From: Ktedonobacterales bacterium
GTDB lineage: Bacteria; Chloroflexota; Ktedonobacteria; Ktedonobacterales; DATBGS01
Length of the DNA stretch: 64,000 bases
Direction: 5' to 3'
Assembly: GCA_036557285.1 (NCBI GenBank)
Contig: DATBHW010000052.1
Coordinates: 1 to 64,000 of the forward strand
In this document: one piece after another, positions 1 to 64,000 of the stretch
Numbering within the stretch: position 1 is the first letter of the stretch
Layout: each line of letters opens with the position of its first letter
Translations under genes and position numbers: made by a program
The notes under the pieces: generated by a model
The model's database searches: none
The model's input: the letters and a program-made list of their open reading frames with translations, nothing else
Told to the model about the DNA's origin: nothing

Positions 1-25
1 GCGTTCGCCCTCCGGGCCACGGCGC

Positions 26-115
26 CAGCAGGCCAACGCTGGCCGCCGGGACGGCGGCGCTACAGGTACACCGCCCCGCAGCCCCCTGCCGCCGGGACGG
101 CGGCGCTACCAGTGG
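26..115. repeat. GC-rich palindromic intergenic repeat, two partial units
   Basis: Two copies of the unit GCCGCCGGGACGGCGG followed by CGCTAC lie at about 42-63 and 88-109. They belong to the dispersed repeat family seen again near 7.46, 15.6, 16.9, 34.9, 43.2, 49.5 and 52.2 kb. The preceding bases (ggccaacgctg) match the conserved gttgag-type lead-in of other copies. No gene is evident in the first 257 bases apart from this repeat and the leader of the next gene. Confidence 0.8.
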
Positions 116-184
116 CCCCCGCTTTTTGGCAGAACCCCGAAAAACATCCCAACGAGACAAAAAACGCTAGACGTGGTACAATTT

Positions 185-209
185 CAATACTATCATTTGT
201 GTAGTATTG
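185..209. promoter_or_regulatory. Inverted repeat upstream of the thioredoxin-like gene
   Basis: CAATACTA (185-192) and TAGTATTG (202-209) form 8-bp arms around a 9-nt spacer. They sit just downstream of a -10-like TACAAT at about 176-181 and 49 bases before the ATG. The placement suggests an operator or a 5' UTR hairpin; the binding protein is unknown. Confidence 0.4.
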
Positions 210-257
210 AAGCCTTTCAACCGACAGGAGAGCTTCATAATCCCAAGGAGGATACCT

Positions 258-857
258 ATGGCAGTGACGCATGAGCGGTTCGAGCAGGGCTGGACCTACG
301 ACGAGTTCAAGGCCCGGATGACACGCAACCAGGAACGCTTCGCGGCAAATGAACGCGAACTTATCCTCGATCCGGCTGACGTAGCCGTTTTCAAGAGCCT
401 GCCGCGCTCGCTGAACGTCCTGGTCATCGCCGAAGACTGGTGTGGCGATGTCATCAACAATCTCCCTATTCTTGGCCGTCTCGCCGAGGAAAGCGGCAAG
501 CTCAACCTGCGCGTCTTCCTGCGCGACCAGAATGCCGATCTCATGGATCAATACCTCAAAGATGGTCAGTTTCGCTCCATCCCCGTCTTCGCTTTCTTTG
601 ACGAGCAGTTCCGCGAGCTTGGCCGGTTCATCGAACGGCCCGCAAGTGTCACCGAGCGGAACGCGCGTAAACGGCTGGAGATGTACGCTCAGTCCCCTGA
701 GTTTGGCGCTCCTGACGCCTCGATCAGCGAACTGCCCGAAGATGTCAGGGCAAGGCTGGCGGAAGCAACGGCTGCCTGGCGCGAGGAGATCAAGCCAGAA
801 AACAACCAGGACGTGGTGGGCAGCCTGCGCGAGATCGTCGAAGCGGTACACGCCTAA
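258..857 (+). CDS. Thioredoxin-like family protein, single-cysteine active site
   Basis: A 199-residue thioredoxin-fold protein of the Thioredoxin_9 type. The strand-helix junction LNVLVIAEDWCGD (about 52-64) is the classic thioredoxin active-site position, followed by a DLMDQYL segment and the cis-Pro region RSIPVFAFF (about 113-121). Only one Cys (C62) is present where thioredoxins have CxxC, so it may act on mixed disulfides or as a scaffold rather than as a classical dithiol reductase. The ATG at 258 is preferred over upstream in-frame starts because AAGGAGG lies 8 bases before it. The next gene, a SelW-like CxxC protein, starts 36 bases after the stop, so the two probably form a small redox operon. 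The physiological substrate cannot be read from the sequence. Confidence 0.8.
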   Translation: MAVTHERFEQGWTYDEFKARMTRNQERFAANERELILDPADVAVFKSLPRSLNVLVIAEDWCGDVINNLPILGRLAEESGKLNLRVFLRDQNADLMDQYLKDGQFRSIPVFAFFDEQFRELGRFIERPASVTERNARKRLEMYAQSPEFGAPDASISELPEDVRARLAEATAAWREEIKPENNQDVVGSLREIVEAVHA

Positions 858-893
858 CGCCGCGCCAGAGCGACTATCCAGGGAGAAGAAGAC

Positions 894-1190
894 ATGACAA
901 AGCGGCTGGTCAAAGTGACCATCACCTACTGCTCTGAATGCGGCTACGAGCCGCAGACGCTGGCGCTGGCCGACGCCCTCATGAGGACGTTTCGCCACGA
1001 ACTCGCGGAGATCGAACTGGTCCCCTGGTATGATGGGTCATTCGAGGTTGCCGTAGACGGTGAACTGGTCCATTCGATGTACCGCGATGACGGATTCCCC
1101 GACCCCAGCGTCATTATCGAAGCCGTCCGACGCCATCAGACAGCCCCTCAGCCAGCAGAAGCGCCAGCGGTCATCCGCCAGGAGGGATAG
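894..1190 (+). CDS. SelW/Rdx-family redox protein (CxxC form)
   Basis: A 98-residue protein starting MTKRLVKVTITYCSECGY, with C13-x-x-C16 directly after the first beta strand. This is the hallmark of the SelT/SelW/SelH (Rdx) thioredoxin-like family, here with Cys where animals have selenocysteine. The stretch LVPWYDGSFEVAVDGELVHS matches the second half of the fold. The C-terminal ~15 residues are a Pro/Ala-rich tail not typical of the family. The gene follows the thioredoxin-like gene on the same strand, and a NudC-type gene follows, so a role in thiol/redox homeostasis is inferred from family and context only. The start is preceded by GGGAGAAGAAG. Confidence 0.8.
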   Translation: MTKRLVKVTITYCSECGYEPQTLALADALMRTFRHELAEIELVPWYDGSFEVAVDGELVHSMYRDDGFPDPSVIIEAVRRHQTAPQPAEAPAVIRQEG

Positions 1191-1272
1191 CCGCCAGAGC
1201 AGATTGTCTCCAGGTAATCGCCGTATCAGCGCCTTTTCTTCACATGCAGACTGGGCACTGGAGGATGAACGC

Positions 1273-2106
1273 ATGGCTTCCACGTTTCAGCGTGCTTATC
1301 CGCCCGCCGCTCCTGAGAGCGGCCCGGCGTTCTGGCTCCCATTTCGAGAAAACGAGCTTCTTGTTCAGGAAAGCGAACAGGGAGTCGGTCTTCTGCATAC
1401 CGATGAGGCGGGCATTGCCAGCATGCAACCGCACAGCGCACTCTATGTGGGAACGCTAGATGGCATTGCTTGCATGGCCTGTGAAATGAGCGCCGAACAG
1501 CCTGTTCCCAGGGGATGGCGCGCACTGGGGCTGCGCACGCTTTTTGGTCAATTCGACGACGCGGCCTACAGCGCAGCGGGCTATGCCTCCCAGATTCTGC
1601 ACTGGCAACGCAGCAGCCGTTACTGCCCGGCCTGTGGAGCGCCGAACGGACCGCTCGCCATGAGTTGGGAGCGCCGCTGTACTCGATGCAGCCATATTGG
1701 CTATCCTCCAGTGATCCCAGCTGTTCTCGTCCTGGTCCATAACGGAGAGCATATCTTGCTGGCCCATCAGCCTGGCTGGGGCAAACGGTACAGCATTCTG
1801 GCCGGGTTTGTTGAACCGGGCGAAACCTTAGAGGGCTGTGTGCGCCGCGAGGTCGCCGAAGAGGTGGGGATCGAGATAGACGATGTGACCTACATCAACA
1901 GCCAGCCTTGGCCCTTCCCTACGCAGCTCATGGTCGGGTTTCAAGCGCGGTACGCCGCTGGCGAACTACACCCCGATCAGCAGGAACTCGATGACGCCGC
2001 CTGGTTTCATGTTGATGCGCTTCCCGCATTACCGCCGCCGCTCAGCCTGTCCCATCGCCTCATCATGGCATGGGCCAGGTCACTGCGGCCAGAACCAGCC
2101 ACGTAA
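1273..2106 (+). CDS. nudC: NAD(+) diphosphatase / NADH pyrophosphatase (NudC-type NUDIX hydrolase)
   Basis: A 277-residue protein with all NudC landmarks in order: an N-terminal domain, a zinc ribbon with C118, C121, C136 and C139, and a NUDIX box beginning GFVEPGETLEG (about 178-188) and continuing RREVAEEVGI. The NudC-diagnostic SQPWPFP motif follows at 210-216. Family enzymes split NAD(H) into NMN(H) and AMP and can remove NAD caps from RNA. The ATG at 1273 is chosen because GGAGG (1260-1264) sits 8 bases upstream. The open frame continues back to 1060, but those codons overlap the preceding gene and look unrelated. Length is close to the usual 260-280 residues. Confidence 0.92.
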   Translation: MASTFQRAYPPAAPESGPAFWLPFRENELLVQESEQGVGLLHTDEAGIASMQPHSALYVGTLDGIACMACEMSAEQPVPRGWRALGLRTLFGQFDDAAYSAAGYASQILHWQRSSRYCPACGAPNGPLAMSWERRCTRCSHIGYPPVIPAVLVLVHNGEHILLAHQPGWGKRYSILAGFVEPGETLEGCVRREVAEEVGIEIDDVTYINSQPWPFPTQLMVGFQARYAAGELHPDQQELDDAAWFHVDALPALPPPLSLSHRLIMAWARSLRPEPAT

Positions 2107-2223
2107 AAGATTGTCGCTGTATTGCTTTGGGGTGAGTCTGGCTCCCCGGCTGTGGTACAATATGAGCAGTAACTCTCCCCTGTACTCCTATTATATGTAT
2201 TACTTCTCCCCCTTGGAGGCCAC

Positions 2224-3135
2224 GTGGAACAAGTACAGCAGGCACTTCCCGCCTCAATTGATGATGTTCTCGCCGCGCTGTCCGCGCAGCGCTACATCGC
2301 AGACCGCAGTCTGGCGACAACGATTTACCTGGCGCTCAAGCGCCACAAGCCCCTGCTACTGGAAGGCGAGGCGGGCGTTGGCAAGACGGAGATCGCCAAG
2401 GTGCTTGCCAGTATGCTGGATACCCGGCTGATTCGCCTCCAATGCTACGAGGGGATTGATGTCAATACAGCCGTCTATGAATGGAACTACACGCGCCAGA
2501 TGCTGCACATTCGGCTGCTGGAGGCCAGCGGGGCCAACAACGATGCGGCCATGCAGGACATCTTTGGCCCGGAGTTTTTGATTCGCCGCCCATTGTTGGA
2601 AGCGATTGATCCCGGCAATAAGAAAGCGCCAGTGCTGCTCATTGATGAGCTTGATCGCAGCGATGAAGAGTTTGAGGCGTTCCTGCTGGAAATCCTCTCG
2701 GATTTCCAGGTGACGGTGCCAGAGATCGGCACGCTGACGGCCCCGGAGCCGCCCATCGTCGTCATCACCTCCAACCGCACGCGCGAGATTCACGATGCCC
2801 TGCGCCGCCGCTGCCTCTATTACTGGATTGATTATCCCACGCTGGAGAAAGAACTGGCGATTGTCCTGGCGAAAGCGCCCGAAGCCAGCGAAAAGCTGGC
2901 GCGGCAGGTCTGCATCTTTGTCAAAGAACTGCGCGCGATGGACCTCTTCAAGTCACCGGGCATCGCTGAAACGCTGGATTGGGTGAGTTCGCTGGTGACG
3001 CTGGAGATTCACGAATTGCAGGAAGGTCCGGTGCGCGATACGCTGGGCGCGCTGCTCAAGTACCAGGACGACATCGAGAAGGTTAACAGCGGCAACGCCC
3101 TGAGCAAGTTACTGCATAAAGTGATCGGCGCTTGA
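2224..3135 (+). CDS. MoxR-family AAA+ ATPase (CoxD-like)
   Basis: A 303-residue AAA+ ATPase. Walker A is GEAGVGKTE (about 48-56) and Walker B VLLIDE (137-142), with a sensor region ITSNRTREI. MoxR ATPases pair with VWA proteins to remodel or mature metalloenzymes. In CO dehydrogenase clusters the family member is CoxD. The start is GTG at 2224 with GGAGG 4-9 bases upstream. A CoxE-type VWA gene follows 44 bases later and then two XdhC/CoxI proteins, which supports a molybdo-flavoenzyme maturation role. No CoxMSL-type structural gene is in the window, so the client enzyme is not known. A TACAAT -10-like element lies near 2156. Confidence 0.88.
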   Translation: MEQVQQALPASIDDVLAALSAQRYIADRSLATTIYLALKRHKPLLLEGEAGVGKTEIAKVLASMLDTRLIRLQCYEGIDVNTAVYEWNYTRQMLHIRLLEASGANNDAAMQDIFGPEFLIRRPLLEAIDPGNKKAPVLLIDELDRSDEEFEAFLLEILSDFQVTVPEIGTLTAPEPPIVVITSNRTREIHDALRRRCLYYWIDYPTLEKELAIVLAKAPEASEKLARQVCIFVKELRAMDLFKSPGIAETLDWVSSLVTLEIHELQEGPVRDTLGALLKYQDDIEKVNSGNALSKLLHKVIGA

Positions 3136-3179
3136 AGATAAGGTATCCGTGACCACACAGCAACCGGATGGTATGAGCT

Positions 3180-4490
3180 ATGCTGCCAGAGAACAACGAC
3201 TTGCTCACCGCTCATGATCTGGAGCGCGGCCACCAGCTTCAGCGCAAGCTGGTGGAGTTCGGGCGGCTGCTCTGGGATATGGGCCTGGATGTTGGCCCGG
3301 GCCGCATGGTGGAAGCCTCGAAAACAATCAGCCTGATTGATGTTAAGAAGCGCGAGGACTTCTATCACGCGCTCAAATGCACGCTGCTCTCACGACACGA
3401 GCAGGAGCCGCTCTTTGACCAGGCGTTTTTTTACTTCTGGCAAATGAAGCACCGGCTGAGCAAGCTGGACGACAACGCCATCGTCAAGAGCGACGAAAAG
3501 CGCGGCAGCCCTATCCGTCTGCCGCCGCGCGAGCGCCAGGAACTGGAGGCGCAGGCCGCGCGCCTGACTCGCCAGTTGATGCAGCCCCAGCGCGATGCTG
3601 GCCGCGCGCGCCCATCGGATCAGGCCGATCAGAGCGACGATGACGACGATGACGAGGCCCAGGGAACCGCCTACAGCGCCATCGAGCAGCTGCGCGGCAA
3701 AGACTTCGAGTCCTATAGCTGGGAAGAGATGCAGGAGGCCAAGCGCCTGATGGCTGAGATGCACTGGCATCTCGGCGAGCGGCCCACGCGCCGCAAGGCT
3801 CCGTCGCGCAAAGGCGCCTACCCCGATCTGCGCCGCATCATTCGCCGCAATATGAAGTATGGCGGCGAGTTGATGGAACTGACCTGGCGCAAGATCAGAC
3901 GCAAGCCGCGCCCGCTGGTCATCATCTGCGACATCAGCGGCTCGATGAGCCTCTATTCGCGTCTGCTCTTGCATTTTATCCACACCATCTCCAGCGGCTT
4001 GCAGAACACCGAAGCCTTTGTCTTTGGCACGCGCCTGACGCGCATCACCCGCCAGCTTCGCAAGCGCGACGTAGATGACGCGGTACGTGACGTTTCCAAG
4101 AATGTGCAGGATTGGTCAGGCGGCACACGCATTGGCGAATGCCTGCGCGACTTTAACTATCGCTGGGCGCGGCGCGTCCTGGGGCATGGCGCGGTGGTGC
4201 TGATTATCAGCGACGGTTGGGATCGCGGCGAACCCGACGTGCTGCGGGCCGAGATGGACCGTTTGCAACACAGCAGCCACCGCCTGATCTGGCTGAACCC
4301 GCTGCTGGGCGCGGAGGATTATCGCCCGGTGACGATTGGCATGAAGACCGCGCTGCCCTTCATTGATAATTTTCTCTCGGCCCACAGCCTGGACAGCTTG
4401 CTGGAACTGGGCAAAGTGCTGGAGCAGATTGACGACAGTCGCCCCAGCCGCCGGGGGCAGGCGCGCTTGCAGCAGCTACCTGGAAGATAA
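3180..4490 (+). CDS. VWA domain-containing protein, CoxE-like
   Basis: A 436-residue partner of the upstream MoxR ATPase. A helical N-terminal half is followed by an acidic run (DDDDDDEA, about 153-160). The von Willebrand A domain carries an intact MIDAS signature D251-I-S-G-S255 (VIICDISGSM), and GGTRIGECL supplies the later MIDAS threonine region. CoxE proteins act with CoxD in assembling the active site of Mo-containing CO dehydrogenases, and this family (PF05762) is usually adjacent to it. The ATG at 3180 gives a clean family-like N-terminus; a competing start at 3173 is out of frame. The stop is 60 bases before the next gene. Confidence 0.87.
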   Translation: MLPENNDLLTAHDLERGHQLQRKLVEFGRLLWDMGLDVGPGRMVEASKTISLIDVKKREDFYHALKCTLLSRHEQEPLFDQAFFYFWQMKHRLSKLDDNAIVKSDEKRGSPIRLPPRERQELEAQAARLTRQLMQPQRDAGRARPSDQADQSDDDDDDEAQGTAYSAIEQLRGKDFESYSWEEMQEAKRLMAEMHWHLGERPTRRKAPSRKGAYPDLRRIIRRNMKYGGELMELTWRKIRRKPRPLVIICDISGSMSLYSRLLLHFIHTISSGLQNTEAFVFGTRLTRITRQLRKRDVDDAVRDVSKNVQDWSGGTRIGECLRDFNYRWARRVLGHGAVVLIISDGWDRGEPDVLRAEMDRLQHSSHRLIWLNPLLGAEDYRPVTIGMKTALPFIDNFLSAHSLDSLLELGKVLEQIDDSRPSRRGQARLQQLPGR

Positions 4491-4550
4491 GACCTTCAGT
4501 AACGTTTTCATGCTCTATGCAGACCAATCTGCAAGAGGAGGCACGATCCC

Positions 4551-4868
4551 ATGAAAGACATTTTGCCCGATGTAGAGAAGTGGCGCGCACAGGGCGCGCG
4601 CGTGGCCGTTGCAACCGTTACGGCGGTGGTTGGCTCCGCGCCACGCCAGGAAGGCGCGAAGCTGGCCGTCAGCGAGCGCGGCGAGATCAGCGGCTCCGTC
4701 AGCGGCGGCTGTGTTGAGCCAGCCGTTATTACCGCTGCCGAAGAGGTTATCAAGACCGGCACGCCGCAGATGCTCACCTTCGGCATTAGCGAAGAAGAAA
4801 ATCTGGAAAAGATCGGCCTCTCCTGCGGCGGCGAGATCAAAGTCTTCGTGGAGCGGCTGGATTGGTAG
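4551..4868 (+). CDS. XdhC/CoxI-family protein (XdhC_CoxI domain only)
   Basis: A 105-residue protein made of a single XdhC_CoxI domain. It contains the family signature GSAPRQEGAKLAV and the GSVSGGCVEPAV loop with its conserved Cys, and ends with LSCGGEIKVFVE. XdhC-type proteins bind molybdenum cofactor, promote its sulfuration and insert it into xanthine-dehydrogenase-like enzymes. Here the domain stands alone and the second domain is on the next gene, a split also seen in other bacteria. AGGAGG lies about 10 bases before the ATG. A parS site lies between this gene and the next. Confidence 0.88.
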   Translation: MKDILPDVEKWRAQGARVAVATVTAVVGSAPRQEGAKLAVSERGEISGSVSGGCVEPAVITAAEEVIKTGTPQMLTFGISEEENLEKIGLSCGGEIKVFVERLDW

Positions 4869-4872
4869 TTGA

Positions 4873-4890
4873 GTGTTTCACGTGAAACAC
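4873..4890. promoter_or_regulatory. parS centromere-like site (ParB binding)
   Basis: TGTTTCACGTGAAACA at 4874-4889 is an exact match to the bacterial chromosomal parS consensus. With the flanking bases it is an 18-bp perfect palindrome. It lies in the 42-base gap between two XdhC-type genes. In other bacteria ParB-CTP loads at such sites to organise the origin region. No parA or parB gene is in the window. I saw only this one full match. Confidence 0.88.
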
Positions 4891-4910
4891 CTGCCCGGAA
4901 AGGTCCGGCA

Positions 4911-5690
4911 ATGGCTGAAATCTACGAAACCCTCAAGGCCAGCCTGGCGAATGAGCGCCCGGTGGCGCTTGCCACGCTCGTTGGTGGCGCTGGACCGTTG
5001 GCCGCAAAGCTGCTGGTCTTTCAAGACGGCGCGACTCAGGGTACGCTGGGCAGCGCGCAGTTAAACGCGCGCGTGGCCGCAGACGCGCGCCCCATGATCT
5101 GGCAGGGCGCGGCCAAAACCATCAGCTACACCCCAGAAGCTGCTGATGAGCCGCAGGCCGGGGCGTTGGATGTCTTTATCGAAACCTTTCCGCCGCCGCA
5201 TAAGCTGGTCATCGTGGGCGCTGGGCATATCGCCATCCCGCTGACCACCTTTGGCAAAACGCTGGGCTATCGGGTGATCGTGATTGACGCGCGCGCCGCC
5301 TTTGCCACCCGCGAGCGTTTCCCCCACGCCGATGAGGTCATCTGCGAATGGCCGGATGAAGTGCTGGGAAAGCAGATACCCTTGCACGTGGCAACCGCCG
5401 CCGCTGTCCTGACACACGACCCTAAGTTCGATGAGCCGACGCTGCGCGTGCTGCTTAAGAGCGACGTAAGCTACATTGGCGCGATTGGCAGCCGCAAAAC
5501 CAGTGAGGAGCGCAGCGAGCGCCTGCGCCAGCAGGGCATCACCGACGAGCAGCTTGCGCGCATTCACGGCCCCATCGGCTTGAACATCGGCGCGGTCTCC
5601 CCTGAAGAGATGGCGCTGGCGATTATGGCCGAGATCGTGGCGGCGCGGCATGGCCGCGAACGCTCGGCAACCGCCTGGCAAACAAAATAA
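4911..5690 (+). CDS. XdhC family protein (XdhC C-terminal Rossmann domain)
   Basis: A 259-residue protein. Its N-terminal ~75 residues resemble a degenerate XdhC_CoxI half (MAEIYETLKASLANERPVAL). The XdhC C-terminal Rossmann domain begins LVIVGAGHIAIPL (about 99-111) and includes IGAIGSRKT and the GLNIGAVSPEEMALAI signature. It probably completes the split XdhC function of the preceding gene in molybdenum cofactor delivery. A TTG start at 4869 is possible in frame, but it would translate the parS palindrome. The ATG at 4911, preceded by GGAAAGG, is preferred. The gene ends the coxDEF-like operon. Confidence 0.87.
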   Translation: MAEIYETLKASLANERPVALATLVGGAGPLAAKLLVFQDGATQGTLGSAQLNARVAADARPMIWQGAAKTISYTPEAADEPQAGALDVFIETFPPPHKLVIVGAGHIAIPLTTFGKTLGYRVIVIDARAAFATRERFPHADEVICEWPDEVLGKQIPLHVATAAAVLTHDPKFDEPTLRVLLKSDVSYIGAIGSRKTSEERSERLRQQGITDEQLARIHGPIGLNIGAVSPEEMALAIMAEIVAARHGRERSATAWQTK

Positions 5691-5693
5691 ATC

Positions 5694-5757
5694 AGGGAGA
5701 GGGTTCATGCGGTATGGGGAGCGCATGCGCTCCCCATACCGCATGAACCCTCTCCCT
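5694..5757. repeat. 64-bp perfect palindrome without a loop
   Basis: The 32-base arms 5694-5725 and 5726-5757 are exact reverse complements, centred on GCGCATGCGC. The pairs 5694:5757 and inward all match; 5693:5758 does not. The palindrome sits between the xdhC stop (5690) and the Shine-Dalgarno region of the next gene (about 5762). It could be a bidirectional terminator or a cruciform site, but there is no U-tract. A perfect spacer-free palindrome this long is rare. Confidence 0.9.
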
Positions 5758-5775
5758 TGAAAGAAGGGACACATC

Positions 5776-7338
5776 ATGGCAACCGTTGAGCGCGAGCCGG
5801 TGCGCGCGCCTGAACTTTCCGGCGCGGCCTGGTTCAATACCGACCATCCCTTGACGCTGGCCGACCTCAAGGGCAAGCTGGTCCTGCTGGACTTCTGGAC
5901 CTACTGCTGCATCAACTGCATGCACATTCTGCCGGACCTCAAATACCTGGAAGAGAAATATGCCCATGAGCCGCTGGTGGTGATTGGCGTCCACTCGGCC
6001 AAGTTCGAGAACGAGAAGGATACCGACAACATCCGTAACGCCATCCTGCGCTATGGCATCAGCCATCCGGTGGTAGTTGATGTCAATCACCGCCTCTGGA
6101 ACGCCTACGCTGTGCGCGGCTGGCCGACAGTCGTTCTGGTGGACCCGGCGGGCTATCTGCTGGGTACTGTCTCTGGCGAGGGCCACCGCGAGCAGCTCGA
6201 TATGGTGATTGCCGCCGCGCTGGACGCCTATAAAGGGGCGGGGCTGCTCGATGACACGCCGCTGCCCGTCCACCTGGAAAGTGATGCCCTCGTTGATATG
6301 CCGCTCGCCTATCCTGGCAAGATCGTGGCCGACCAGACCGCCGTAGGCGCGGGCGCGCGCCTCTTCATCAGCGACAGCGGGCATCACCGCGTTGTCATCG
6401 CCACATCAGAGGGCACGCTGCTGGATACCATCGGGACCGGCGCGGCGGGCGCGGATGACGGCTCCTTTGAGGAGGCCAGCTTCAGCAATCCGCAGGGATT
6501 GGCGCTTGACGCCGAACACGACTGGCTCTATGTGGCCGATACGGACAATCACCTGCTGCGGCGGCTGGACCTCAAAGCCCGCACTGTCAAGACCGTCGCA
6601 GGCACAGGCGAGCAAGGCATCGGGCCGAACCTGAGTGCCCCCGCGCTTGAGCAACCGCTCAACTCGCCCTGGGATCTCTGCTTTGTGGATGGCCTGCTGT
6701 ATATCGCTATGGCCGGGTGTCATATGCTCTGGCTCTATGATCCGGCCAGCGAGGAACTGCGCCACGTCGCCGGAAGCGGGCGCGAAGCGCGCATTGATGG
6801 CCCGGCGCTGCGCTCGGCCTTTGCCCAGCCCAGCGGCCTGACGACCGATGGCCGCGCGCTCTACGTCGCCGACAGCGAGATCAGCAGCGTGCGCCGCGTG
6901 ACCCTGGGCGATGACGTGCAGGTCACAACCGTCGCGGGAGGCGATCTCTTCCAGTTTGGCGATGTGGACGGCCTGGGCGATCTGGCCCGCTTCCAGCATC
7001 CGCTGGGCGTGGCCTGGCACGATGGCGCGATCTACGTGGCCGACACCTATAACCACAAGATCAGGAAGGTGGACCCCGAAACGCGCCGGGCCACCAGCTT
7101 CCTGGGCGACGGCAAGCCTGGGGCCGATGACGGCGAGCAGCCGCGCTTCTACGAGCCAGGCGGCCTGAGCTTTGCGGGAGAGCGCCTCTTCATCGCCGAT
7201 ACCAACAATCACGCGATCCGCGTCGTTGATCTGGCGAGCAAAACGGTTTCCACGCTGACCATCGGCGAACTCTGCCCGCCGGGCTTCTGCCTGCCAGAGC
7301 CAGGGTTCGCGGGCAACAAAGCAGTCGAAGAAGAATAG
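5776..7338 (+). CDS. NHLRC2-like protein: thioredoxin domain plus NHL beta-propeller
   Basis: A 520-residue cytosolic protein with no signal peptide. Residues ~15-150 are a TlpA/thioredoxin-like domain with WTYCCINC (C44, C45, C48), the motif typical of NHLRC2, then GWPTVVLVDP as the cis-Pro strand. From ~170 to 500 there are repeated NHL blades with recurring phrases such as LYVADTDNHLLRRL, IYVADTYNHKIRKV and LFIADTNNHAIRVV. The architecture matches bacterial homologues of human NHLRC2, whose biochemical role is poorly defined. The start ATG is preceded by GAAAGAAGGG. The 64-bp palindrome lies immediately upstream and may affect expression. Confidence 0.9.
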   Translation: MATVEREPVRAPELSGAAWFNTDHPLTLADLKGKLVLLDFWTYCCINCMHILPDLKYLEEKYAHEPLVVIGVHSAKFENEKDTDNIRNAILRYGISHPVVVDVNHRLWNAYAVRGWPTVVLVDPAGYLLGTVSGEGHREQLDMVIAAALDAYKGAGLLDDTPLPVHLESDALVDMPLAYPGKIVADQTAVGAGARLFISDSGHHRVVIATSEGTLLDTIGTGAAGADDGSFEEASFSNPQGLALDAEHDWLYVADTDNHLLRRLDLKARTVKTVAGTGEQGIGPNLSAPALEQPLNSPWDLCFVDGLLYIAMAGCHMLWLYDPASEELRHVAGSGREARIDGPALRSAFAQPSGLTTDGRALYVADSEISSVRRVTLGDDVQVTTVAGGDLFQFGDVDGLGDLARFQHPLGVAWHDGAIYVADTYNHKIRKVDPETRRATSFLGDGKPGADDGEQPRFYEPGGLSFAGERLFIADTNNHAIRVVDLASKTVSTLTIGELCPPGFCLPEPGFAGNKAVEEE

Positions 7339-7374
7339 CAGCCCACCAGCAGCGCCGCCTGGCAGACGGCCAGA

Positions 7375-7482
7375 CGATTCGCCGCCAGGGACGGTGGCGG
7401 TACACGCGAAAGCTGCCTGCGTGTACCGCCAGCCTCCGTGCTGGCGCAGCGTTGAGCCGCCGGGACGGCGGCGCTACAAGTG
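7375..7482. repeat. GC-rich palindromic intergenic repeat
   Basis: The copy carries the lead-in ctggcgcagcgttga followed by the core GCCGCCGGGACGGCGG and CGCTACAAGTGGG (core 7456-7482). Degraded, inverted related segments lie upstream (ccgccagggacggtggcggtac). The phrase tgctggcgcagcgttgagccgcc recurs almost unchanged at about 49.55 kb. The repeat fills the gap between the convergent NHLRC2-like and DUF3307 genes. Confidence 0.8.
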
Positions 7483-7488
7483 GGCTAG

Positions 7489-7854
7489 CTACTTGCCAAT
7501 GATCAGGCCAGGGAGCGCGGCGTGCAGGCCAAAGATGGAGTCGGGGAAAGCAAATTGCAGCGCCAGCAGCGCAAAGATAACCATGAAGTGCAGCGCCTGG
7601 TCTACCCAGATGGGCTTGATGATGTTATAGCGCGTTTTCAGGGGGTCTATGATACAGTGCGTGAGAAAGATGATAGCAATGGCGGCAGGCGTCGCCCTGG
7701 CAAATAAGACAAAGACGGCGGTATACGTTGCCGCGTGGTAGGCATTGATCTCCCAGCTTTTGCCTTTGTTGGCCGACATCCACCCCGACTGAAAGGCAAA
7801 GTCGCCCACAAAATGGCAGGCCAGCCAGACCAGCACCGCAGCCAGAACATCCAT
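7489..7854 (-). CDS. DUF3307 family integral membrane protein
   Basis: A 121-residue protein with about three or four membrane segments. Near the N-terminus it carries HFVGDFAFQS (H14, D18, F19, Q22), the characteristic DUF3307 motif, and later AYHAATYT and THCIIDPLK with paired His/Asp. Function is unknown for the family. GGGGGAG lies 8 bases upstream of the ATG, supporting the start. It is a single-gene unit convergent with the NHLRC2-like gene and faces a repeat element at its 3' end. Confidence 0.8.
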   Translation of the reverse strand: MDVLAAVLVWLACHFVGDFAFQSGWMSANKGKSWEINAYHAATYTAVFVLFARATPAAIAIIFLTHCIIDPLKTRYNIIKPIWVDQALHFMVIFALLALQFAFPDSIFGLHAALPGLIIGK

Positions 7855-8012
7855 GACAACACTCCCCCTTCTAAAAGCGCCCCCTGCTCAAGAGGAAACG
7901 CTCAGTATGGAGCCATTCCTGGTCCTCCTCACTGGGGAGTATAGTCTGCAATGGACCCAAGATACTGTCGGCCACTTCACGCCGAGAGGGTGAAGTGATT
8001 CACAGCCGTCAG

Positions 8013-8567
8013 CTAGAGCGGCGATTGCGGCGTCTGGCCGCCGCGCTTACGCTTGGGGCGGCGCGGGTTGCCTTTGGTGTGCTGAGACGATCCGGCCTCC
8101 CCGCTTGCGCCCTCCAACCGCCGCAGCACGCTCTGGCGATAGCGGGCGCGCTGGGCCAGCAGGCGCGGCGGCGCGTTGAGATGGTCGGCCAGGTCGGCGC
8201 TTGTGGCCGCCTGGCCTCCCGCCTCCAGCACAGCGCGGCGTACCTCCTGATCGTTGCTGGCAACCACCACCAGTTGATGCCGACCTGCCCCTTCGCGCGC
8301 CAGGCGAGCTATCACCTCGTCGGCGCTCTCGCCCTGACATGTATAGATCAGTTTGATCCGCTGGACATGCTCTTCCGTTTGTCTGGGCTGCTGGGCATCG
8401 AACACCACCACTACCTGATGCGACGTATGGCGATATTTGGCGATCAACTTGCGCACCAGCGCGTCACGGGCAGCGGCCAGGCTATGGCGCTGCTCCACCG
8501 CCAACAGTTCAGGAGTGTTCTTAATCACGTTATAACCATCTATCAAAATGATCTTGGGTTCCATCAT
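8013..8567 (-). CDS. NYN-domain (YacP/Rae1-like) ribonuclease
   Basis: A 184-residue protein beginning MMEPKIILIDGYNVIKN. The IDGYN motif and the later VVVVFDAQQ and ADEVIARLA segments with acidic residues are typical of the YacP branch of NYN/PIN-like nucleases, which includes B. subtilis Rae1. A basic tail (RRPKRKRGG) probably binds RNA. The ATG at 8567 is preferred over 8585 because GGAAG sits at an appropriate distance. Rae1 cleaves mRNA in the ribosomal A site, but whether this protein does so is inference. It is transcribed alone, divergent from the next lipoprotein gene. Confidence 0.82.
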   Translation of the reverse strand: MMEPKIILIDGYNVIKNTPELLAVEQRHSLAAARDALVRKLIAKYRHTSHQVVVVFDAQQPRQTEEHVQRIKLIYTCQGESADEVIARLAREGAGRHQLVVVASNDQEVRRAVLEAGGQAATSADLADHLNAPPRLLAQRARYRQSVLRRLEGASGEAGSSQHTKGNPRRPKRKRGGQTPQSPL

Positions 8568-8820
8568 GGTATGTCTTCCAGTCATAGAAGCCAGGATATT
8601 CCGGCCTTCTCATACGATTATATGGCGATTTTTTCATGATGCGTCATGTCCTCACTGTCGCCCTGGATGGATTCAGGTTGCGACAGCAGGCCAGGGGATT
8701 TTTTCAGTGATGTTTTGTTCAGGTCAGGCGTCTAGGGGGAAGAAGAAAGAACGAATGCAGTTGATCCTGGCAGTATTCCAGCCCATTGCCTGCCTTGAGC
8801 GGGCAGAAAGGTGATCTGCT

Positions 8821-10116
8821 ATGCAGAAGAAATCGCTCATCTGGCTTGCCATCATGCTCAGCCTGGCGCTTCCGTTTGTCGCCGCCTGTAGCGATCACCC
8901 CTCGTCATCCCGGACTCCAGGGGTTTCTGCGGCGCCAGGGGAGGTGCTGTATGTGCTGGATGGCTACAGCGCCGGGGGCGCCAACGTCGGCCAGCGCATT
9001 GTCGCCTTCCAACCCGGCGCGAGCAGCGTCATTGCTTCATTGCCCGCTGGCCTGACCTCGCAAGATCATCAGCGCCTCTACGTCGCCGCGCCGCAGGGCA
9101 ATCAGACCAACATCACCATCTATACTACGCAGACCGGCGCAGCACTGGGCGCATTTGCCATCCCTGGCGCATACTCCACCGGCATGCGCGGCTATGAAAC
9201 CGGCGCGATCTCGCCCAATGGCCGCTGGCTGGCGCTGCGCCAGGTCGCAGCAGACCTCAGCGAGACGACCATTGCCCTGGTAGATACCCAGGCGCGCAAG
9301 GTCGTCAAAACTGAACATCTCGTCGGCGACTTTGATCTGGACGCCATCTCGCCCAACGCGCAGACCGTCTACCTGCTCCAGAACACCAACGACGCCCAGC
9401 ATCATTACTACGTTCGCGCCTACGATCTGACGACGGACCAATTGAACCCGGCTATCATCGTTGACAAGACCGAGATTGACGAGACCGACATGCAAGGCCA
9501 GGCGCTCACTCGGCAGATGGCTCCTGACGGCTCCATGAGCTACACGCTCTATATCAATCGGCAGGAAAACAAAGCCTTTATCCATATCCTGCCATTGAGT
9601 GATCAGCCCGATGGCTTCTTTGCCCGCTGCATTGATCTGCCCTCTGGCGCTTCGCCCGACCTGCTGGCCTACTACACACTGGCCCTCTCGCCCGACGGCA
9701 GCAGGCTTTACGCCGTCAACAGCGCGCTGGGAACTGTGACCAGCATCACCGTCAAGACGGATTACGTCTTCGACATCCAGGCAGGGACGACACAGCGGTT
9801 CCGTTCGCCCCTTGCCAGCACGAACGGCGCGCCCGTTCCCTACAACGGCGCGGTGGTTTCGCCCGACCAGCAGGCGCTCTATGTCGCCGGGGTGGATGGC
9901 ATCTGGGCGCTCAGCACACGGGATAGCCATGTGTTGGGACGCTACCTGGCGGGCCAGTCCTTCACCAGCGTGGCGCTCAGCGCAGATGGTCAGATGCTCT
10001 ATGCGGTCAGCCCGTCACAGGGCATCGTCATGTTCAACCTCATCACCGGACAGGCCGGGCAGCCTATGCGCGGTGTGGCTACGTCCCCCTGGGCGATTGC
10101 CTGGGTGAGTAAATAG
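8821..10116 (+). CDS. Predicted lipoprotein with YVTN-type beta-propeller
   Basis: A 431-residue exported protein. Residues 1-23 are a lipoprotein signal peptide (basic MQKK, hydrophobic core, lipobox FVAAC), so C23 should be lipidated. A Ser/Pro-rich linker is followed by propeller blades recognised by recurrent GEVLYVLDG, RLYVAAPQGN, SPDGSRLYAVNS, SPDQQALYVAGV and SADGQMLYAVSP. Such surface propellers usually mediate binding; no catalytic motif is visible. AAAGGTGATC precedes the ATG. It is convergent with the following gene on the opposite strand. Confidence 0.75.
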   Translation: MQKKSLIWLAIMLSLALPFVAACSDHPSSSRTPGVSAAPGEVLYVLDGYSAGGANVGQRIVAFQPGASSVIASLPAGLTSQDHQRLYVAAPQGNQTNITIYTTQTGAALGAFAIPGAYSTGMRGYETGAISPNGRWLALRQVAADLSETTIALVDTQARKVVKTEHLVGDFDLDAISPNAQTVYLLQNTNDAQHHYYVRAYDLTTDQLNPAIIVDKTEIDETDMQGQALTRQMAPDGSMSYTLYINRQENKAFIHILPLSDQPDGFFARCIDLPSGASPDLLAYYTLALSPDGSRLYAVNSALGTVTSITVKTDYVFDIQAGTTQRFRSPLASTNGAPVPYNGAVVSPDQQALYVAGVDGIWALSTRDSHVLGRYLAGQSFTSVALSADGQMLYAVSPSQGIVMFNLITGQAGQPMRGVATSPWAIAWVSK

Positions 10117-10131
10117 GAGGCTGGTGAATAT

Positions 10132-10734
10132 TCAGCATGCCGGTTGTCCACCGCTGCCGCTGCTGGCGTAGATCAAGATCAGCGCGTTGGGGGTCGTGTG
10201 AACCCGCGAAAGATGCTCGTTGGGAATGCTTGGATTAAAATCCTTGAACGCATCATTCACCCGCTGCTGGATAGACGGCCCGGCGAGATCGGTGATGGGC
10301 TGGTCTCCCAGCAGCACGCGCGTGACCACAAAAGCAGGCCGTCCAGTCGAGGCGACGCAGGGACGCATCGCCACCAGTACCTGGCGCGAGCCTGTCAGCG
10401 GAAACTCGACATCGCCGGTAACAGAAAGCTGATCGCCGCTTTGCGGCTGAGCGCGAACGTTGCGCAGCGGCAGGGAACCAAACGGAGTGGGGATGCCAAA
10501 CCCGTTCAGGTTCTTTGACGCTGCCGCGCTCATGAACTCTTGCGATAACTGAATCGTCACATCGCCGGGGCTGTTATCCTGATGCGGAGGCGGCACATTT
10601 GGCTCAGGGGCCAGCAAAATCAAGCCCAAAATCAGCACAATGGCCCCGACGACCACGCCAGACAAGAAACTTGCCAGCGCCTTCCAGGGCGTTATCTCGC
10701 GCAGCGCCTTCAGCCATTTCTTCAACACGCCCAT
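10132..10734 (-). CDS. Hypothetical membrane-anchored protein
   Basis: A 200-residue protein with a short basic cytoplasmic start, one transmembrane helix at about 21-42 (FLSGVVVGAIVLILGLILLA), and an extracytoplasmic domain of about 155 residues. That domain contains SVTGDVEFPL and the phrase NALILIYASSGSG. I do not recognise the domain. It resembles small anchored lipid- or ligand-binding domains in overall size only. GGAGAGG lies upstream of the ATG at 10734. It is convergent with the lipoprotein gene and divergent from the toxin gene. Confidence 0.65.
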   Translation of the reverse strand: MGVLKKWLKALREITPWKALASFLSGVVVGAIVLILGLILLAPEPNVPPPHQDNSPGDVTIQLSQEFMSAAASKNLNGFGIPTPFGSLPLRNVRAQPQSGDQLSVTGDVEFPLTGSRQVLVAMRPCVASTGRPAFVVTRVLLGDQPITDLAGPSIQQRVNDAFKDFNPSIPNEHLSRVHTTPNALILIYASSGSGGQPAC

Positions 10735-10858
10735 GCTCGCAAACCAGCCTCTCCGCGTAATACGCCAGGGTTTTTGTGAGCCGATTATATCATGGCTTGC
10801 CCGCCCAGAATGCGGCGCAGGTCACATCTTAACCAATCTCTTGCCCATTCGGAAATTA

Positions 10859-10864
10859 TATGTT
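10859..10864 (+). promoter_or_regulatory. -10 element of a probable leaderless toxin-antitoxin promoter
   Basis: TATGTTAC begins here, with 11 bases between the hexamer TATGTT and the ATG and no Shine-Dalgarno. The paralogous pair at 63.4 kb has the same TATGTTAC at exactly the same distance (63450-63455, minus strand). Conservation of sequence and spacing supports a shared promoter giving a leaderless or near-leaderless transcript. Confidence 0.5.
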
Positions 10865-10875
10865 ACACTTCCAAC

Positions 10876-11274
10876 ATGGCATGGACGATAGAATATTATG
10901 AGCAGGCCGATGACACTCAACCGGCTGAGGTATTTGAAGACCGGCTAGACCGAGAACATCCCAAACTGGCAGGGAAACTCCTGGAGATTACAGCCGCACT
11001 CCGCAGCGCGGGCCATCGCTTAAGTGGGGGATATATCGAGCCATGCCGGAGCCATAGCGGCCTCTGGGAAATTCGTGTCATCCATAGCCAATGGCTGGGC
11101 CGTGAGTTCTTTGGCTTCGACGCTGAACGCATCGTTCTACTACACGGTTATGTTAAACGAGGCGGCCAGGAAGCTTCCAAGCGTGATCTTGATCTCGCGT
11201 TCGCCTATTGGGCTGACTACAAGCAAACGCGCAAGATCAGTCTAGCCAGGGAGGAAGATAATGAACCGATTTGA
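10876..11274 (+). CDS. HigB/Gp49-like toxin of a type II toxin-antitoxin system
   Basis: A 132-residue RelE-superfamily protein (phage-derived Gp49-like/HigB type). It has IEPCRSHSGLWEIRVIHS, FFGFDAERIVLLHGYVKRG and ASKRDLDLAFAYWADYK, the conserved WE(I/V)R and HG(F/Y)xKK-like core and C-terminal helix. Family toxins cleave mRNA on the ribosome. The XRE-type antitoxin gene overlaps its 3' end by 14 bases, the reversed order (toxin first) typical of higBA. The ATG at 10876 lacks a ribosome-binding site. A close paralogue of both genes lies at 62.7-63.4 kb in the same window. Confidence 0.85.
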   Translation: MAWTIEYYEQADDTQPAEVFEDRLDREHPKLAGKLLEITAALRSAGHRLSGGYIEPCRSHSGLWEIRVIHSQWLGREFFGFDAERIVLLHGYVKRGGQEASKRDLDLAFAYWADYKQTRKISLAREEDNEPI

Positions 11275-11581
11275 GCAACGCCTGCGCAAGCGGCTTCAGA
11301 ACCCAGAAGTCGCGGCGGGCTTCCGCGAAATGGCCGCTGAGCGAACGCTGCTGCAACGCCTGGAGGAAATCCGCGAGCAGCAGCAGATTACCAAAGAGGA
11401 GCTTGCGCTGCGGATGGGCAAACATCGGGAAGCGGTATCGCGGCTGCTGAACGCGAGCGACGCGAACCCAACCCTGGAAACCCTCATCGAACTGTTGATG
11501 GCGCTGGGCATTACCGCCGAAATTACCTTGCGCCCGGCAATCGAAGGTGAGGAGCCGATCAAGGTTGCGCGGGCGGGCTAA
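11261..11581 (+). CDS. XRE-family HTH antitoxin (HigA-like)
   Basis: A 106-residue protein with a helix-turn-helix at about 40-80: QQITKEELALRMGKHREAVSRLLNAS, followed by NPTLETLIELLMALG. This is typical of HigA-type antitoxins that neutralise the upstream toxin and repress the operon. It starts inside the toxin gene (14-base overlap), with GGGAGGAAGATA as the ribosome-binding region. The N-terminal helix NRFEQRLRKRLQNPEVAAGF closely matches the antitoxin encoded at 62717-63043. A strong inverted repeat follows 9 bases after the stop. Confidence 0.87.
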   Translation: MNRFEQRLRKRLQNPEVAAGFREMAAERTLLQRLEEIREQQQITKEELALRMGKHREAVSRLLNASDANPTLETLIELLMALGITAEITLRPAIEGEEPIKVARAG

Positions 11582-11590
11582 AACCAAATC

Positions 11591-11633
11591 CCGTTGAATA
11601 GTGGTTGCTACAGTAGCAACCACTATTCAACGG
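11591..11633. terminator. 21-bp inverted repeat, probable bidirectional terminator
   Basis: Arms 11591-11611 and 11613-11633 are perfect reverse complements around a single A. The repeat lies between the convergent antitoxin and dehydrogenase E2 genes. There is no U-run on either side, so it may block transcription factor-dependently or be a mobile-repeat relic. Confidence 0.6.
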
Positions 11634-11668
11634 AATGTAGTATCAGTTCCGTCCAGACCACGCTGGCT

Positions 11669-12955
11669 CTAGACCAGCATGCCCATTGGCTCTTCCAGCA
11701 GGCGTTTCACTTCCTGAAGGAAGCGCGCGGCAGTCGCGCCATCAATAGCGCGGTGATCAATAGAAACCGTCACTTTCATGCGATCACGCACGACGACCTG
11801 CCCATCAACGACAACAGGCGTGGGGATGATCGCCCCGACGGCCAGAATAGCTGATTCGGGTGGGTTGATGACGGCGGTGAACTCCTCGACGCCAAACATA
11901 CCCATGTTGCTGATCGAGAAGGTGCCACCCTGGTAGTCTTCCGGCTTGAGCTTGTTGTTGTGAGCGGCGTCAATCAGCCGACGCGATTCGCGGGCGATCT
12001 CCAAAATGCCCCTGTGGTCAGCGTCGCGGATCACCGGCACGATCAAGCCCTGATCCAGCGCCACCGCCAGGCCAATGTTGATATGGCGCTTGAAAAGCAG
12101 GTTGTCGCCGTCAAACGAGACGTTGATCTCCGGCATACGCGCCAGCGCCAGCGCCACCGCTTTCGTAATCAGATCGTTGAAGCTGACCTTGATCGGCTCT
12201 TTTTCGGTCTGGGTAAAATCGTTGATCTGCGCGCGGAGCGCGCTCGCCTTGGTCATGTCAATCGCCATCGTGACGTAGAAGTGCGGCGCTTGCTGCATGC
12301 TCGCGGAGAGGCGGCGCGCAATAGTCTTGCGCATCTGCGTCAGCGGAACGGCGGTCACATCCTCGCCGGGCTGCGCGGCGGCAATCGCCGGAGCAGGCAC
12401 AAAGACCGGCGCGGGCGCGGCCTGCGGCTGGCGCAGGGCGTTTTCCACGTCCTCGCGGATGATGCGCCCATTGGGGCCGGTCCCCTGAATCTGGCTGATG
12501 TTCAGGTTATGCTCGGCGGCAATGCGCCGGGCAATCGGGCTGATAAAGATGCGCTCGCCCTCGACAACGCCTGCTGGCCTGGCCGCAGGCGCCGCTTGAG
12601 GCTGCGGCTGAGGCGCGGGCGCAGAGGCTGCGCGGCCATTCCCGCCGCTGGTGGACGCCTGGGCGCGGCCTGGGCTGGCCGCCTGGGCGGGAGCCTGTGG
12701 CTCCGCCTCCAGCGGCTCGTTGGGGTCGCCGACCAGCGCAATCGCTGATCCAACGGGCGCGGTCTGGCCCGCTGGCACCAGGATTTTGCGCAGCACACCG
12801 CTGGCAAAGGCTTCGATTTCCATATTGGTTTTTTCGGTCTCAACCTCCGCCACTGCCTCGCCTTTATTGACGGTATCGCCCTCTTTTTTGAGCCAGTTGA
12901 GGATTTTGCCCTCTTCCATCATATCGCTCAGCTTGGGCATAGCGATTTTATTCAT
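11669..12955 (-). CDS. pdhC: Dihydrolipoamide acyltransferase E2 of the pyruvate (2-oxo acid) dehydrogenase complex
   Basis: A 428-residue E2 core enzyme. The lipoyl domain spans about 1-77 with the lipoylation site ETEKTNMEIE (K42). A Pro/Ala-rich linker follows, then a peripheral-subunit-binding domain (ISPIARRIAAEHN ... GRIIREDV). The catalytic acyltransferase domain ends with SIDHRAIDGATAARFL, which carries the catalytic His and Asp. It transfers the acyl group from E1 to CoA. The ATG at 12955 (MNKIAMPKLSDMMEEG) with GGAGAAGAG upstream is preferred over the longer open frame. It is the last gene of the pdhA-pdhB-pdhC operon, and no E3 gene follows. Substrate (pyruvate versus branched-chain acids) is inferred. 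Confidence 0.92.
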   Translation of the reverse strand: MNKIAMPKLSDMMEEGKILNWLKKEGDTVNKGEAVAEVETEKTNMEIEAFASGVLRKILVPAGQTAPVGSAIALVGDPNEPLEAEPQAPAQAASPGRAQASTSGGNGRAASAPAPQPQPQAAPAARPAGVVEGERIFISPIARRIAAEHNLNISQIQGTGPNGRIIREDVENALRQPQAAPAPVFVPAPAIAAAQPGEDVTAVPLTQMRKTIARRLSASMQQAPHFYVTMAIDMTKASALRAQINDFTQTEKEPIKVSFNDLITKAVALALARMPEINVSFDGDNLLFKRHINIGLAVALDQGLIVPVIRDADHRGILEIARESRRLIDAAHNNKLKPEDYQGGTFSISNMGMFGVEEFTAVINPPESAILAVGAIIPTPVVVDGQVVVRDRMKVTVSIDHRAIDGATAARFLQEVKRLLEEPMGMLV

Positions 12956-12986
12956 CTTCTCTTCTCCAGAACGGAGATGCTCTCCG

Positions 12987-13982
12987 CTAGGCCCTCGCCT
13001 TCTGCGGCACAATCGCCCGGACGGCCTGCATTACATCGCTGCGCACCGGCAGGGAGGCGCGCTCCAGGTTTTTGGCATACGGCATGGGTACATCAGCGCC
13101 GCTCACATGCTGAATCGGCGCGTCCATCCAATCAAAGGCGTATTCGTAGATGAGGGAAGCGATGCCCTGGCCGGTCCCATAATACTTCCAGCCTTCCTCA
13201 ACGATGATCGCGCGGTTGGTCTTTTTCACCGAATCCAGCGCCAGATCGAGGTCGAGCGGGCGAATGGAGCGCATATCCACGACTTCGGCTTCGATGCCTT
13301 CTTTCGCCAGTTCTTCCGCTGCTTGCAGGCAGATATGCGCCATGCGCGAGAAGGTAATCAGGCTCACATCGCTGCCCTCGCGGCGCACAGTGCCGCGATC
13401 CAGCGGTACCAGATACTCTTCGTCCTCGTCGGGAACCTCGCCCTTGATGCCATAGAGCAGTTCATGCTCGATGAACAGAACGGGATCATCATCACGAACA
13501 GCCGACTTGAGCATGCCCTTGGCGTCGTAGGGCGTGGCAGGCATCACGACTTTCAGGCCGGGTACATGGGCATACCAGGACTCGAACGACTGGGAATGCT
13601 GCGCGCCACGCTGCGCGCCGCCGCCCGCTGGCATACGAATGACCAGCGGAATCCTGGTCTGGCCGCCAAACATATAATGGGCCTTGGCGGCGGTATTGAC
13701 GATCTGATCGCTCGCCAGCAGGCTGAAGTTCATGGTCATCAACTCAGCGATGGGGCGCAGCCCGCCCATCGCCGCGCCAATGGCGGTAGCGGTAATCACT
13801 TCCTCGGCCAGCGGCGTATCCAGCACGCGCTTTTCGCCAAACTCTTTATCCAGGTCTTTCGTTACCGCGTAGGTGCCGCCATAGCCCACCACATCCTCAC
13901 CGAGAATAAAGACCCGCTCATCGCGGCGCATCTCCTCGCGCATCGCTTCGCGCAGAGCGTCGCGGTAGGTAATCGTTCGCAT
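12987..13982 (-). CDS. pdhB: Pyruvate dehydrogenase E1 component, beta subunit
   Basis: A 331-residue transketolase-type subunit. It starts MRTITYRDALREAMREEM and contains RVFILGEDVVGYGG and DTPLAEEVITATAIGAAMGG. The PAGGGAQRGAQHSQSFE loop and the C-terminal transketolase domain (SLITFSRMAHICLQAAEEL, VVDMRSIRPLD) follow. With the alpha subunit it forms the ThDP-dependent decarboxylase that loads acyl groups onto E2. It lies 31 bases before E2 and 65 bases after E1-alpha in a single operon. Confidence 0.93.
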   Translation of the reverse strand: MRTITYRDALREAMREEMRRDERVFILGEDVVGYGGTYAVTKDLDKEFGEKRVLDTPLAEEVITATAIGAAMGGLRPIAELMTMNFSLLASDQIVNTAAKAHYMFGGQTRIPLVIRMPAGGGAQRGAQHSQSFESWYAHVPGLKVVMPATPYDAKGMLKSAVRDDDPVLFIEHELLYGIKGEVPDEDEEYLVPLDRGTVRREGSDVSLITFSRMAHICLQAAEELAKEGIEAEVVDMRSIRPLDLDLALDSVKKTNRAIIVEEGWKYYGTGQGIASLIYEYAFDWMDAPIQHVSGADVPMPYAKNLERASLPVRSDVMQAVRAIVPQKARA

Positions 13983-14047
13983 CTATTTCCTAGCTCCTCT
14001 ATGATCCTCATCAATGGTTCTTATCGCAAGCGCGGGCGCTCGCAGGC

Positions 14048-15073
14048 TTATTGCCTGGGATAGCGCCAGGAAATGGCGTTGGCGTCGCCCACCATCACGT
14101 CGGTGTACAGTTCTTCCAATGGCGGCTCCGGGCTGGCGTCGGCAAACTCAACCGCATCCTGCACCACCCGATCTACGCGGTCCTCGATGGCCTTGATCTC
14201 TTCCTCTTTAATCGCCTTCGCCTCGCGCAGCTTCTCCAGGTAAAGAGGAATGGGGTCTTGGGAAGCTCGCCAGCGGTCCACTTCATCGCGCGGGCGATAG
14301 CTGGCCGGATCGGCCATCGAATGCCCCCGGAAACGATAGGTGATGCACTCCAGCAGCGTCGGGCCTTCGCCACTGCGGGCGCGCTCAGTGGCGCGTTTGC
14401 ACGCCTCATAGACGGCGATCAGGTCCATGCCATCCACCTTCTCATAGGGCATCGCATAGGCAGCGGCGCGATCTTTCAGGTCAGGCACGCTCCAGGCTTT
14501 CTCGACCGACATGCCCATCGAGTACTGGTTATTTTCGCAGATATAGACGACAGGCAGCTTCCAGAGCGAGGCCAGATTCAGCCCCTCGTGGAACGCGCCT
14601 TCATCCACCGCGCCATCGCCAAAGAAGGTCATGATCAGATGGTTCTGGTTCTGGTACTTCGCGGCAAATGCCAGGCCACAGGCCAGCACAATCTGCGCGC
14701 CCACGATGGCATAGCCGCCGAGCAATCCCACGTTTTCATCATGCATGTGCATCGAGCCACCCTTGCCCTTGCTGCACCCGTCAATGCGGCCAAAGAGTTC
14801 CGCCATGACCTGCCTGGGCGCGATCCCCTTGGAGATCGCGTGTCCATGCTCACGATAATGGCTGATGACTTTATCCTCTTTGCCCAGCGTGGCGATGGCT
14901 CCCACCCCCAGCGCCTCCTGGCCGATATAGAGGTGCATGAAGCCACCAATTTTGCCCATCGTGTACTCTTCGGCTGCTTTTTCCTCAAAACGGCGAATGA
15001 GCAGCATTTCCTCATACATCCCCAGCAATTGCTCGCGGCTGAGGCCAGCCAGCGCCACTTGCCGAATTGCCAT
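14048..15073 (-). CDS. pdhA: Pyruvate dehydrogenase E1 component, alpha subunit
   Basis: A 341-residue ThDP-binding subunit. The ThDP/Mg motif is GDGAVDEGAFHEGLNLASLWKLP followed by ICENN. Upstream are RRFEEKAAEEY, IGQEALGVGA and the GKGGSMHMHD substrate loop, and downstream YRFRGHSMADP. It decarboxylates pyruvate (or a related 2-oxo acid) together with the beta subunit. AGGAG lies about 11 bases before the ATG. It is the first gene of the operon; the promoter should lie in the AT-rich region 15074-15260, divergent from the ferredoxin gene. Confidence 0.93.
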   Translation of the reverse strand: MAIRQVALAGLSREQLLGMYEEMLLIRRFEEKAAEEYTMGKIGGFMHLYIGQEALGVGAIATLGKEDKVISHYREHGHAISKGIAPRQVMAELFGRIDGCSKGKGGSMHMHDENVGLLGGYAIVGAQIVLACGLAFAAKYQNQNHLIMTFFGDGAVDEGAFHEGLNLASLWKLPVVYICENNQYSMGMSVEKAWSVPDLKDRAAAYAMPYEKVDGMDLIAVYEACKRATERARSGEGPTLLECITYRFRGHSMADPASYRPRDEVDRWRASQDPIPLYLEKLREAKAIKEEEIKAIEDRVDRVVQDAVEFADASPEPPLEELYTDVMVGDANAISWRYPRQ

Positions 15074-15268
15074 TGCTCCAGTCTCCTTTTTACCTTTGCT
15101 TTCTTTTATGGAAGCATTGCGCTTTCTTTATGATTCCTCCAGCATTGTATACCAAAAGGCAAGTACCCTGTCGGCTTGTCTGGACAGGCGCGCAGGGGAT
15201 ATACTTCTTTTGGCGGCAGCTAAAGGGGCGGGACTAACTATAATAAAGAGCTATAAAAGGACGTACCA

Positions 15269-15538
15269 ATGACCTATGTGATCACGCAGCCGTGTATCGG
15301 CGTGAAAGACGCTTCGTGCGTGGATGTCTGCCCGGTGGACTGTATTCACGCCGGGGAAGAGGATGAGCAATTTTTTATCAATCCTGAAGAGTGCATTGAC
15401 TGTGGCGCCTGCGAGCCGGTCTGTCCCGTGAACGCCATCTTCGAGGAGGGCAGCGTCCCCAAGAAGTGGAAACCCTTCCTCCAACTCAACGCGGATTATT
15501 TTCTCAGGCAGCGTCAGGCCAAAAAGAAGCGGAAATAG
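15269..15538 (+). CDS. fdxA: 7Fe (3Fe-4S/4Fe-4S) ferredoxin
   Basis: An 89-residue ferredoxin starting MTYVITQPCIGVKDASCVDVCPVDCI. C9, C17 and C21 follow the C-x7-C-x3-CP spacing of a 3Fe-4S cluster site, and CIDCGACEPVCPV supplies the C-x2-C-x2-C-x3-CP 4Fe-4S motif. A basic tail (RQAKKKRK) ends the protein. It is a small soluble electron carrier whose partner is not evident. Its location divergent from the pyruvate dehydrogenase operon could be functional or incidental. AAAGGACG precedes the ATG. Confidence 0.9.
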   Translation: MTYVITQPCIGVKDASCVDVCPVDCIHAGEEDEQFFINPEECIDCGACEPVCPVNAIFEEGSVPKKWKPFLQLNADYFLRQRQAKKKRK

Positions 15539-15586
15539 CAGCAATGGCAGGGCTGTACACCAATTCCGCATGAAAAGGGGCGTTTG

Positions 15587-15621
15587 ACTTGCAGCGCCGC
15601 CTGGAAGGCGGCGCTGCAAGT
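15587..15621. repeat. GC-rich palindromic intergenic repeat (hairpin)
   Basis: ACTTGCAGCGCCGCCT and AGGCGGCGCTGCAAGT are perfect arms around a 3-base loop. This is the shortest complete unit of the dispersed family. It sits between the convergent ferredoxin and secG genes and could serve as their terminator. Confidence 0.85.
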
Positions 15622-15652
15622 GGCTTCCTCTCACATGCAAGGGGATCTGGTA

Positions 15653-15910
15653 TTATTGGCCCGGCGTGGAGGGCGAAGGAATCGCGGCGGCAATAAAGGA
15701 AATGAGGACAAAGAGGACAGCAAAAACAATGGTCGCATTGAAGAGCAGCTTATCAATGCCCCGGCGCGTCTTAAAGACCGCGCCCGTGCCACCAAAGACA
15801 CTGCCCAGGCTCGCGCCACGCGCCTGCAACAGAATGCTGACCATCAGCGCAATAGAAACGATAATCTGCGCCACTTCTAACGCGCCGCGATAGGGTTCCA
15901 AAAATGCCAA
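15653..15910 (-). CDS. secG: Preprotein translocase subunit SecG
   Basis: An 85-residue membrane protein with two hydrophobic helices (about 9-29 and 55-75). The SecG signature between them is QARGASLGSVFGG and then FKTRRGIDKLLF. SecG associates with SecYE to stimulate protein export. The best start is TTG at 15910 (TTG-GCA-TTT), with GAGG 8 bases upstream. The longer open frame to 16009 adds residues not typical of SecG. It is a single gene, convergent with the ferredoxin gene. Confidence 0.85.
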   Translation of the reverse strand: MAFLEPYRGALEVAQIIVSIALMVSILLQARGASLGSVFGGTGAVFKTRRGIDKLLFNATIVFAVLFVLISFIAAAIPSPSTPGQ

Positions 15911-16128
15911 GGCTTCATCCTCGCTTCTGTGGTGGTCCTGAAGGCGACATGGAGCGCCTCTGGCCCGGATTATAGCATGAGACGGCGGCATCCCGCAAGA
16001 AACATGCACAGCAGCAGCGATGCGACGCTACCCGCTGCGTTGCGCTCATGATATACTATCCCTATCCGCTTATACGCTCTATTCATCCTTTTATCTATCT
16101 GCGCCACTATTTTTGAGGAGGCCGGGTA

Positions 16129-16881
16129 ATGAATATCGAGGGTACGTACACCTTTCAGGCGCCCATTGAGCAGGTCTGGAAAACATTAATGGACCCGGAA
16201 GTGCTGGCAAGAACCTTGCCGGGCATTGAAAACATGAAAGTCGTCGGACCTGATAACTACGAGGCCACCATGCACGTCGGCGTCGCGGCGGTCCAGGGAA
16301 CCTATAACGGCAAGGTGGCTATCCTCGATAAAGAGGAGCCGGGCCATTACCGCCTTCAGGCCGAAGGCAACGGCGCGCGCGGCTTCGTCAAAGCCGAAGG
16401 GGCCGTTGATCTGGCCCAGCAAAACGGCAACACCATCGCCACGTATAAGGGCGCGGCCCAGCTTGGCGGGGCTATCGCTGGCGTAGGCATGCGCGTCTTG
16501 CCCGGCATCGCCAAGATGATGATTAACCAGTTTTTCGGCGCTGTCGCTGAAGAACTGCGCGCCCAACAACAGCCAGCGCCAGCCGCCAAGACTCCTCCAG
16601 CGGCAGCCAGGGCTACCTCTGCTGCGGCAGGAGCCAGAGCCGACAAAGCGCCGGGTGCGGCGAGCAAGCCGCAGCCGACAGAGCAGCAGATCATTACGCT
16701 GCCGGCCAGGCAAGCGCCTGACCAGCTTATCCAGATCGTGCGCGCCCTCAAGGTCAGCGACGGCAGCGAAGAAGACGAGCTGCGCTGGGCGCAGCGCCTG
16801 ATGCTGGGCAGCGTCGGTCTGCTGCTGGGCATCTTCCTGCTGGGGTTCCTGTTTGGCCGAGGCGCCCGCCGAGGCCGCTAA
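16129..16881 (+). CDS. coxG: CoxG-family SRPBCC protein with C-terminal membrane anchor
   Basis: A 250-residue protein. Residues 1-150 form an SRPBCC/CoxG domain: FQAPIEQVWKTLMDPEVLARTLPGIENMKVVGPDNYEATMHVGVA, written here in shorter overlapping pieces by others, ends with GAAQLGGAIAGVGMRVLPG. A low-complexity Ala/Pro linker (150-200) follows, and then one transmembrane helix near the C-terminus (LMLGSVGLLLGIFLLGFLFG). CoxG recruits CO dehydrogenase to the membrane and binds quinone in characterised systems. It is more than 10 kb from the coxDEF-like operon and stands alone. GAGGAGG lies upstream of the ATG. Confidence 0.87.
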   Translation: MNIEGTYTFQAPIEQVWKTLMDPEVLARTLPGIENMKVVGPDNYEATMHVGVAAVQGTYNGKVAILDKEEPGHYRLQAEGNGARGFVKAEGAVDLAQQNGNTIATYKGAAQLGGAIAGVGMRVLPGIAKMMINQFFGAVAEELRAQQQPAPAAKTPPAAARATSAAAGARADKAPGAASKPQPTEQQIITLPARQAPDQLIQIVRALKVSDGSEEDELRWAQRLMLGSVGLLLGIFLLGFLFGRGARRGR

Positions 16882-16919
16882 TCGCTGTCATTCTGTACGC
16901 CAGCTCAGCCAGAGCTACC

Positions 16920-16975
16920 TGTAGCGCCGTCTTCCAGGCGGCCAGCCGTTGAGCCGCCTGGAAGGCGGCGCTACA
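16920..16975. repeat. GC-rich palindromic intergenic repeat, complete two-arm unit
   Basis: Arms 16920-16942 and 16953-16975 are near-perfect inverted repeats (one mismatch) around a 10-base loop cagccgttga. The same loop and arms recur at 34856-34917. The unit lies between coxG and the dGTPase gene. Confidence 0.85.
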
Positions 16976-17091
16976 AGTGTATCTGCAAGTGCATCTGATT
17001 ACTGACGTGTGATTCAGCCAACATCGCTGCTATGGTTTTTTTCATAGCAACTTTGCCCTCTCTTGTGCGTTAATAATGATGTAGAGATTCT

Positions 17092-17106
17092 GTGACAATG
17101 TGTCAC
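17092..17106. promoter_or_regulatory. Inverted repeat GTGACA-N3-TGTCAC upstream of the dGTPase gene
   Basis: The two 6-bp arms with a 3-base spacer lie 42 bases before the ATG of the dGTPase gene, in an AT-richer stretch. The placement is operator-like. No regulator can be assigned. Confidence 0.4.
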
Positions 17107-17148
17107 TCTCTCAAGCACTCCATAGACTCTGCTCGCTAGAGGGATAGC

Positions 17149-18237
17149 ATGAGCGATAGCACGCGGGCCATATCAACCGATCAGGGACGTTCTGCGGCTG
17201 CTTTCACGCTGGCCGATGTGCGCCGCCGTCTGGAGGCGAACGAAGCGCGCCTTGCGCCCCTCGCCGCTCGCAGCGCCGCTTCGCGTGGTCGGGCGCGCCC
17301 CGAAGAGGTATCGCCTGTGCGCACCGAGTTCCAGCGGGACCGTGACCGCATCATCCACTCCCACGCCTTCCGGCGTCTGAAGCACAAAACGCAGGTCTTC
17401 ATCGCCCCGCTCGTTGATCACTACGTCACCCGCCTGACCCACACGCTGGAGGTGCAGCAGGTGGCGCGCACCATTGCGCGCGGTCTGAACCTGAACGAAG
17501 ACCTGACCGAAGCGATCTGCCTGGGGCATGATCTGGGGCATGGGCCGTTCGGGCATGTGGGCGAAAAGGTACTTAAAGAACTGGTCTGGCCGGACTTCAA
17601 GCACAACGAGCAAAGCCTGCGTATTGTGGACGTGCTGGAAAAAGGCGGCAGGGGGCTGAACCTGACCTGGGAAGTGCGCGACGGCATCCTGAATCATTCT
17701 AAGGGCAAAAGCGTGGAAGGGCGCGAGCGCGGCCATCCCGCCACGCTGGAGGGGCAGGTCGTCAAAATCGCCGACAGCGTAGCCTATCTCAATCACGACA
17801 TCGGCGACGCCATCCGCGCGCGGATGTTGCAGGTGGAGGATTTGCCGCAAGACTGTCTGGACGTGCTGGGGCGCACGCACGCCAAACGCATTGATACGAT
17901 GGTCTGTGACATCATCGAGCAAAGTTGGGACAAACCAGAAGTGCGCATGAGCGAGCCGGTGCTGGCGGCGACCAATCAGCTTCGCAACTTCATGACCGAG
18001 CGCATCTACTATGCCCGCAGCGCCCTCGAAGATTCGGTGCGCGCCAGCCGCTTGATGGGCGAACTTTGCCGCTATTTCCTGGCTCATCCAGAAGACATCC
18101 CAGAGGACTATCGCAGAGGCTCCCAGGAACGCGGCGAACCCATCGAGCGGGCCGTCTGCGATTATCTGGCCGGCATGACGGATTCTTACGCCATCCGTCG
18201 CTTTTCTGAGTTGTGGATGCCCAATTATCGGGCCTAG
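17149..18237 (+). CDS. dgt: Deoxyguanosinetriphosphate triphosphohydrolase-like protein (HD domain)
   Basis: A 362-residue HD-domain enzyme. The signature RDRDRIIHSHAFRRLKHKTQV is followed by the metal-binding series RLTHTLEVQQVA and AICLGHDLGHGPFGHVGE (HD pair). Later come IADSVAYLNHDIGDAI and a C-terminal helical domain with YLAGMTDSYA. dGTPase-type enzymes hydrolyse dNTPs to nucleosides and triphosphate. It lies directly upstream of a membrane protein gene and dnaG, an order seen in several bacterial phyla. The N-terminal ~60 residues vary in the family. The ATG at 17149 follows GAGGGATAGC. Confidence 0.9.
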   Translation: MSDSTRAISTDQGRSAAAFTLADVRRRLEANEARLAPLAARSAASRGRARPEEVSPVRTEFQRDRDRIIHSHAFRRLKHKTQVFIAPLVDHYVTRLTHTLEVQQVARTIARGLNLNEDLTEAICLGHDLGHGPFGHVGEKVLKELVWPDFKHNEQSLRIVDVLEKGGRGLNLTWEVRDGILNHSKGKSVEGRERGHPATLEGQVVKIADSVAYLNHDIGDAIRARMLQVEDLPQDCLDVLGRTHAKRIDTMVCDIIEQSWDKPEVRMSEPVLAATNQLRNFMTERIYYARSALEDSVRASRLMGELCRYFLAHPEDIPEDYRRGSQERGEPIERAVCDYLAGMTDSYAIRRFSELWMPNYRA

Positions 18238-18304
18238 CATCGTTCTTCTGGGGTGAGCCGTAAAAGCAGCAAGGGTGACGAACGAAGAAAGTTGAAAGGA
18301 TATT

Positions 18305-19243
18305 GTGCCAGGCAGCATCGTTTTTCGTTGGTATGATCGCGCGCAGGCGGATGACATCGCTGGCGCGTGGACGGTGAAGCAGTTGCTGGCGCGCCTGGAG
18401 GCCGACAAAGCCAGCGAGGGGGCGCTGCCGCTGGGGAGGTCGGGGGTAGCGCCCACCGAAAGCCTGGAGCGATTATTGGCAGATATGCGGGCGCGCGGAT
18501 ATGGTGAGACGCCCATTCGCCAGCTTCCGCAGGAACGAGCATCGGACCCGCTCCTGCATTATGAGTTGATCTGCGACGCCTGCACGCAGGCGGAGTGGCG
18601 GGCCAAAGAAGCCTTTTTGATTCGCCATTTCATCGGGCTGCGCCTGGACGCCGGGCAGGAGGGCAGCAGCGCAGCCACAGGCGCGGCGTATCTCTCGCCT
18701 GCCGACCTGGAGGATCAGTACGCGGCCAGCCGCGACGGGCGTTTTCGCTGGCGAGACTGGCCCGCCTTGACCGAGGCGCTGGAGCGCCTGGACTGGACGC
18801 GCTGGAGCGAGACCTTTCGCGCCAGCTATGAAGCGGATAAAGCGACGCGCAAGGCCGGAGTGGAGCGGGCGCTGCGCGACAACTACGCGGCGGTTGAGGA
18901 ACTGCGCCAGCGATTGAAGGAGGGCGAGCAGCACAACTGGACACTGGTTGTCTATAACGCGAACGACGAGCGGCTGCCGTTTCCGCCGCCGCCGTTCCTG
19001 ATGGCGGCAGTGCGCCAGACCGAGGCGGAGGTTGCCGAGGCGCGGCGGGCAGCGGAAGCAACGCTGGCCCGGCGCAGACGCTTCCAACGGATTGTGGTAC
19101 CAATCGTCTTATTGGCCGTGTTTCTGCTGTTGAGCTTTTTGTTTACGCAATCCATTCTTGGCGGGCTGATCGGAACTGCGCTGATTGTTCTCATTATCGC
19201 CACTGTTGTCTATTTCATCATCCGCCCCCAGGCGAAAACGTGA
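18305..19243 (+). CDS. Hypothetical protein with C-terminal transmembrane hairpin
   Basis: A 312-residue protein I do not recognise. The first ~230 residues are charged and mostly helical, with an aromatic segment RFRWRDWPALTEALERLDWTRW. A coiled-coil-like stretch (TEAEVAEARRAAEATLARRRRF) precedes two adjacent transmembrane helices at about 262-305 (VPIVLLAVFLLLSFLF, then GTALIVLIIATVVYFI). It starts with GTG at 18305, 7 bases after GAAAGGA. It ends one base before the alternative TTG start of dnaG, so it is translationally linked to dnaG and probably co-expressed with dgt, dnaG and sigA. Confidence 0.7.
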   Translation: MPGSIVFRWYDRAQADDIAGAWTVKQLLARLEADKASEGALPLGRSGVAPTESLERLLADMRARGYGETPIRQLPQERASDPLLHYELICDACTQAEWRAKEAFLIRHFIGLRLDAGQEGSSAATGAAYLSPADLEDQYAASRDGRFRWRDWPALTEALERLDWTRWSETFRASYEADKATRKAGVERALRDNYAAVEELRQRLKEGEQHNWTLVVYNANDERLPFPPPPFLMAAVRQTEAEVAEARRAAEATLARRRRFQRIVVPIVLLAVFLLLSFLFTQSILGGLIGTALIVLIIATVVYFIIRPQAKT

Positions 19244-19249
19244 TTGCCG

Positions 19250-21343
19250 ATGACCATCATTGAGCAGATCAAAAGCAAACTGGATATTGTCGAAGAGATT
19301 GGCGCGATTGTGCCGCTGAAGAAGTCGGGCAAGGCGTATAAGGGCGTTTGCCCCTTCCACAGCGAGCGCACGCCGTCTTTCTATGTCTTCCCGCAAAGCG
19401 GTACCTGGAAGTGCTTTGGCTGCCAGGAACGCGGCGATATGTTCACCTTTGTGGAGAAGCAGCAAGGGCTGGATTTCAAGGAGAGCCTGGCGCTGCTGGC
19501 TGAAAAAGCGGGCGTGCCACTCGAAGCCTATCAAGAAACGCTGCCAGGCAGCGAGGAAGCCGACCAGGAAGAAGCCGCGCGCCGCCGCCTGCGCCAGATC
19601 AACGAGGCAGCGGCTATCTGGTTTCACCATCTGCTGCTCACGTCGTCTGAAGCCTCTTACGCGCGCCTCTATCTGGATGGGCGCGGCGTGAACCACGACA
19701 GCATCACCCTCTTCCGGCTTGGCTTTGCGCCTGCGGGCGGCGACCTGCTCTGTACCTATCTGCTCAGTCAGGAATACAGCGCGCAAGAGATCATTGCCGC
19801 CGGCCTGGGGCGCGAGCGCGATCCGGCCAGGGAAGGACGCGGCGGCCTCTATGACTACTTCCGCAACCGCATCATCTTCCCCATCCGCGATGCGCGCGGG
19901 CGCACCGTCGGGTTTGGCGGGCGCGAACTGGGCGGCGGCTCGCCCAAATATCTGAACACGCCGCAGACCCCACTCTTCGATAAAAGCGGCATCCTCTATG
20001 GCCTGGACCTGGCGCGCGAAGCCATCAAGCGCCGCGATCAGGCCGTGATCGTCGAAGGCTATCTGGACGCGCTGGTCGCCCATCAATACGGCGAAAAGAA
20101 CGTCGTGGCCTGCATCGGCAGCGCCATCACCGAAAAACACGTTCGCCAGCTCAAAAAGCTTACCAAACGCCTCGCGCTGGCCCTGGACCCCGACGCAGCC
20201 GGAGAAACGGCCACCCTGCGGGGCATCGAAGTGGCGCAGCAGGGCTTCGACCGGGTGATAGCTCCCATGCCCAGCACACCCGATGATCCCAGGGCTAAAG
20301 GCAAAGTACGCGGCATGGTGCGCTTCGAAGAGCAGGTAGACGCGCAGATCACGATCCTGCGCCTGCCGCCCGGCGAAGACCCGGATGAAGTGATCCGGCA
20401 GAGTGTCGGGACGTGGAAGCAGGCGCTTGCCGAGGCGCTGCCGTTAGTTGATTTTCTCTTTGAGGCTCATACCACCGGGCTGCGGCTGGATACGCCGCAA
20501 GGCAAGACTGAAGCGGCAAAACGGCTGCTGCCGGTGCTGATAGAAGTGCGCGACCGGGTGAAGCAGGATGCGTATCTCCGGCGGCTGGCAGGGATGCTGC
20601 GCACCGATGAACGGACGCTCCGCCAGGAGTTGGACAGGCTCCGACGAGGGCAGGCGCGTGAGGGTCGAACTGGTCAACACGCGCCAGAAATAGGACTAAA
20701 GTCCTATATGAACGAAAGGGGTGATGAGCAGACAGAGATAACACACGCTCAGCAAGCACAGGGGGAAGGTCTATTCAAGCTTGTTCCCAAGGCTGGAAGC
20801 CTGGAGGCGCTCTCAAAAGCGATGGAGGAATATTGCCTTGGGTTACTGCTTGCCTGCCCCACGTTAGCTGAAGATGTCTGTGTTATAATAGACGAAGTTG
20901 ATTTTATCGGAACAGAGACACGCGCCCTCTACCACTTCTTTGTCACAGCGCTTCAGAACGGAACTCTCTCTGACACCCAACGCATGCTCTCCACTTTGCC
21001 TGGCATCTTGCAAGAAACTGCGGAGCGCCTGCGACAAGAGGTAGAGATGAGAGAGCGCATGGAGAGCATCAGCCGTATCCGCAGACGGCCCACACACAGG
21101 GCCGGGCATGCGCTCGAAACAAATCCAGTGCTGGACAGCGTTCGTCTCAAAAAGGTTGCCACCAAAGCTGCATATCGGTTGAAACGGGCGCGCTTGAAAG
21201 AAGCGCACAATGAATTGATATACCTGCGACAAGAAGCGGAACAGGCCGGAGATCAAGAAGGGCTGGCGGCGCTGGATCAGCGCAGGAAAGATGTGCTGCT
21301 CCAGATCGAGACCATTGATTCGGCGGTTCCACTGCATAGTTAG
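19250..21343 (+). CDS. dnaG: DNA primase DnaG
   Basis: A 697-residue bacterial primase. The CHC2 zinc-binding domain has C34-x2-H37 and C55-x2-C58. The RNA polymerase core and TOPRIM domain include FGGRELGGGSPKYLNTPQTP, VIVEGYLDALVAHQYG and ALDPDAAGE. The C-terminal helicase-interaction region is long and less GC-rich around 20690-21200. It synthesises RNA primers for replication. The ATG at 19250 is preferred over TTG 19244 directly after the upstream stop. The dnaG-sigA order (with sigA 280 bases downstream) is the macromolecular-synthesis arrangement common in bacteria. Confidence 0.95.
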   Translation: MTIIEQIKSKLDIVEEIGAIVPLKKSGKAYKGVCPFHSERTPSFYVFPQSGTWKCFGCQERGDMFTFVEKQQGLDFKESLALLAEKAGVPLEAYQETLPGSEEADQEEAARRRLRQINEAAAIWFHHLLLTSSEASYARLYLDGRGVNHDSITLFRLGFAPAGGDLLCTYLLSQEYSAQEIIAAGLGRERDPAREGRGGLYDYFRNRIIFPIRDARGRTVGFGGRELGGGSPKYLNTPQTPLFDKSGILYGLDLAREAIKRRDQAVIVEGYLDALVAHQYGEKNVVACIGSAITEKHVRQLKKLTKRLALALDPDAAGETATLRGIEVAQQGFDRVIAPMPSTPDDPRAKGKVRGMVRFEEQVDAQITILRLPPGEDPDEVIRQSVGTWKQALAEALPLVDFLFEAHTTGLRLDTPQGKTEAAKRLLPVLIEVRDRVKQDAYLRRLAGMLRTDERTLRQELDRLRRGQAREGRTGQHAPEIGLKSYMNERGDEQTEITHAQQAQGEGLFKLVPKAGSLEALSKAMEEYCLGLLLACPTLAEDVCVIIDEVDFIGTETRALYHFFVTALQNGTLSDTQRMLSTLPGILQETAERLRQEVEMRERMESISRIRRRPTHRAGHALETNPVLDSVRLKKVATKAAYRLKRARLKEAHNELIYLRQEAEQAGDQEGLAALDQRRKDVLLQIETIDSAVPLHS

Positions 21344-21623
21344 TTTTCAATACCCTCGGCGGGTCGTCATGAAATGGTACTCGTGCCGCGCCAGCCCTGG
21401 CAAGTATACCAGCGAAGGCCAAAGAGGTCAAGGGATTTTGAACGAGTGGAGCGGGAGAACGGCTTCCAACGCAGCGCACAACTCACGGTCTTATTCTTTT
21501 TTTAAGCAGCGCGGCGTTTTGAGCCTGTTCTTTCAGTCTCCTCTCAAAATAACCACACACAACATTACGACGTAGGACGAGCAGTATTCGACATCGCTTG
21601 CTCTTCGTGAGGGGGTTGCCGGA

Positions 21624-23156
<1,533 letters not shown>

Positions 23157-23159
<3 letters not shown>

Positions 23160-23523
23160 CACTCCCTGACCCTTTCGGGAAGGGTCGGGGATTCTTGGTT
23201 CAGCCATCGAACTTAACCGTCCATCACTGCTGATAGAAAGCCAGAGGTTCCATGTCCCCAAGCGTTGCGTCTTCCGAAGAAGACCCGTTCCCGCCTGCCC
23301 GGCGGTACGGAGCCGAACACAATCACACAAGCAGAAAGGCGCCAAGCCGTCAGGCAAGGACTGCGCGCTCTTACGAGCTTCTACGCTTCCTCTCTGCTGA
23401 CTGTTTGCACCGGCAAAAGACGCTAGTGCTTTTACCCAAGGGAACGCTTTACCTTGGAACCTTGAGAAACACTATTCTGTTTTGAAGGTGCAGACCATGT
23501 GGGAAACCCCTTCATGGCAGGCT
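23157..23523 (-). ncRNA. Omega-RNA-like transcript / right-end remnant of an IS200/IS605 element, tnpB absent
   Basis: On the minus strand the segment ends with gaaccaagaatccccgaccc, a hairpin (CCCGACCCTT-cccg-AAGGGTCAGGG, 23163-23190) and gtgtcaa. That arrangement matches the 3' scaffold and TCAA-type right end of IS200/IS605 TnpB omega-RNAs as I know them. The reading frame through it gives SSMAEPRIPDPSRKGQGV, a typical TnpB C-terminal tail. No tnpB body remains. The last bases overlap the sigA stop codon, so any guide would be read from antisense sigA. A consensus promoter lies at its 5' side. The short plus-strand open frame here (23252-23485) is not convincing. Confidence 0.55.
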
Positions 23524-23529
23524 AACGGT

Positions 23530-23558
23530 AGTATAATATGAGCAAACGTTCTTGTCAA
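23530..23558 (-). promoter_or_regulatory. Consensus sigma-70 promoter driving the omega-RNA-like transcript
   Basis: On the minus strand TTGACA (23558-23553) and TATACT (23535-23530) are separated by 17 bases, a near-perfect housekeeping promoter directed into 23523-23157. On the plus strand TATAAT at 23532-23537 may serve as the -10 of the prsW-like gene, so this may be a divergent promoter. Confidence 0.6.
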
Positions 23559-23632
23559 GACAACGGAGGGCGCGGCTTCTCCCCCTATATCTCAAGACCA
23601 GGAACCTGCGCCGCGCAAGATAGGTAACCGGC

Positions 23633-25402
23633 ATGCAAAGCTGCCCAACCTGCGGCGCCCGCATCGGGCTGGAACAACGTTCCTGCCCCACCTGCGGCGC
23701 GCCGCTTTTTCCCTTCCAGGGGCCAGCGCCCAGCATCATGCCAGGGACGGCGCCGCTGGAGGACGCATCTAGAGCCGTTTCACCAAACGGGAACGCGCCC
23801 CAGCCAGCGCCCACATCGGGCAGCGAACGCTGGGGGCCGGGCATCTGGGGGCCAGGCTCGCCGCCGATCAGTGAACCGTCCCCGGCCACACCCGGCCTTG
23901 ATAAACCCGCCCAGGCGATCCCAGGGCAGCCCACGACCCTGCGCGAATATGGCTCAGGCGCCGCGTCCAGGCCATCCCCACCGTATCGCCCGCCTGCTGG
24001 CCCTGGCACGCCGACCTATCCGTCAGCCTATCCAGGGTACGCGCAGCAGCCCGGATACGCGCCCTATCCACCCTATCCGGGCGCGCCTGGCTATCCCTAT
24101 GGCTGGTATCCTCCTATCAGGCCGCCGCGCCCCCCAGGCGAAACCTATCATAAAGTCCTCAGCATCCTCACCCTCGTTGCCTCTTCATTGCTGCTCCTGG
24201 GCGGGTTGGGCGCGATAGGGGTGACATGGCTGCTGGCGTTGACAGGCAACAGTCAAGACCTTTCGATCATCAATTTTCTCATCATGGTCATCCTGGCCGC
24301 GCTCGCGGGCGGCGGCGCCGGAATGTATCATGCCATCCGCGCGCTGATGCGCGATGCATCAGCGCCGTTCAGCCTGCCCAGCTTTTGGGCGCTGCTCGCG
24401 CTCGCTGTGGTGATTCTGGCCGCTGGCATCGCACTCTTTGCCCTGGAACAGCCTACCGGATCGGTAATCCTGATCGAGCCGCTGGTCCTGCTCAGCGGCA
24501 TCGTTCCGGCACTGATGGTGCTGGCCCTGGGGCTGCAACGGCTGCGCTTCAATGTGAGTTGGCGGCGCATCTGGCTGGCCCTGACAAGCGGCGCAACACT
24601 CGCTGTTGGCGCGGGCATCGTGCTTGAGGGCGTGCTGGCGCTCCTGCTGCTTGGGGTCTCTCTCCTGAACATTGGCCCCTCCGCCTTGAACCCCAATAGC
24701 TCATTCGGCACGATTGCTACTCTGGTCCTGATCGCGGTGATAGCGCCGCTGGTCGAGGAAACGACGAAGCAAATCAGCGGATTCTTCCTCTTGCCACGCA
24801 TGAAAGGGCCACAAGAAGCCTTCTTGATCGGGCTGGCGGCTGGCATCGGCTTCGCCATCGTAGAAACAGCGGGCTATATTGGCAGCGCGCAGGCCGACTG
24901 GGTGGGCATCGCCTTTGGGCGCGTGGGCGCGGGACTCCTGCATGGCATGGGCGCGGCGGTGGCCGGAGTTGGCTGGTATTATTTGATAAAGGGCAAGGGC
25001 GCGCGCTGGCGCTGGCGCATTGGCTTCGGCTGCCTGGCCTACGCCTACCTGCAACACGCCCTCTTCAACGGTGGACAAGTGCTGCTGCTGATCGGCTTCA
25101 AGCCCTTGCAGACCTGGCATTTCGATATTTTCGGTCTGCGTCAGGATGCCACCATTCTCTACGCTGGCGGCCTCTATCTCATCATCCTGGGCATCATACT
25201 CCTCGTAACACGCTGGCTGCGTCAGTCGGCTCCGTCTGCCGCCAGCGCCTTACCAGCCGCGCGGCCAGCTCCCAACGTGGCGGCGGCATGGCCCGACGCA
25301 CCAGGGGCCAATAGCCTGAGCGGGCCGATCAGCAGCGCCGCGCCAACCGATACGCTGGGCGTTGGAGAGCCGGGCGGCAGCGAACCAGGAGGCCGCAGAT
25401 GA
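23633..25402 (+). CDS. PrsW-family intramembrane metalloprotease with N-terminal zinc ribbons
   Basis: A 589-residue membrane protein. The N-terminus has two CPTCGA knuckles (C4/C7 and C18/C21), then a Pro/Gly/Tyr-rich cytoplasmic region (60-165) and about ten transmembrane segments. PrsW motifs are in order: PLVEETTKQ, GIGFAIVETAGY, GLLHGMGAA and LQHALFNG, carrying the Glu and His residues expected to bind zinc. PrsW (Gluc-resistant type) cleaves anti-sigma factors in Bacillus; the substrate here is unknown. A second proline-rich membrane protein gene overlaps its end by 4 bases (ATGA). Confidence 0.87.
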   Translation: MQSCPTCGARIGLEQRSCPTCGAPLFPFQGPAPSIMPGTAPLEDASRAVSPNGNAPQPAPTSGSERWGPGIWGPGSPPISEPSPATPGLDKPAQAIPGQPTTLREYGSGAASRPSPPYRPPAGPGTPTYPSAYPGYAQQPGYAPYPPYPGAPGYPYGWYPPIRPPRPPGETYHKVLSILTLVASSLLLLGGLGAIGVTWLLALTGNSQDLSIINFLIMVILAALAGGGAGMYHAIRALMRDASAPFSLPSFWALLALAVVILAAGIALFALEQPTGSVILIEPLVLLSGIVPALMVLALGLQRLRFNVSWRRIWLALTSGATLAVGAGIVLEGVLALLLLGVSLLNIGPSALNPNSSFGTIATLVLIAVIAPLVEETTKQISGFFLLPRMKGPQEAFLIGLAAGIGFAIVETAGYIGSAQADWVGIAFGRVGAGLLHGMGAAVAGVGWYYLIKGKGARWRWRIGFGCLAYAYLQHALFNGGQVLLLIGFKPLQTWHFDIFGLRQDATILYAGGLYLIILGIILLVTRWLRQSAPSAASALPAARPAPNVAAAWPDAPGANSLSGPISSAAPTDTLGVGEPGGSEPGGRR

Positions 25403-26157
25403 GCAGTGGATATTACCCGCAGCCGCCCTATCCGGGCGCGCCCTTTGCGCCCCCACCGCCTGCCGAGCCGCCTCAGAAACCACACAAGCCCTGGCCGTTG
25501 CGCGCGATCAATCGCTGGATGACCATTGGCGCGACAGCGATCACGCTGGTAGCCGTCCTGCTGGCTGTCCTGGCATCCAGAGTCGTAAGCGGCCCGCCTT
25601 CCACCGCAGGCATGACGCTGGCGTATCAGAGCAAGATGACACAGAACACGACGGGCCAACTACGCTGGGACGAAAACAGCGATTGCCAGTTCACCAGTGA
25701 CGGCTATGTCGTGGCCTCGCCAGACCTTGCTCGCTCTGCGCACTGCCAGCTTCAGGGCAGCAGCTATCAAGACTTTACCCTGCGCGTGCGCGTGGTCTAT
25801 GCTGAAGAGAACGCCGTTATTGGCTTCCTTGGCAATGATCGCCTGGCAATCGTTGGCTCCGGGCGCTTCCTTTTCTACCGGAATGACCCTGAAATCGGCC
25901 CGGCCACCTATCTCGTTCCCAGGACAGGGGTCAGCGAGGGATCGGCGGCGCTGCATCCCTCCAGCCTGGGCGTCAGCGAGCGCGCAAACGACATCACCAT
26001 CCAGGTGAAAGAAATGACCTACTCGTTCTATGCCAATGGGCAACTGCTGGCAACGTATACCTCGCCCTTGTTAGAGAATCCTGGTCCTATCTTCCTCGGC
26101 GCAAGTCCTGGGCAGCAGGCGGTGTTCAGCGATATTGCCATTTATATCCCAGGTTGA
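25399..26157 (+). CDS. Hypothetical membrane-anchored protein with ConA-like extracellular domain
   Basis: A 252-residue protein. The cytoplasmic N-terminus is proline/tyrosine rich (YYPQPPYPGAPFAPPPPAEP), there is one transmembrane helix at about 45-64, and then an extracytoplasmic domain of ~180 residues. The phrases YQDFTLRVRVVYAEENAVIGFLG, RANDITIQVKEMTYSFYANG and IFLGASPGQQAVFSDIAIY resemble the jelly-roll pattern of LamG/3-keto-disaccharide-hydrolase-like domains, without visible catalytic residues. It overlaps the PrsW-like gene by 4 bases, so the two are co-translated. It might be a substrate or sensor partner of that protease. Confidence 0.7.
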   Translation: MSSGYYPQPPYPGAPFAPPPPAEPPQKPHKPWPLRAINRWMTIGATAITLVAVLLAVLASRVVSGPPSTAGMTLAYQSKMTQNTTGQLRWDENSDCQFTSDGYVVASPDLARSAHCQLQGSSYQDFTLRVRVVYAEENAVIGFLGNDRLAIVGSGRFLFYRNDPEIGPATYLVPRTGVSEGSAALHPSSLGVSERANDITIQVKEMTYSFYANGQLLATYTSPLLENPGPIFLGASPGQQAVFSDIAIYIPG

Positions 26158-26801
26158 ATTGCGTAGACCTCGAAGCCTGTCGCAGTATCCTGCACCAATA
26201 CTGTGGAAGGCTGCTGGAACAAGATGCGCGCCGCCCACAGATCGCCAGCCGCGCCAGAGAAGTTGCCAATCAGCCCAAGCTGCACATACGGCGCGAGGCC
26301 AGGAGCCAGCAGAATCAACACGATGCCCGCCAGAGAGATCAGCGCCAGCGGCGCCAGCCCCACCGCGAGATAAGCGCCGCGCGTAAACAGTTGATCGGGC
26401 GCGCCACAATAGAGGGCAAAAGGCAGCTTCGCGCCAAAGACGGGCCGCCCGCCCAGCAGGGCAAAAACCAGGCCATGCGCGCCCTCGTGCAGCCCCAATA
26501 CCGCCAGATAGGCCAGGATATTGGCTCCGGCCACCGTCCAGACCTGCGACCAACTGATCGAGCCGCTGGCCGCGCCTGTCTCCAGCCGATAGACCAGCAG
26601 ATTCAGCCCCAGAAAGAAAGCCGCGCCCACCAGAAACAGGTACAGGCTGAGCCGCGCCAGCGTGTACAGATGCTCAGGCCCCAGCGCATCCCAGGCCAGC
26701 AGGCGTTCTACGCGCCCCTCGTTCACGGCTTGCTGGGCCAGGCGACGGCGGCCAGGTTGAAAGCAATGCGCCACGCGCAAAGGCCGGGCTGTCAGCGGCA
26801 T
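26142..26801 (-). CDS. DUF3267-like membrane zincin
   Basis: A 219-residue membrane protein with about four helices. The first catalytic-like motif is HEGAHGLVF (HExxH zincin) and a later NFSGAAGDLWAA provides the Asp-containing motif typical of site-2-protease-like DUF3267 proteins. It probably is an intramembrane or membrane-associated metalloprotease; the substrate is unknown. The start at 26801 overlaps the stop of the upstream NUDIX gene (TGATG), implying coupled translation. The longer frame to 26825 is less likely. The 3' ends of this gene and the plus-strand gene overlap by 16 bases. Confidence 0.75.
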   Translation of the reverse strand: MPLTARPLRVAHCFQPGRRRLAQQAVNEGRVERLLAWDALGPEHLYTLARLSLYLFLVGAAFFLGLNLLVYRLETGAASGSISWSQVWTVAGANILAYLAVLGLHEGAHGLVFALLGGRPVFGAKLPFALYCGAPDQLFTRGAYLAVGLAPLALISLAGIVLILLAPGLAPYVQLGLIGNFSGAAGDLWAARILFQQPSTVLVQDTATGFEVYAIQPGI

Positions 26802-27289
26802 CAGGAGTCCTTTCTCCGCAACCAATCTTGAATGATTTCGATATTCTGCGCGAAAGCCAGTTCAGGCAGGGCATCGGGCGCAAAGAACCCGACGGCGCGC
26901 GTCTCGTGGCCGACAATCAGTTCGCCGCCACGCACGCTGGCGCAGTAGACGACCAGGGCCACGCCGCGCTCCAGATTGGTGTACACGCCCAGCAGACCCT
27001 CCAGGCACACATCCAGGCCAGTCTCTTCTTTGACTTCGCGGATCGCGGCGTCCTCAACTCGTTCGCCCAGGTCCACATAGCCCGCTGGCAGCCCCCACTT
27101 GCCCAGGCCGGGATCAATATCGCGCTGATTGAGCAAAATCGCGCCATCGCGCACGACCAGCGCGCCAGCCGCGATTTTCGGCCCGCGAAAGACAACATGG
27201 CCGCAGCCCGGACAGACTGGCCGCAGCCGACCAAACGCTTCGCGCTCCACCAGCGCATGACCGCAGCGAGGGCAATATTCCATAAGCAT
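26801..27289 (-). CDS. NUDIX hydrolase with N-terminal zinc ribbon
   Basis: A 162-residue protein. The zinc ribbon CPRCGHALVEREAFGRLRPVCPGCGH (shown by its Cys pairs at 6/9 and 26/29) precedes a NUDIX domain with GYVDLGERVEDAAIREVKEETG and the box residues intact. Such short ribbon-NUDIX proteins hydrolyse nucleoside-diphosphate derivatives such as NADH or ADP-ribose; specificity is not readable. The start MLMEYCPRC could be at 27289 or two codons later. It is the first gene of a two-gene operon with the DUF3267-like zincin. Confidence 0.85.
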   Translation of the reverse strand: MLMEYCPRCGHALVEREAFGRLRPVCPGCGHVVFRGPKIAAGALVVRDGAILLNQRDIDPGLGKWGLPAGYVDLGERVEDAAIREVKEETGLDVCLEGLLGVYTNLERGVALVVYCASVRGGELIVGHETRAVGFFAPDALPELAFAQNIEIIQDWLRRKDS

Positions 27290-27359
27290 ACATAACCTGA
27301 AAGGGTAAGAAGAAACGCTGTTTCTTGATTATAGCGCAGCCAGCAACACAACCGGCGGT

Positions 27360-27797
27360 TCACGCGGTACTGGTGACATCATGCACCCGAAAGGGCCACG
27401 TTTTGACCTCTTTGTTTTCATCGAGCCGCGCAACGACTCGATAACCGCCGGGCGCAGGAAAAGTCGCATTTATCGCCAGGCTAACGATGGCATGCTGGGG
27501 GGTACCAGGAGGCAAAGCAGGCGGACGACCAATCTCCAGATTCGCGTCAACAACCGCTACCACCTTCGTCGCGTCTTCGTTTTCTACCTGAACGGCAAGG
27601 CGGTGTGGCTCATTCGTCTCATGCCAGGGTACCAGAACGGAGATGCCAATACCAAAATGGCTTACGGGCGGCCTGCCCCCTTTGGGGACGCGCCGATAAT
27701 GCTCAGTCCAGCCACCTCCACTAATGTAAAACAGGCCATTGGCGGCCTCGACATGATTCGCCAGGATAAGAAACTCAATGGCAGTCGTCTCCGGCAT
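27360..27797 (-). CDS. DUF6941 family protein
   Basis: A 145-residue protein starting MPETTAIEFLILANHVEAANGLFYISGGGW, characteristic of the DUF6941 family. Later parts read FGIGISVLVPWHETNEPHRLAVQVEN and VSLAINATFPAPGGYRVVARLDE, a beta-sandwich-like pattern. No enzymatic motif is visible and function is unknown. GGGAG lies 9-13 bases before the ATG at 27797. The upstream open frame to 28160 is a shadow of the opposite-strand toxin gene. Divergent from the BrnT-like gene, it shares the GTATAC-repeat region. Confidence 0.7.
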   Translation of the reverse strand: MPETTAIEFLILANHVEAANGLFYISGGGWTEHYRRVPKGGRPPVSHFGIGISVLVPWHETNEPHRLAVQVENEDATKVVAVVDANLEIGRPPALPPGTPQHAIVSLAINATFPAPGGYRVVARLDENKEVKTWPFRVHDVTSTA

Positions 27798-27825
27798 ACA
27801 CTTATTCTCCCTGCTGACAGCTAGA

Positions 27826-27851
27826 GTATACTGTGGTATACTAGAGTATAC
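27826..27851. promoter_or_regulatory. Triple GTATAC operator-like array
   Basis: GTATAC occurs at 27826-27831, 27836-27841 and 27846-27851, exactly 10 bases apart (one helical turn), with ctaga in two of the spacers. The array lies in the 81-base gap between the divergent DUF6941 and BrnT-like genes. It is a good candidate operator for the RHH protein encoded next. Confidence 0.6.
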
Positions 27852-27878
27852 CACCTTTTGTTTAAGAGGGCGCGGGAG

Positions 27879-28157
27879 ATGTATATTGATGAATGGGAAT
27901 GGGACGAAGCAAATGAGGAGGAGATCAGGAGGCATGGTCTCAATCGGCGCATGGTGGAACAGGTATGGCTGGAAAAACCAAAGTTCCGCCGCAATAAGAA
28001 ATATCGAGCTGCCAGCCACCAAATGATAGGGCCAGATCTCAGCGGCGCCATCTGGGTTATCTTCATTGCACAGGTTCCGGGCGGCCAGGGCTTGTGGAGG
28101 GTCATCACTGGTTGGCGTGCCAGTAAAGCTCAAGAAGAATGGTACGGGAGGTACTAA
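27879..28157 (+). CDS. BrnT-like toxin of a type II toxin-antitoxin system
   Basis: A 92-residue protein starting MYIDEWEWDEANEEEIRRHGLN. The W-x-W-DEAN...HG opening and the C-terminal RVITGWRASKAQEEWYGRY fit the BrnT fold (FEWD..K...HG; R.I.AR.A...E...Y). BrnT toxins are ribonucleases neutralised by RHH antitoxins. The following gene encodes an RHH protein, which supports the call, though similarity is modest. The ATG at 27879 with AGAGGG at 27865-27870 is preferred over an upstream TTG. Confidence 0.65.
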   Translation: MYIDEWEWDEANEEEIRRHGLNRRMVEQVWLEKPKFRRNKKYRAASHQMIGPDLSGAIWVIFIAQVPGGQGLWRVITGWRASKAQEEWYGRY

Positions 28158-28162
28158 CAATC

Positions 28163-28531
28163 ATGCGCCAAGAAAACGATACCGATCTGATACAAGAACT
28201 CTATGAACACCAGGATGATCCAGATGAGTGGAGTGAGGAAGCTGTTCCCATCGAGGTTCGGCCAGGCCGAACTTCGGTAGTTTCATTTCGGCTGCCCACA
28301 AAGGAATTGGATGCCCTGGAGGAAGCTGCCTCTGCCGCGAGAGAATCTATCTCGGAGTATGTGCGCAAGGCTGTTGCGCTGCGCCTGAGAGACGATAGCT
28401 CGAATGGGGGGAACGCCATCACCTCGGCGGGCATGCGATTTAACCAACACGATACCTGGGATATTTGGAGTACCGCGCCCGCATCCACCGAGCAGTATGA
28501 CTATACGCAAAACCCGCGCCGGGTGAGCTAG
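28163..28531 (+). CDS. Ribbon-helix-helix antitoxin (BrnA-like)
   Basis: A 122-residue protein. The RHH fold is TSVVSFRLPTKELDALEEAA followed by ESISEYVRKAVALRL (about 39-80). The N-terminal ~35 residues are acidic. The C-terminal ~40 residues (after RLRDDSS) are an extension of unknown role ending in a Tyr/Asn-rich tail. It begins 5 bases after the toxin-like gene, with GGGAGG 11 bases before the ATG. It likely binds and inhibits the toxin and represses the pair through the GTATAC array. Confidence 0.7.
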   Translation: MRQENDTDLIQELYEHQDDPDEWSEEAVPIEVRPGRTSVVSFRLPTKELDALEEAASAARESISEYVRKAVALRLRDDSSNGGNAITSAGMRFNQHDTWDIWSTAPASTEQYDYTQNPRRVS

Positions 28532-28860
28532 CCATCCCGCTCCCGAAGAACCCCTTGCCAGGAAGGCAAGAACGGGGTATCATCAGAGCAAGGGAACACA
28601 CGCCAGCGCGCTCGTGGTTGTTGTACTTCATAACCATACCAGGAAGAGCTATGTTCTCACCCTGGCAAGAGACGACGGCTATGGGCCAACCGGGCTATTC
28701 GGGGGGCTAAGACTACCCAAAACGCAAGAGATACGGTACAATGAAAGCCACATGTGTAACCAGGAGCGGGCCACGTAAGGTCTGGCGGCGCGCGGCAAAG
28801 CGTCTTAAGAGCGAATAAATAGGTGAGCCGCATATCCGCTGCCTGGAGCCGGGGAGGCGT
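28532..28860. other. Intergenic region upstream of the PASTA kinase
   Basis: The 329-base gap contains an imperfect hairpin (ccccttgcc...ggcaagaacgggg, about 28552-28578) that could terminate the toxin-antitoxin transcript. A -10-like TACAAT lies near 28737 and GGGGAGG just before the kinase ATG. I see no gene or RNA gene here. Confidence 0.5.
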
Positions 28861-30735
28861 ATGGCAGGTGAGATTCTCGGCGGTCGTTACGAACTGATGG
28901 AACCCATCGGGCGCGGCGGCATGGCGACCATCTATCGCGCCAGAGATCGGCGCATGAATCGGCTGGTCGCCGTAAAGGTGCTGCGCGAGGTCTACAGCAG
29001 TGACCGCAAATTCATTACCCGCTTCCAGATGGAAGCGCGCGCGGCGTCATCGCTGACACATCCGAATATTGTCCAGGTCTATGACTACGGGCAAAGCGCC
29101 GATAGCTATTATATTGTAATGGAGTTTATCCAGGGCATCGATCTGCGGCGCTATCTCCGTACCCACCATATTCTGGATGTTGATCAGGCGATTACCATTG
29201 CCCATGATGTCGCGCTGGGGCTGGGCGCAGCGCATCGTCGGAGCATTGTCCACCGCGATGTGAAACCTCAGAATATCATGGTCAACGGCGAGGGACTGGT
29301 CAAGCTCACCGATTTTGGCATCGCCAGCATGTACAAAGACCTGAGCGCCGAACGGCTGACGACCACCGGCATGACACTGGGTACGGTGCAGTACTATGCC
29401 CCCGAACAGGCGCAAGGCGAGATCGTCAAGCCTGCCGCTGATGTGTACGCGCTGGGCATCGTCATGTACGAGATGCTAACCGGCAAACCGCCTTTTGACG
29501 GTGATACGCCCGTTTCGGTGGCGGTGCGCCATATTCAAGACCTGCCAGAGCCGCCGCGCAAGCAGAACCCCAAGATTCCGCCAGGGCTGGAGGCGCTGAT
29601 CTTGCGCTGCCTGGAAAAAGCCCCGCGTGATCGCTACCCAAACGGGGACGAACTCGCCAGGGCGCTGGATAATTACGAGGATGAAGCCGACAGCAGGCGA
29701 GCAAGCGGCCCCTACGAATATGGCCCCAGGAATACCGTACAGGCGGGGCAAGGTTCCGGCGCTCGCTCGATTTTGCCGAAGGAGGCCACGCTGCCCGCCA
29801 ACCCACGCGGCTCCGGCGGGCTGTTGAGTGGGGCAGGCAGGCCGAGCGGCGGCCTTGGCCCCGGCGCTCCAGGGCGTTCGGTTTCCCGGCCACTGCCGCC
29901 GCCAGAACCAGAGGAAGAGGAAGAGGAAGACTGGGACGAACCACAGTATTGGGATCAACCCGTCAATCCCACCGCCAGAACCCGACCCTTTGGCGCCGCG
30001 CCAGGGACCATGCCGCGCTCGCCGATACCCGGCAGGACGATGGGGGGGCGATCACGGCGCGCCACCGCCATCACCATGTCTTTGATTGGCGCGGCGACCC
30101 TGCTGCTGCTGGGGTTAAGCTGCTATCTTGCCAGTCAGCTTGGGCTGGGGACTGGCTTATTCGCTTCGATCACCGGCAATCAGGCAAGTCCAACGCCCTC
30201 AACAGCCGTCGTCCCCTATGTCATCGGCCAGCAGGAAGCGAGCGCCAGCAAGCAAATCACCGACGCGGGGTTCAGAGTGGACCTTCAGTATGGACCCAGC
30301 ACTACCCAGCCGGTGGGTACAGTCTATGAGCAGAAGCCCGAACCAGCGACCCGCGCCGACCTGGGAAGCATCGTCACGATCTACATAAGCCAGGGGGCAG
30401 AGGCTTTCCCGATGCCCGAAGAACGCGGGAAAAAGCTGGCTGACGCGGAGCAAGACCTCAAATCCAAACAACTTCAATACAACGTTGTTACCCAGCTCAG
30501 CACCAAACCCAATAACACGGTGATCAATCAAGACCCCCTGCCAGGCACGCAGGTGCATGCGGGGGATTCGGTCACGCTTTACGTGAGCCAGCAGGTAACA
30601 CCCACGCCCACGCCGTCGCCCACACCCACGCCCAGCCCGACGCCGTCGCCTACACCCACGCCCACGCCGCCCAGCGCCCTGGCTCCCGATGAGCCAGCCC
30701 TGGCGCGCGGCTCTGGCAGCGGGGAAGTTATCTAG
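28861..30735 (+). CDS. Ser/Thr protein kinase with PASTA domains (PknB/PrkC type)
   Basis: A 624-residue receptor kinase. The kinase domain has the glycine loop IGRGGMATIY, the ATP-binding K39, HRDVKPQN (131-138), the DFG at 151-153 and the APEQAQGE segment. An acidic/Pro-rich juxtamembrane region (280-395) leads to one transmembrane helix at about 402-425. Two PASTA domains follow (VPYVIGQQEASASKQITDAG and FPMPEERGKKLADAEQDLKS) and then a Thr-Pro repeat tail near the end. Such kinases sense muropeptides and control growth and division. GGGGAGG lies upstream of the ATG. holA follows 19 bases after the stop. Confidence 0.92.
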   Translation: MAGEILGGRYELMEPIGRGGMATIYRARDRRMNRLVAVKVLREVYSSDRKFITRFQMEARAASSLTHPNIVQVYDYGQSADSYYIVMEFIQGIDLRRYLRTHHILDVDQAITIAHDVALGLGAAHRRSIVHRDVKPQNIMVNGEGLVKLTDFGIASMYKDLSAERLTTTGMTLGTVQYYAPEQAQGEIVKPAADVYALGIVMYEMLTGKPPFDGDTPVSVAVRHIQDLPEPPRKQNPKIPPGLEALILRCLEKAPRDRYPNGDELARALDNYEDEADSRRASGPYEYGPRNTVQAGQGSGARSILPKEATLPANPRGSGGLLSGAGRPSGGLGPGAPGRSVSRPLPPPEPEEEEEEDWDEPQYWDQPVNPTARTRPFGAAPGTMPRSPIPGRTMGGRSRRATAITMSLIGAATLLLLGLSCYLASQLGLGTGLFASITGNQASPTPSTAVVPYVIGQQEASASKQITDAGFRVDLQYGPSTTQPVGTVYEQKPEPATRADLGSIVTIYISQGAEAFPMPEERGKKLADAEQDLKSKQLQYNVVTQLSTKPNNTVINQDPLPGTQVHAGDSVTLYVSQQVTPTPTPSPTPTPSPTPSPTPTPTPPSALAPDEPALARGSGSGEVI

Positions 30736-30754
30736 AGGCAGGGAATGAACGGCC

Positions 30755-31867
30755 ATGTGGTATCTCTTTCACGGCCCTGACGAATTCTCCGCCCGCGAGG
30801 CGCTGGCCGCCTTGCGGGCCGAGGGTGACTTCGGCTATAACCAGGATACCTTCAAGGGCGACGAGGTTTCGCTGCCTGCGCTCATCGCTGCATGTGAGAC
30901 GTATCCGTTTCTGAGCGAGCGGCGGCTGGTCGTGCTGGAGGGCCTGCCAGAGAAGCAGAGCGCGAAGAAGGGTCGAAGCGCGGCGGCAGCCGATCAAGAC
31001 GCCAGCGGAGAGCAAGCCGGTTCCGCCCCGATGGGCGATCATCAGGGCGAGGCTCGAAGCGCCCCCAGGAAAAAAGGTGGCGCGAGCAAGAAAAATCGGG
31101 CGCCAGGCGCGGACCCCAAAGCCTTCATTATCGGGCTGGCGGAATATCTGCCCGGTCTGCCAGAGACGACCATCCTGGTCGTGCTGGTTGATGAGGCGCT
31201 GGAGGCCAGCCACCCGCTGATGCTGGCCGCCAAACAGGGGGGGCAGGCGCGCCAGTTTACGCCGCCAAACGGCCCTGCTCTGGAGCGATGGATTGCCGGG
31301 CGAGCGCAAGAGCGCGGCTGCGCTGTGACTCCCGATGCCACCCGCATGCTGGCAATCTACGCCGGGCGGCAACTGCGCCTGCTGGCCGGAGAGGTGGAGA
31401 AGCTGGCGGCCTACGTGGGAGAGGGCGGGCAGATTGACGCCGCGAGCGTGCGCCTGCTGACACCCGCAGCGCAGCAATCGCGCATTTTCGATCTCACCGA
31501 CGCGCTGGCGCGCCACGAGCGCGCCCACGCGCTGACGATCCTGCACGAACTGCTGGATCACGGCGAGGCTCCTATCGGGCTGACGGCTTTTATCGGCTCG
31601 CAGGTGCGCGCGCTGCTGATGGTCAAAGACCTCAGCGAGCGCGGCCTGCGGCCCCAGCAGATCGCCGAAGCCGCCGGGCTGAATCCCTTTGTCGTGAGCA
31701 AAACGCTGCCGCTGGTGCGCCGTTTTTCCTTCGCCCAACTCAAAGCCGCTCATCGCGCGGCGCTGGGCGTTGATACCGCGCTCAAGCGCAGCCGCATGCC
31801 AGCCGAACTGGCCCTTGATCTGCTGGTCATCGAATTTGGCGAGGAGACCCGGAGCAGTGCTAGATAG
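30755..31867 (+). CDS. holA: DNA polymerase III subunit delta (HolA)
   Basis: A 370-residue clamp-loader subunit. It begins MWYLFHGPDEFSAREALAAL, the typical HolA start, with TYPFLSERRLVVLEG and the central ETTILVVLVDEAL. The C-terminal domain reads IFDLTDALARHERAHALTILHELLDHGEAP, FIGSQVRALLMVKDL and DTALKRSRMPAELALDLLVIEF. An insertion of about 50 charged, low-complexity residues (around 72-125) interrupts the first AAA+ domain. It loads the beta clamp. It follows the PASTA kinase gene closely and may share its transcript. Confidence 0.9.
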   Translation: MWYLFHGPDEFSAREALAALRAEGDFGYNQDTFKGDEVSLPALIAACETYPFLSERRLVVLEGLPEKQSAKKGRSAAAADQDASGEQAGSAPMGDHQGEARSAPRKKGGASKKNRAPGADPKAFIIGLAEYLPGLPETTILVVLVDEALEASHPLMLAAKQGGQARQFTPPNGPALERWIAGRAQERGCAVTPDATRMLAIYAGRQLRLLAGEVEKLAAYVGEGGQIDAASVRLLTPAAQQSRIFDLTDALARHERAHALTILHELLDHGEAPIGLTAFIGSQVRALLMVKDLSERGLRPQQIAEAAGLNPFVVSKTLPLVRRFSFAQLKAAHRAALGVDTALKRSRMPAELALDLLVIEFGEETRSSAR

Positions 31868-31995
31868 GGCGTTACGCCCCCTATGCAGCGCGGCTCCAAA
31901 GGGATATAATGAAATGCGCATGCACCCTTTTTCGCTCAGGCAAACCATCCCATAACCTGAAGCCCTGAGATTTACTGTTGGGAGACATTGGAACA

Positions 31996-32331
31996 ATGGA
32001 TATTAACGGCATCTGGATATTGATTCTAGGGATTCTGGCCCTGCCCGGCGCAGCAGTAATCACCCGCTGGATGAGTCCTGTCGGCAACAAGGCAATGGGC
32101 CTGCTGGCCGGAATCCTTGGGGGCATCATCGGTATTGTTGTTCTGGAGGTGATCGCTGGCCTGCCAGCCATCATGAAGCCAGCCATAGCAGGCGTTGATG
32201 CGTTAGGGGCGGCAGTAGTAAGCTTTTTCCTGGTCTCGGCAGCCAGCGCCTCAGCGGGGCTGCTGGTCAACTGGCTGCTCTATTCCATGCAGACCAGGAA
32301 CAACAGTCCAGAAGAGGCTCTTGCCGAGTAG
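31996..32331 (+). CDS. Small integral membrane protein
   Basis: A 111-residue protein with three or four predicted membrane helices (INGIWILILGILALPGAAVI, MGLLAGILGGIIGIVVLEVI and AVVSFFLVSAASASAGLLVN). No family is recognised. The ATG at 31996 has GGGAGA about 10 bases upstream; an in-frame TTG at 31978 is less likely. The gene precedes the PHAX-like RNA-binding gene by 40 bases on the same strand, suggesting a three-gene operon with it and the following paralogue. Confidence 0.6.
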   Translation: MDINGIWILILGILALPGAAVITRWMSPVGNKAMGLLAGILGGIIGIVVLEVIAGLPAIMKPAIAGVDALGAAVVSFFLVSAASASAGLLVNWLLYSMQTRNNSPEEALAE

Positions 32332-32371
32332 GGCAGGGGCTTCTTGGCAAGTAGAGAGGAATGTGAGACCT

Positions 32372-33109
32372 ATGAGCACTCCTCCATCGGGAGACAAACC
32401 CGCTGGCCCAGCGTCAGCGACGATTCCCCCGCCCTCACCAGAAGGGCTGGCGGCTGCCCAGGGGTTGGCCGCCCTTCTGGGAGAAACCGAAGAAAAGCCC
32501 ATCATTCAGCTTGCCCGAGCGGTGGATTACCTGGGGGAAGAGAAAGCTCAGGCATACGCAGCAGAGGCGGTCACACTCGCTGCGGGCGAAGGCATTCTGA
32601 CGAAGGATGGCAGCCGCAAACGGAGTCCTGGAGGCACCTTTTTCGCCCTGGTACGCCAGCGCCTGGTGAACCCGAAAAAAGATTGGCGTAAAATCAAGCC
32701 GATTATGAAGCAGAAGTCCGATCAGCCGACGGCGCTGGCCGAGCAGATGCCAGCACTCATCGAGATGACTGGGCGGTTGAAGGCTGGCCCGCTGGCAGGC
32801 TCCAAGACGGTGATTACTGGACGGCCTGGCACCCTCCAGAAGCAGGCTCAGTTTGTGGCCTTCACGGTCAAAGCCCAGCAGCCACCAGCACTGCCCAAGG
32901 GGCTGCCCATCTACAAGGGGGAGACCAAATACCTCGTGCTGGCGGCCACCAAGCAGTGGGAGAAGGTGGAGAAAAGGATCAACGACGATCAGGAAGATCA
33001 ACTCTACATCGAGGGCTTCAGCACCGTTCAGCCCAATTTCAAAACCGGCATCGTCGTGCTGGCAATGAACGTCAACACCGTTGGCCTGATGCGCACCAGA
33101 AAAAAATAG
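32372..33109 (+). CDS. Protein with PHAX-like RNA-binding domain and a C-terminal repeat domain
   Basis: A 245-residue protein. After a Pro-rich start, residues ~30-98 resemble the RNA-binding domain of eukaryotic PHAX, including LAALLGETEEKPIIQLARAV, ILTKDGSRKRSPGGTFFALV and the basic GSRKRSPGG loop. A linker leads to a second domain (about 150-240) with TGRPGTLQKQAQFVAFTV, KGETKYLVLAATKQWEKVEK and GFSTVQPNFKTGIVVLAMNV. The next gene encodes a near-copy of this second domain alone. PHAX-domain proteins bind single-stranded RNA, and bacterial roles are not defined. The ATG at 32372 is supported by AGAGGA. This is one of the least explained operons in the window. Confidence 0.7.
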   Translation: MSTPPSGDKPAGPASATIPPPSPEGLAAAQGLAALLGETEEKPIIQLARAVDYLGEEKAQAYAAEAVTLAAGEGILTKDGSRKRSPGGTFFALVRQRLVNPKKDWRKIKPIMKQKSDQPTALAEQMPALIEMTGRLKAGPLAGSKTVITGRPGTLQKQAQFVAFTVKAQQPPALPKGLPIYKGETKYLVLAATKQWEKVEKRINDDQEDQLYIEGFSTVQPNFKTGIVVLAMNVNTVGLMRTRKK

Positions 33110-33118
33110 AGGGAGTGT

Positions 33119-33463
33119 ATGAGCAGCAAAATCACGCTTACCGGGCGGCCTGGCCCGATTCAGAAGCAGCATCAGTACGTGGCGTTCTCGATGAAGACCC
33201 AGACCGCGCCCGCAAATCTCCCCAAAGGGCTGCCAACCCTCAGAGGGGAAACCAAATACCTGATCCTGGTGACAGAGAAGCAGTGGAACAAGGTGGAGAA
33301 GCGGATTAACGAGGACAAAGAAGATAAACTCTTCGTTGAAGGCTTCAGCACCATTCAGCCCAATTTTCCTGGTATTGTGGTACTGGCGCAAAGCATCAAT
33401 ACCACCGGCCTGATGCGCTCTCGCAAAGAGGAGCAGCGTAGTCAGGCTCAAGACCAGCAGTAG
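33119..33463 (+). CDS. Stand-alone paralogue of the C-terminal domain of the PHAX-like protein
   Basis: A 114-residue protein nearly colinear with residues ~150-245 of the preceding product: TGRPGPIQKQHQYVAFSM, RGETKYLILVTEKQWNKVEK, DKLFVEGFSTIQPNF and GIVVLAQSINTTGLMRSRK. It starts 9 bases after the upstream stop with GAGGGAG at the junction. The tandem duplication suggests that the two domains interact or compete for a partner. Function is unknown. A strong terminator hairpin follows. Confidence 0.65.
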   Translation: MSSKITLTGRPGPIQKQHQYVAFSMKTQTAPANLPKGLPTLRGETKYLILVTEKQWNKVEKRINEDKEDKLFVEGFSTIQPNFPGIVVLAQSINTTGLMRSRKEEQRSQAQDQQ

Positions 33464-33476
33464 CTTTATGTAGAAC

Positions 33477-33501
33477 GGGAGCGTCTTTTTCAGACGCTCC
33501 C
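33477..33501. terminator. Bidirectional rho-independent terminator
   Basis: GGGAGCGTCT (33477-33486) and AGACGCTCCC (33492-33501) form a 10-bp stem around a 5-base loop, followed by TTCGTTT. It lies between the convergent PHAX-paralogue and MshC-like genes and can terminate both. Confidence 0.8.
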
Positions 33502-33506
33502 TTCGT

Positions 33507-34754
33507 TTACTCAGGCAATCTGAGGCCCAGCACCCCCGCCAGTTCGCGCAGCCCGCGCACAGCAGCCGGTTCCTCGCGTTTCTGCTGGCGCGCCTCCAGA
33601 ATATGATCGGCGAGCGCCGCCAGGGTGTTGAGCGCCAGCGGCGTATCCAGATCATCCTCCATTGCCCGCATAAAATGCTGGCGTGCTTTTTCCGCTACCT
33701 CCGCTCCCGCCTGCTCATCGTCCCTGACGCCCGCCGCGCGTTCTTTTTTGCCGATCACGCGCGGCGCGGCGGCGGCATAGAGTTTCGTCGCTATCTTCGC
33801 CGCCAGCAGCGCCTCTTCTTCCTGGTATTCCCAGGCTTCGCGGTAGTGATGGCTGAGCAGCAGCACGCGCACCGTATTAGGCGCATAAGCCCCCAGCAGG
33901 TTGCGCACCAAGATCAGATTGCCCAGTGACTTGCTCATCTTCTCGCCAGCCAGCCGCACCATGCCGATGTGCATCCAATAGCGCGTGAAGGGGCGAGCGC
34001 CTGTGGCGTTCTCTGTCTGAGCGATCTCGCAGGTATGATGCGGGAAAGCCAGGTCAGCGCCGCCGCCGTGAATATCCAGTTGATCGCCGAGATAGCGCGT
34101 GGACATGGCGCTGCACTCGATATGCCAGCCGGGTCGTCCTGGCCCCCAGGGGCTGGGCCAGGCTGGCTCGCCCGGCTTCTGCGCCTGCCAGAGAACGAAA
34201 TCCAGCGGGTCATCTTTGAGCGGATCGTCGGGATAGTTGCCGCGCTCATTGGCCGTCGCCAGCCAGCACTCATAGCCGACATAGCCTGCCGCCTCAGCCA
34301 GTTCGCCGAAGGATGCGTCGCTCTTGACGCTGAAGTAGACGTTGCCCTCGCGCTCATAGGCGTGGCCGCCGCGCAGCAGCTTCACGATCAACTCGATCAT
34401 CCTGGGCGTCTCTTCTGTTGCCTTTGCGTACACGTCGGGCATGCGCACATTGAGCGCGCTCATATCTTCGAGGAAACGCTGCGTCTCGCGGCGGCCCAGT
34501 TCATCCCAACTAAGGCCCACCTGCGCTGCTTTGCGCAGCACATCATCATCAATATCGGTGACGTTCTGGACATAGCACACCTTCAAGCCGCGCCACTCCA
34601 GGTAGCGGTGTAAGGTGTCAAAAGTCGCATAGACAAACGCATGCCCCAGATGTGTCGTGTCGTAAGGGGTCACGCCGCACACGTAGACCTTCACCACTTC
34701 GCCCCCAGGGATGAAGTCTTCTTTCGCCTGGGTCATTGTATTAAAGAGTCGCAT
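33507..34754 (-). CDS. Cysteine--tRNA ligase (CysS) family enzyme, MshC-like
   Basis: A 415-residue class I ligase. It has the zinc ligands C26, C214, H239 and C242, the HIGH-type motif HLGH (35-38) and the KMSKS motif (272-276). Several stretches match MshC, the mycothiol-pathway cysteine ligase, better than CysS: YVCGVTPYDTTHLGHA, YVQNVTDIDDD, DPLDFVLWQAQKPGEPAWPS and GRPGWHIECSA. The 415-residue length also equals MshC (about 414) and is shorter than CysS (about 460). It could make a cysteine-containing thiol rather than Cys-tRNA. Pipelines would label it cysS. No other mycothiol gene is recognisable nearby. Confidence 0.8.
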   Translation of the reverse strand: MRLFNTMTQAKEDFIPGGEVVKVYVCGVTPYDTTHLGHAFVYATFDTLHRYLEWRGLKVCYVQNVTDIDDDVLRKAAQVGLSWDELGRRETQRFLEDMSALNVRMPDVYAKATEETPRMIELIVKLLRGGHAYEREGNVYFSVKSDASFGELAEAAGYVGYECWLATANERGNYPDDPLKDDPLDFVLWQAQKPGEPAWPSPWGPGRPGWHIECSAMSTRYLGDQLDIHGGGADLAFPHHTCEIAQTENATGARPFTRYWMHIGMVRLAGEKMSKSLGNLILVRNLLGAYAPNTVRVLLLSHHYREAWEYQEEEALLAAKIATKLYAAAAPRVIGKKERAAGVRDDEQAGAEVAEKARQHFMRAMEDDLDTPLALNTLAALADHILEARQQKREEPAAVRGLRELAGVLGLRLPE

Positions 34755-34855
34755 CCGTCTTTGTTTCCCTTTCTGCCTGCCACGACCATACGCATGGTCT
34801 GTTCCCCCAGGTATGATGATCGTATCCCAAATCCTGTTGAATGCTCACGGCTTCG

Positions 34856-34917
34856 ACTTGCAGCGCCGCCTTCCAGGCGGCCAGCCGTTGAGCCGCCTGG
34901 AAGGCGGCGCTGCAAGT
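34856..34917. repeat. GC-rich palindromic intergenic repeat, complete two-arm unit
   Basis: ACTTGCAGCGCCGCCTTCC opens the left arm and the right arm is its inverted copy, around the loop cagccgttga. The arms extend perfectly for 26 bases. The unit lies between the MshC-like and tatD genes, both on the minus strand, 14 bases from the tatD stop. Confidence 0.9.
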
Positions 34918-34930
34918 AAAAAGCTCCTCT

Positions 34931-35707
34931 TCAGGCGCGCGCCAACCCCAACAGGGTGCGCGCGTTGTTCGTCGTAATGTCGGCGATCTCCCCAACGGGC
35001 AGATCGCGCAGCTCGGCCAGTTTCGCCGCCACCAGCGCCACATGCTTTGGTTCGTTGCGCCGCCCCCGGAAAGGATGCGGTGTCAGATACGGGCAATCGG
35101 TCTCCACCAGCACGCGATCCAACGGCGCCCAGGCGGCCACCTCGGCCAGCGCCGTGTTGGCGCGATAGGTCAGCGGCCCGGCGAACGAGAGATAAAAGCC
35201 CGCAAAGGTCAGGCATTCTTCGGCCATCTGCCGATCCCCTGAAAAGCAATGAAATACCCCGCGCACGCCCCGCGCATGCTCGCGCAGCATCGCCATCAGG
35301 TCAGCGTGCGAATCGCGGTTATGCAGAATGATGGGCAAATCAAGCTGGCGAGCGAGATCAAGCTGGCGCTCCAACGAGTGCTGCTGGTGCTCGCGGGGCG
35401 AAAGCATGCGATAGTAATCCAGGCCGGTTTCGCCAATGGCGACCACGCCTGGCCGCCCGGCCAGATCGCGCAACTCGGCCAGCGCCTCATCCGTATAGCT
35501 GGAGGCGTCGTGAGGATGAATGCCAACAGCGGCAAAGACGTGTCCAGGATGTTTCGCTGCCAGATCAACGGCGGCGCGGCTGGAGGGCAGATCGCAGCCA
35601 GCATCCACCAGCATCTCCACCCCGGCCTCGATGGCCGAAGTAATCACGGCGTCACGGTCAGAGACAAATTGACGCGCATCAACGTGCGCGTGGGTATCAA
35701 CGAGCAA
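34931..35707 (-). CDS. tatD: TatD-family metal-dependent hydrolase
   Basis: A 258-residue TIM-barrel deoxyribonuclease-like enzyme. It begins LVDTHAHVDARQF (the HxH metal site). It continues with AAVGIHPHDAS, AIGETGLDYYRM (catalytic Glu), PIILHNRDSH, GVFHCFSGD and VLVETDCPYLTPHPFRG. TatD enzymes act as 3'-5' DNases/RNases in repair and turnover. The TTG at 35707 is favoured because AAAGGA lies 11 bases upstream and it gives the usual family N-terminus. An in-frame ATG at 35749 lacks a ribosome-binding site. Confidence 0.88.
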   Translation of the reverse strand: MLVDTHAHVDARQFVSDRDAVITSAIEAGVEMLVDAGCDLPSSRAAVDLAAKHPGHVFAAVGIHPHDASSYTDEALAELRDLAGRPGVVAIGETGLDYYRMLSPREHQQHSLERQLDLARQLDLPIILHNRDSHADLMAMLREHARGVRGVFHCFSGDRQMAEECLTFAGFYLSFAGPLTYRANTALAEVAAWAPLDRVLVETDCPYLTPHPFRGRRNEPKHVALVAAKLAELRDLPVGEIADITTNNARTLLGLARA

Positions 35708-35906
35708 GATTCTTTTGTTCCTTTCGGAGAGGAGCCTTGGGGTAGCCATTACGCAGCGCGCACAGAAGAGTCTTGATTGGCATCCGCGCTGCTTTTTATC
35801 ACAATGCTTTATCAAGGGCCGTGTAAAACCCCTTGCTTTAGCACTGCGGATAGAAGCGGCCTCGCTGCGCTTGGCATGAACGTATGCCCTATGATATACT
35901 ACGTAC

Positions 35907-36089
35907 ATGGAACAATCAGCCAAACCCAAATTACCGCGCTGGACGATCACGGTTTCGCCTGCCTTGATTGACGTGTTTCGCACGTTGGCAGCCGAACACA
36001 AGCGATCATTGAATAGTGAACTGGTGTGGGCGTTGGAGCAGTATGCCAGGCAAGAGCAGCGAAAATCCAAACGAGCGGCGAACCCATAA
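35907..36089 (+). CDS. Small ribbon-helix-helix (Arc-like) protein linked to tnpB
   Basis: A 60-residue protein. PRWTITVSPALIDVFRTLAAEHKR and SLNSELVWALEQYARQE form a beta-helix-helix pattern typical of Arc/MetJ-type RHH repressors, followed by a basic tail. It starts with ATG at 35907 after a -10-like TATACT. It overlaps the start of tnpB (ATG 36043) by 47 bases in another frame, suggesting coupled translation. It takes the place normally held by tnpA in IS605 elements and could regulate TnpB or omega-RNA expression. Confidence 0.65.
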   Translation: MEQSAKPKLPRWTITVSPALIDVFRTLAAEHKRSLNSELVWALEQYARQEQRKSKRAANP

Positions 36090-37245
36090 AGCCTTCCAAT
36101 ACCGCATCTCTCCCACGAAGCAACAGGAGCACCATTTGCTCTTTGTGCTGCGCCGCTGCCGTTCCCTCTACAACAGCGCTCTGGAACAGCGCAAGGCGTT
36201 CTATCAGATGCGCCGCAAGAGTCTGGGCTACAGCCAACAGGCGGCAGAACTGGCCGACCTGAAGGCCGCCTATCCCGCCTATGCTGACATCTACAGCCAG
36301 GTGTTGCAGGATGTCTTGCGCCGCCTGGACAAAGCCTTTGCCGCCTTCTTCCGCCGCATCAGAAATGGGGAGACGCCCGGCTACCCACGCTTCCAGGGAG
36401 CGGGCCGCTATGACTCGTTCACCTATCCGCAAGCGGGCTTTGCTCTGGCTGGGAATATGCTCACGCTCTCCAAAATTGGCGACCTCAAGGTGCGGCTGCA
36501 TCGGCCCATGCAAGGCCAGGTGAAAACCTGTACCATCAAGCGGGACGTGAATCACTGGTATGTCACCTTCTCCTGTGAAGTGGAAGACGAGCCGTTGCCG
36601 CCAGGCGAAGAAGCCGTAGGCATTGACTTGGGCGTGCTGCATTTTGCCACGCTGTCTACTGGCGAAACCATCGAAAACCCGCGCCCCTATCGCCGTGGGC
36701 TGAAGCGTATCAAACGCTTGCAACAAGCGAAGGACCGCAAAAAGCGTGGCTCCCATCGGCGCAAGCGGGCGGCTATCGCCCTGACAAAAGCGCATCGGCA
36801 GGTCCGCAACCAACGCAAGGACTTTCAACACAAAGCGGCCCGCGCTCTGGTGAACCGTTTTGGCGTGATCGTGTTTGAGGACGTGAAGATCACGAACATG
36901 AGTAAAGCGCCCGACCCCAAGCCGGACCCCGAAAAAGAGGGCGAATATCTGCCCAATGGGGCGGCGGCCAAGGCGGGACTCAACCTGTCGATTCTTGATG
37001 CTAGCTGGGGCCAGTTCCAGCAGTTGTGCGTCGCCAAGGCTGCGAGTGCCGGACGCCGCGTGCTGTTGGTGGACCCCCGCTATACGAGCCAGCGATGCAG
37101 CCAGTGTGGGGCTATCGTGAAGAAGGACTTGTCTGAACGCTGGCATTCCTGCTCCTGTGGCTGTGAACTGGACCGCGATCACAACGCAGCATTAAACATT
37201 CTGTTCCAGGGCCAGGAAGTGGCCCACAGAGTTACGGCTCTGTAG
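36043..37245 (+). CDS. tnpB: TnpB, RNA-guided endonuclease (IS200/IS605 family)
   Basis: A 400-residue TnpB. The N-terminal wedge/REC region starts HKAFQYRISPTKQQEHHLLF. RuvC motifs carry D195 (VGIDLGVLHFATL), E279 (VIVFEDVKITNM) and D379 (LDRDHNAALNIL). The zinc ribbon uses C352, C355 and the CSCGC cluster near 370-374. All catalytic residues are present, so it should be a functional omega-RNA-guided nuclease. A close paralogue lies at 57068-58237 on the other strand. The ATG at 36043 overlaps the RHH gene; family homology begins about residue 15. Confidence 0.93.
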   Translation: MPGKSSENPNERRTHKAFQYRISPTKQQEHHLLFVLRRCRSLYNSALEQRKAFYQMRRKSLGYSQQAAELADLKAAYPAYADIYSQVLQDVLRRLDKAFAAFFRRIRNGETPGYPRFQGAGRYDSFTYPQAGFALAGNMLTLSKIGDLKVRLHRPMQGQVKTCTIKRDVNHWYVTFSCEVEDEPLPPGEEAVGIDLGVLHFATLSTGETIENPRPYRRGLKRIKRLQQAKDRKKRGSHRRKRAAIALTKAHRQVRNQRKDFQHKAARALVNRFGVIVFEDVKITNMSKAPDPKPDPEKEGEYLPNGAAAKAGLNLSILDASWGQFQQLCVAKAASAGRRVLLVDPRYTSQRCSQCGAIVKKDLSERWHSCSCGCELDRDHNAALNILFQGQEVAHRVTAL

Positions 37246-37278
37246 AAGCCCCTCGCTTGAGCGATGGGGTACTTCACT
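37243..37278 (+). ncRNA. 3' end of the omega-RNA scaffold / IS right end
   Basis: A stem pairs gaagcccctcgc with gcgatggggtacttc around ttga just after the tnpB stop. The terminal ttcac is shared with the second copy (57031-57072 reversed). Sequence beyond about 37278 (taagtatagcg) differs between copies and would be the guide. Confidence 0.6.
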
Positions 37279-37462
37279 AAGTATAGCGAACGGAGGGGGC
37301 GGCTGTCAAACACAAAATCACGGAGGGATTGACGCTCTGGTCTATCCTTGCCCTCACCCGGTATAATAGTTAAGCGTATAAACTATCTAGACGCTAAAGC
37401 TTTCCCCTGGCCGGTCCTCGCCTTCGCCAGCGGCATCGCATACACCAAGGAGTTATCGCAGC

Positions 37463-40400
37463 ATGTTCTCTTTCTTAACCCGGCTTGCTGTGCGCAAATC
37501 GAGCGTTACGCTGCTGCTGGTGGTTGGCATCCTGCTCTTTGGCGGGTTTGCCACTACGCAGCTTCAGCAAGAACTGCTCCCCAGCGTTGATTTCCCGGTT
37601 GTCACCGTGCTGACCAGTTATCCGGGGGCAGAACCGCAGACGGTGGCCGATACCGTCTCGGCGCAGGTGGAGCAGGCCGTAAGCGACTTGCCAGGGCTGC
37701 AAACGGTGCAATCAACTTCGATTAACGGCGAGTCCATTGTGCTTGCCACGTTTGACTTCGGGACCGACATGAAGGCCACCCAGCAAACCATCAGCAGCAA
37801 CCTGCAAGGGATCGCTCTGCCCAGCGGAGCTTCGCTCCCGCAGGTCGAGACCTTCAACCTCCAGTCGCAGCCCATCCTCCAGTTGAGCCTCTCTTCCAAC
37901 ACAGAGACGCCCGCGCAGCTCGCCCAAATTGCGCGCACACAGATTATTCCGGCGCTCAAGACGGTTGCGGGCGTCTCGAATATTGATTTGTTGGGCGGCG
38001 GCTCGCGGCAGCTGCTGATTACGCTCGATCCGGCAAAGCTGGCCGCCAAAGGCATCTCCGTTCAGCAAATCGTGGCGCTGCTTCAGCAGAACAGCCTGAC
38101 CGTTCCCGGCGGCACAGTGGACAGCCAGGGCTTCAGCGTGCCAGTTGTCACCAATCACCAGTTCCAATCGGTGCAAGACCTCTGCGGGCTGGTTGTGGGC
38201 GGCAGCGCCGCAGGCAAGAGCGTGAAAGGGAGCGCCACAGGTACGAATCCGACGGCGCTGTGCCAGCCAATTGCCCATCAATCCGGCCTGGTCTTGCTTG
38301 AGGATGTTGCTGCCGTTCAGCAGAGCGACAACACTACCGACGGCATCTCGCGCACCAACGGCATACCCAGCATCGGCATCAACATCACCAAGGCGCAAAA
38401 CGCCAACACCGTGACCGTCGCCACTGCCGTCAACAGCAAGCTGGATGACCTGAAAGCGAAGCTGCCCAAAGGCGTGAATATCGTTACCCTTCAGGACCAA
38501 TCCACCTTCATTACGCAATCAATCAATGGCCTGGTGCGCGAAGGTTTGCTGGGCGCTGGCTTCGCTGTTCTGGTGATCTTCTTCTTTCTGCTCAACATCC
38601 GCAGCACGCTGGTAACGGCCATCTCCATCCCCTGCTCGCTGCTGGTAGCGTTTATTATCCTCTACGCGGCCAACATCAGCCTGAACGTCCTGACGCTGGG
38701 CGGGCTGGCAATCGCTATCGGGCGCGTGGTGGATGACGCCATTGTCGTGCTGGAGAATATCTATCGCCATGTTCAGGCGGGCGAGTCGGTGCGCCGCGCG
38801 GCGATAACAGCCACGCGCGAGGTAGGTACGGCCATTACCTCCTCCACCGCGACGACGCTGGCCGTTTTCCTGCCGCTGGCCTTTATCGGCGGGATCGTCG
38901 GCGAGTTCTTCCGGCCCTTTGCGCTGGCCGTCGTGGCCGCGCTGGCCGCCTCGCTGCTCGTTGCCCTGACGATCATTCCGGCGCTGGCAAAATACTTTGT
39001 GCGCCCCAGCCGCACAGCATCCCAGGCGCTGCGGCGCGGCCAGACGCTCGAAGAAGAGACTACCTGGCTTCAGCGCATCTACACGCCGGTGCTGCGCTGG
39101 ACGCTGAGCCATCGCGCCATCACGCTCATCGTGGCTATCGTCCTCTTCGCGGCCAGCGTCGCCAGCGTGAGCAGGATTCCCACCAGCTTCTTGAACCAGG
39201 GGTCACAGAAGATCATCAGCATCACCGTGTCGCCGCCAGCGGGATCAGACCTCCAGGCGGTGTCTGATGAAGCATCCAAAGTGGAAACCATTTTGCATCA
39301 GGACAGCAGGGTGAGCCGCTATCAGACGACCATCGGCGGCGGCGGTTCGCTCAACGCCCTGCGCTCGGTGGTGCTGGGCGGAGGCAGCAGCAACAGCGCC
39401 TCGATTCTGGTGATTCTTCAGAATACTGCCGATCTGGAAGCGACCACCACAGAACTGCGCGACAAAATCTCCGCGCCGGACATCGCGGGCAAGTTCTTCA
39501 TCACAGTACAGACCTTCAGCGCCTCCAACAGCCAGTTCCAGGTGACGCTCAGCAGCGACGACCAGCAGGCGCTCGTCAGCGCGGCGCAGCAAGTCTTTTC
39601 GGTGGTGCAAAAAGAGGCGGATACCGCCAACCCCACCAGCGACGCCTCGGCGGTGGCGCCAACCCTCTCTATCACCGTTGATCCCAGCCGGGCCGCGCTC
39701 TATGGGTTGACTACCGCCCAGGTGGGCCAGCAGATTCGCGCAGACCTGGCAGGCCAGACGGCTATCCAGATTTCGACCAGTGATTTTAATAACGGCCAGC
39801 CGACCAATGTCGTCGTCCAGATGGACACCGCCGACCTGGCAACCCCGCAGGGCGTCAACAATCTACCCATCTTTTACGGCGCGGGCGGGCGCTCCGGCGT
39901 GGTGCCGCTTGGGCAGATCGCTACGGTCAGCATCCAGCAAAGCCAGGTAAAGGTGACACGCATCGGCGGCCAGCCTGCGGTCACGATCAGCGCCGACATC
40001 ACCAGCCAGAACACGGGTACTGTCTCCACTGATCTTCAGCAGAAGATTGACGCGCTGCATCTGCCCGCCAGCGTCACCGTCAGTTATGGCGGCATCACTT
40101 CCCAGCTAACCACCGGATTCAGCGGCTTGCTGCTGGCGATGCTGGCCGCCATTATCCTGGTCTACGTGCTGATGGTGATTACCTTTGGGTCACTGCTCGA
40201 CCCGTTCATCCTGCTGTTCTCGCTGCCGCTGGCGGCGATTGGCGCGTTTCCGGCGCTGCTCGTCACGGGGCGCACGATCAGCATCTCTTCACTGATCGGC
40301 CTGCTGATGCTGGTGGGCATCGTCGTCACCAACGCTATTGTCTTTCTGGATATGGTCAAGCAGCGCGAGAAACACGGGCTGTCCACCCGCGAGGCGCTGC

Positions 40401-40729
40401 TGGAAGGCGGACGCATCCGCGTGCGGCCTATCCTGATGACGGCCATTGCTACGATCCTGGCAACCGCGCCATTGGCGCTGGGCAGCAACGATGGCTCGGT
40501 GATCTCCGCCGAACTGGGGACGGTGGTGATCGGCGGCCTGCTGAGTTCAACGCTGCTGACCCTGGTGGTCATTCCGGTGCTGTATAGCCTGGCAAGCGGT
40601 ATGAAGCGCCGCCTGGGTTTCCGCCCGCCGCACCTGGAAGTTGAGGAGGAAGATACCGCCGCCCTGCCCGTCATCGTCGCGGCTCCAACCGGCGAGGAAC
40701 CGGAAACCGAAGCCGCCGGAACACGGTAA
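37463..40729 (+). CDS. RND-family efflux transporter permease (AcrB/HAE1-like)
   Basis: A 1088-residue RND pump. It starts MFSFLTRLAVRKSSVTLLLVVGILLFGG and has the two porter segments (for example PSVDFPVVTVLTSYPGAEPQ). In TM4, IAIGRVVDDAIVVLENIYRH supplies the Asp pair for proton relay, and IGGIVGEFFRPFAL and VGIVVTNAIVFLDMV are conserved. A C-terminal acidic tail ends in the cytoplasm. No membrane-fusion or outer-membrane partner is adjacent, as in other Gram-positive-type or monoderm RND genes. AAGGAG lies 10 bases before the ATG, and TATAAT at 37362-37367 is a likely -10. Confidence 0.92.
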   Translation: MFSFLTRLAVRKSSVTLLLVVGILLFGGFATTQLQQELLPSVDFPVVTVLTSYPGAEPQTVADTVSAQVEQAVSDLPGLQTVQSTSINGESIVLATFDFGTDMKATQQTISSNLQGIALPSGASLPQVETFNLQSQPILQLSLSSNTETPAQLAQIARTQIIPALKTVAGVSNIDLLGGGSRQLLITLDPAKLAAKGISVQQIVALLQQNSLTVPGGTVDSQGFSVPVVTNHQFQSVQDLCGLVVGGSAAGKSVKGSATGTNPTALCQPIAHQSGLVLLEDVAAVQQSDNTTDGISRTNGIPSIGINITKAQNANTVTVATAVNSKLDDLKAKLPKGVNIVTLQDQSTFITQSINGLVREGLLGAGFAVLVIFFFLLNIRSTLVTAISIPCSLLVAFIILYAANISLNVLTLGGLAIAIGRVVDDAIVVLENIYRHVQAGESVRRAAITATREVGTAITSSTATTLAVFLPLAFIGGIVGEFFRPFALAVVAALAASLLVALTIIPALAKYFVRPSRTASQALRRGQTLEEETTWLQRIYTPVLRWTLSHRAITLIVAIVLFAASVASVSRIPTSFLNQGSQKIISITVSPPAGSDLQAVSDEASKVETILHQDSRVSRYQTTIGGGGSLNALRSVVLGGGSSNSASILVILQNTADLEATTTELRDKISAPDIAGKFFITVQTFSASNSQFQVTLSSDDQQALVSAAQQVFSVVQKEADTANPTSDASAVAPTLSITVDPSRAALYGLTTAQVGQQIRADLAGQTAIQISTSDFNNGQPTNVVVQMDTADLATPQGVNNLPIFYGAGGRSGVVPLGQIATVSIQQSQVKVTRIGGQPAVTISADITSQNTGTVSTDLQQKIDALHLPASVTVSYGGITSQLTTGFSGLLLAMLAAIILVYVLMVITFGSLLDPFILLFSLPLAAIGAFPALLVTGRTISISSLIGLLMLVGIVVTNAIVFLDMVKQREKHGLSTREALLEGGRIRVRPILMTAIATILATAPLALGSNDGSVISAELGTVVIGGLLSSTLLTLVVIPVLYSLASGMKRRLGFRPPHLEVEEEDTAALPVIVAAPTGEEPETEAAGTR

Positions 40730-40752
40730 TATTCTGCTATCGTGTACCAGAG

Positions 40753-40786
40753 AAGCGCCAGGCAAGCACGTTGTTGCCTGGCGCTT
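40753..40786. terminator. Terminator hairpin after the RND gene
   Basis: AAGCGCCAGGCAA (40753-40765) and TTGCCTGGCGCTT (40774-40786) are perfect 13-bp arms. The hairpin lies 24 bases after the RND stop, with a short T-rich tract (gcgtcttc) beyond. Confidence 0.65.
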
Positions 40787-40901
40787 GCGTCTTCGCGGCG
40801 CCTTCCTCTTCACGTTTCTTCTCGTCGCTCACCCAATTTTTCCCAGGAAATGGGGCTTCGTCCGGCGCGCACCGTTTCCACCACCTCTTCCTCAGATGGG
40901 T

Positions 40902-41135
40902 TCATGTCTCCTCCGCCGGGTAATACTCCTGCACTGGCGGATCAAAGCTCCACGCCACCGCTTCGGCTGCCGTCTGGATGGTGAGCGGCACGCGCAGCAG
41001 ATACCGCCGCTCGGTGGAGGCATCCTGCACCTGGACACAGTGGACCACCCCCTGCGGGTCATCCTCCGGCAAGGGCGCCTCGTAGAGTGTCCCGCGTGGG
41101 CTGCTGTCCAGCACGACGCCACCCAACTCCCCCAC
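40902..41135 (-). pseudogene. C-terminal fragment of a DUF6745-like protein
   Basis: The 77-residue frame contains CVQVQDASTERRYLLRVPL and TAAEAVAWSFD, which match the C-terminal end of DUF6745 proteins (V.DPST.R.Y.LRVPP...TA.EAVAW.F). A GTG at 41135 is the only upstream start, and FRFVGELGGVVLDSSPRGTLYE looks like the middle of a longer protein. No ribosome-binding site is visible. It is probably a decayed remnant, though a short expressed gene cannot be excluded. Confidence 0.5.
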
Positions 41136-41161
41136 AAAGCGAAACGATTTACAGCAATGCT

Positions 41162-42226
41162 CTACTCATTGGCAAATCTTTTATCGAGCCAGGGAGCTGG
41201 AGAGGCTTTGGCGTGGCTCCAGAGTACGCGTTCATCAAGGCGACGCGTCAGACGGTATGCAACCGGTCGCCATCCCTGACGCATCCACATGCGGGAGGAG
41301 AGCAGATTGGTGGCACGCCAGTCGGTGAAGCAGAAAGCGTAGCCAGTGGCATAGTCATCAGCCAGGCCGTGGGCTGTCAGGATGCGACCTATACCCTGTC
41401 CCTGCTCCTCTTCTCGCGTCGCGGCAAACCCCAGGAAGCTGCATTTTTCTGGGAGCACCATGTTGCCGATGCCACGCGGCGGTTGAGCAGGCAAGTAGAC
41501 CTGAATGCTGACGAGTTGCCCATTGCGCAGGGCGAGCCATATCTTCCATTCTGGATTTTCAAGCTGTTCCAGCGTCTCCTGCCGGGCCTCTTCTCTATCA
41601 TAGGGCATGACTAGTGAGTAGACGGGTGAGCGAGATTGATGGAATGAGATCACCTCATCCAGCTGCGAAGAGATGTCCAGGTCGGCAGGACTGGCACGGC
41701 GAATCTCCAGCGTCGGATCGGTGGGAACAGCAAACGAGGAGGCTGGCGCCGTTTCACGCAGGCCATAGACCTGCTCTTTGCCAAAGCTGAGATTAAACCA
41801 GGCATCGCTAGCAGCCTGATCTGAGGCAGGGATATTGGTAACGTGGTAGAGGCATCCCAGGGCAACCCAGGTCGGGGAGAGAGCTGCGTAGAGATCGCGG
41901 TAGAGTTCCGCGCTAGAGGAGCGATCAAGAGCATGGCCGGCATATTCAACCCAGACGCTGCGGCCCCACATCTCATTCATCTTCGGCACCCCAATCAGGT
42001 AGCCGACCATTTTTCCGTCCTGCCGGGCCACAACACCGCCTGCGCTCATACCGTTGACAGTTGACGCTTTCCAGGTTTGTTCAAGCTCAAGACGAGCCTC
42101 TGAGGGACGGCTAAAACGCTCAGGGAGAGCAGGTTCGTGAACACGGTCGCCCTGGTGGCGGCGCGCCAGCAATTCAGAAGCCTCTTCAATATCAGCCTCG
42201 CTAAATGGGGTAATCTTTGTATGCAT
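41162..42226 (-). CDS. GNAT-family acetyltransferase with two GNAT halves
   Basis: A 354-residue protein starting MHTKITPFSEADIEEASELLARRHQ, a standard GNAT N-terminus. The second half carries LGFAATREEEQGQGIGRIL, with a Q/RxxGxG/A acetyl-CoA loop (EEEQGQGIG), followed by FCFTDWRATNLLSSRMWMRQGWRP, typical of the C-terminal GNAT helix-strand. The first half is a degenerate GNAT-like domain. The substrate is unknown. The ATG at 42226 has AAAGGAGTATG upstream, so the longer frame to 42289 is rejected. A promoter-like TATACT/TATAGT lies near 42255. Confidence 0.78.
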   Translation of the reverse strand: MHTKITPFSEADIEEASELLARRHQGDRVHEPALPERFSRPSEARLELEQTWKASTVNGMSAGGVVARQDGKMVGYLIGVPKMNEMWGRSVWVEYAGHALDRSSSAELYRDLYAALSPTWVALGCLYHVTNIPASDQAASDAWFNLSFGKEQVYGLRETAPASSFAVPTDPTLEIRRASPADLDISSQLDEVISFHQSRSPVYSLVMPYDREEARQETLEQLENPEWKIWLALRNGQLVSIQVYLPAQPPRGIGNMVLPEKCSFLGFAATREEEQGQGIGRILTAHGLADDYATGYAFCFTDWRATNLLSSRMWMRQGWRPVAYRLTRRLDERVLWSHAKASPAPWLDKRFANE

Positions 42227-42408
42227 GAGGCATACTCCTTTCTGTGAATGATGGGTATAGTATAACGTATTTGCTGGGGTTACATACACTCAGTTTCAGG
42301 TATTTGCACTAGAGAAGAGGAAGCAACCTGCCCTCTTGAAAGGCATGATAGCATGTGCGAAAGACGAAAACAAAGGGATGAGCCGATGAACATGAGGGGA
42401 ACAGATGC

Positions 42409-43191
42409 ATGGAAAAGATATGGGTCAGAGAGATGGTCGTGAGGAGCTTCGAGCCAACGAACTATTTTTGGTCAGACACGAATTTTAAACTGACAAACAC
42501 CAGGAACGTCTCACCAGAGGAAGCCATTGCCATTCAGGAGCGGCTGCGCCCGCTCGTTCAGCAGACTAATAGCATCGCGCTCGATCAGATTCGGACGGTG
42601 GCGGGCATTGACGTCTCCTACCAGGATGTGGGGCAGGCGGCCATTGTGGTGTTTTCGTTCCCCGATTTAGAGATCATCGATCAGGCGACAGCCACGCGGG
42701 AGAGCGTCTTTCCCTACGTGCCAGGCTTGCTCTCGTTCCGCGAAGGGCCGGTGGTGCTGGATGCGATGGCGAAGCTCAAGCAGCAGCCCGATCTCCTCAT
42801 CTTCGATGGGCAGGGCTACGCGCATCCCCGGCGCTTCGGCCTGGCCTGTCACCTGGGCCTCTACCTGGACCGGCCCAGCATCGGCTGCGCCAAAACGCGC
42901 TTGATCGGCGCGTATCAGCAGCCTGGCCCCAACAAAGGCGATTGCGCGCCTCTGGTGGACCAGGGCGAAACGATTGGCATGGTTGTGCGCACCAGAGCCA
43001 ACACCAACCCGCTCTTTGTCTCCGTCGGCCACAAGATCGATCTGCCAACGGCGGTTGAGGCGGTGCTGCGCTGTGTGCGCGGCTACCGCCTGCCGGAGAC
43101 GACGCGCGCCGCCGATCACCTGGCGGGCAGCGACCAGCCGCCTGGAAGGCGGCGCTACAAGTGGCGTTCCCATCCTATGGAGCGGCTTTAG
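42409..43191 (+). CDS. nfi: Endonuclease V, 3' end altered by a repeat
   Basis: A 260-residue deoxyinosine-specific endonuclease. Core motifs are VAGIDVSYQD (catalytic Asp), YVPGLLSFREGPVVLDAM, LLIFDGQGYAHPRRFGLACHLG (second Asp, His) and SVGHKIDLPTA. It cuts DNA near deaminated adenines for repair. The last 20 residues or so (SDQPPGRRRYKW...) come from a copy of the GC-rich palindromic repeat that enters the frame at 43137. Earlier codons end with the normal family C-terminus. The ATG at 42409 follows AGGGGA. The normal stop was probably lost through the insertion. Confidence 0.9.
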   Translation: MEKIWVREMVVRSFEPTNYFWSDTNFKLTNTRNVSPEEAIAIQERLRPLVQQTNSIALDQIRTVAGIDVSYQDVGQAAIVVFSFPDLEIIDQATATRESVFPYVPGLLSFREGPVVLDAMAKLKQQPDLLIFDGQGYAHPRRFGLACHLGLYLDRPSIGCAKTRLIGAYQQPGPNKGDCAPLVDQGETIGMVVRTRANTNPLFVSVGHKIDLPTAVEAVLRCVRGYRLPETTRAADHLAGSDQPPGRRRYKWRSHPMERL

Positions 43192-43253
43192 AGCGCCTGA
43201 CACAACCTCCGCACGAGCAGGGGCGGGGTTGTAGCGCCGTCCTTCCAGGCGGC
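43137..43253. repeat. GC-rich palindromic repeat pair, one arm within nfi
   Basis: GCCGCCTGGAAGGCGGCGCT continuing to acaagt lies at 43137-43162 inside the nfi frame. The inverted partner ttgtagcgccgtccttccag continuing to gcggc lies at 43229-43253. They flank 66 bases of unrelated sequence containing the nfi stop. Confidence 0.85.
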
Positions 43254-43363
43254 TGGGGTGGGGCCAACCGTCGGTTTTGTGAGGCATTCTTAGCACTGGC
43301 CGCCAGATGATCGGCGCGTTACCGGTGAACGCTGTTGAGGCGTTCTCAGGGATTTTCAACCCT

Positions 43364-44020
43364 CTATTTCAGGCTATCGCGGAGGCGCTGGATGGCCTGA
43401 GCAACGGACTCGTGGTTGTTATAGACGGCGGAGCCTGCCACCAGCGCGTTTGCGCCCGCCGCCACCACCAGCGGCGCGGTCTCGGCATGAATGCCGCCAT
43501 CCACCTCCAGGTCACAGCCGGGGCGCGCGGCATCAATCATCGCGCGCAGCCGACGCAGTTTGGAGAGAACGCGGGGGATAAAATCCTGGCCGCCAAAGCC
43601 AGGATTGACGGTCATCGCCAGCGCGAGATCGAGATCGGGCAGAATCTCTTCCAGCGTTTCGGCAGGCGTGGCCGGATTGATCGCCACGCCCGCGCCCTTG
43701 CCCAACTGCTTGATATGCTGGACGGTGCGGTGCAGATGCGGCGAAACCTCCTGATGGACGATGATAATATCTGCGCCCGCTCTGGCAAAATCCTCCACGT
43801 AACGCTCCGGCTCGACAATCATCAGGTGCGCTTCCAGCGGCAGGCTGGTGCAGCGCCGCACCGCCTCGACAATCAGCGGCCCGACAGTGATATTGGGGAC
43901 AAAGCGGCCATCCATCACATCAATCTGAATGCGGTCAGCGCCGCCCGCCTCTGCCTCGCGCACCTGTTCGCCCAGCCGAGCAAAATCCGCCGAGAGGATC
44001 GAGGGAACAATTACAGCCAT
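43364..44020 (-). CDS. rpe: Ribulose-phosphate 3-epimerase
   Basis: A 218-residue TIM-barrel epimerase. It starts MAVIVPSILSADFARLGEQV, then IQIDVMDGRFVPNITVGP, PLEAHLMIVEPERYV, MTVNPGFGGQDFIPRVLSK and LEVDGGIHAETAP. It interconverts ribulose 5-phosphate and xylulose 5-phosphate. AAAGGATAG lies about 5 bases before the ATG. It starts 12 bases after the tryptophan 2,3-dioxygenase stop, so the two are probably co-transcribed despite unrelated pathways. The C-terminal segment ends GSAVYNNHESVAQAIQRL. Confidence 0.95.
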   Translation of the reverse strand: MAVIVPSILSADFARLGEQVREAEAGGADRIQIDVMDGRFVPNITVGPLIVEAVRRCTSLPLEAHLMIVEPERYVEDFARAGADIIIVHQEVSPHLHRTVQHIKQLGKGAGVAINPATPAETLEEILPDLDLALAMTVNPGFGGQDFIPRVLSKLRRLRAMIDAARPGCDLEVDGGIHAETAPLVVAAGANALVAGSAVYNNHESVAQAIQRLRDSLK

Positions 44021-44032
44021 ATGCTCTATCCT

Positions 44033-44725
44033 TTATCTATCGCTGGCACGCTGGAGCAGCGTGTCCCTGACCTCCCAGAGTTCAGGGTAAAACCGATCTT
44101 TCAGGGTACGCGCCAACACATCCATTGGCGTGCCGCCAGTGCCGACAGCGCCAGGGCCAATCGTGCGTTCAACCAGTCGGTAGTGCTGCACGCGGAACAA
44201 CTGGAAATATTCATCGTAATCGAGCAAGCCCTCCGCCACCGCAAAGAGGCCCGCGTGGCGCGCCCGCTGGATATAGAGGTCGGCCAGGCTCACGCCCGCG
44301 CGCTCCAGCGCCTGGGTGAAAGCGCCCCAGAGGGGCGGCGAGAGGCGCAGCAGCGCGCGAAAGCCCGGTGAGTCCATACCGCTGCCATGCCCTAACCCCG
44401 AACGGATGGTCAGGAAGTCCCAGGGCGTCATCGTTTCCAGCATCGCCAGCACATGCAGCAGCAGGCGCTCGATCTGCGCTGCGCGGCGCAAGAGGCGCGC
44501 CGCCTCAAGATAATCGCCCGACTGAAGCAGCCGCCGGACAGCGCCAAGCTCGTGCGCGGTCTCTTTCCACCAGAGTTCAAACGTCTGATGCACCACCTGG
44601 AACTGAAGCTCGTCGTGGTGGCTCATCTGCTCCGGGTGTTTCTGAAGATTCAGCAGTTCTTCGGTGCGCAGATAGGTTTCATATTCGGAAAGCTGTTTGG
44701 CCGTATCATGGGCTGCTCTTGACAT
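44033..44725 (-). CDS. kynA: Tryptophan 2,3-dioxygenase
   Basis: A 230-residue haem dioxygenase, shorter than the ~280 residues common in the family but complete at both ends. Motifs are SEYETYLRTEELLNLQKHP, HHDELQFQVVHQTFELWWKE, LETMTPWDFLTIRSGLGHGSGMDS (written in two parts: LETMTPWDF and LGHGSGMDSPGF) and FQLFRVQHYRLVERTIG (proximal His). GTGGTP near the C-terminus contacts substrate. It oxidises tryptophan to N-formylkynurenine. No other kynurenine-pathway gene is nearby. The IS607 tnpB stop lies only 16 bases upstream of its ATG, so its native promoter has probably been displaced. Confidence 0.88.
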   Translation of the reverse strand: MSRAAHDTAKQLSEYETYLRTEELLNLQKHPEQMSHHDELQFQVVHQTFELWWKETAHELGAVRRLLQSGDYLEAARLLRRAAQIERLLLHVLAMLETMTPWDFLTIRSGLGHGSGMDSPGFRALLRLSPPLWGAFTQALERAGVSLADLYIQRARHAGLFAVAEGLLDYDEYFQLFRVQHYRLVERTIGPGAVGTGGTPMDVLARTLKDRFYPELWEVRDTLLQRASDR

Positions 44726-44741
44726 GCCATACCTCTGCCTT

Positions 44742-45995
44742 TCAAAACGTGTTCAAACGTGTTGATTCTTGCACTTGAGCCACTTGGGCGGCCCCCGTGA
44801 CCGCTACGCCGCCTGGCTCGCCTGCAACACACCGCACGGCGTCAGCCGTGTGTGGCCCTAGCCGGGCAAGAGACCGCTGGAGGATATTGACCGCGCTGTT
44901 CTCGTCACGATCCATGACCAGCCCGCAGGTCTCACAGCGATACGTGCGCTTGTAGAGCGGCATGTCTTGCTTCGCCCCACAGCCGCTACAGGTCTTGCTT
45001 GTATCGCGTTCGTCTAACTCAACCAGTTCTTTCCCAGCCAGGACACATTTGTACTGAAGCATGTGTACAAAGCCATACAGGCCCCAATCGTTGAAGATGG
45101 CCCGATGCTTGAGGCGCTGCTTTGCTTCGTGTTCTTTCGTGACCATCTGCCGCTGGGAAAGATCACCAATCACCACAGTTCTTTCAACCAGTCGGTGAGC
45201 GATGAGATGGGACGCCTTATGCAGAGAGTCGCGCTGCTTGTTGCGCTTCTTTTCCGAGATACGCTGGTAGACCTGGGATAAGTGGATAGAGCGACGGGAC
45301 TTCTTTTTGCAGCGGTCTCGCCTGGAGCGAATCTTATCAAGCTGCTGGTTGTACCACTGGTGGCCCTTGAAGCCGCCGATGTGGTAGAAGCGCCCTTGCT
45401 CGTTCACGCCTGTTGCCAGGGTCTTGATGCCTAAATCGAAGGCGGCCACTTGCCCCGGTTGCTGGCCCGCTTCCTGGACCGGATAGACAAAAGAAGCGTA
45501 GTAGTGGCCCCTGGCATCACGGCTAATCGCCACTTCCCGGTAGCCTGCTGGTGAGGGTTCGGTCAGTCCTGCAACAATCGTTGGACAGGGCTTGTCCTTC
45601 TTGCCGCGCCCGCCTCCAGTAGGTAGCAGCACTGTATTACCCACTACCTTGATGTACATGGCTGGATAGCAGAGGGTAAAGAACGTATGGCGAGGGCGCA
45701 CGCGGGGGAAACCAGGCGTCTCGCCATTGGCGACCCGCTTGAAAAAGGCTTGCATCGCCTTATCCAGCCGGAAATAGACCTCTGCCAGCAGTTTGCCATA
45801 CACCTGATCGATTTCTGGGTCGTACTTCCGGCTTTCAGCTAGCGTCTTCTTGGCATCCAGGCAACGCCAGCGTTCTCCAGCGCGCAAGCGCATCACCCAC
45901 CAGTTGTACAGCCCGCGACATTTGCCCTGCATGAACTCCAAGGCAGCGGCATCCTCGTCACTCACCTGGAGGCGGACTTTTTTGCAGAGCAGCAT
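44742..45995 (-). CDS. tnpB: IS607-family TnpB, RNA-guided nuclease with displaced catalytic Glu
   Basis: A 417-residue TnpB of the IS607 type. The first RuvC Asp is D187 (VAAFDLGIKTLA) and the third is D364 (MDRDENSAVNIL). The zinc ribbon has C336, C339, C354 and C357. The usual motif II Glu (xxEDL) is replaced: VVIGDLSQRQM has G277. A Glu at 329 in LVELDERDTSKTCS, just before the zinc ribbon, may take over, as reported for TnpB/Fanzor lineages with rearranged active sites. It overlaps the IS607 recombinase gene by about 38 bases. The 3' end is GC-rich and structured, consistent with an overlapping omega-RNA. Confidence 0.9.
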   Translation of the reverse strand: MLLCKKVRLQVSDEDAAALEFMQGKCRGLYNWWVMRLRAGERWRCLDAKKTLAESRKYDPEIDQVYGKLLAEVYFRLDKAMQAFFKRVANGETPGFPRVRPRHTFFTLCYPAMYIKVVGNTVLLPTGGGRGKKDKPCPTIVAGLTEPSPAGYREVAISRDARGHYYASFVYPVQEAGQQPGQVAAFDLGIKTLATGVNEQGRFYHIGGFKGHQWYNQQLDKIRSRRDRCKKKSRRSIHLSQVYQRISEKKRNKQRDSLHKASHLIAHRLVERTVVIGDLSQRQMVTKEHEAKQRLKHRAIFNDWGLYGFVHMLQYKCVLAGKELVELDERDTSKTCSGCGAKQDMPLYKRTYRCETCGLVMDRDENSAVNILQRSLARLGPHTADAVRCVAGEPGGVAVTGAAQVAQVQESTRLNTF

Positions 45996-46578
45996 CACGA
46001 ATCACCTTCTTGTACGAACGTAGTCCATGCAGCCGGGCGCTGAATACATGGACAATCGAGAGCAGGTCTTGCACCAGTTCTTGCTCTGGCGAGAGCGTAT
46101 CGCCGTTCACAATGATCAGGTCCGTCCCGTGTCGCTCACAGAACGCCGCAAACCATTCAAACCCAAAGCGGACCAACCTATCCTTGTGCGCGATGATGAG
46201 CCGCTGCACGCGCCCTAGTTCAATCTCTTCCATGAGACGGTGAAACTGCTTGCGCTGGTAGTTGAGACCGCTGCCCACTTCCTCTACCCACTCGTCTACC
46301 TTGAAGCCCTGCCGCCCACAAAAGTCTTTGAGCGCGGCCACCTGATTCTGCAAATCCGGCTTTTGGCTCTGACTCGATACCCGCGCATAGGCGATAGTGC
46401 TACCTGCTCCCTTCGCTTTCAGCCCGCGATACTCCAGGTATTGATCGTGGGTATAGTAGCGCCGCCCGGTAAGGGTCCGGTGTGCTTTGAGGATGCCTGC
46501 CCGGTCCCACTTTTGCAGGGTCTTGACCCCACGCCCCGTAAGCTGGGCAAATTGTCCAATCGAATATGTGTTCTCCAT
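45958..46578 (-). CDS. tnpA: IS607-family TnpA serine recombinase
   Basis: A 206-residue recombinase. The N-terminal MerR-type helix-turn-helix reads YSIGQFAQLTGRGVKTLQKWDRAG. The serine recombinase domain begins IAYARVSSQSQKPDLQNQ with the nucleophilic Ser in the VSS motif. LIIAHKDRLVRFGFEWFAAFCERHG and the ELVQDLLSIVHVFSARLHGLRSYKK helix follow, shown here in family order. IS607 TnpA catalyses low-specificity integration and excision. A GTG at 46584 is an alternative start. The gene overlaps tnpB, the usual IS607 arrangement. Confidence 0.92.
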   Translation of the reverse strand: MENTYSIGQFAQLTGRGVKTLQKWDRAGILKAHRTLTGRRYYTHDQYLEYRGLKAKGAGSTIAYARVSSQSQKPDLQNQVAALKDFCGRQGFKVDEWVEEVGSGLNYQRKQFHRLMEEIELGRVQRLIIAHKDRLVRFGFEWFAAFCERHGTDLIIVNGDTLSPEQELVQDLLSIVHVFSARLHGLRSYKKVIRDAALQKSPPPGE

Positions 46579-46744
46579 ATACACATGATAGCATAGAAGA
46601 CCACATTATTGCAAGCTATCTCAACCCTCCTTCTCCGGCCCAGGCTTCATCGGCTGGGCCAACATCGTTGTTGGGGATCACGCAGATAGTATAGCACTCG
46701 CGGCGCCTGCAAGAAACAGGCTAGCTGGCAGCCAGCGCGCCCGG

Positions 46745-49303
46745 CTAAAGCGTACTCATCGGGTCAATGTTCACCGACCAGCCGCGCGGCAGTTCTTCCG
46801 GCGCTACTTCGCGCAGGAGCGGGCGCAGGTCCGGGCTGCGCACAATGATCTGCCAGCGATAGCGTTCGCGCAGGCGCTCCATAAACGCAGGCGCGGGACC
46901 AACCAGATCGGTATCGCGCAGGTCAAGCGCCGTGACCAATTGGGTCAGCGTATTATACAGGGCTGTTGCCTCTACCTGGCAGGTGTACCGATCTTCGTGG
47001 CTGTAGGTAAACTTGACAAAGCGCCGGAAGGGAGGATACCCGTATTGGCGGCGCGCCGAAATCTCTGCCTCGTAAAACTCGCGGTAGTTCTGCTCGGCAG
47101 CGGCCTGGATGCAGAAATGCTGGGGGGTAAACGTCTGAAAGATCACCTGCCCTGGCGTCTTGCCGCGCCCGGCGCGCCCGGCCACCTGTGTCAGCAGTTG
47201 AAACGCCCGCTCGGCGGCGCGATAGTCGGGCAGATAGAGGGCGGTATCGGCAGAGATCACGCCCACCAGCGTCACCGCCGGAAAATCCAGCCCCTTCGCA
47301 ATCATCTGCGTGCCAATCAGAATATCCGCCTGATGATTGGCAAAGGCATCCAGCAGCCGCTCGTGGCCGTGTCGCCCGCGCGCTGTATCGTTGTCCCAGC
47401 GCAGCAGGCGGGCGCGCGGGAAGAGTCGCCCCACGACATCCTCGACGCGCTCGGTGCCGTGACCGTAATAGCGGATGTCGCTGCTCAGGCAGACCGGGCA
47501 GGCGCGCGGTGGCGGCTCCTGGCGAAAGCAGTAGTGGCAGAGCAACGCATGTTCGGCAGCGTGATAGGTCAGGGGAATATCGCAGCGCGGGCAGCAGACG
47601 ACATAGCCGCACCCGCGACAGAGGACATAGCTTGCCATGCCCCGGCGATTGAGAAAGAGGATCGCCTGCTGCCCGGCGGCCAGCGCCTCAGAAATTGCGC
47701 CTGCCAGCGCCCGGCTCAGCACATTCGTATGCCCGGCGCGCAATTCGGCGCGCAGATCAACAATCGTGACTGTCGGCAGGCCAGAGATGACGCCATCGGC
47801 TTGCGCCACGCGCGTGGGCAGTTCCAGCAATGCGTAGCGCCCGCTCTGCGCCGCGTAATACGATTCGCTGGAGGGCGTGGCGCTGCCCAGCACCACCGAT
47901 GCGCCGGTCAGGCGGCTCAATGCCAGCGCCACCTCGCGGGCGTGATAGGTGGGGATGCGATCTTCTTGCTTATAGGCTGCCTCATGTTCTTCATCAATTA
48001 CGATCAGCCCAGGATTGGCGAGCGGCGCAAAGACAGCGGAGCGCGAGCCAACGACCACATCAACTTGTCCGGCGCGAATCCGCCGCCATTGGTCGTAGCG
48101 TTCGCTGTGGGTCAGGCCGCTGTGCAGCACTGCCACGCGCCCAGGAAAGCGCCCGGCAAAGCGGGCCATGGCCTGGGGCGTCAGCGCAATTTCAGGGACC
48201 AGCACCATGCCGCGCTGCCCACGCGCAATGACCGCCGCCAGCGCCTGCAAATAGACTTCGGTTTTGCCGCTGCCGGTCACGCCATGCAGCAGAAAGACCG
48301 ACGCATCTTTCGCCGCCACGATGCGCTCAACCGCCTGCCGCTGAGCAGCGGTCAGCGGCAAAGGCGCGCTGGGCGCGGCAGGCCGATCTTCCAACGGGTT
48401 GCGCGCCACCTCGGCATCCTCAATCGCCAGCAAACCCAGGCGTTGCAGCGCGTCGAACGTCGCCTGGGTCGCTTTCGTGACCTTGCGCACTTCGGTCAGT
48501 GTCCAGTGTTTCGCCGGAGCGCCCGTCGCGGGGGTTCTGGATGAGGTAGCCAGCAGCAAGCCGATGACGGCAAGCTGCTTGCGAACGCTGAGCGCCCGCT
48601 GCGGGGAAAGCGTATCAAGCTGCCGCCGGGTCTCTTCGCACCAGCGGGCCGCCTCGTCATAGGAGGCAGCCAGGCGCACAATACGCGCGCGCTGGGTGCG
48701 CAGATGCGCCGGAACGAGGTCCACCAGCCGATGTTCCAGCAGTTCGGCAATCGCGGTTCCAGCGCGCGCGGTCCCCAGCATCTGGCGCACCTTCGCCTCA
48801 TCCACGATCCCTTTTTCGCGCACGAAATCAATCAGCGCCCGCGAGGTTTCTCCGGCCAGATGGTTCTCGGCAGCCCCTGCCTCGCTTTCCGCCGCGCTGC
48901 GCGCCGGCGCCAGACGCATCCCAGCGCCCAGACGCGGCGGCAGCATCAGCAAGACCGAGGTAGCCAGCGAAGCGCAGTAATAATCGGCGACCCATTCCGC
49001 CAGCGCCTGCTGATGCGGCAGCAAGACCGGCGCGGCATCCAGCAGCTTGCTTATATCGCGCAGGGCCGCAGGCTGCTCCTCAGTTTCCGGCTGGTCAGAC
49101 GCCTCCGCAGCCGCTGGATCGCCAGGTTCACCCTCCGCAACGCTCCAGACAATACCCTGGGTAAGCCGCGAGCCAAACCGAACGGCTACCAGATGGCCCG
49201 GCTGTACCAGCGCGGCCAGCGAGGGGGGGACGCGATAGGTGAAGACAGAGCGGCGATTGCGTCTACTCCAGGCGCCGTCGGGTACTAAAACCTCAGCAAT
49301 CAT
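46745..49303 (-). CDS. priA: Primosomal protein N' (PriA helicase)
   Basis: An 852-residue superfamily 2 helicase that restarts stalled forks. The 3'-DNA-binding domain starts MIAEVLVPDGAWSRRNRRSVFTY. Walker A is LLHGVTGSGKTEVYLQ and the DEAH-type box is VIDEEHEAAYKQED. The zinc-binding insertion has eight Cys (CRGCGYVVCCPRCD, then CHYCFRQEPPPRACPVC). GTQMIAKGLDFPAVTLVGV and VAGRAGRGKTPGQVIFQT are helicase motifs V/VI. The ATG at 49303 gives the normal family start and follows GAGGAG; a GTG at 49357 would add 18 residues. Confidence 0.93.
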   Translation of the reverse strand: MIAEVLVPDGAWSRRNRRSVFTYRVPPSLAALVQPGHLVAVRFGSRLTQGIVWSVAEGEPGDPAAAEASDQPETEEQPAALRDISKLLDAAPVLLPHQQALAEWVADYYCASLATSVLLMLPPRLGAGMRLAPARSAAESEAGAAENHLAGETSRALIDFVREKGIVDEAKVRQMLGTARAGTAIAELLEHRLVDLVPAHLRTQRARIVRLAASYDEAARWCEETRRQLDTLSPQRALSVRKQLAVIGLLLATSSRTPATGAPAKHWTLTEVRKVTKATQATFDALQRLGLLAIEDAEVARNPLEDRPAAPSAPLPLTAAQRQAVERIVAAKDASVFLLHGVTGSGKTEVYLQALAAVIARGQRGMVLVPEIALTPQAMARFAGRFPGRVAVLHSGLTHSERYDQWRRIRAGQVDVVVGSRSAVFAPLANPGLIVIDEEHEAAYKQEDRIPTYHAREVALALSRLTGASVVLGSATPSSESYYAAQSGRYALLELPTRVAQADGVISGLPTVTIVDLRAELRAGHTNVLSRALAGAISEALAAGQQAILFLNRRGMASYVLCRGCGYVVCCPRCDIPLTYHAAEHALLCHYCFRQEPPPRACPVCLSSDIRYYGHGTERVEDVVGRLFPRARLLRWDNDTARGRHGHERLLDAFANHQADILIGTQMIAKGLDFPAVTLVGVISADTALYLPDYRAAERAFQLLTQVAGRAGRGKTPGQVIFQTFTPQHFCIQAAAEQNYREFYEAEISARRQYGYPPFRRFVKFTYSHEDRYTCQVEATALYNTLTQLVTALDLRDTDLVGPAPAFMERLRERYRWQIIVRSPDLRPLLREVAPEELPRGWSVNIDPMSTL

Positions 49304-49441
49304 CAGAGCAGGTGGCTCCTCTTTCCTCGGCTCCGCGACGCCAACCGTCGCCGTCACACTGCACCAGGAATTGGACGCTGAAAGCGCCTCATTCGATGAT
49401 ACTCCAAAGCCTGCTCATGCGTCAACGCAGCGCCTGTGAGA

Positions 49442-49730
49442 GGGGTTCCACCAACAATGCGGTATTAGCAAGCGAGATATGATACTTGTAGCGCCGCCGT
49501 CTCGGCGGCCAACCGTCCACCGGAGCGAACGCGCGCGTTGCGGGGCAACGTCCATGCTGGCGCAGCGTTGAGCCGCCGAGACGGCGGCGCTACGGGCTGG
49601 CCGCACAGACGGCGGCGGTACAGGCGGTATCCGCCTGGAAGGGCGACGGGAGCAATAGCGCGGCGGTGGGCCGCCAAGATGGCGGCGCTACAAGTGACCT
49701 CCCCCGATAGGTGGTGGAAACGCCCGTGGG
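49442..49730. repeat. Composite GC-rich palindromic element (long form)
   Basis: The element is bounded by ggggttccaccaa on the left and ggtggtggaaac on the right, forming outer inverted ends. Inside are core arms: acttgtagcgccgcc at 49484-49498, a GCCGCC...GGCGG unit near 49570-49593, and ggcggcgctacaagt ending at 49695. The left 60 bases (ttccaccaacaatgcgg, then ttagcaagcgaga) match the right end of the 52.1-52.4 kb element in reverse. No coding capacity is visible between priA and the anti-sigma gene. Confidence 0.8.
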
Positions 49731-49779
49731 AGGGCTAAAAGACGCCGATTTTGACCGAACAGGGCTGACATGCGCGTTT

Positions 49780-49807
49780 CAGGCGCGAGGAGTGTTCCTC
49801 GCGCCTG
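49780..49807. terminator. Terminator-like hairpin after the anti-sigma gene
   Basis: CAGGCGCGAGGA and TCCTCGCGCCTG are perfect 12-bp arms around gtgt, 25 bases beyond the stop of the minus-strand anti-sigma gene. There is no clear U-run. Confidence 0.6.
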
Positions 49808-49832
49808 GAACGACGGAGCGGAAGGACACGGG

Positions 49833-51374
49833 TCAGAATTGATATTGGCTCCAGGAGCCATGCTGATAGTGCAGGAACACCCCGCCAGCGCCAGCAGCCC
49901 AGCCCTCATCCGCCGACATCATCGTCAACGTGTAGACGAAGATCCCACGCGGCATTGGCACCCGTTTCCAGCTCCCTTGCGAGTAGTGCAAAAAGAACCA
50001 GGTGTTAGCCGTACCGTCGAAAGAGGAACCCTCCGCACCTAAAGCCCAGCCATCGGTCGCCGAATCCATCGAAAGCGAACCCACCCACGTTTCGGTCGTC
50101 GTGTGGACGCTAATGAAGGTCGAATCCTTCACCCACTCTTTCCCGTTATAGTGCCATAATAAGGTACCCTTCACATCAGATGGGGGGGCTGAAACGGCCC
50201 AGCCATCCGTCGGCGAACCCATCGAGAGTTCAAAGATCTGCGGAACCCTTTGGAAGACTGTCCACAACTGCCCATTGTAATGCAGAATCGTACCCTCGCC
50301 CGTTGCCCAGCCATCCGTCGCGGAAAGCATATCCAGCCCGGTGATGACTTCTACGGGCGGCGCAGGCGCCTGCGTCCAGCGTTTCCCATCGTAATGCAGC
50401 AGCAAGCTGGTCTCGGCGCCCGCCAGGTCGAGATTGCTGCCACCGACCATCCAGCCATCGGTTGGCGAAAGCATCTGCACCTGATTGAGTCTGGTGTTGC
50501 GCATCGGGCTGCCATATCTGGTCCACCTGCCCCCGCTGTAGTGCAGGATGAACGCGGTGGTAGTCCTGCCTTGTTGAAGGTCGCTGCCGCCCCCAACCGC
50601 CCAGCCCTCATCGGGGGAACCCATCGAAATGTTAGAAAGCTGCGGATTAGACACATCAAGCTGCTCGCTGCCCGGCGCGGCCACGCGCCACCAGTGACCG
50701 TCGTGGTAATGCACAATCAGCGGCGTTGATATGATGGTGGTGGGCTGGATCACGACGGTGTTCGACCCTACGGCCCAGCCTTCCGTTGGGGAAAGCATCT
50801 GTATCGCGCCGAATCCGTCATTCTTGGTGGGTACATAGGCCGTCTCCGTCGGCGCCGGTCCGAGTGTGGGTGTGGGGCTGCTGATAGGATGGCTCGTCTG
50901 GGTATGCTGCGACGCCAGGCCGTGGCTGACAACGATTGCTGTCACAACGACCATGATCACCAGCACAGCCGCCACTACAGAAAAAATCGAAACGGTTCGC
51001 CGTGTCCGACGCGGGCGCATTCTTCGCAAAGGAGCAGGCGCGGCATCCGGCGCTGGCGCTGAAGCAGTATCTGACGCTGGCGCTGAAACAGTCTCTGGCG
51101 CTGGCTCTGAAGGTGTGGAACCATCGGGAAGAATCATGAAATCCTCCGGTGCGAAGCGCAGCGATGGCAGCGCGCCGAAATGGCGGCGCAGGTTCGCATC
51201 AATGCGCCGATAGGCAGCGTACTCTTGCTGACAATAGGCACAGATAGCCAGGTGTGCGCGTGTCTCGCTGGCCTCCGCCTCAAGCAGCGCCTCCTCGCCA
51301 AGCAGTGGCAAAAGATCGGCAAAGAAGACACACTCCGGTCCTGGTGTTTGTTCTGGCAGGTGGCTGTTCAACAT
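49833..51374 (-). CDS. Anti-sigma factor-like membrane protein with GW-repeat propeller
   Basis: A 513-residue protein. The N-terminal anti-sigma zinc finger has HLAICAYC (HxxxCxxC). An Ala/Pro-rich linker precedes one transmembrane helix (FSVVAAVLVIMVVVTAIVVS, about 130-150). The extracellular part has about seven repeats with GWAVG-like turns (GWAVGSNTVV, GWAVGGGSD, GWMVGGSNLD, GWATGEG, GWAVSAP, GWALGAEG and GWAAGAGG), a BNR/YCF48-like propeller. It probably sequesters the ECF sigma factor encoded upstream, and the propeller may sense an external ligand. Its start overlaps the sigma gene by 7 bases. Confidence 0.82.
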   Translation of the reverse strand: MLNSHLPEQTPGPECVFFADLLPLLGEEALLEAEASETRAHLAICAYCQQEYAAYRRIDANLRRHFGALPSLRFAPEDFMILPDGSTPSEPAPETVSAPASDTASAPAPDAAPAPLRRMRPRRTRRTVSIFSVVAAVLVIMVVVTAIVVSHGLASQHTQTSHPISSPTPTLGPAPTETAYVPTKNDGFGAIQMLSPTEGWAVGSNTVVIQPTTIISTPLIVHYHDGHWWRVAAPGSEQLDVSNPQLSNISMGSPDEGWAVGGGSDLQQGRTTTAFILHYSGGRWTRYGSPMRNTRLNQVQMLSPTDGWMVGGSNLDLAGAETSLLLHYDGKRWTQAPAPPVEVITGLDMLSATDGWATGEGTILHYNGQLWTVFQRVPQIFELSMGSPTDGWAVSAPPSDVKGTLLWHYNGKEWVKDSTFISVHTTTETWVGSLSMDSATDGWALGAEGSSFDGTANTWFFLHYSQGSWKRVPMPRGIFVYTLTMMSADEGWAAGAGGVFLHYQHGSWSQYQF

Positions 51375-51967
51375 GATCGTGGTTCCTTCTGGGAAGGAGC
51401 ATTCGGTAACGGGAGCGCCTCCTGGGCAAGATAGCTGTGTCGCAGACGCTTCCTGGCGCGCGACAGCCGCTTGTGAATCGTTTCCGTCGAAGCGCCGACA
51501 ATCTCGCCAATTTCGGCAATGCCAAAGCCCTGCACCACCCTGAGCAGCAGGCAGGCGACATCCTGAGACGCAAGGCGCGCGAGCGCGGCGCGCACTGCTT
51601 CGCGCTCGGCAAGGGCATCCTCAAACGTGGCAGCGACAGCAAACGTCTCAGGGGCCTGTTCTTGCTGAAACTCCAGCGATTCCCAACGGATAATTCGCCG
51701 CCGTCGCAGCGCCGAAATGCCGCGATGATACGCCGCTCGAAAGAGCCAGCGCCGCGCCGCCTCTGGCGCGTCTCCTCTGCCAAAGGGCGCGGAGCCACGG
51801 CGCGCAGCCAGCCAGGCGTCGTAAAACACATCCTGTGCCAGGTCGAGCGCCTGCTCATCGTTGGCAACCAGGCCGCGCAGGAAGCCAACTAACGCTCCCT
51901 GATGCCTGTCAACCAGCGCCGTAAACTCTCCTATCGAGAGTGGTCCAGGCGGTAAACAATGATCCAT
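51368..51967 (-). CDS. ECF-type RNA polymerase sigma factor
   Basis: A 199-residue sigma-70 family protein. Region 2 is ALVGFLRGLVANDEQALDLAQDVFYDAWLAARRG, given here by its DLAQDVFYDAW core, and RWLFRAAYHRGISALRRRR follows. Region 4 is LLRVVQGFGIAEIGEIVGASTETIHKRLSRARKRL. It should direct RNA polymerase to a regulon controlled by the overlapping anti-sigma gene. The short linker (residues ~105-125) is Glu/Ala rich. The ATG at 51967 lies in front of a repeat-filled intergenic region. Confidence 0.9.
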   Translation of the reverse strand: MDHCLPPGPLSIGEFTALVDRHQGALVGFLRGLVANDEQALDLAQDVFYDAWLAARRGSAPFGRGDAPEAARRWLFRAAYHRGISALRRRRIIRWESLEFQQEQAPETFAVAATFEDALAEREAVRAALARLASQDVACLLLRVVQGFGIAEIGEIVGASTETIHKRLSRARKRLRHSYLAQEALPLPNAPSQKEPRSC

Positions 51968-52109
51968 ACCGTTCCTTCAATGTCGCCTGATAGAAGCTTC
52001 TATCTCTAAGGCGCACGAGTGAACAAAAAAGGGACAGGTGGGTATGGCTATGATACACCGGGCATGAAAGACCACCCCTTCCCCGACTTTCAGGTAGCCC
52101 TGCGCCTGT

Positions 52110-52373
52110 TGTCGGCTCCACCAACTATTGGGGGTTGCCACTTGTAGCGCCGCCTCCCTTCGGGAAGGGCCGCTTGACCGCGCTGGGCGCGGCCATTCTC
52201 GCTCGGCTGCGCCTCGCTCGCGCGTCCCTTCCTGGCGGCCACCACTGCGCCAGGGCGCGCGTTCGACCTTGGAGCCAGCGTCCCGGCAGGCCAACGTTGA
52301 GCCGCCTGGAAGGCGGCGCTACAAGTAACAGGTCTCGCTTGCTAACACCTCATTTTTGGTGGAACCCCCGTGG
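52110..52373. repeat. Composite GC-rich palindromic element (long form)
   Basis: The element begins with gctccaccaactattgggggt and acttgtagcgccgcc (52140-52154) and ends with gccgcctggaaggcggcgct, acaagt, then gcttgctaacacctcatttt and ttggtggaacccc. The outer CCACCAA/TTGGTGG and the inner arms form nested inverted repeats. It lies in the ~500-base divergent region between the ECF sigma and glycosyltransferase-like genes, which otherwise holds only their leaders. Confidence 0.8.
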
Positions 52374-52467
52374 TCGGCTCGCTTGACAAGGGGCGCGCCG
52401 CTGCGATACTCTGCAAGAAAGATACAGTGCAGCCTGTGCGACGTGTTCATCAACGAAAGCGAGCAGC

Positions 52468-54357
52468 ATGCCAGATAACAGCACGACGACCAGCAGCAGC
52501 GGGACGACTCCCACAGGCAACACAGCGACAACAACGCCCCCGGCGAGCGGCGCGGGCAAGCCACACTCCGGGCTGACCGGCCATATCTTGCCGTCCTTCT
52601 GGCGAACGAGAGGATCAGCGGCCAGTGCAGGCAGCGGCGGCGCCCCGGCGCCTGTCGCTCCAGACGCAGCCGAAAACTCCACGCCCGCCCTGCCTGCCAG
52701 CGTATCGCGTGGGCGCTGGTGGCCGAGTCGCATCAAGCATGGCGAGTCTGTTGGGCGTGCCACCGTGCTGCTTATCGCCTGCGCGCTGCTCTCCCTGGGC
52801 CTCTATCTCTATGGGACGCTGCGTTTCCCGCTGGCCGCGCATCTGACGCCGCCACCGCTGGACCTGGGGAAACTGACCAGTTCGCCTTCAGGCCAATACA
52901 GCGCCGCTGCGGGGGAGATTTTCTTGCTCTCCATCAGTCTGCTCTTTGGCGCGTGGGGGCTGGTCTGCTGGATAACCGGGCGCATCGAGCGGCAGGCCAA
53001 AACCGGCTGGTGGCGCACGCCCTGGCTGCTGGGCGGCGCGCTCTTTGGTTTTCCGATAGTGGCCCTGCTGGCGCTGCTCTTGATGTACCCCGTCACCGCC
53101 ATTGATGTCTTTGACTACACCTCGCAGATTCGTGTCCTGACGATCTACCACAGCAACCCCTTGACCACAGCGCCGTCAGCCTTTCCCCGCGACCCTTTTC
53201 TGCCGTTCAATGGCTGGCCGAATATGCCTGCATCCTATGGCCCGCTGTGGGCGCTGCTCAGCGCGCTGGTCAGTCGGCCAGCGGGCGACCATTTCTTTAC
53301 CGCCGTCATCGCCCAGAAACTCTTGAGCGTCGCGGCCTGTTTAGGCTGCATTGTGCTCGTCTGGCTGCTGGCAAAGCGACTCTGCCCGGAGCGGCGCTGG
53401 CAGGCGTTCGTCTTCTTTGCCTGGAATCCGCTGCTGTTGTTCGAGACAGGCGCCAACGGCCACAACGACACACTCATGATCTTCTTTATGCTGGCCGGGC
53501 TGGCTGCCCTGCTGTCTACACGCTGGTACTGGCAAACGCTGGCGCTGCCGCTGCTGGTGGCAGGTGTGCTGGTCAAGTGGACCAGTGTGCTGCTTATCCC
53601 GCTGGCGGTGATCTACCTGCTGCGCGGTGGTCGCCTGCGCCGCTGGGGCCTCGTGCCGCTGACAATCGGCGCGATACTGGCCGCAGCCCTTGCTATCCCG
53701 GTGATCGCGCCCTTCTGGGATACGGGGCTGCCCTGGGGTGTCTCGCTCCAGTCGGGCCCGTTTACCTCCTCGCCCCCGGCGCTGCTGCACACGCTGCTGG
53801 CGCCGATCTATCCGCCCATCAACGGGCAGGATGTGGCCGGAACGGCGATCCAGCTCATCGGGCTGGGCGTCTTTGCGCTGGTCTATCTCTGGCTGCTGGC
53901 GCGCCTGGCCTTCCCTGGAATACGCGAACGCCTGGGGCCAGACGCCAGTTTCACGCTGTCCCAGCGGCTGATCGCCGCCAGCCTCGACAGCTACTTCTGG
54001 TATTTTGTGCTGGCGACTTTCTGGTTTCAGCCCTGGTATCTGCTCGCGCTCTTGCCGCTGGCCGCGCTGGACCCGCGCCAGCGGGCGCGCACGCGCGGCG
54101 CGCTCTTCGCGCTTGGAGCCGCGCTGAGCTACGTGATCTATATCTTTATCTGGATCATCTACTGGCGCGCTAAGCCCTTTTTCACAGTGGCGCTTGTCGC
54201 CTGCTTTACCATCTACGCGCTGCCGCTCTTTACACGCGCTCTGGAGGGCTGGCAGACGCGCCAGCGCCTCTATGTCTTGCTGGAGCGCGCGCTCTTCCCG
54301 CCCGCGCCCCTTGACGCCGACGCGCCGCGCCGACGTAAAAGCTGGTGGCTGCTCTGA
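52468..54357 (+). CDS. Polytopic membrane glycosyltransferase-like protein (GT-C type)
   Basis: A 629-residue membrane protein. A Ser/Thr/Gly-rich cytoplasmic N-terminus (1-75) is followed by about 12 transmembrane helices. The first loop contains DVFDYTSQIRVLTIYHSNPL and PFLPFNGWPNMPASYGPLWALLSALV, with the Asp and YGPL pattern of GT-C/GT87-like mannosyl- or dolichol-phosphate-sugar transferases. FFAWNPLLLFETGANGHNDTLM is another family-type motif (WNP...E...GHND). It probably moves lipid-linked sugars to an extracellular acceptor. The substrate is unknown. It begins with ATG at 52468. Confidence 0.8.
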   Translation: MPDNSTTTSSSGTTPTGNTATTTPPASGAGKPHSGLTGHILPSFWRTRGSAASAGSGGAPAPVAPDAAENSTPALPASVSRGRWWPSRIKHGESVGRATVLLIACALLSLGLYLYGTLRFPLAAHLTPPPLDLGKLTSSPSGQYSAAAGEIFLLSISLLFGAWGLVCWITGRIERQAKTGWWRTPWLLGGALFGFPIVALLALLLMYPVTAIDVFDYTSQIRVLTIYHSNPLTTAPSAFPRDPFLPFNGWPNMPASYGPLWALLSALVSRPAGDHFFTAVIAQKLLSVAACLGCIVLVWLLAKRLCPERRWQAFVFFAWNPLLLFETGANGHNDTLMIFFMLAGLAALLSTRWYWQTLALPLLVAGVLVKWTSVLLIPLAVIYLLRGGRLRRWGLVPLTIGAILAAALAIPVIAPFWDTGLPWGVSLQSGPFTSSPPALLHTLLAPIYPPINGQDVAGTAIQLIGLGVFALVYLWLLARLAFPGIRERLGPDASFTLSQRLIAASLDSYFWYFVLATFWFQPWYLLALLPLAALDPRQRARTRGALFALGAALSYVIYIFIWIIYWRAKPFFTVALVACFTIYALPLFTRALEGWQTRQRLYVLLERALFPPAPLDADAPRRRKSWWLL

Positions 54358-54448
54358 TTGGCGGATGCGCCCCGCTGGCTGCTATACTATAGTGCCTGGG
54401 AGCGCCCAGCGCGACAGACATTTCTGGAAAGAGAAGGGAACCTGCCTC

Positions 54449-55411
54449 ATGTCCATTGCCGCTACCACCCTGGTCAGCTCGAAGCATTTCCGTCTGGAGC
54501 AGGTGGCCGAGGGTGTCTACGCTGCGCTCGCTACCGTTGATGGCGGGGCCGTCTGCAACGCGGGCATTATTGACCTGGGCGATCATCTGCTCATCTTCGA
54601 TACCTTCCTGACACCCCAGGCAGCGGTAGATTTGCAGGCGGCGGCAGAACGCCTGGTCGGGCGCTCCGTTACCTATGTCATTAACAGCCACTGGCACAGC
54701 GATCACACCAACGGCAATATGATCTTTGCGCCCGATACGCCGATTCTGGCTACCGCCAGAACGCGCGAATTGATGACAACCTATGGGAGGCAGGAGATTG
54801 ACGAAGATCGGCAGCGCCTGGGCGCGGCTCTGGAGGCGCTGGAGGCCAGGATCGCCCAGGAGCCGGATGAATCAAGGCGCAGCAGCCTCAGCGCCAAACT
54901 GGCGGCAGACCGCGAATACGCGGCGGCCCTGCCCACACTTGAAATCCGCCTGCCCACACAGACCTTTGAGGATCGGCTGGTCTTGCGTGGCACGCGCCGC
55001 AGCGCCGAATTATTGACGTTTGGCGGTGGACACAGCCAGAGCGACGCGCTGCTCTGGCTGCCAGAAGATCGGCTGGCGTTTCTGGGCGATCTGCTCTTTG
55101 TGAATCTGCAACCCTGGCTGCCAGGCGGGAACCCGGAGGAATGGCTAGACATCCTGCGGCGCGTGGAAGCATTGGACATCGCAAACGCTGTGCCTGGTCA
55201 CGGCCTGATTGGGACGCTGGCGGACTGCGCCGCGCTGCGCGATCATATTGCTGCCCTGCTGGATATGACCAGAGAAGCCATCCGCAGCGGCCAATCGTGG
55301 GACGAGTTCAAGCAGCACGCATCACTCACGCGCTATAGCGCCTGGGGCAATCGCAGCTTCTTCAGAAGAAATCTGAAGTTCGTCTACAAGCGCCTGGCCG
55401 GGCAGGTCTGA
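54449..55411 (+). CDS. Metallo-beta-lactamase-fold hydrolase
   Basis: A 320-residue MBL-fold enzyme. The zinc motif is NSHWHSDHTNGNMIF (HxHxDH), followed by a helical insertion (residues ~110-160) and then GGGHSQSDALLWLPEDRLAFLGDLLF (third His and bridging Asp) and AVPGHG (last His). It also has DGGAVCNAGIIDLGDHLLIFDTF near the start. The family is broad, including glyoxalase II-like and arylsulfatase-like hydrolases. The ATG at 54449 with AGAAGGGA upstream is preferred over the longer frame from 54194, which overlaps the previous gene. Confidence 0.87.
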   Translation: MSIAATTLVSSKHFRLEQVAEGVYAALATVDGGAVCNAGIIDLGDHLLIFDTFLTPQAAVDLQAAAERLVGRSVTYVINSHWHSDHTNGNMIFAPDTPILATARTRELMTTYGRQEIDEDRQRLGAALEALEARIAQEPDESRRSSLSAKLAADREYAAALPTLEIRLPTQTFEDRLVLRGTRRSAELLTFGGGHSQSDALLWLPEDRLAFLGDLLFVNLQPWLPGGNPEEWLDILRRVEALDIANAVPGHGLIGTLADCAALRDHIAALLDMTREAIRSGQSWDEFKQHASLTRYSAWGNRSFFRRNLKFVYKRLAGQV

Positions 55412-55433
55412 CACGCATAGAGCGAGGAGTGAC

Positions 55434-56123
55434 ATGGAGACGCCTTCTGAGCTACCAACCATAGAGGTTTTTTCTGATCTTCACTGTCCCTGGGGCTACC
55501 TGGCAGCGTTTCGATTGGGCCAGTTGCAGCCAGAATGGAGTGGGAGCGTGCGCCTGGCCTGGCGTTGTCTGCCGCTGGAAGTGGTTGATAGCCGGGGGAC
55601 GCCCAAGCATACGCTCGATCAAGAAGTTCCCTATTTGCTGCAAATCGAGCCGGATATACCGGCGCGGCCCTGGCGGCGGGCGGAATGGGAGTATCCTGTG
55701 ACGCTGCTGCCCGCGTTTGAGGCGCTCAAATGCGCCGAGGCGCAGGGGGATGAGGCCGCGCTGGCCTTTAACTGGGCGGTGCGCCGGGCCTTTTTCGCCG
55801 AAAGCCGCTGTGTCTCCCTGCGCCATATCTTGATTGATATTGCCCGCGAGGCCGGGCTGGACCTCGCCGCGTTCGTCAGCGACTTCGACAGCGGGCGCTA
55901 TAAGCATCTGGTGATGGAAGAAAGTGACCGGGGCTGGAACGCGCTGAAGGTTGCGGGCAGCCCTACGCTGGTCCTGCCCTCTGGCGAGCAGCGGCCCTAT
56001 CCCGCCACGCCCGAACTGCTTTGGGATGCTGAAGAGCATGTGATCGGCATCAAGCCCAGCGACTATCCCGAAGGCGATCCGCTGGACATCTACCGGGCTA
56101 TTATTGCTGAGGCGCTGGCATAA
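55434..56123 (+). CDS. DsbA-family (FrnE-like) protein with single-Cys CPWG motif
   Basis: A 229-residue thioredoxin-fold protein. FSDLHCPWGYLAAFRL at residues 13-28 is the DsbA/FrnE active-site position, with C18-P-W-G21 instead of CPWC. The last Cys is missing, as in HCCA-isomerase-like relatives. VAGSPTLVLPSG (about 180) is the cis-Pro segment, and the middle helical insertion is typical of the family. It may act in glutathione-S-transferase-like or isomerase reactions rather than disulfide formation. It starts 22 bases after the MBL gene stop and its 3' end overlaps prmC by 23 bases. Confidence 0.83.
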   Translation: METPSELPTIEVFSDLHCPWGYLAAFRLGQLQPEWSGSVRLAWRCLPLEVVDSRGTPKHTLDQEVPYLLQIEPDIPARPWRRAEWEYPVTLLPAFEALKCAEAQGDEAALAFNWAVRRAFFAESRCVSLRHILIDIAREAGLDLAAFVSDFDSGRYKHLVMEESDRGWNALKVAGSPTLVLPSGEQRPYPATPELLWDAEEHVIGIKPSDYPEGDPLDIYRAIIAEALA

Positions 56124-57012
56124 CGCGAATCTCCACCAATCGGTCCCAGCCCGCGTAATCGCTGATGAAGCGTATCTGAGCGCCCGGCAGCGCCGATGGG
56201 ATCAGGTCGGTCAGGCGGGCGCGCTGATTATAGCCGTATTCCAGCAACAGCACCGCTCCCGGCTTCAGCAGCGGCGGCGCGCTCGCCAGGAGGCTGCGGA
56301 TAGGCCCCAGGCCATCATCCGCGCCAAAGAGGGCCAGATGCGGCTCGTAGTCGCGCACGTCAGGAGCCAGAATCTCTTGCTCGTTATCGGCAATATAGGG
56401 CAGATTCGCCAGCAGCAGGTCCACCGGCTCCGGCAACGGCTCCAGCAAATCACCCTGGAGCAGCCGCAGCCGCGACGCCGCGCCCAGCCGCCGCGCATTC
56501 TCCTCGGCCAGCGCCAGCGCCTCCGCCGAAATGTCCGTCGCATAGATCAAGGGCAGGCGCGGCTCGTGAACCGCCAGCGCAATGGCAATCGCTCCACTGC
56601 CCGTACCAATATCCGCCACGCGCAGACCGATCAGCGCCTCTGGCGGCGGGCGCTGATCGGTCTGCGCTGCTTCCCCTCTGCGGCGTATCTCGGCCAGCGC
56701 CATCTCTACCAGCAGTTCTGTCTCCGGGCGCGGGATCAGGGCGCGGCGGTCGGTCAGAAAATCCAGGCCCATAAACTCTTTGTGGCCGCTGATGTAGGCT
56801 ACCGGCTCCCCCTGAAGCCGTCGCGCAATCATGGCCTCATACGTCGCCTGCGCTTCTGGCGGCAGCGCCCGCTCAGGGTGGGCGTAGAGCGCCGCCCGAT
56901 CAACCTCCAGCACAGACGCGAGCAGCACCGCCGCGTCCAGATCAGGGCTGCTGATCTCTGCTGCTCGCAGGCGCGCCCGCGCGCTGTTCAGCGCCTCTCG
57001 AATGGTTGCCAT
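56101..57012 (-). CDS. prmC: Peptide chain release factor N5-glutamine methyltransferase (PrmC/HemK)
   Basis: A 303-residue SAM-dependent methyltransferase. The N-terminal helical domain ends with EPVAYISGHKEFMGLDFLTD. Motif I is VADIGTGSGAIAIALA, ATDISAEALALAEENA is motif II, and LLLANLPYI is the family NxPY motif (with L replacing P). It methylates the GGQ glutamine of RF1/RF2. Elsewhere prmC often follows prfA, but no prfA is adjacent here. The ATG at 57012 follows GAGGAGGAACGC. Confidence 0.92.
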   Translation of the reverse strand: MATIREALNSARARLRAAEISSPDLDAAVLLASVLEVDRAALYAHPERALPPEAQATYEAMIARRLQGEPVAYISGHKEFMGLDFLTDRRALIPRPETELLVEMALAEIRRRGEAAQTDQRPPPEALIGLRVADIGTGSGAIAIALAVHEPRLPLIYATDISAEALALAEENARRLGAASRLRLLQGDLLEPLPEPVDLLLANLPYIADNEQEILAPDVRDYEPHLALFGADDGLGPIRSLLASAPPLLKPGAVLLLEYGYNQRARLTDLIPSALPGAQIRFISDYAGWDRLVEIRVMPAPQQ

Positions 57013-57067
57013 GCGTTCCTCCTCGCTGGCCCATTGTGAAGTACCCCAAAGCTTGCGCGAGGGGCTT

Positions 57068-58249
57068 CTACGACCCCGTAGAGTCGTGGGCCACTTCCTG
57101 GCCTCGGAACAAAATGTTTAACGCTGCGTTGTGGTCGCGGTCCAACGAGCAGCCGCATTCACAGGAATGCCAACGCTCGTCTAACGCTTTTTGCACGACC
57201 CGACCACAGCCGCTGCAAAGCTGGCTCGTCAGAGAGGGATTCACGAACAGCACCCGTCGTCCGGCGCTTGCAGCCTTGGCGACACAATACTGTTGGAACT
57301 GTCCCCAGCCAGCATCCAGAATAGATTGATTCAGGCCAGCCTTGGCGCTGGCTCCATTGGGCAAGTACTGCTCCTCGTTGTCGGGGTCCGGCTTGGGGTC
57401 GGGCGCCGCGCTCATATTCGTGATCGGCAAGTCTTCCATGACCAGCAGCCCGAACCGATTCACCAGAAAACGAGCGGCTTTGTGGTGAAAGTCCTGGCGC
57501 TGGCGCCGGACCGTGCGATGCGCTTTTGCGAGCGCGAGCGCCGCCCGCTTGCGCCGATGGGAACCGCGCTGCTTGTGGTCCTTCGCCTGTTGCAAGCGCT
57601 TGATGCGCTTGAGACCCTTGCGGTAGTGACGCGGGTTTTCAATCGACTCGCCAGTGGACAACGTGGCAAAATGCAGTACGCCCAGATCAATGCCTACGGC
57701 ATCCTCGCAGGGCGGCAATGGCTCCTCTTCCACCTCGCAGGAGAAGGTGACATACCAGTGAGTCACGTCTCGCTTAATCGTGCAGGTTTTCACCTGGCCT
57801 TCCAACGGACGGTGCAGGCGAACTTTCAGGTCGCCGATTTTGGAGAGCGTCAGGACATTGCCAGCCAGGGCAAAGCCCGCTTGGGGATAGGTGAAGCTGT
57901 CATAGCGGCCCGCTCCCTGGAATCGCGGATAGCCCGGCGTCTCCCCGTTTCTGATACGCCGGAAGAAGGCGGCAAAGGCTTTGTCGAGCCGGCGCAAGAC
58001 ATCCTGCAAGACCTGGCTATAGATGTCTTGATAGGCGGGGTAGGCTGCTTTGAGTTCGGTGAGTTCTGCTGCCTGTTGCGTGTACCCCAAACTCGCGCGG
58101 CGCATCTGGTAGAACGCCTTGCGCTGTTCCAGGGCGCTGTTGTACAAGTGACGGCAGCGGCGCAGCACAAAGAGCAGGTGGTGCTCCTGCTGGGGCGTCG
58201 GGTAGAGCCGGTACTTGAATGCTTTCCTATACACCCTTTTGCGCCTCAA
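57068..58249 (-). CDS. tnpB: TnpB, RNA-guided endonuclease (second IS605 copy)
   Basis: A TnpB of about 393 residues, strongly similar along its whole length to the one at 36043-37245. The RuvC Asp is in AVGIDLGVLHFATL, the Glu in LLVMEDLPITNM and the last Asp in LDRDHNAALNIL. The zinc ribbon is CSGCG...CECGC. All catalytic residues are present. The start is uncertain: TTG at 58249 or GTG at 58234. Overlap with the tnpA-like remnant stop (58227-58229) suggests former translational coupling. The omega-RNA should include the 3' part and the hairpin to about 57037. Confidence 0.92.
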   Translation of the reverse strand: MRRKRVYRKAFKYRLYPTPQQEHHLLFVLRRCRHLYNSALEQRKAFYQMRRASLGYTQQAAELTELKAAYPAYQDIYSQVLQDVLRRLDKAFAAFFRRIRNGETPGYPRFQGAGRYDSFTYPQAGFALAGNVLTLSKIGDLKVRLHRPLEGQVKTCTIKRDVTHWYVTFSCEVEEEPLPPCEDAVGIDLGVLHFATLSTGESIENPRHYRKGLKRIKRLQQAKDHKQRGSHRRKRAALALAKAHRTVRRQRQDFHHKAARFLVNRFGLLVMEDLPITNMSAAPDPKPDPDNEEQYLPNGASAKAGLNQSILDAGWGQFQQYCVAKAASAGRRVLFVNPSLTSQLCSGCGRVVQKALDERWHSCECGCSLDRDHNAALNILFRGQEVAHDSTGS

Positions 58250-58328
58250 TAGACTGTTTGATGATGCGAGGAGGAGCGTCGCCTACCGTTGAGACAAGGC
58301 ATTTGGGATGGTCGTCTGCTTTCCGCAT
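58227..58328 (-). pseudogene. C-terminal remnant of a Y1 transposase TnpA
   Basis: The 33-codon frame ends KCLVSTVGDAPPRIIKQSIE followed by AQKGV. This resembles the C-terminal strand and helix of IS200/IS605 TnpA (STVGDA...YIE.QK). The catalytic HUH and Tyr parts are gone. It overlaps the tnpB start, the usual tnpA-tnpB junction. Confidence 0.55.
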
Positions 58329-58336
58329 ACTCGTAT

Positions 58337-58371
58337 TATACAGCCCTTATGCTGTATAGTGTCAATACCAG
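58337..58371 (-). promoter_or_regulatory. Promoter overlapping an inverted repeat at the element's left end
   Basis: On the minus strand TTGACA is followed after 17-19 bases by TGTATAAT. Between them and over the -10 lies the TATACAGC-N6-GCTGTATA inverted repeat (58337-58358). The arrangement suggests a repressible promoter for the tnpA-remnant/tnpB transcript. Confidence 0.5.
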
Positions 58372-58495
58372 CGGCCTTTGATAATCTCACCCCGTACTCT
58401 TGTCCCGTTTTATTGACCTTCTCTGAGCGGCTGGCCTATAATGAAAACTCAGTGTGTTGCGCCGCAGCAGAACGGCAAGCAGGAGAAAGCATCTA

Positions 58496-60259
58496 ATGGA
58501 GAGACCCCGACGACGGAGAACCCGGCGACGACGCCCCAGAGGGCGAATAGAGCGCATACTGATTAGCTCTGATTTTGCCTTGCTCTGGTTAAAGCAGAGC
58601 GTGACCGCGCTCTGTGATGCGCTCTTTGTCGTCACGCTGATTATCTGGCTCAGTGACCTGACTAATTCGCCGCTCCAGGTGGGGCTGGCGCTGGTGGCGC
58701 TGGGCGCGCCTTACGCGCTCTTCGGGCCATTCGCCGAAGCCGCTACCGAACGCTGGAGCCGCCGCCGCACGATGTTTGTCACGGATGTGGTGCGCGGCCT
58801 GCTGACCTTCTTTCTCTGCGCGACGGTCCTGCCGGTCTTCACACCCAGGCGCGCCCTGGCGGTCATTTATCTGCTCTGTTTCTGCATCGGCCTGATGAGC
58901 CGTTTCTCGCTGGCCGCGCAGCGTTCGGCCATCACTGCTGTGGTTCGTCCCAGCGAACACCCGCGCGGCATCTCGCGCATCCAGGGCAGCGTCGCCATCA
59001 TGACCATCGCTGGCCCCATCCTGGCCGCTATGCTCTTTCTGATGCTGGGGCCGACGCCTATCCCCGGCTTGATCGTGGCAGGCTTCCTGCTGCTGCTCTC
59101 TGCCGGTGGCGCGCAGGCGATGGATCAGCAATTCACGGCCAAGGTGCGCGCCGTTCAAGCCCGGCGCAGACGCCGCGCTGCCGATCAAGATGCAGAAGAG
59201 GAACCTGACGCAGAAGCCGCCGAGGAGGACGAAGAGGAATCGTGGACCCGCAGCGTGCTGCGCAGCGGCATCGCTGACAGCGTGAAGGGCATCCGGCTGG
59301 CGCTTCGACAGCGCCCCTTTGGGACCATTGCCAGCATTGTAGCCCTGATTGCTTTTGTTGGCGGCACCTTCAATGTGCTGGAAGTCTTCTTTGTCAGCGC
59401 GTACCTTGGCTACCCCGGCGCCTATCTTGGCCTGCTGGTGGGCGCCAATGCAGCCGGTGTCTTGCTGGGCAGCGTCTGGTTCAGGCAGCTTGACGCCCAT
59501 GTATCGCCCATTACCACCTTCATCTACACGGTGCTGGGCATGGGCTTGACCACTGCTGGCTTCATCTCCAGCCGTTCCCTCAGCATCGCCATCCTCTGGG
59601 CTGCCGCGATGGGCCTCACCAACGGGATGGCTCTGCTTGCCGCGCAGACCGCGCTGGTCGAAACGGGCGAGCGCAAATATTTTTCCCGGCTCTCTGTCGG
59701 CTACGAAACGCTGACCGCACTGCTGGGGAATGTCGGTATCCTGCTGGGCAGCGTTGCCGCGCTTTCCATCTCCATTGGCATCATCCTGGGCGTTGCCAGC
59801 GGGCTGGTCATCTTCGCAGGAATATCCGCCTGGCTGGTTCTCTCAGGCCGGGCCGCCCGATTCAAGTACCGCAGGGCGGCTGCTCGGAACGCAGAAGAAC
59901 CGGAGAGCGATTTTGAGCCGATGGAAGAGGGGGCCGAGGGCTACGAACCAGGAGAAGGTGAGCCTGCTGAAGAGGAGGCCGCCGATTTTGACGAAGCGGG
60001 CGAGCAGGAACAAGAAGAAGAACAGCCGATGTATCAGCCGCCCTCGCGGCAATTTGGTCGTCGCTGGGCGAACGGCGCGAGCAGCCAGAATGGCGCGAAC
60101 TACGATGAGGCGGAAGAACCATTCTATGAGGAGGACGGAGCGCAGGACGACGCAGACCAGTGGGCGCCTGCCGAGCCGATAGAGGAGCCGCCCGCCCCGC
60201 GCCGCTCGCTGCGCCTGCGGCCCTGGGAACAATCCGGTGGCCCTGGCCGCAGCCGTTAG
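58496..60259 (+). CDS. MFS transporter with long acidic C-terminal tail
   Basis: A 587-residue protein. A very basic N-terminus (ERPRRRRTRRRRPRGR) is followed by 12 transmembrane segments of the MFS_3/enterobactin-exporter type. It starts FALLWLKQSVTALCDALFVV and has RWSRRRTMFVTDVVRG as the loop 2-3 motif. A charged central loop (ARRRRRAADQDAEEEPDAEA region) joins the halves. After residue ~465 a ~120-residue acidic, disordered tail ends the protein. The substrate is unknown. AGGAGA lies before the ATG at 58496. murI starts 50 bases downstream. Confidence 0.85.
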   Translation: MERPRRRRTRRRRPRGRIERILISSDFALLWLKQSVTALCDALFVVTLIIWLSDLTNSPLQVGLALVALGAPYALFGPFAEAATERWSRRRTMFVTDVVRGLLTFFLCATVLPVFTPRRALAVIYLLCFCIGLMSRFSLAAQRSAITAVVRPSEHPRGISRIQGSVAIMTIAGPILAAMLFLMLGPTPIPGLIVAGFLLLLSAGGAQAMDQQFTAKVRAVQARRRRRAADQDAEEEPDAEAAEEDEEESWTRSVLRSGIADSVKGIRLALRQRPFGTIASIVALIAFVGGTFNVLEVFFVSAYLGYPGAYLGLLVGANAAGVLLGSVWFRQLDAHVSPITTFIYTVLGMGLTTAGFISSRSLSIAILWAAAMGLTNGMALLAAQTALVETGERKYFSRLSVGYETLTALLGNVGILLGSVAALSISIGIILGVASGLVIFAGISAWLVLSGRAARFKYRRAAARNAEEPESDFEPMEEGAEGYEPGEGEPAEEEAADFDEAGEQEQEEEQPMYQPPSRQFGRRWANGASSQNGANYDEAEEPFYEEDGAQDDADQWAPAEPIEEPPAPRRSLRLRPWEQSGGPGRSR

Positions 60260-60308
60260 CGCGTGGGCGAATGAGACGTATACCGATGGCAGGAAGAGGG
60301 TTGGAGCG

Positions 60309-61148
60309 ATGACCGACACAGCGATGAGTAAGCAGGGCGCTATCGGCGTCTTCGATTCGGGGACCGGCGGGCTGACCGTTCTGGTAGAACTCATGCGCGC
60401 GCTGCCGGATGAGCGCTTCGTCTTCTTCGGCGACACAGCCCATTGCCCCTTTGGCAAACGCAGCGCCGATGAGATTCGCTCCTTTGCCGCCGCTGCCTCG
60501 GAGTTCTTCCTGAGCCAGAACGCCAAACTGATCGTGCTGGCCTGCAACTATGCCTCCGTCGTCGCCAGGGAGAGCCTGCGCCAGCGTTACACTGTCCCCT
60601 TTGTGGCGGTGGTGCCAGCCGTGAAACCGGCCTCGCAGGTCACGAAGACTGGCAAGGTGGGCGTGATGACAACCGACGCCGTTTCGCGCAACCCGCTCTT
60701 TCTGGCGCTGGTGGAAGAACTGCGTAACGGCGTCGAAACGATCACCATTGGCTGCACCCGTCTGGTGGAACACTGCGAGGCGGGCCAGTTCGACGGCCCC
60801 GAAGTCGAAGCCACGCTGCATGGCTATATTGACCCATTGCTCGCCCAGGGCGTGGATACCCTGGTATTGGGCTGCACCCATTTCCCCCTACTGCGCTCTG
60901 CTATCGAACAGGTCGCTGGCCCTGGCGTCACCGTCATTGACAGCGGCGTGGCTGTCGCCCGGCAGGCGCGGCACGTCCTCGAAGAGGGGCAAATGCTGCG
61001 CGAGAGCAGCGCGCCCCTCAGCGACGAAGCGCGCCTGCACGTCTATTGCAGCGGCGATCCGCTCGCCTTCAGCGCCGTCGCTTCCAGCATTCTTGGCCGC
61101 CCCATCCTGGCAAAGCAGGCGCTGGCTCCAATGCCATCGGGCCAGTAA
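60309..61148 (+). CDS. murI: Glutamate racemase
   Basis: A 279-residue racemase supplying D-glutamate for peptidoglycan. It starts IGVFDSGTGGLTVLVEL. The first catalytic Cys is C79 in VLACNYASVVA, where the usual ACNTA is altered to ACNYA. The second catalytic Cys is in LVLGCTHFPLL. FFGDTAHCPFG also departs slightly from the usual GDTARxPYG. Both catalytic Cys are present, so activity is likely, but the T-to-Y change at the substrate-binding position is unusual. The start at 60309 follows AGAGGG. Confidence 0.85.
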   Translation: MTDTAMSKQGAIGVFDSGTGGLTVLVELMRALPDERFVFFGDTAHCPFGKRSADEIRSFAAAASEFFLSQNAKLIVLACNYASVVARESLRQRYTVPFVAVVPAVKPASQVTKTGKVGVMTTDAVSRNPLFLALVEELRNGVETITIGCTRLVEHCEAGQFDGPEVEATLHGYIDPLLAQGVDTLVLGCTHFPLLRSAIEQVAGPGVTVIDSGVAVARQARHVLEEGQMLRESSAPLSDEARLHVYCSGDPLAFSAVASSILGRPILAKQALAPMPSGQ

Positions 61149-61248
61149 AGGGCTGAGCGCAAATCGGGATAACCTTTCGGAAAGAAAACAAAACACACCC
61201 CAATCATGATATACTTATGGCAAGCTAACCGATGAGAGTGGTAGACTT

Positions 61249-61428
61249 ATGACGGAAGATGAGCAAAAAGTGATCGCTCAACTCATCCTTGAGCTATTAC
61301 AGGCAGAACGGCGCTGGAACGAATTATTTAACGATCCACGTTCAGAGAAGGCGCTTGATGAAATGGTGGCTGAGGCGCTTGCAGAGGATGCAGCAGGTTT
61401 GACACGCGACCTGGACGAGTTGTTGTGA
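61249..61428 (+). CDS. Small antitoxin-like protein
   Basis: A 59-residue acidic protein. Its sequence MTEDEQKVIAQLILELLQAE continues with RRWNELFNDPRSEKALDEM and ends DLDELL. It is predicted almost entirely helical, like the short antitoxins paired with RelE/ParE toxins. Its TGA overlaps the GTG of the next gene (4-base overlap), a typical antitoxin-toxin junction. A -10-like TATACT lies near 61210. No DNA-binding domain is obvious. Confidence 0.7.
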   Translation: MTEDEQKVIAQLILELLQAERRWNELFNDPRSEKALDEMVAEALAEDAAGLTRDLDELL

Positions 61429-61688
61429 AATCGAAAACGACCCGACGATTTCGGGAATTGCTCGATGCCTTGCCGCAAGAGGCGCAGCAGCAGGCACGCG
61501 AAGCCCACCGACTCTTCCGAGCCAATCCTTCTAGCTTACACTTTAAGCCCTTGAACAGCAAGCACCCTCTCTCCTCTGTGCGGATCGGAATCCACTACCA
61601 CGCCCTCGCTTATCGCAAACCTGACCATCTTCTGTGGTTCTGGATCGGCACACATGCCGAGTATGACAAAATCATTGCTCGCTTCTAG
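61425..61688 (+). CDS. RelE/ParE-type toxin
   Basis: An 87-residue basic protein. The C-terminus LLWFWIGTHAEYDKIIARF is characteristic of a RelE/ParE-like family (WFWIGxHxEYDKLI). SVRIGIHYHALAYRK forms the preceding strands. It starts with GTG overlapping the antitoxin stop by 4 bases. Family members cleave mRNA or inhibit gyrase; which one applies here cannot be decided. Confidence 0.8.
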   Translation: MKSKTTRRFRELLDALPQEAQQQAREAHRLFRANPSSLHFKPLNSKHPLSSVRIGIHYHALAYRKPDHLLWFWIGTHAEYDKIIARF

Positions 61689-61725
61689 CCAGTCTGACCC
61701 GAAACAAGAACCAGGGGAGAAAGTC

Positions 61726-61878
61726 ATGAAATGTGTGATCTGCAAACATGGCGAGACACAGCCCGGTACAACAACCATAACGCTTGAGGGGGAGATAGCT
61801 GTAACAGCCTCGCGTAAATCCCTGGTAAAGAACTCTTGCGTCAGAAGAAAGGAAACACCTGATGCAACCCAAAATTGA
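61726..61878 (+). pseudogene. Truncated YgiT/MqsA-type zinc finger gene
   Basis: The frame starts MKCVICKHGETQPGTTTITLE, which matches the N-terminus of YgiT-type zinc finger proteins, with the first CxxC. The second CxxC (usually VCENCGE) and the rest are missing; TASRKSLVKNSCVRRK replaces them, suggesting a frameshift or decay. The frame runs into the next gene's start (overlap 17 bases). It is probably nonfunctional as an antitoxin. Confidence 0.55.
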
Positions 61879-62578
61879 TGCTTACAATGATTTTGCCGCT
61901 CAGTATGCTGCATACACCAGTGATCGGGAAGGGAAGGAAATCAAGGACGACCCGTTTCTCTCGTTGTTTCTCGAAGTCGTCGGTGATGTCTCCGGCTTAA
62001 CGGTGTTGGATGCGGGGTGTGGTGAAGGGTATCTTGCCCGCATCCTTGCCAGGCGGGGAGCTACTGTGGCAGGAATAGATATTTCCCCACGCCTCGTCGA
62101 GATCGCCCGCGCGAAAGACTCGGAAGGCAGGATCACCTATCAGGTGGCCGATCTCAGCCAACCGCTGCCTGCCTATCATCAGCACTTTGACCTGAGCGTG
62201 AGTTGGTTCGTCCTCAATGACGTTGCCGACTACCGGGGCTTTCTCTCGACCCTGGGGTCCGTCGTCAAACGGGGAGGCCGCGCGGTGTTCTTCCTGAATA
62301 ATCCCTACTCGATGGTGCTGCGCGGGCAAGTCACCAACTACTTTGACTCTGGGAAAGCGTTTCCCTACCGAGGCATGGCAGAGGCAGGCGTCCACGTCTA
62401 TTATTATCAGCGAACCTTTGAGGAATATCTGAGTGCCTGCTTCGCGGCAGGATTTCAATTGCAACGCCTGGTAGACGTTCCCTCTCCCGAAGGCACGTTT
62501 ACACGGACCAGCGCCACGCTGATTCCCATCGGCTATCACTTCCCCTTCTTTTTGATCCTGAGCCTGGTGAAGCCCTGA
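61862..62578 (+). CDS. Class I SAM-dependent methyltransferase
   Basis: A 238-residue methyltransferase. Motif I is TVLDAGCGEGYLARILARRG, motif II VAGIDISPRLVEIAR, and FDLSVSWFVLNDVADYRGFL and GGRAVFFLNNPY follow. The substrate is unknown. AAAGGAAAC lies about 7 bases before the ATG at 61862. It may be co-transcribed with the truncated YgiT-like gene upstream. The C-terminus (FPFFLILSLVKP) is hydrophobic. Confidence 0.87.
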   Translation: MQPKIDAYNDFAAQYAAYTSDREGKEIKDDPFLSLFLEVVGDVSGLTVLDAGCGEGYLARILARRGATVAGIDISPRLVEIARAKDSEGRITYQVADLSQPLPAYHQHFDLSVSWFVLNDVADYRGFLSTLGSVVKRGGRAVFFLNNPYSMVLRGQVTNYFDSGKAFPYRGMAEAGVHVYYYQRTFEEYLSACFAAGFQLQRLVDVPSPEGTFTRTSATLIPIGYHFPFFLILSLVKP

Positions 62579-62716
62579 TGTGAGGAAGAAGCTACCGAGC
62601 AGGAGTGCAGGTAGATATTCGCCAATACGTGGCGGCATAGAGGAGAGAAGTATAGTCTGCTTCTGAGAACCCTGCCCCCAAGGGTTTCTCGTTCCTGAAC
62701 GATAGCGAGCTGAAGC

Positions 62717-63043
62717 TCAGGTTGAGGAAACAAACGTTGCTGTGATGGGTGTATCATCTGGTTCCGCTGGACGCAGAGTGATTTCCGCTTTTAGGCCCAG
62801 GGCGGAGAGCAATTCTGTAATCGTCTCAAGAGTAGGGTTGGCTTCATCTCCGGTCAGAATACGGGTTACAGCTTCGCGCCGTCTTCCCATTCTTGTGGCT
62901 AGCTCTTTCTGCGTTATATGCAGCGACCTGCGCGCCTCCTCAATGGCGTGCAGCAAGTTCAACGCTGCATCCATCTCACGAAAGCCAGCAGCGAACTCTG
63001 AATCTTTCATGTCTTCTTGCAGACGCTGATGAAAACGGCTCAT
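62717..63043 (-). CDS. XRE-family HTH antitoxin (HigA-like), paralogue
   Basis: A 108-residue protein paralogous to the antitoxin at 11261-11581. SRFHQRLQEDMKDSEFAAGF is the matching N-terminus, and the HTH is HITQKELATRMGRRREAVTRIL followed by NPTLETITELLSALGLKAEITLRP. It should neutralise the toxin encoded just upstream on the same strand and repress the operon. Its ATG overlaps the toxin stop by 4 bases. Confidence 0.87.
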   Translation of the reverse strand: MSRFHQRLQEDMKDSEFAAGFREMDAALNLLHAIEEARRSLHITQKELATRMGRRREAVTRILTGDEANPTLETITELLSALGLKAEITLRPAEPDDTPITATFVSST

Positions 63044-63438
63044 AGCTGGTGCTCCAGTTCAGGCTCTTCAGGGCTAACCCTGCGTGTTCGCTGATAATCC
63101 TGCCAATAAGCAAATGCCAGCTTCAGATCAGATTTTGAGGCAGCCTCTCCACCACGTTTCACGTACCTGTGCAGCAAGACGGCTCTTGCGCTATCAAAAC
63201 CAAACAACTCGCGTCCCAACGACTGGCTATGAATGGCGCGAATCTCCCATAATCCACTATATCCTCTGCACGCTTCGATGAGACCTCCACCAAGGTGAGG
63301 CCCATACTTTTCCAACTCCAAAGCAATGCGTCTTATCTTGGCAGCAAGTTTCGGGTTGCTACGCTTCAGCGTATCCTCAAAGAGTTCGGCGGGCTGTAGC
63401 CCATCCGCTTGCTCGTAATACTCTACCGTCCATCCCAT
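63040..63438 (-). CDS. HigB/Gp49-like toxin, paralogue
   Basis: A 132-residue toxin of the same length and layout as the one at 10876-11274. Shared blocks are MxWTxEYYEQAD, IEACRGYSGLWEIRAIHS, LGRELFGFDSARAVLLHRYV and KSDLKLAFAYWQDYQRTRR. It is expected to be an mRNA interferase-like toxin. There is no Shine-Dalgarno; TATGTTAC lies with 11 bases between its hexamer and the ATG, exactly as in the paralogue. Divergence between the two pairs suggests two independent, non-recent copies. Confidence 0.87.
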   Translation of the reverse strand: MGWTVEYYEQADGLQPAELFEDTLKRSNPKLAAKIRRIALELEKYGPHLGGGLIEACRGYSGLWEIRAIHSQSLGRELFGFDSARAVLLHRYVKRGGEAASKSDLKLAFAYWQDYQRTRRVSPEEPELEHQL

Positions 63439-63508
63439 GAGAAGATGGTAACATAAAAATCACCAATTTTCAATATCCGGCCCCTCGCCTTCATCACTTC
63501 CTGGGGTC

Positions 63509-63943
63509 TCATACCGTCACCAGAAAGCCCACCAGGAAGCCCAGGACAGCGCCGATCAGCACTTGAAAGGGCGTGTGGCCGATCAGTTCGCGCAGGCGCG
63601 CCTGCTGAATCCCCTTCTTATCGAAGTAATCTTCCATCATCTGATTGAGGATGCGCGCCTGCACGCTCACCGCGCGCCGCACTCCGGCGGCGTCATACAT
63701 GACAATCGCGGCAAAGACTACGCACACCGCGAAGACCGGCGAATCCAGGCCCAACTGCTTCCCGGCGGCAGTTGCCAGCGCCGTCACAAAAGCCGAATGC
63801 GAACTGGGCATGCCGCCAGCCCCCGCGATATATTGAAAATCAAAGCGGCGGTCACGAATCAAGGCGATCAGCCCTTTGGCAACCTGGGCAAGCAGCAACG
63901 CCAGCACAGCGGCAATCAGGAGTTGGTTTTGCAGGAGCGCCAT
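63509..63943 (-). CDS. Divergent PAP2-family (DUF212) membrane protein
   Basis: A 144-residue membrane protein. GGMPSSHSAFVTALATAAGKQLG is the signature of the divergent PAP2/acid phosphatase-like family. It is followed by IVMYDAAGVRRAVSVQARILNQM and a C-terminal LIGHTPFQVLIGAVLGFLVG, with the paired His and Arg needed for phosphatase chemistry. About four transmembrane helices are predicted. The substrate (lipid phosphate) is inferred. The ATG at 63943 follows GGAAGGTGC. Confidence 0.87.
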   Translation of the reverse strand: MALLQNQLLIAAVLALLLAQVAKGLIALIRDRRFDFQYIAGAGGMPSSHSAFVTALATAAGKQLGLDSPVFAVCVVFAAIVMYDAAGVRRAVSVQARILNQMMEDYFDKKGIQQARLRELIGHTPFQVLIGAVLGFLVGFLVTV

Positions 63944-64000
63944 AGCACCTTCCCAGCGTTGTAAGGCGTGACCGCGTGACGGCCACTAATGCTCACTCTC

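Follow-up and report, generated by a model that had tools for sequence, protein, structure and literature searches.

A perfect, spacer-free palindrome of 64 bp lies at positions 5694-5757 of the window, i.e., the whole 64,000-nucleotide stretch of Ktedonobacterales DNA analysed here. We interpret it, with a probability of about 0.5, as a real gene-end hairpin that would have arisen and been kept up by template switching, would act on RNA as a leaky 3'-end or processing element, and would be one of a genome-wide class. The genes and sequence elements around it are as follows.

2224-3135, + strand: AAA ATPase (AAA_5), in the same gene run as the xdhC-like gene; putatively CoxD-like, by its neighbourhood
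3180-4490, + strand: CoxE-like VWA protein, same gene run
4551-4868, + strand: short XdhC_CoxI-domain protein, same gene run
4869-5690, + strand: XdhC/CoxI-family gene (xdhC-like; Pfam PF13478 and PF02625)
5679-5693, - strand: U-rich stretch after the hairpin in the minus-strand reading, gatttattttgt (8 T in 12)
5694-5725, + strand: left arm of the palindrome, 32 bp, AGGGAGAGGGTTCATGCGGTATGGGGAGCGCA
5726-5757, - strand: right arm, the exact reverse complement of the left arm with no spacer, TGCGCTCCCCATACCGCATGAACCCTCTCCCT
5707-5760, + strand: 17-codon open frame inside the palindrome, MRYGERMRSPYRMNPLP, preceded by agggagaggg and ending in TGA; speculatively a leader peptide
5760-5769, + strand: probable ribosome-binding site of the NHL gene by its sequence, aaagaaggga, outside the hairpin
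5776-7338, + strand: NHLRC2-like gene (NHL gene), with a thioredoxin-like domain and NHL repeats

The palindrome and its genomic setting

The palindrome starts 3 bp past the stop codon of the xdhC-like gene and ends 18 bp ahead of the ATG of the NHL gene. The original prediction had placed it between cox-like genes and an NHLRC2-like gene, and both the location and the label hold: the 5' neighbour belongs to the XdhC/CoxI family, and the product of the 3' neighbour combines a thioredoxin-like domain with NHL repeats. A search of public genomes with the NHL protein matched only distant bacteria, at 50-57% identity.

The two arms (32 nt each, 0 nt between them) are 100% complementary, as had been claimed, and the two mirrored copies that had been described correspond to gggttcatgcggtatgggga at 5701-5720 (+) and 5731-5750 (-). 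This 20-mer has no further site in the genome itself, with up to three mismatches allowed, and is not matched exactly anywhere in the public genome collection, from which the window's own genome has possibly been left out. By base composition, the chance expectation for spacer-free palindromes with 32-bp arms is about 1e-12 in 5.1 Mb at 60% GC. The arms are the longest perfect ones both in the window, where the runners-up are 26/10/26, 21/1/21, and 19/10/19 (arm/spacer/arm), and in the 1.72 Mb of the genome that were read, where they are 31/1/31 and 31/5/31. The 111-nt stretch containing the palindrome folds as RNA at -69.3 kcal/mol (z = -12), with a predicted stem of about 30 pairs, which bears out the proposed very stable mRNA hairpin ending a few bases 5' of the ribosome-binding site. 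As single-stranded DNA, the palindrome folds at -40.9 kcal/mol. Rfam matched no family at 5694-5757, and we rejected a known RNA family on this ground. Elsewhere in the window, a second near-spacerless perfect palindrome (21/1/21, 11591-11633) is flanked by an HTH gene (11261-11581) and a convergent gene (11669-13012) resembling a lipoyl-domain E2 acyltransferase.

Perfect palindromes are concentrated at gene ends

The palindrome had been presented as a singular feature, and this did not survive a census of 1.72 Mb of its own genome, in which it is one of a population of perfect gene-end palindromes. The census covered perfect inverted repeats with arms of at least 13 and spacers of 0-12, with genes called by a simple codon-usage script (coding fraction 82%). 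Intergenic positions account for 81 of the 91 repeats and for all 14 of the spacer-free ones (p about 3e-11); when the three contig-edge cases are left out, the latter are still 11/11 (p about 5e-9). Apart from a 12-bp centre common to two of them, the spacer-free palindromes share no 10-mer. The following are other long members of the population.

C3:26482-26531: spacer-free palindrome, 25/0/25; overlaps a stop codon, with the next start 16 bp away
C52:79639-79680: spacer-free palindrome, 21/0/21
C14:17006-17047: spacer-free palindrome, 21/0/21, with the next start 6 bp away
C37:12367-12429: nearly spacer-free palindrome, 31/1/31

The density of hairpins depends on the type of gap. It is 1.22 per kb in convergent gaps, 0.39 in tandem gaps, and 0.07 in divergent gaps, the last being about 16-fold below the first (p about 1e-15), and this is a signature of transcript 3' ends. 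Among the hairpins in tandem gaps, 50 out of 58 are perfect. Since mutation has left so few imperfect hairpins there, the hairpins are either young or templated. A count of G-U against A-C mismatches in imperfect hairpins, used as a test of selection on RNA, gave 6 versus 2, which are small numbers. Near another palindrome (C38:1905-1942), the match between gene copies ends 60 bp short of it.

The genome also holds other repeats and hairpins. A 16/0/16 spacer-free palindrome at L050:3150-3260, with ggtggtaccacggg before it and TTTTGTTT after it, recalls a T-box leader terminator, and Rfam gave no match there at the gathering threshold. At L117:2829-2887 (contig C32), a tandem pair of 13/1/13 palindromes jointly forms a 27/5/27 inverted repeat (AAGGGGGGACCATAATGGTCCCCCCTT...). 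A dispersed hairpin family, ACTTG[CT]AGCGCCGCC...GGCGGCGCTACAAGT, has members at 15587-15621, 16931-16964, and 34856-34917 of the window, and, separately, some 110 bp of sequence near C3:200509 have dozens of matches in 1.7 Mb of genome and form a REP-like repeat.

An excess of zero spacers

Among repeats with arms of at least 15, there are 11 cases with spacer 0, whereas spacers 1 to 12 average 3.8 cases each (p = 0.002). Spacers of 0, 2, and 4 account for 11, 2, and 3 cases, respectively, two of the 11 lying at contig ends. If an RNA tetraloop of arbitrary sequence were selected for, a ratio of about 1:3:12 would be expected, and the counts run the opposite way. A survey of 118,019 genomes found that bacteria favour spacers of 4 and that inverted repeats are strongly enriched after transcript ends (PMC13155455). 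Against this background, the placement of the palindromes at gene ends is ordinary, and their unusual part is the zero spacer. The excess is a lead, resting on 11 cases.

Hairpins after xdhC in relatives

The relatives searched include none from the same family, and the nearest are common with our genome only at the level of the order. Hairpins scoring at least 15 occur at 38 per Mb in the genome itself, at 50 in G016, and at 75 in G039 (rough values for these two relatives, from 80 kb each), with 0 in 580 kb of G010, G003, G018, and G044. In 80 loci of other bacteria, the density is 14.6 per Mb. Perfect hairpins are thus frequent in two of the sampled relatives and rare in the four others. 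The first of the two, G016, surpasses the palindrome at 5694-5757 with a spacer-free one of 78 bp (39/0/39, L157:16215-16292) and also has a 37/2/37 palindrome (L154:6823-6898), both within 80 kb. The second, G039, whose assembly is in two contigs, has hairpins of 37/4/37 and 28/4/28.

The orthologous xdhC is followed in G016 by an unrelated 67-bp palindrome (33/1/33, L010:1375-1441) and in G039 by an unrelated 23/4/23 hairpin (L026:2065-2114), and in neither genome is the gene after xdhC and the hairpin the NHL gene. Because these hairpins are unrelated and the next gene differs, the feature is tied to the xdhC end, and it is not inherited as a sequence. The predicted placement upstream of the NHL gene is accordingly right for the window, while in the relatives the hairpin follows the 3' end of xdhC and not the NHL gene. 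No long inverted repeat was found after the orthologous xdhC in about 18 other relatives, so a hairpin is not required there. A small hairpin after xdhC is intact in G029, degraded in G033, and missing in G025, which shows hairpin turnover at this gene end.

Comparison with known systems

We compared the palindrome with the known classes of hairpins. Like intrinsic terminators and gene-end inverted repeats, it forms a perfect GC-rich hairpin a few bases past a stop codon and belongs to a set that favours transcript-end regions, where bacterial inverted repeats are enriched, as they are downstream of stop codons (PMC6060812, PMC13155455). Only 3 bp separate the xdhC stop codon from the predicted stem, which has about 30 pairs. 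It differs from these terminators in its 32-bp arms, its position 18 bp from the next start codon, and its lack of a coding-strand U-tract, the + strand having 1 T in the 12 bases directly after the stem; a terminator scan reported none at the palindrome. A canonical intrinsic terminator would carry this tract, and the palindrome therefore does not qualify as one. It also differs from bacterial gene-end inverted repeats in its zero spacer, bacteria as a whole favouring 4. Terminators lacking a U-tract are a known class. The palindrome may be likened to them in having a stable hairpin past the stop codon and no U-run on the coding strand, and this is a likeness only.

The hairpins attributed to template switching (PMC8794818) have exact reverse-complement arms, unique sequences, and perfect pairing, all of which are found here; the difference is that here there is a whole class at gene ends within one genome. 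With REP and other repetitive extragenic palindromes (PMC3733652), the palindrome has in common that it is extragenic, but these have many similar copies, whereas the arm is found only at 5694-5757 (up to three mismatches) and has no family. The repeated hairpin family ACTTG[CT]AGCGCCGCC... of the same genome is separate from it.

Alternative explanations

The palindromes may instead be a neutral by-product, template switching making them everywhere, selection purging those in genes, and functionless copies persisting for a while in the gaps. Such a process would fit the individual sequence of each palindrome (only one pair shares a 12-bp centre), the lack of a palindrome in most position-matched relatives, the strong differences in density among genomes of one order, and the intact, degraded, and missing states of the hairpin after xdhC in G029, G033, and G025. 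We regard it as possible, if doubtful. Divergent gaps are some 16-fold poorer in hairpins than convergent ones although they are equally non-coding, which argues against a purely neutral process blind to transcript ends, unless the switches are triggered by termination itself or hairpins are not tolerated in promoter regions.

A sequencing or assembly artefact had also been raised earlier; fold-back reads or a collapsed spacer would then have given a false exact palindrome. The assembly is a short-read-type draft of 82 contigs, of which C2, C11, and C12 have their first base precisely at a palindrome's outer edge, as fold-back would give, and there is no zero-spacer palindrome with arms of at least 13 in 560 kb of G003, G010, G044, and G039, which are assembled in one or two contigs. 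These contig-start palindromes (L037:1-58, L092:1-38, and L093:1-43) are either assembly breaks or fold-back ends. The suspicion is weakened by the census, as an artefact would be expected to fall in coding sequence in about 82% of cases, yet the spacer-free palindromes are intergenic without exception, with or without the contig-edge cases. Moreover, the contig ends overlap by exactly 141 bases, which gives an assembly k of 141, and the 64 bp of the palindrome fit with 77 bp of unique flank into one such k-mer. The two-contig assembly of G039 also carries long hairpins (37/4/37 and 28/4/28). An artefact now seems improbable.

It is equally improbable that the palindrome is an element of the DNA itself, i.e., a cruciform or a dyad operator for a dimeric regulator. 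Its symmetry as DNA is perfect up to and including the centre, the zero-spacer excess is in keeping with such a role, and the single strand also folds as DNA. The arms, however, are unrelated among loci and the 20-mer has no second site (up to three mismatches), so there is no shared operator, and the divergent gaps, which hold promoters, are avoided.

We consider a translational attenuator slightly less likely still. The 17-codon frame would be a leader peptide, the translation of which opens the hairpin and to which translation of the NHL gene is coupled. Purine-rich sequence precedes the ATG of the frame, and 15 bases separate its end from the ATG of the NHL gene, but such a short frame is likely to arise by chance in GC-rich DNA, it contains no regulatory codon run, and visual inspection showed no such frame in the spacer-free palindrome at C3:26482-26531.

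Further causes were rejected. The palindrome is single copy, which excludes a dispersed repeat or insertion element, and a transposable element end (MITE or IS) is excluded because there is no other copy and the arms adjoin without an element body. Matches to Y1/REP-type transposases do not correlate with palindromes (6 in the genome itself, 1 in palindrome-rich G016, 3 in palindrome-poor G018). Loss of Rho is discarded because Rho is present in the genome itself and in palindrome-rich and palindrome-poor relatives alike. Loss of the palindrome-cutting nuclease SbcCD is likewise discarded: at G000:C81:55933-59010, the genome encodes a Rad50-like protein that is full-length, shares 39% identity with its G010 counterpart, and lies near an Mre11-like protein of 443 aa, and palindrome-poor relatives carry the same Rad50-like protein. 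Generic SbcCD models score low across the whole order. From L171 (G007:C46) and L172 (G010:C1, 4711678-4714797), Rad50-like ATPases of two different kinds seem to exist in the order, one of about 1040 aa and one of about 1300 aa. The shorter lies beside a putative NurA-like gene and the longer beside a putative Mre11-like gene, names for which there is a weak model match.

Proposed origin and function of the gene-end hairpin

Returning to the gene-end hairpin as the preferred reading, one template-switch event is known to be enough for a perfect stem (PMC8794818), and arms that are perfect and mutually unrelated fit this mechanism. During replication, a template switch would have turned back behind the xdhC stop codon and copied about 32 bases in reverse, so that the perfect inverted duplication arose all at once, and similar switches inside such hairpins would keep the arms identical. 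The transcript from the cox-accessory genes would then form an RNA hairpin of about 30 bp once the terminating ribosome leaves the xdhC stop codon. This hairpin may act as a leaky 3'-end element, through a pause or partial termination of RNA polymerase, or else as a site of cleavage and a barrier to exonucleases. Either way, the xdhC and NHL transcripts would be partly separated and the NHL gene expressed by read-through. There is no room for a promoter between the palindrome and the NHL gene, so complete termination is unlikely if this gene is expressed from upstream. Its placement between xdhC and the NHL gene thus suggests, as the most likely function, a hairpin for processing or for a leaky 3' end.

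More tentatively, some lineages of the order (this genome and G016) might have a process linked to replication or transcription by which perfect spacer-free palindromes of 40-80 bp are formed time and again at transcript 3' ends and then preserved. Each gene end would in this way acquire an unrelated hairpin of its own, used instead of a U-tract terminator. Palindrome-rich and palindrome-poor genomes of one order, which share Rho and the Rad50-like protein where checked, make a comparison possible. If the palindromes were a mere by-product, spacer-free palindromes of 64-78 bp would still occur alongside a Rad50/Mre11-type nuclease. If the class is real and functional, it would be a test case for the one-step origin and perfect upkeep of long hairpins, and for the way transcripts end in a poorly studied bacterial order.
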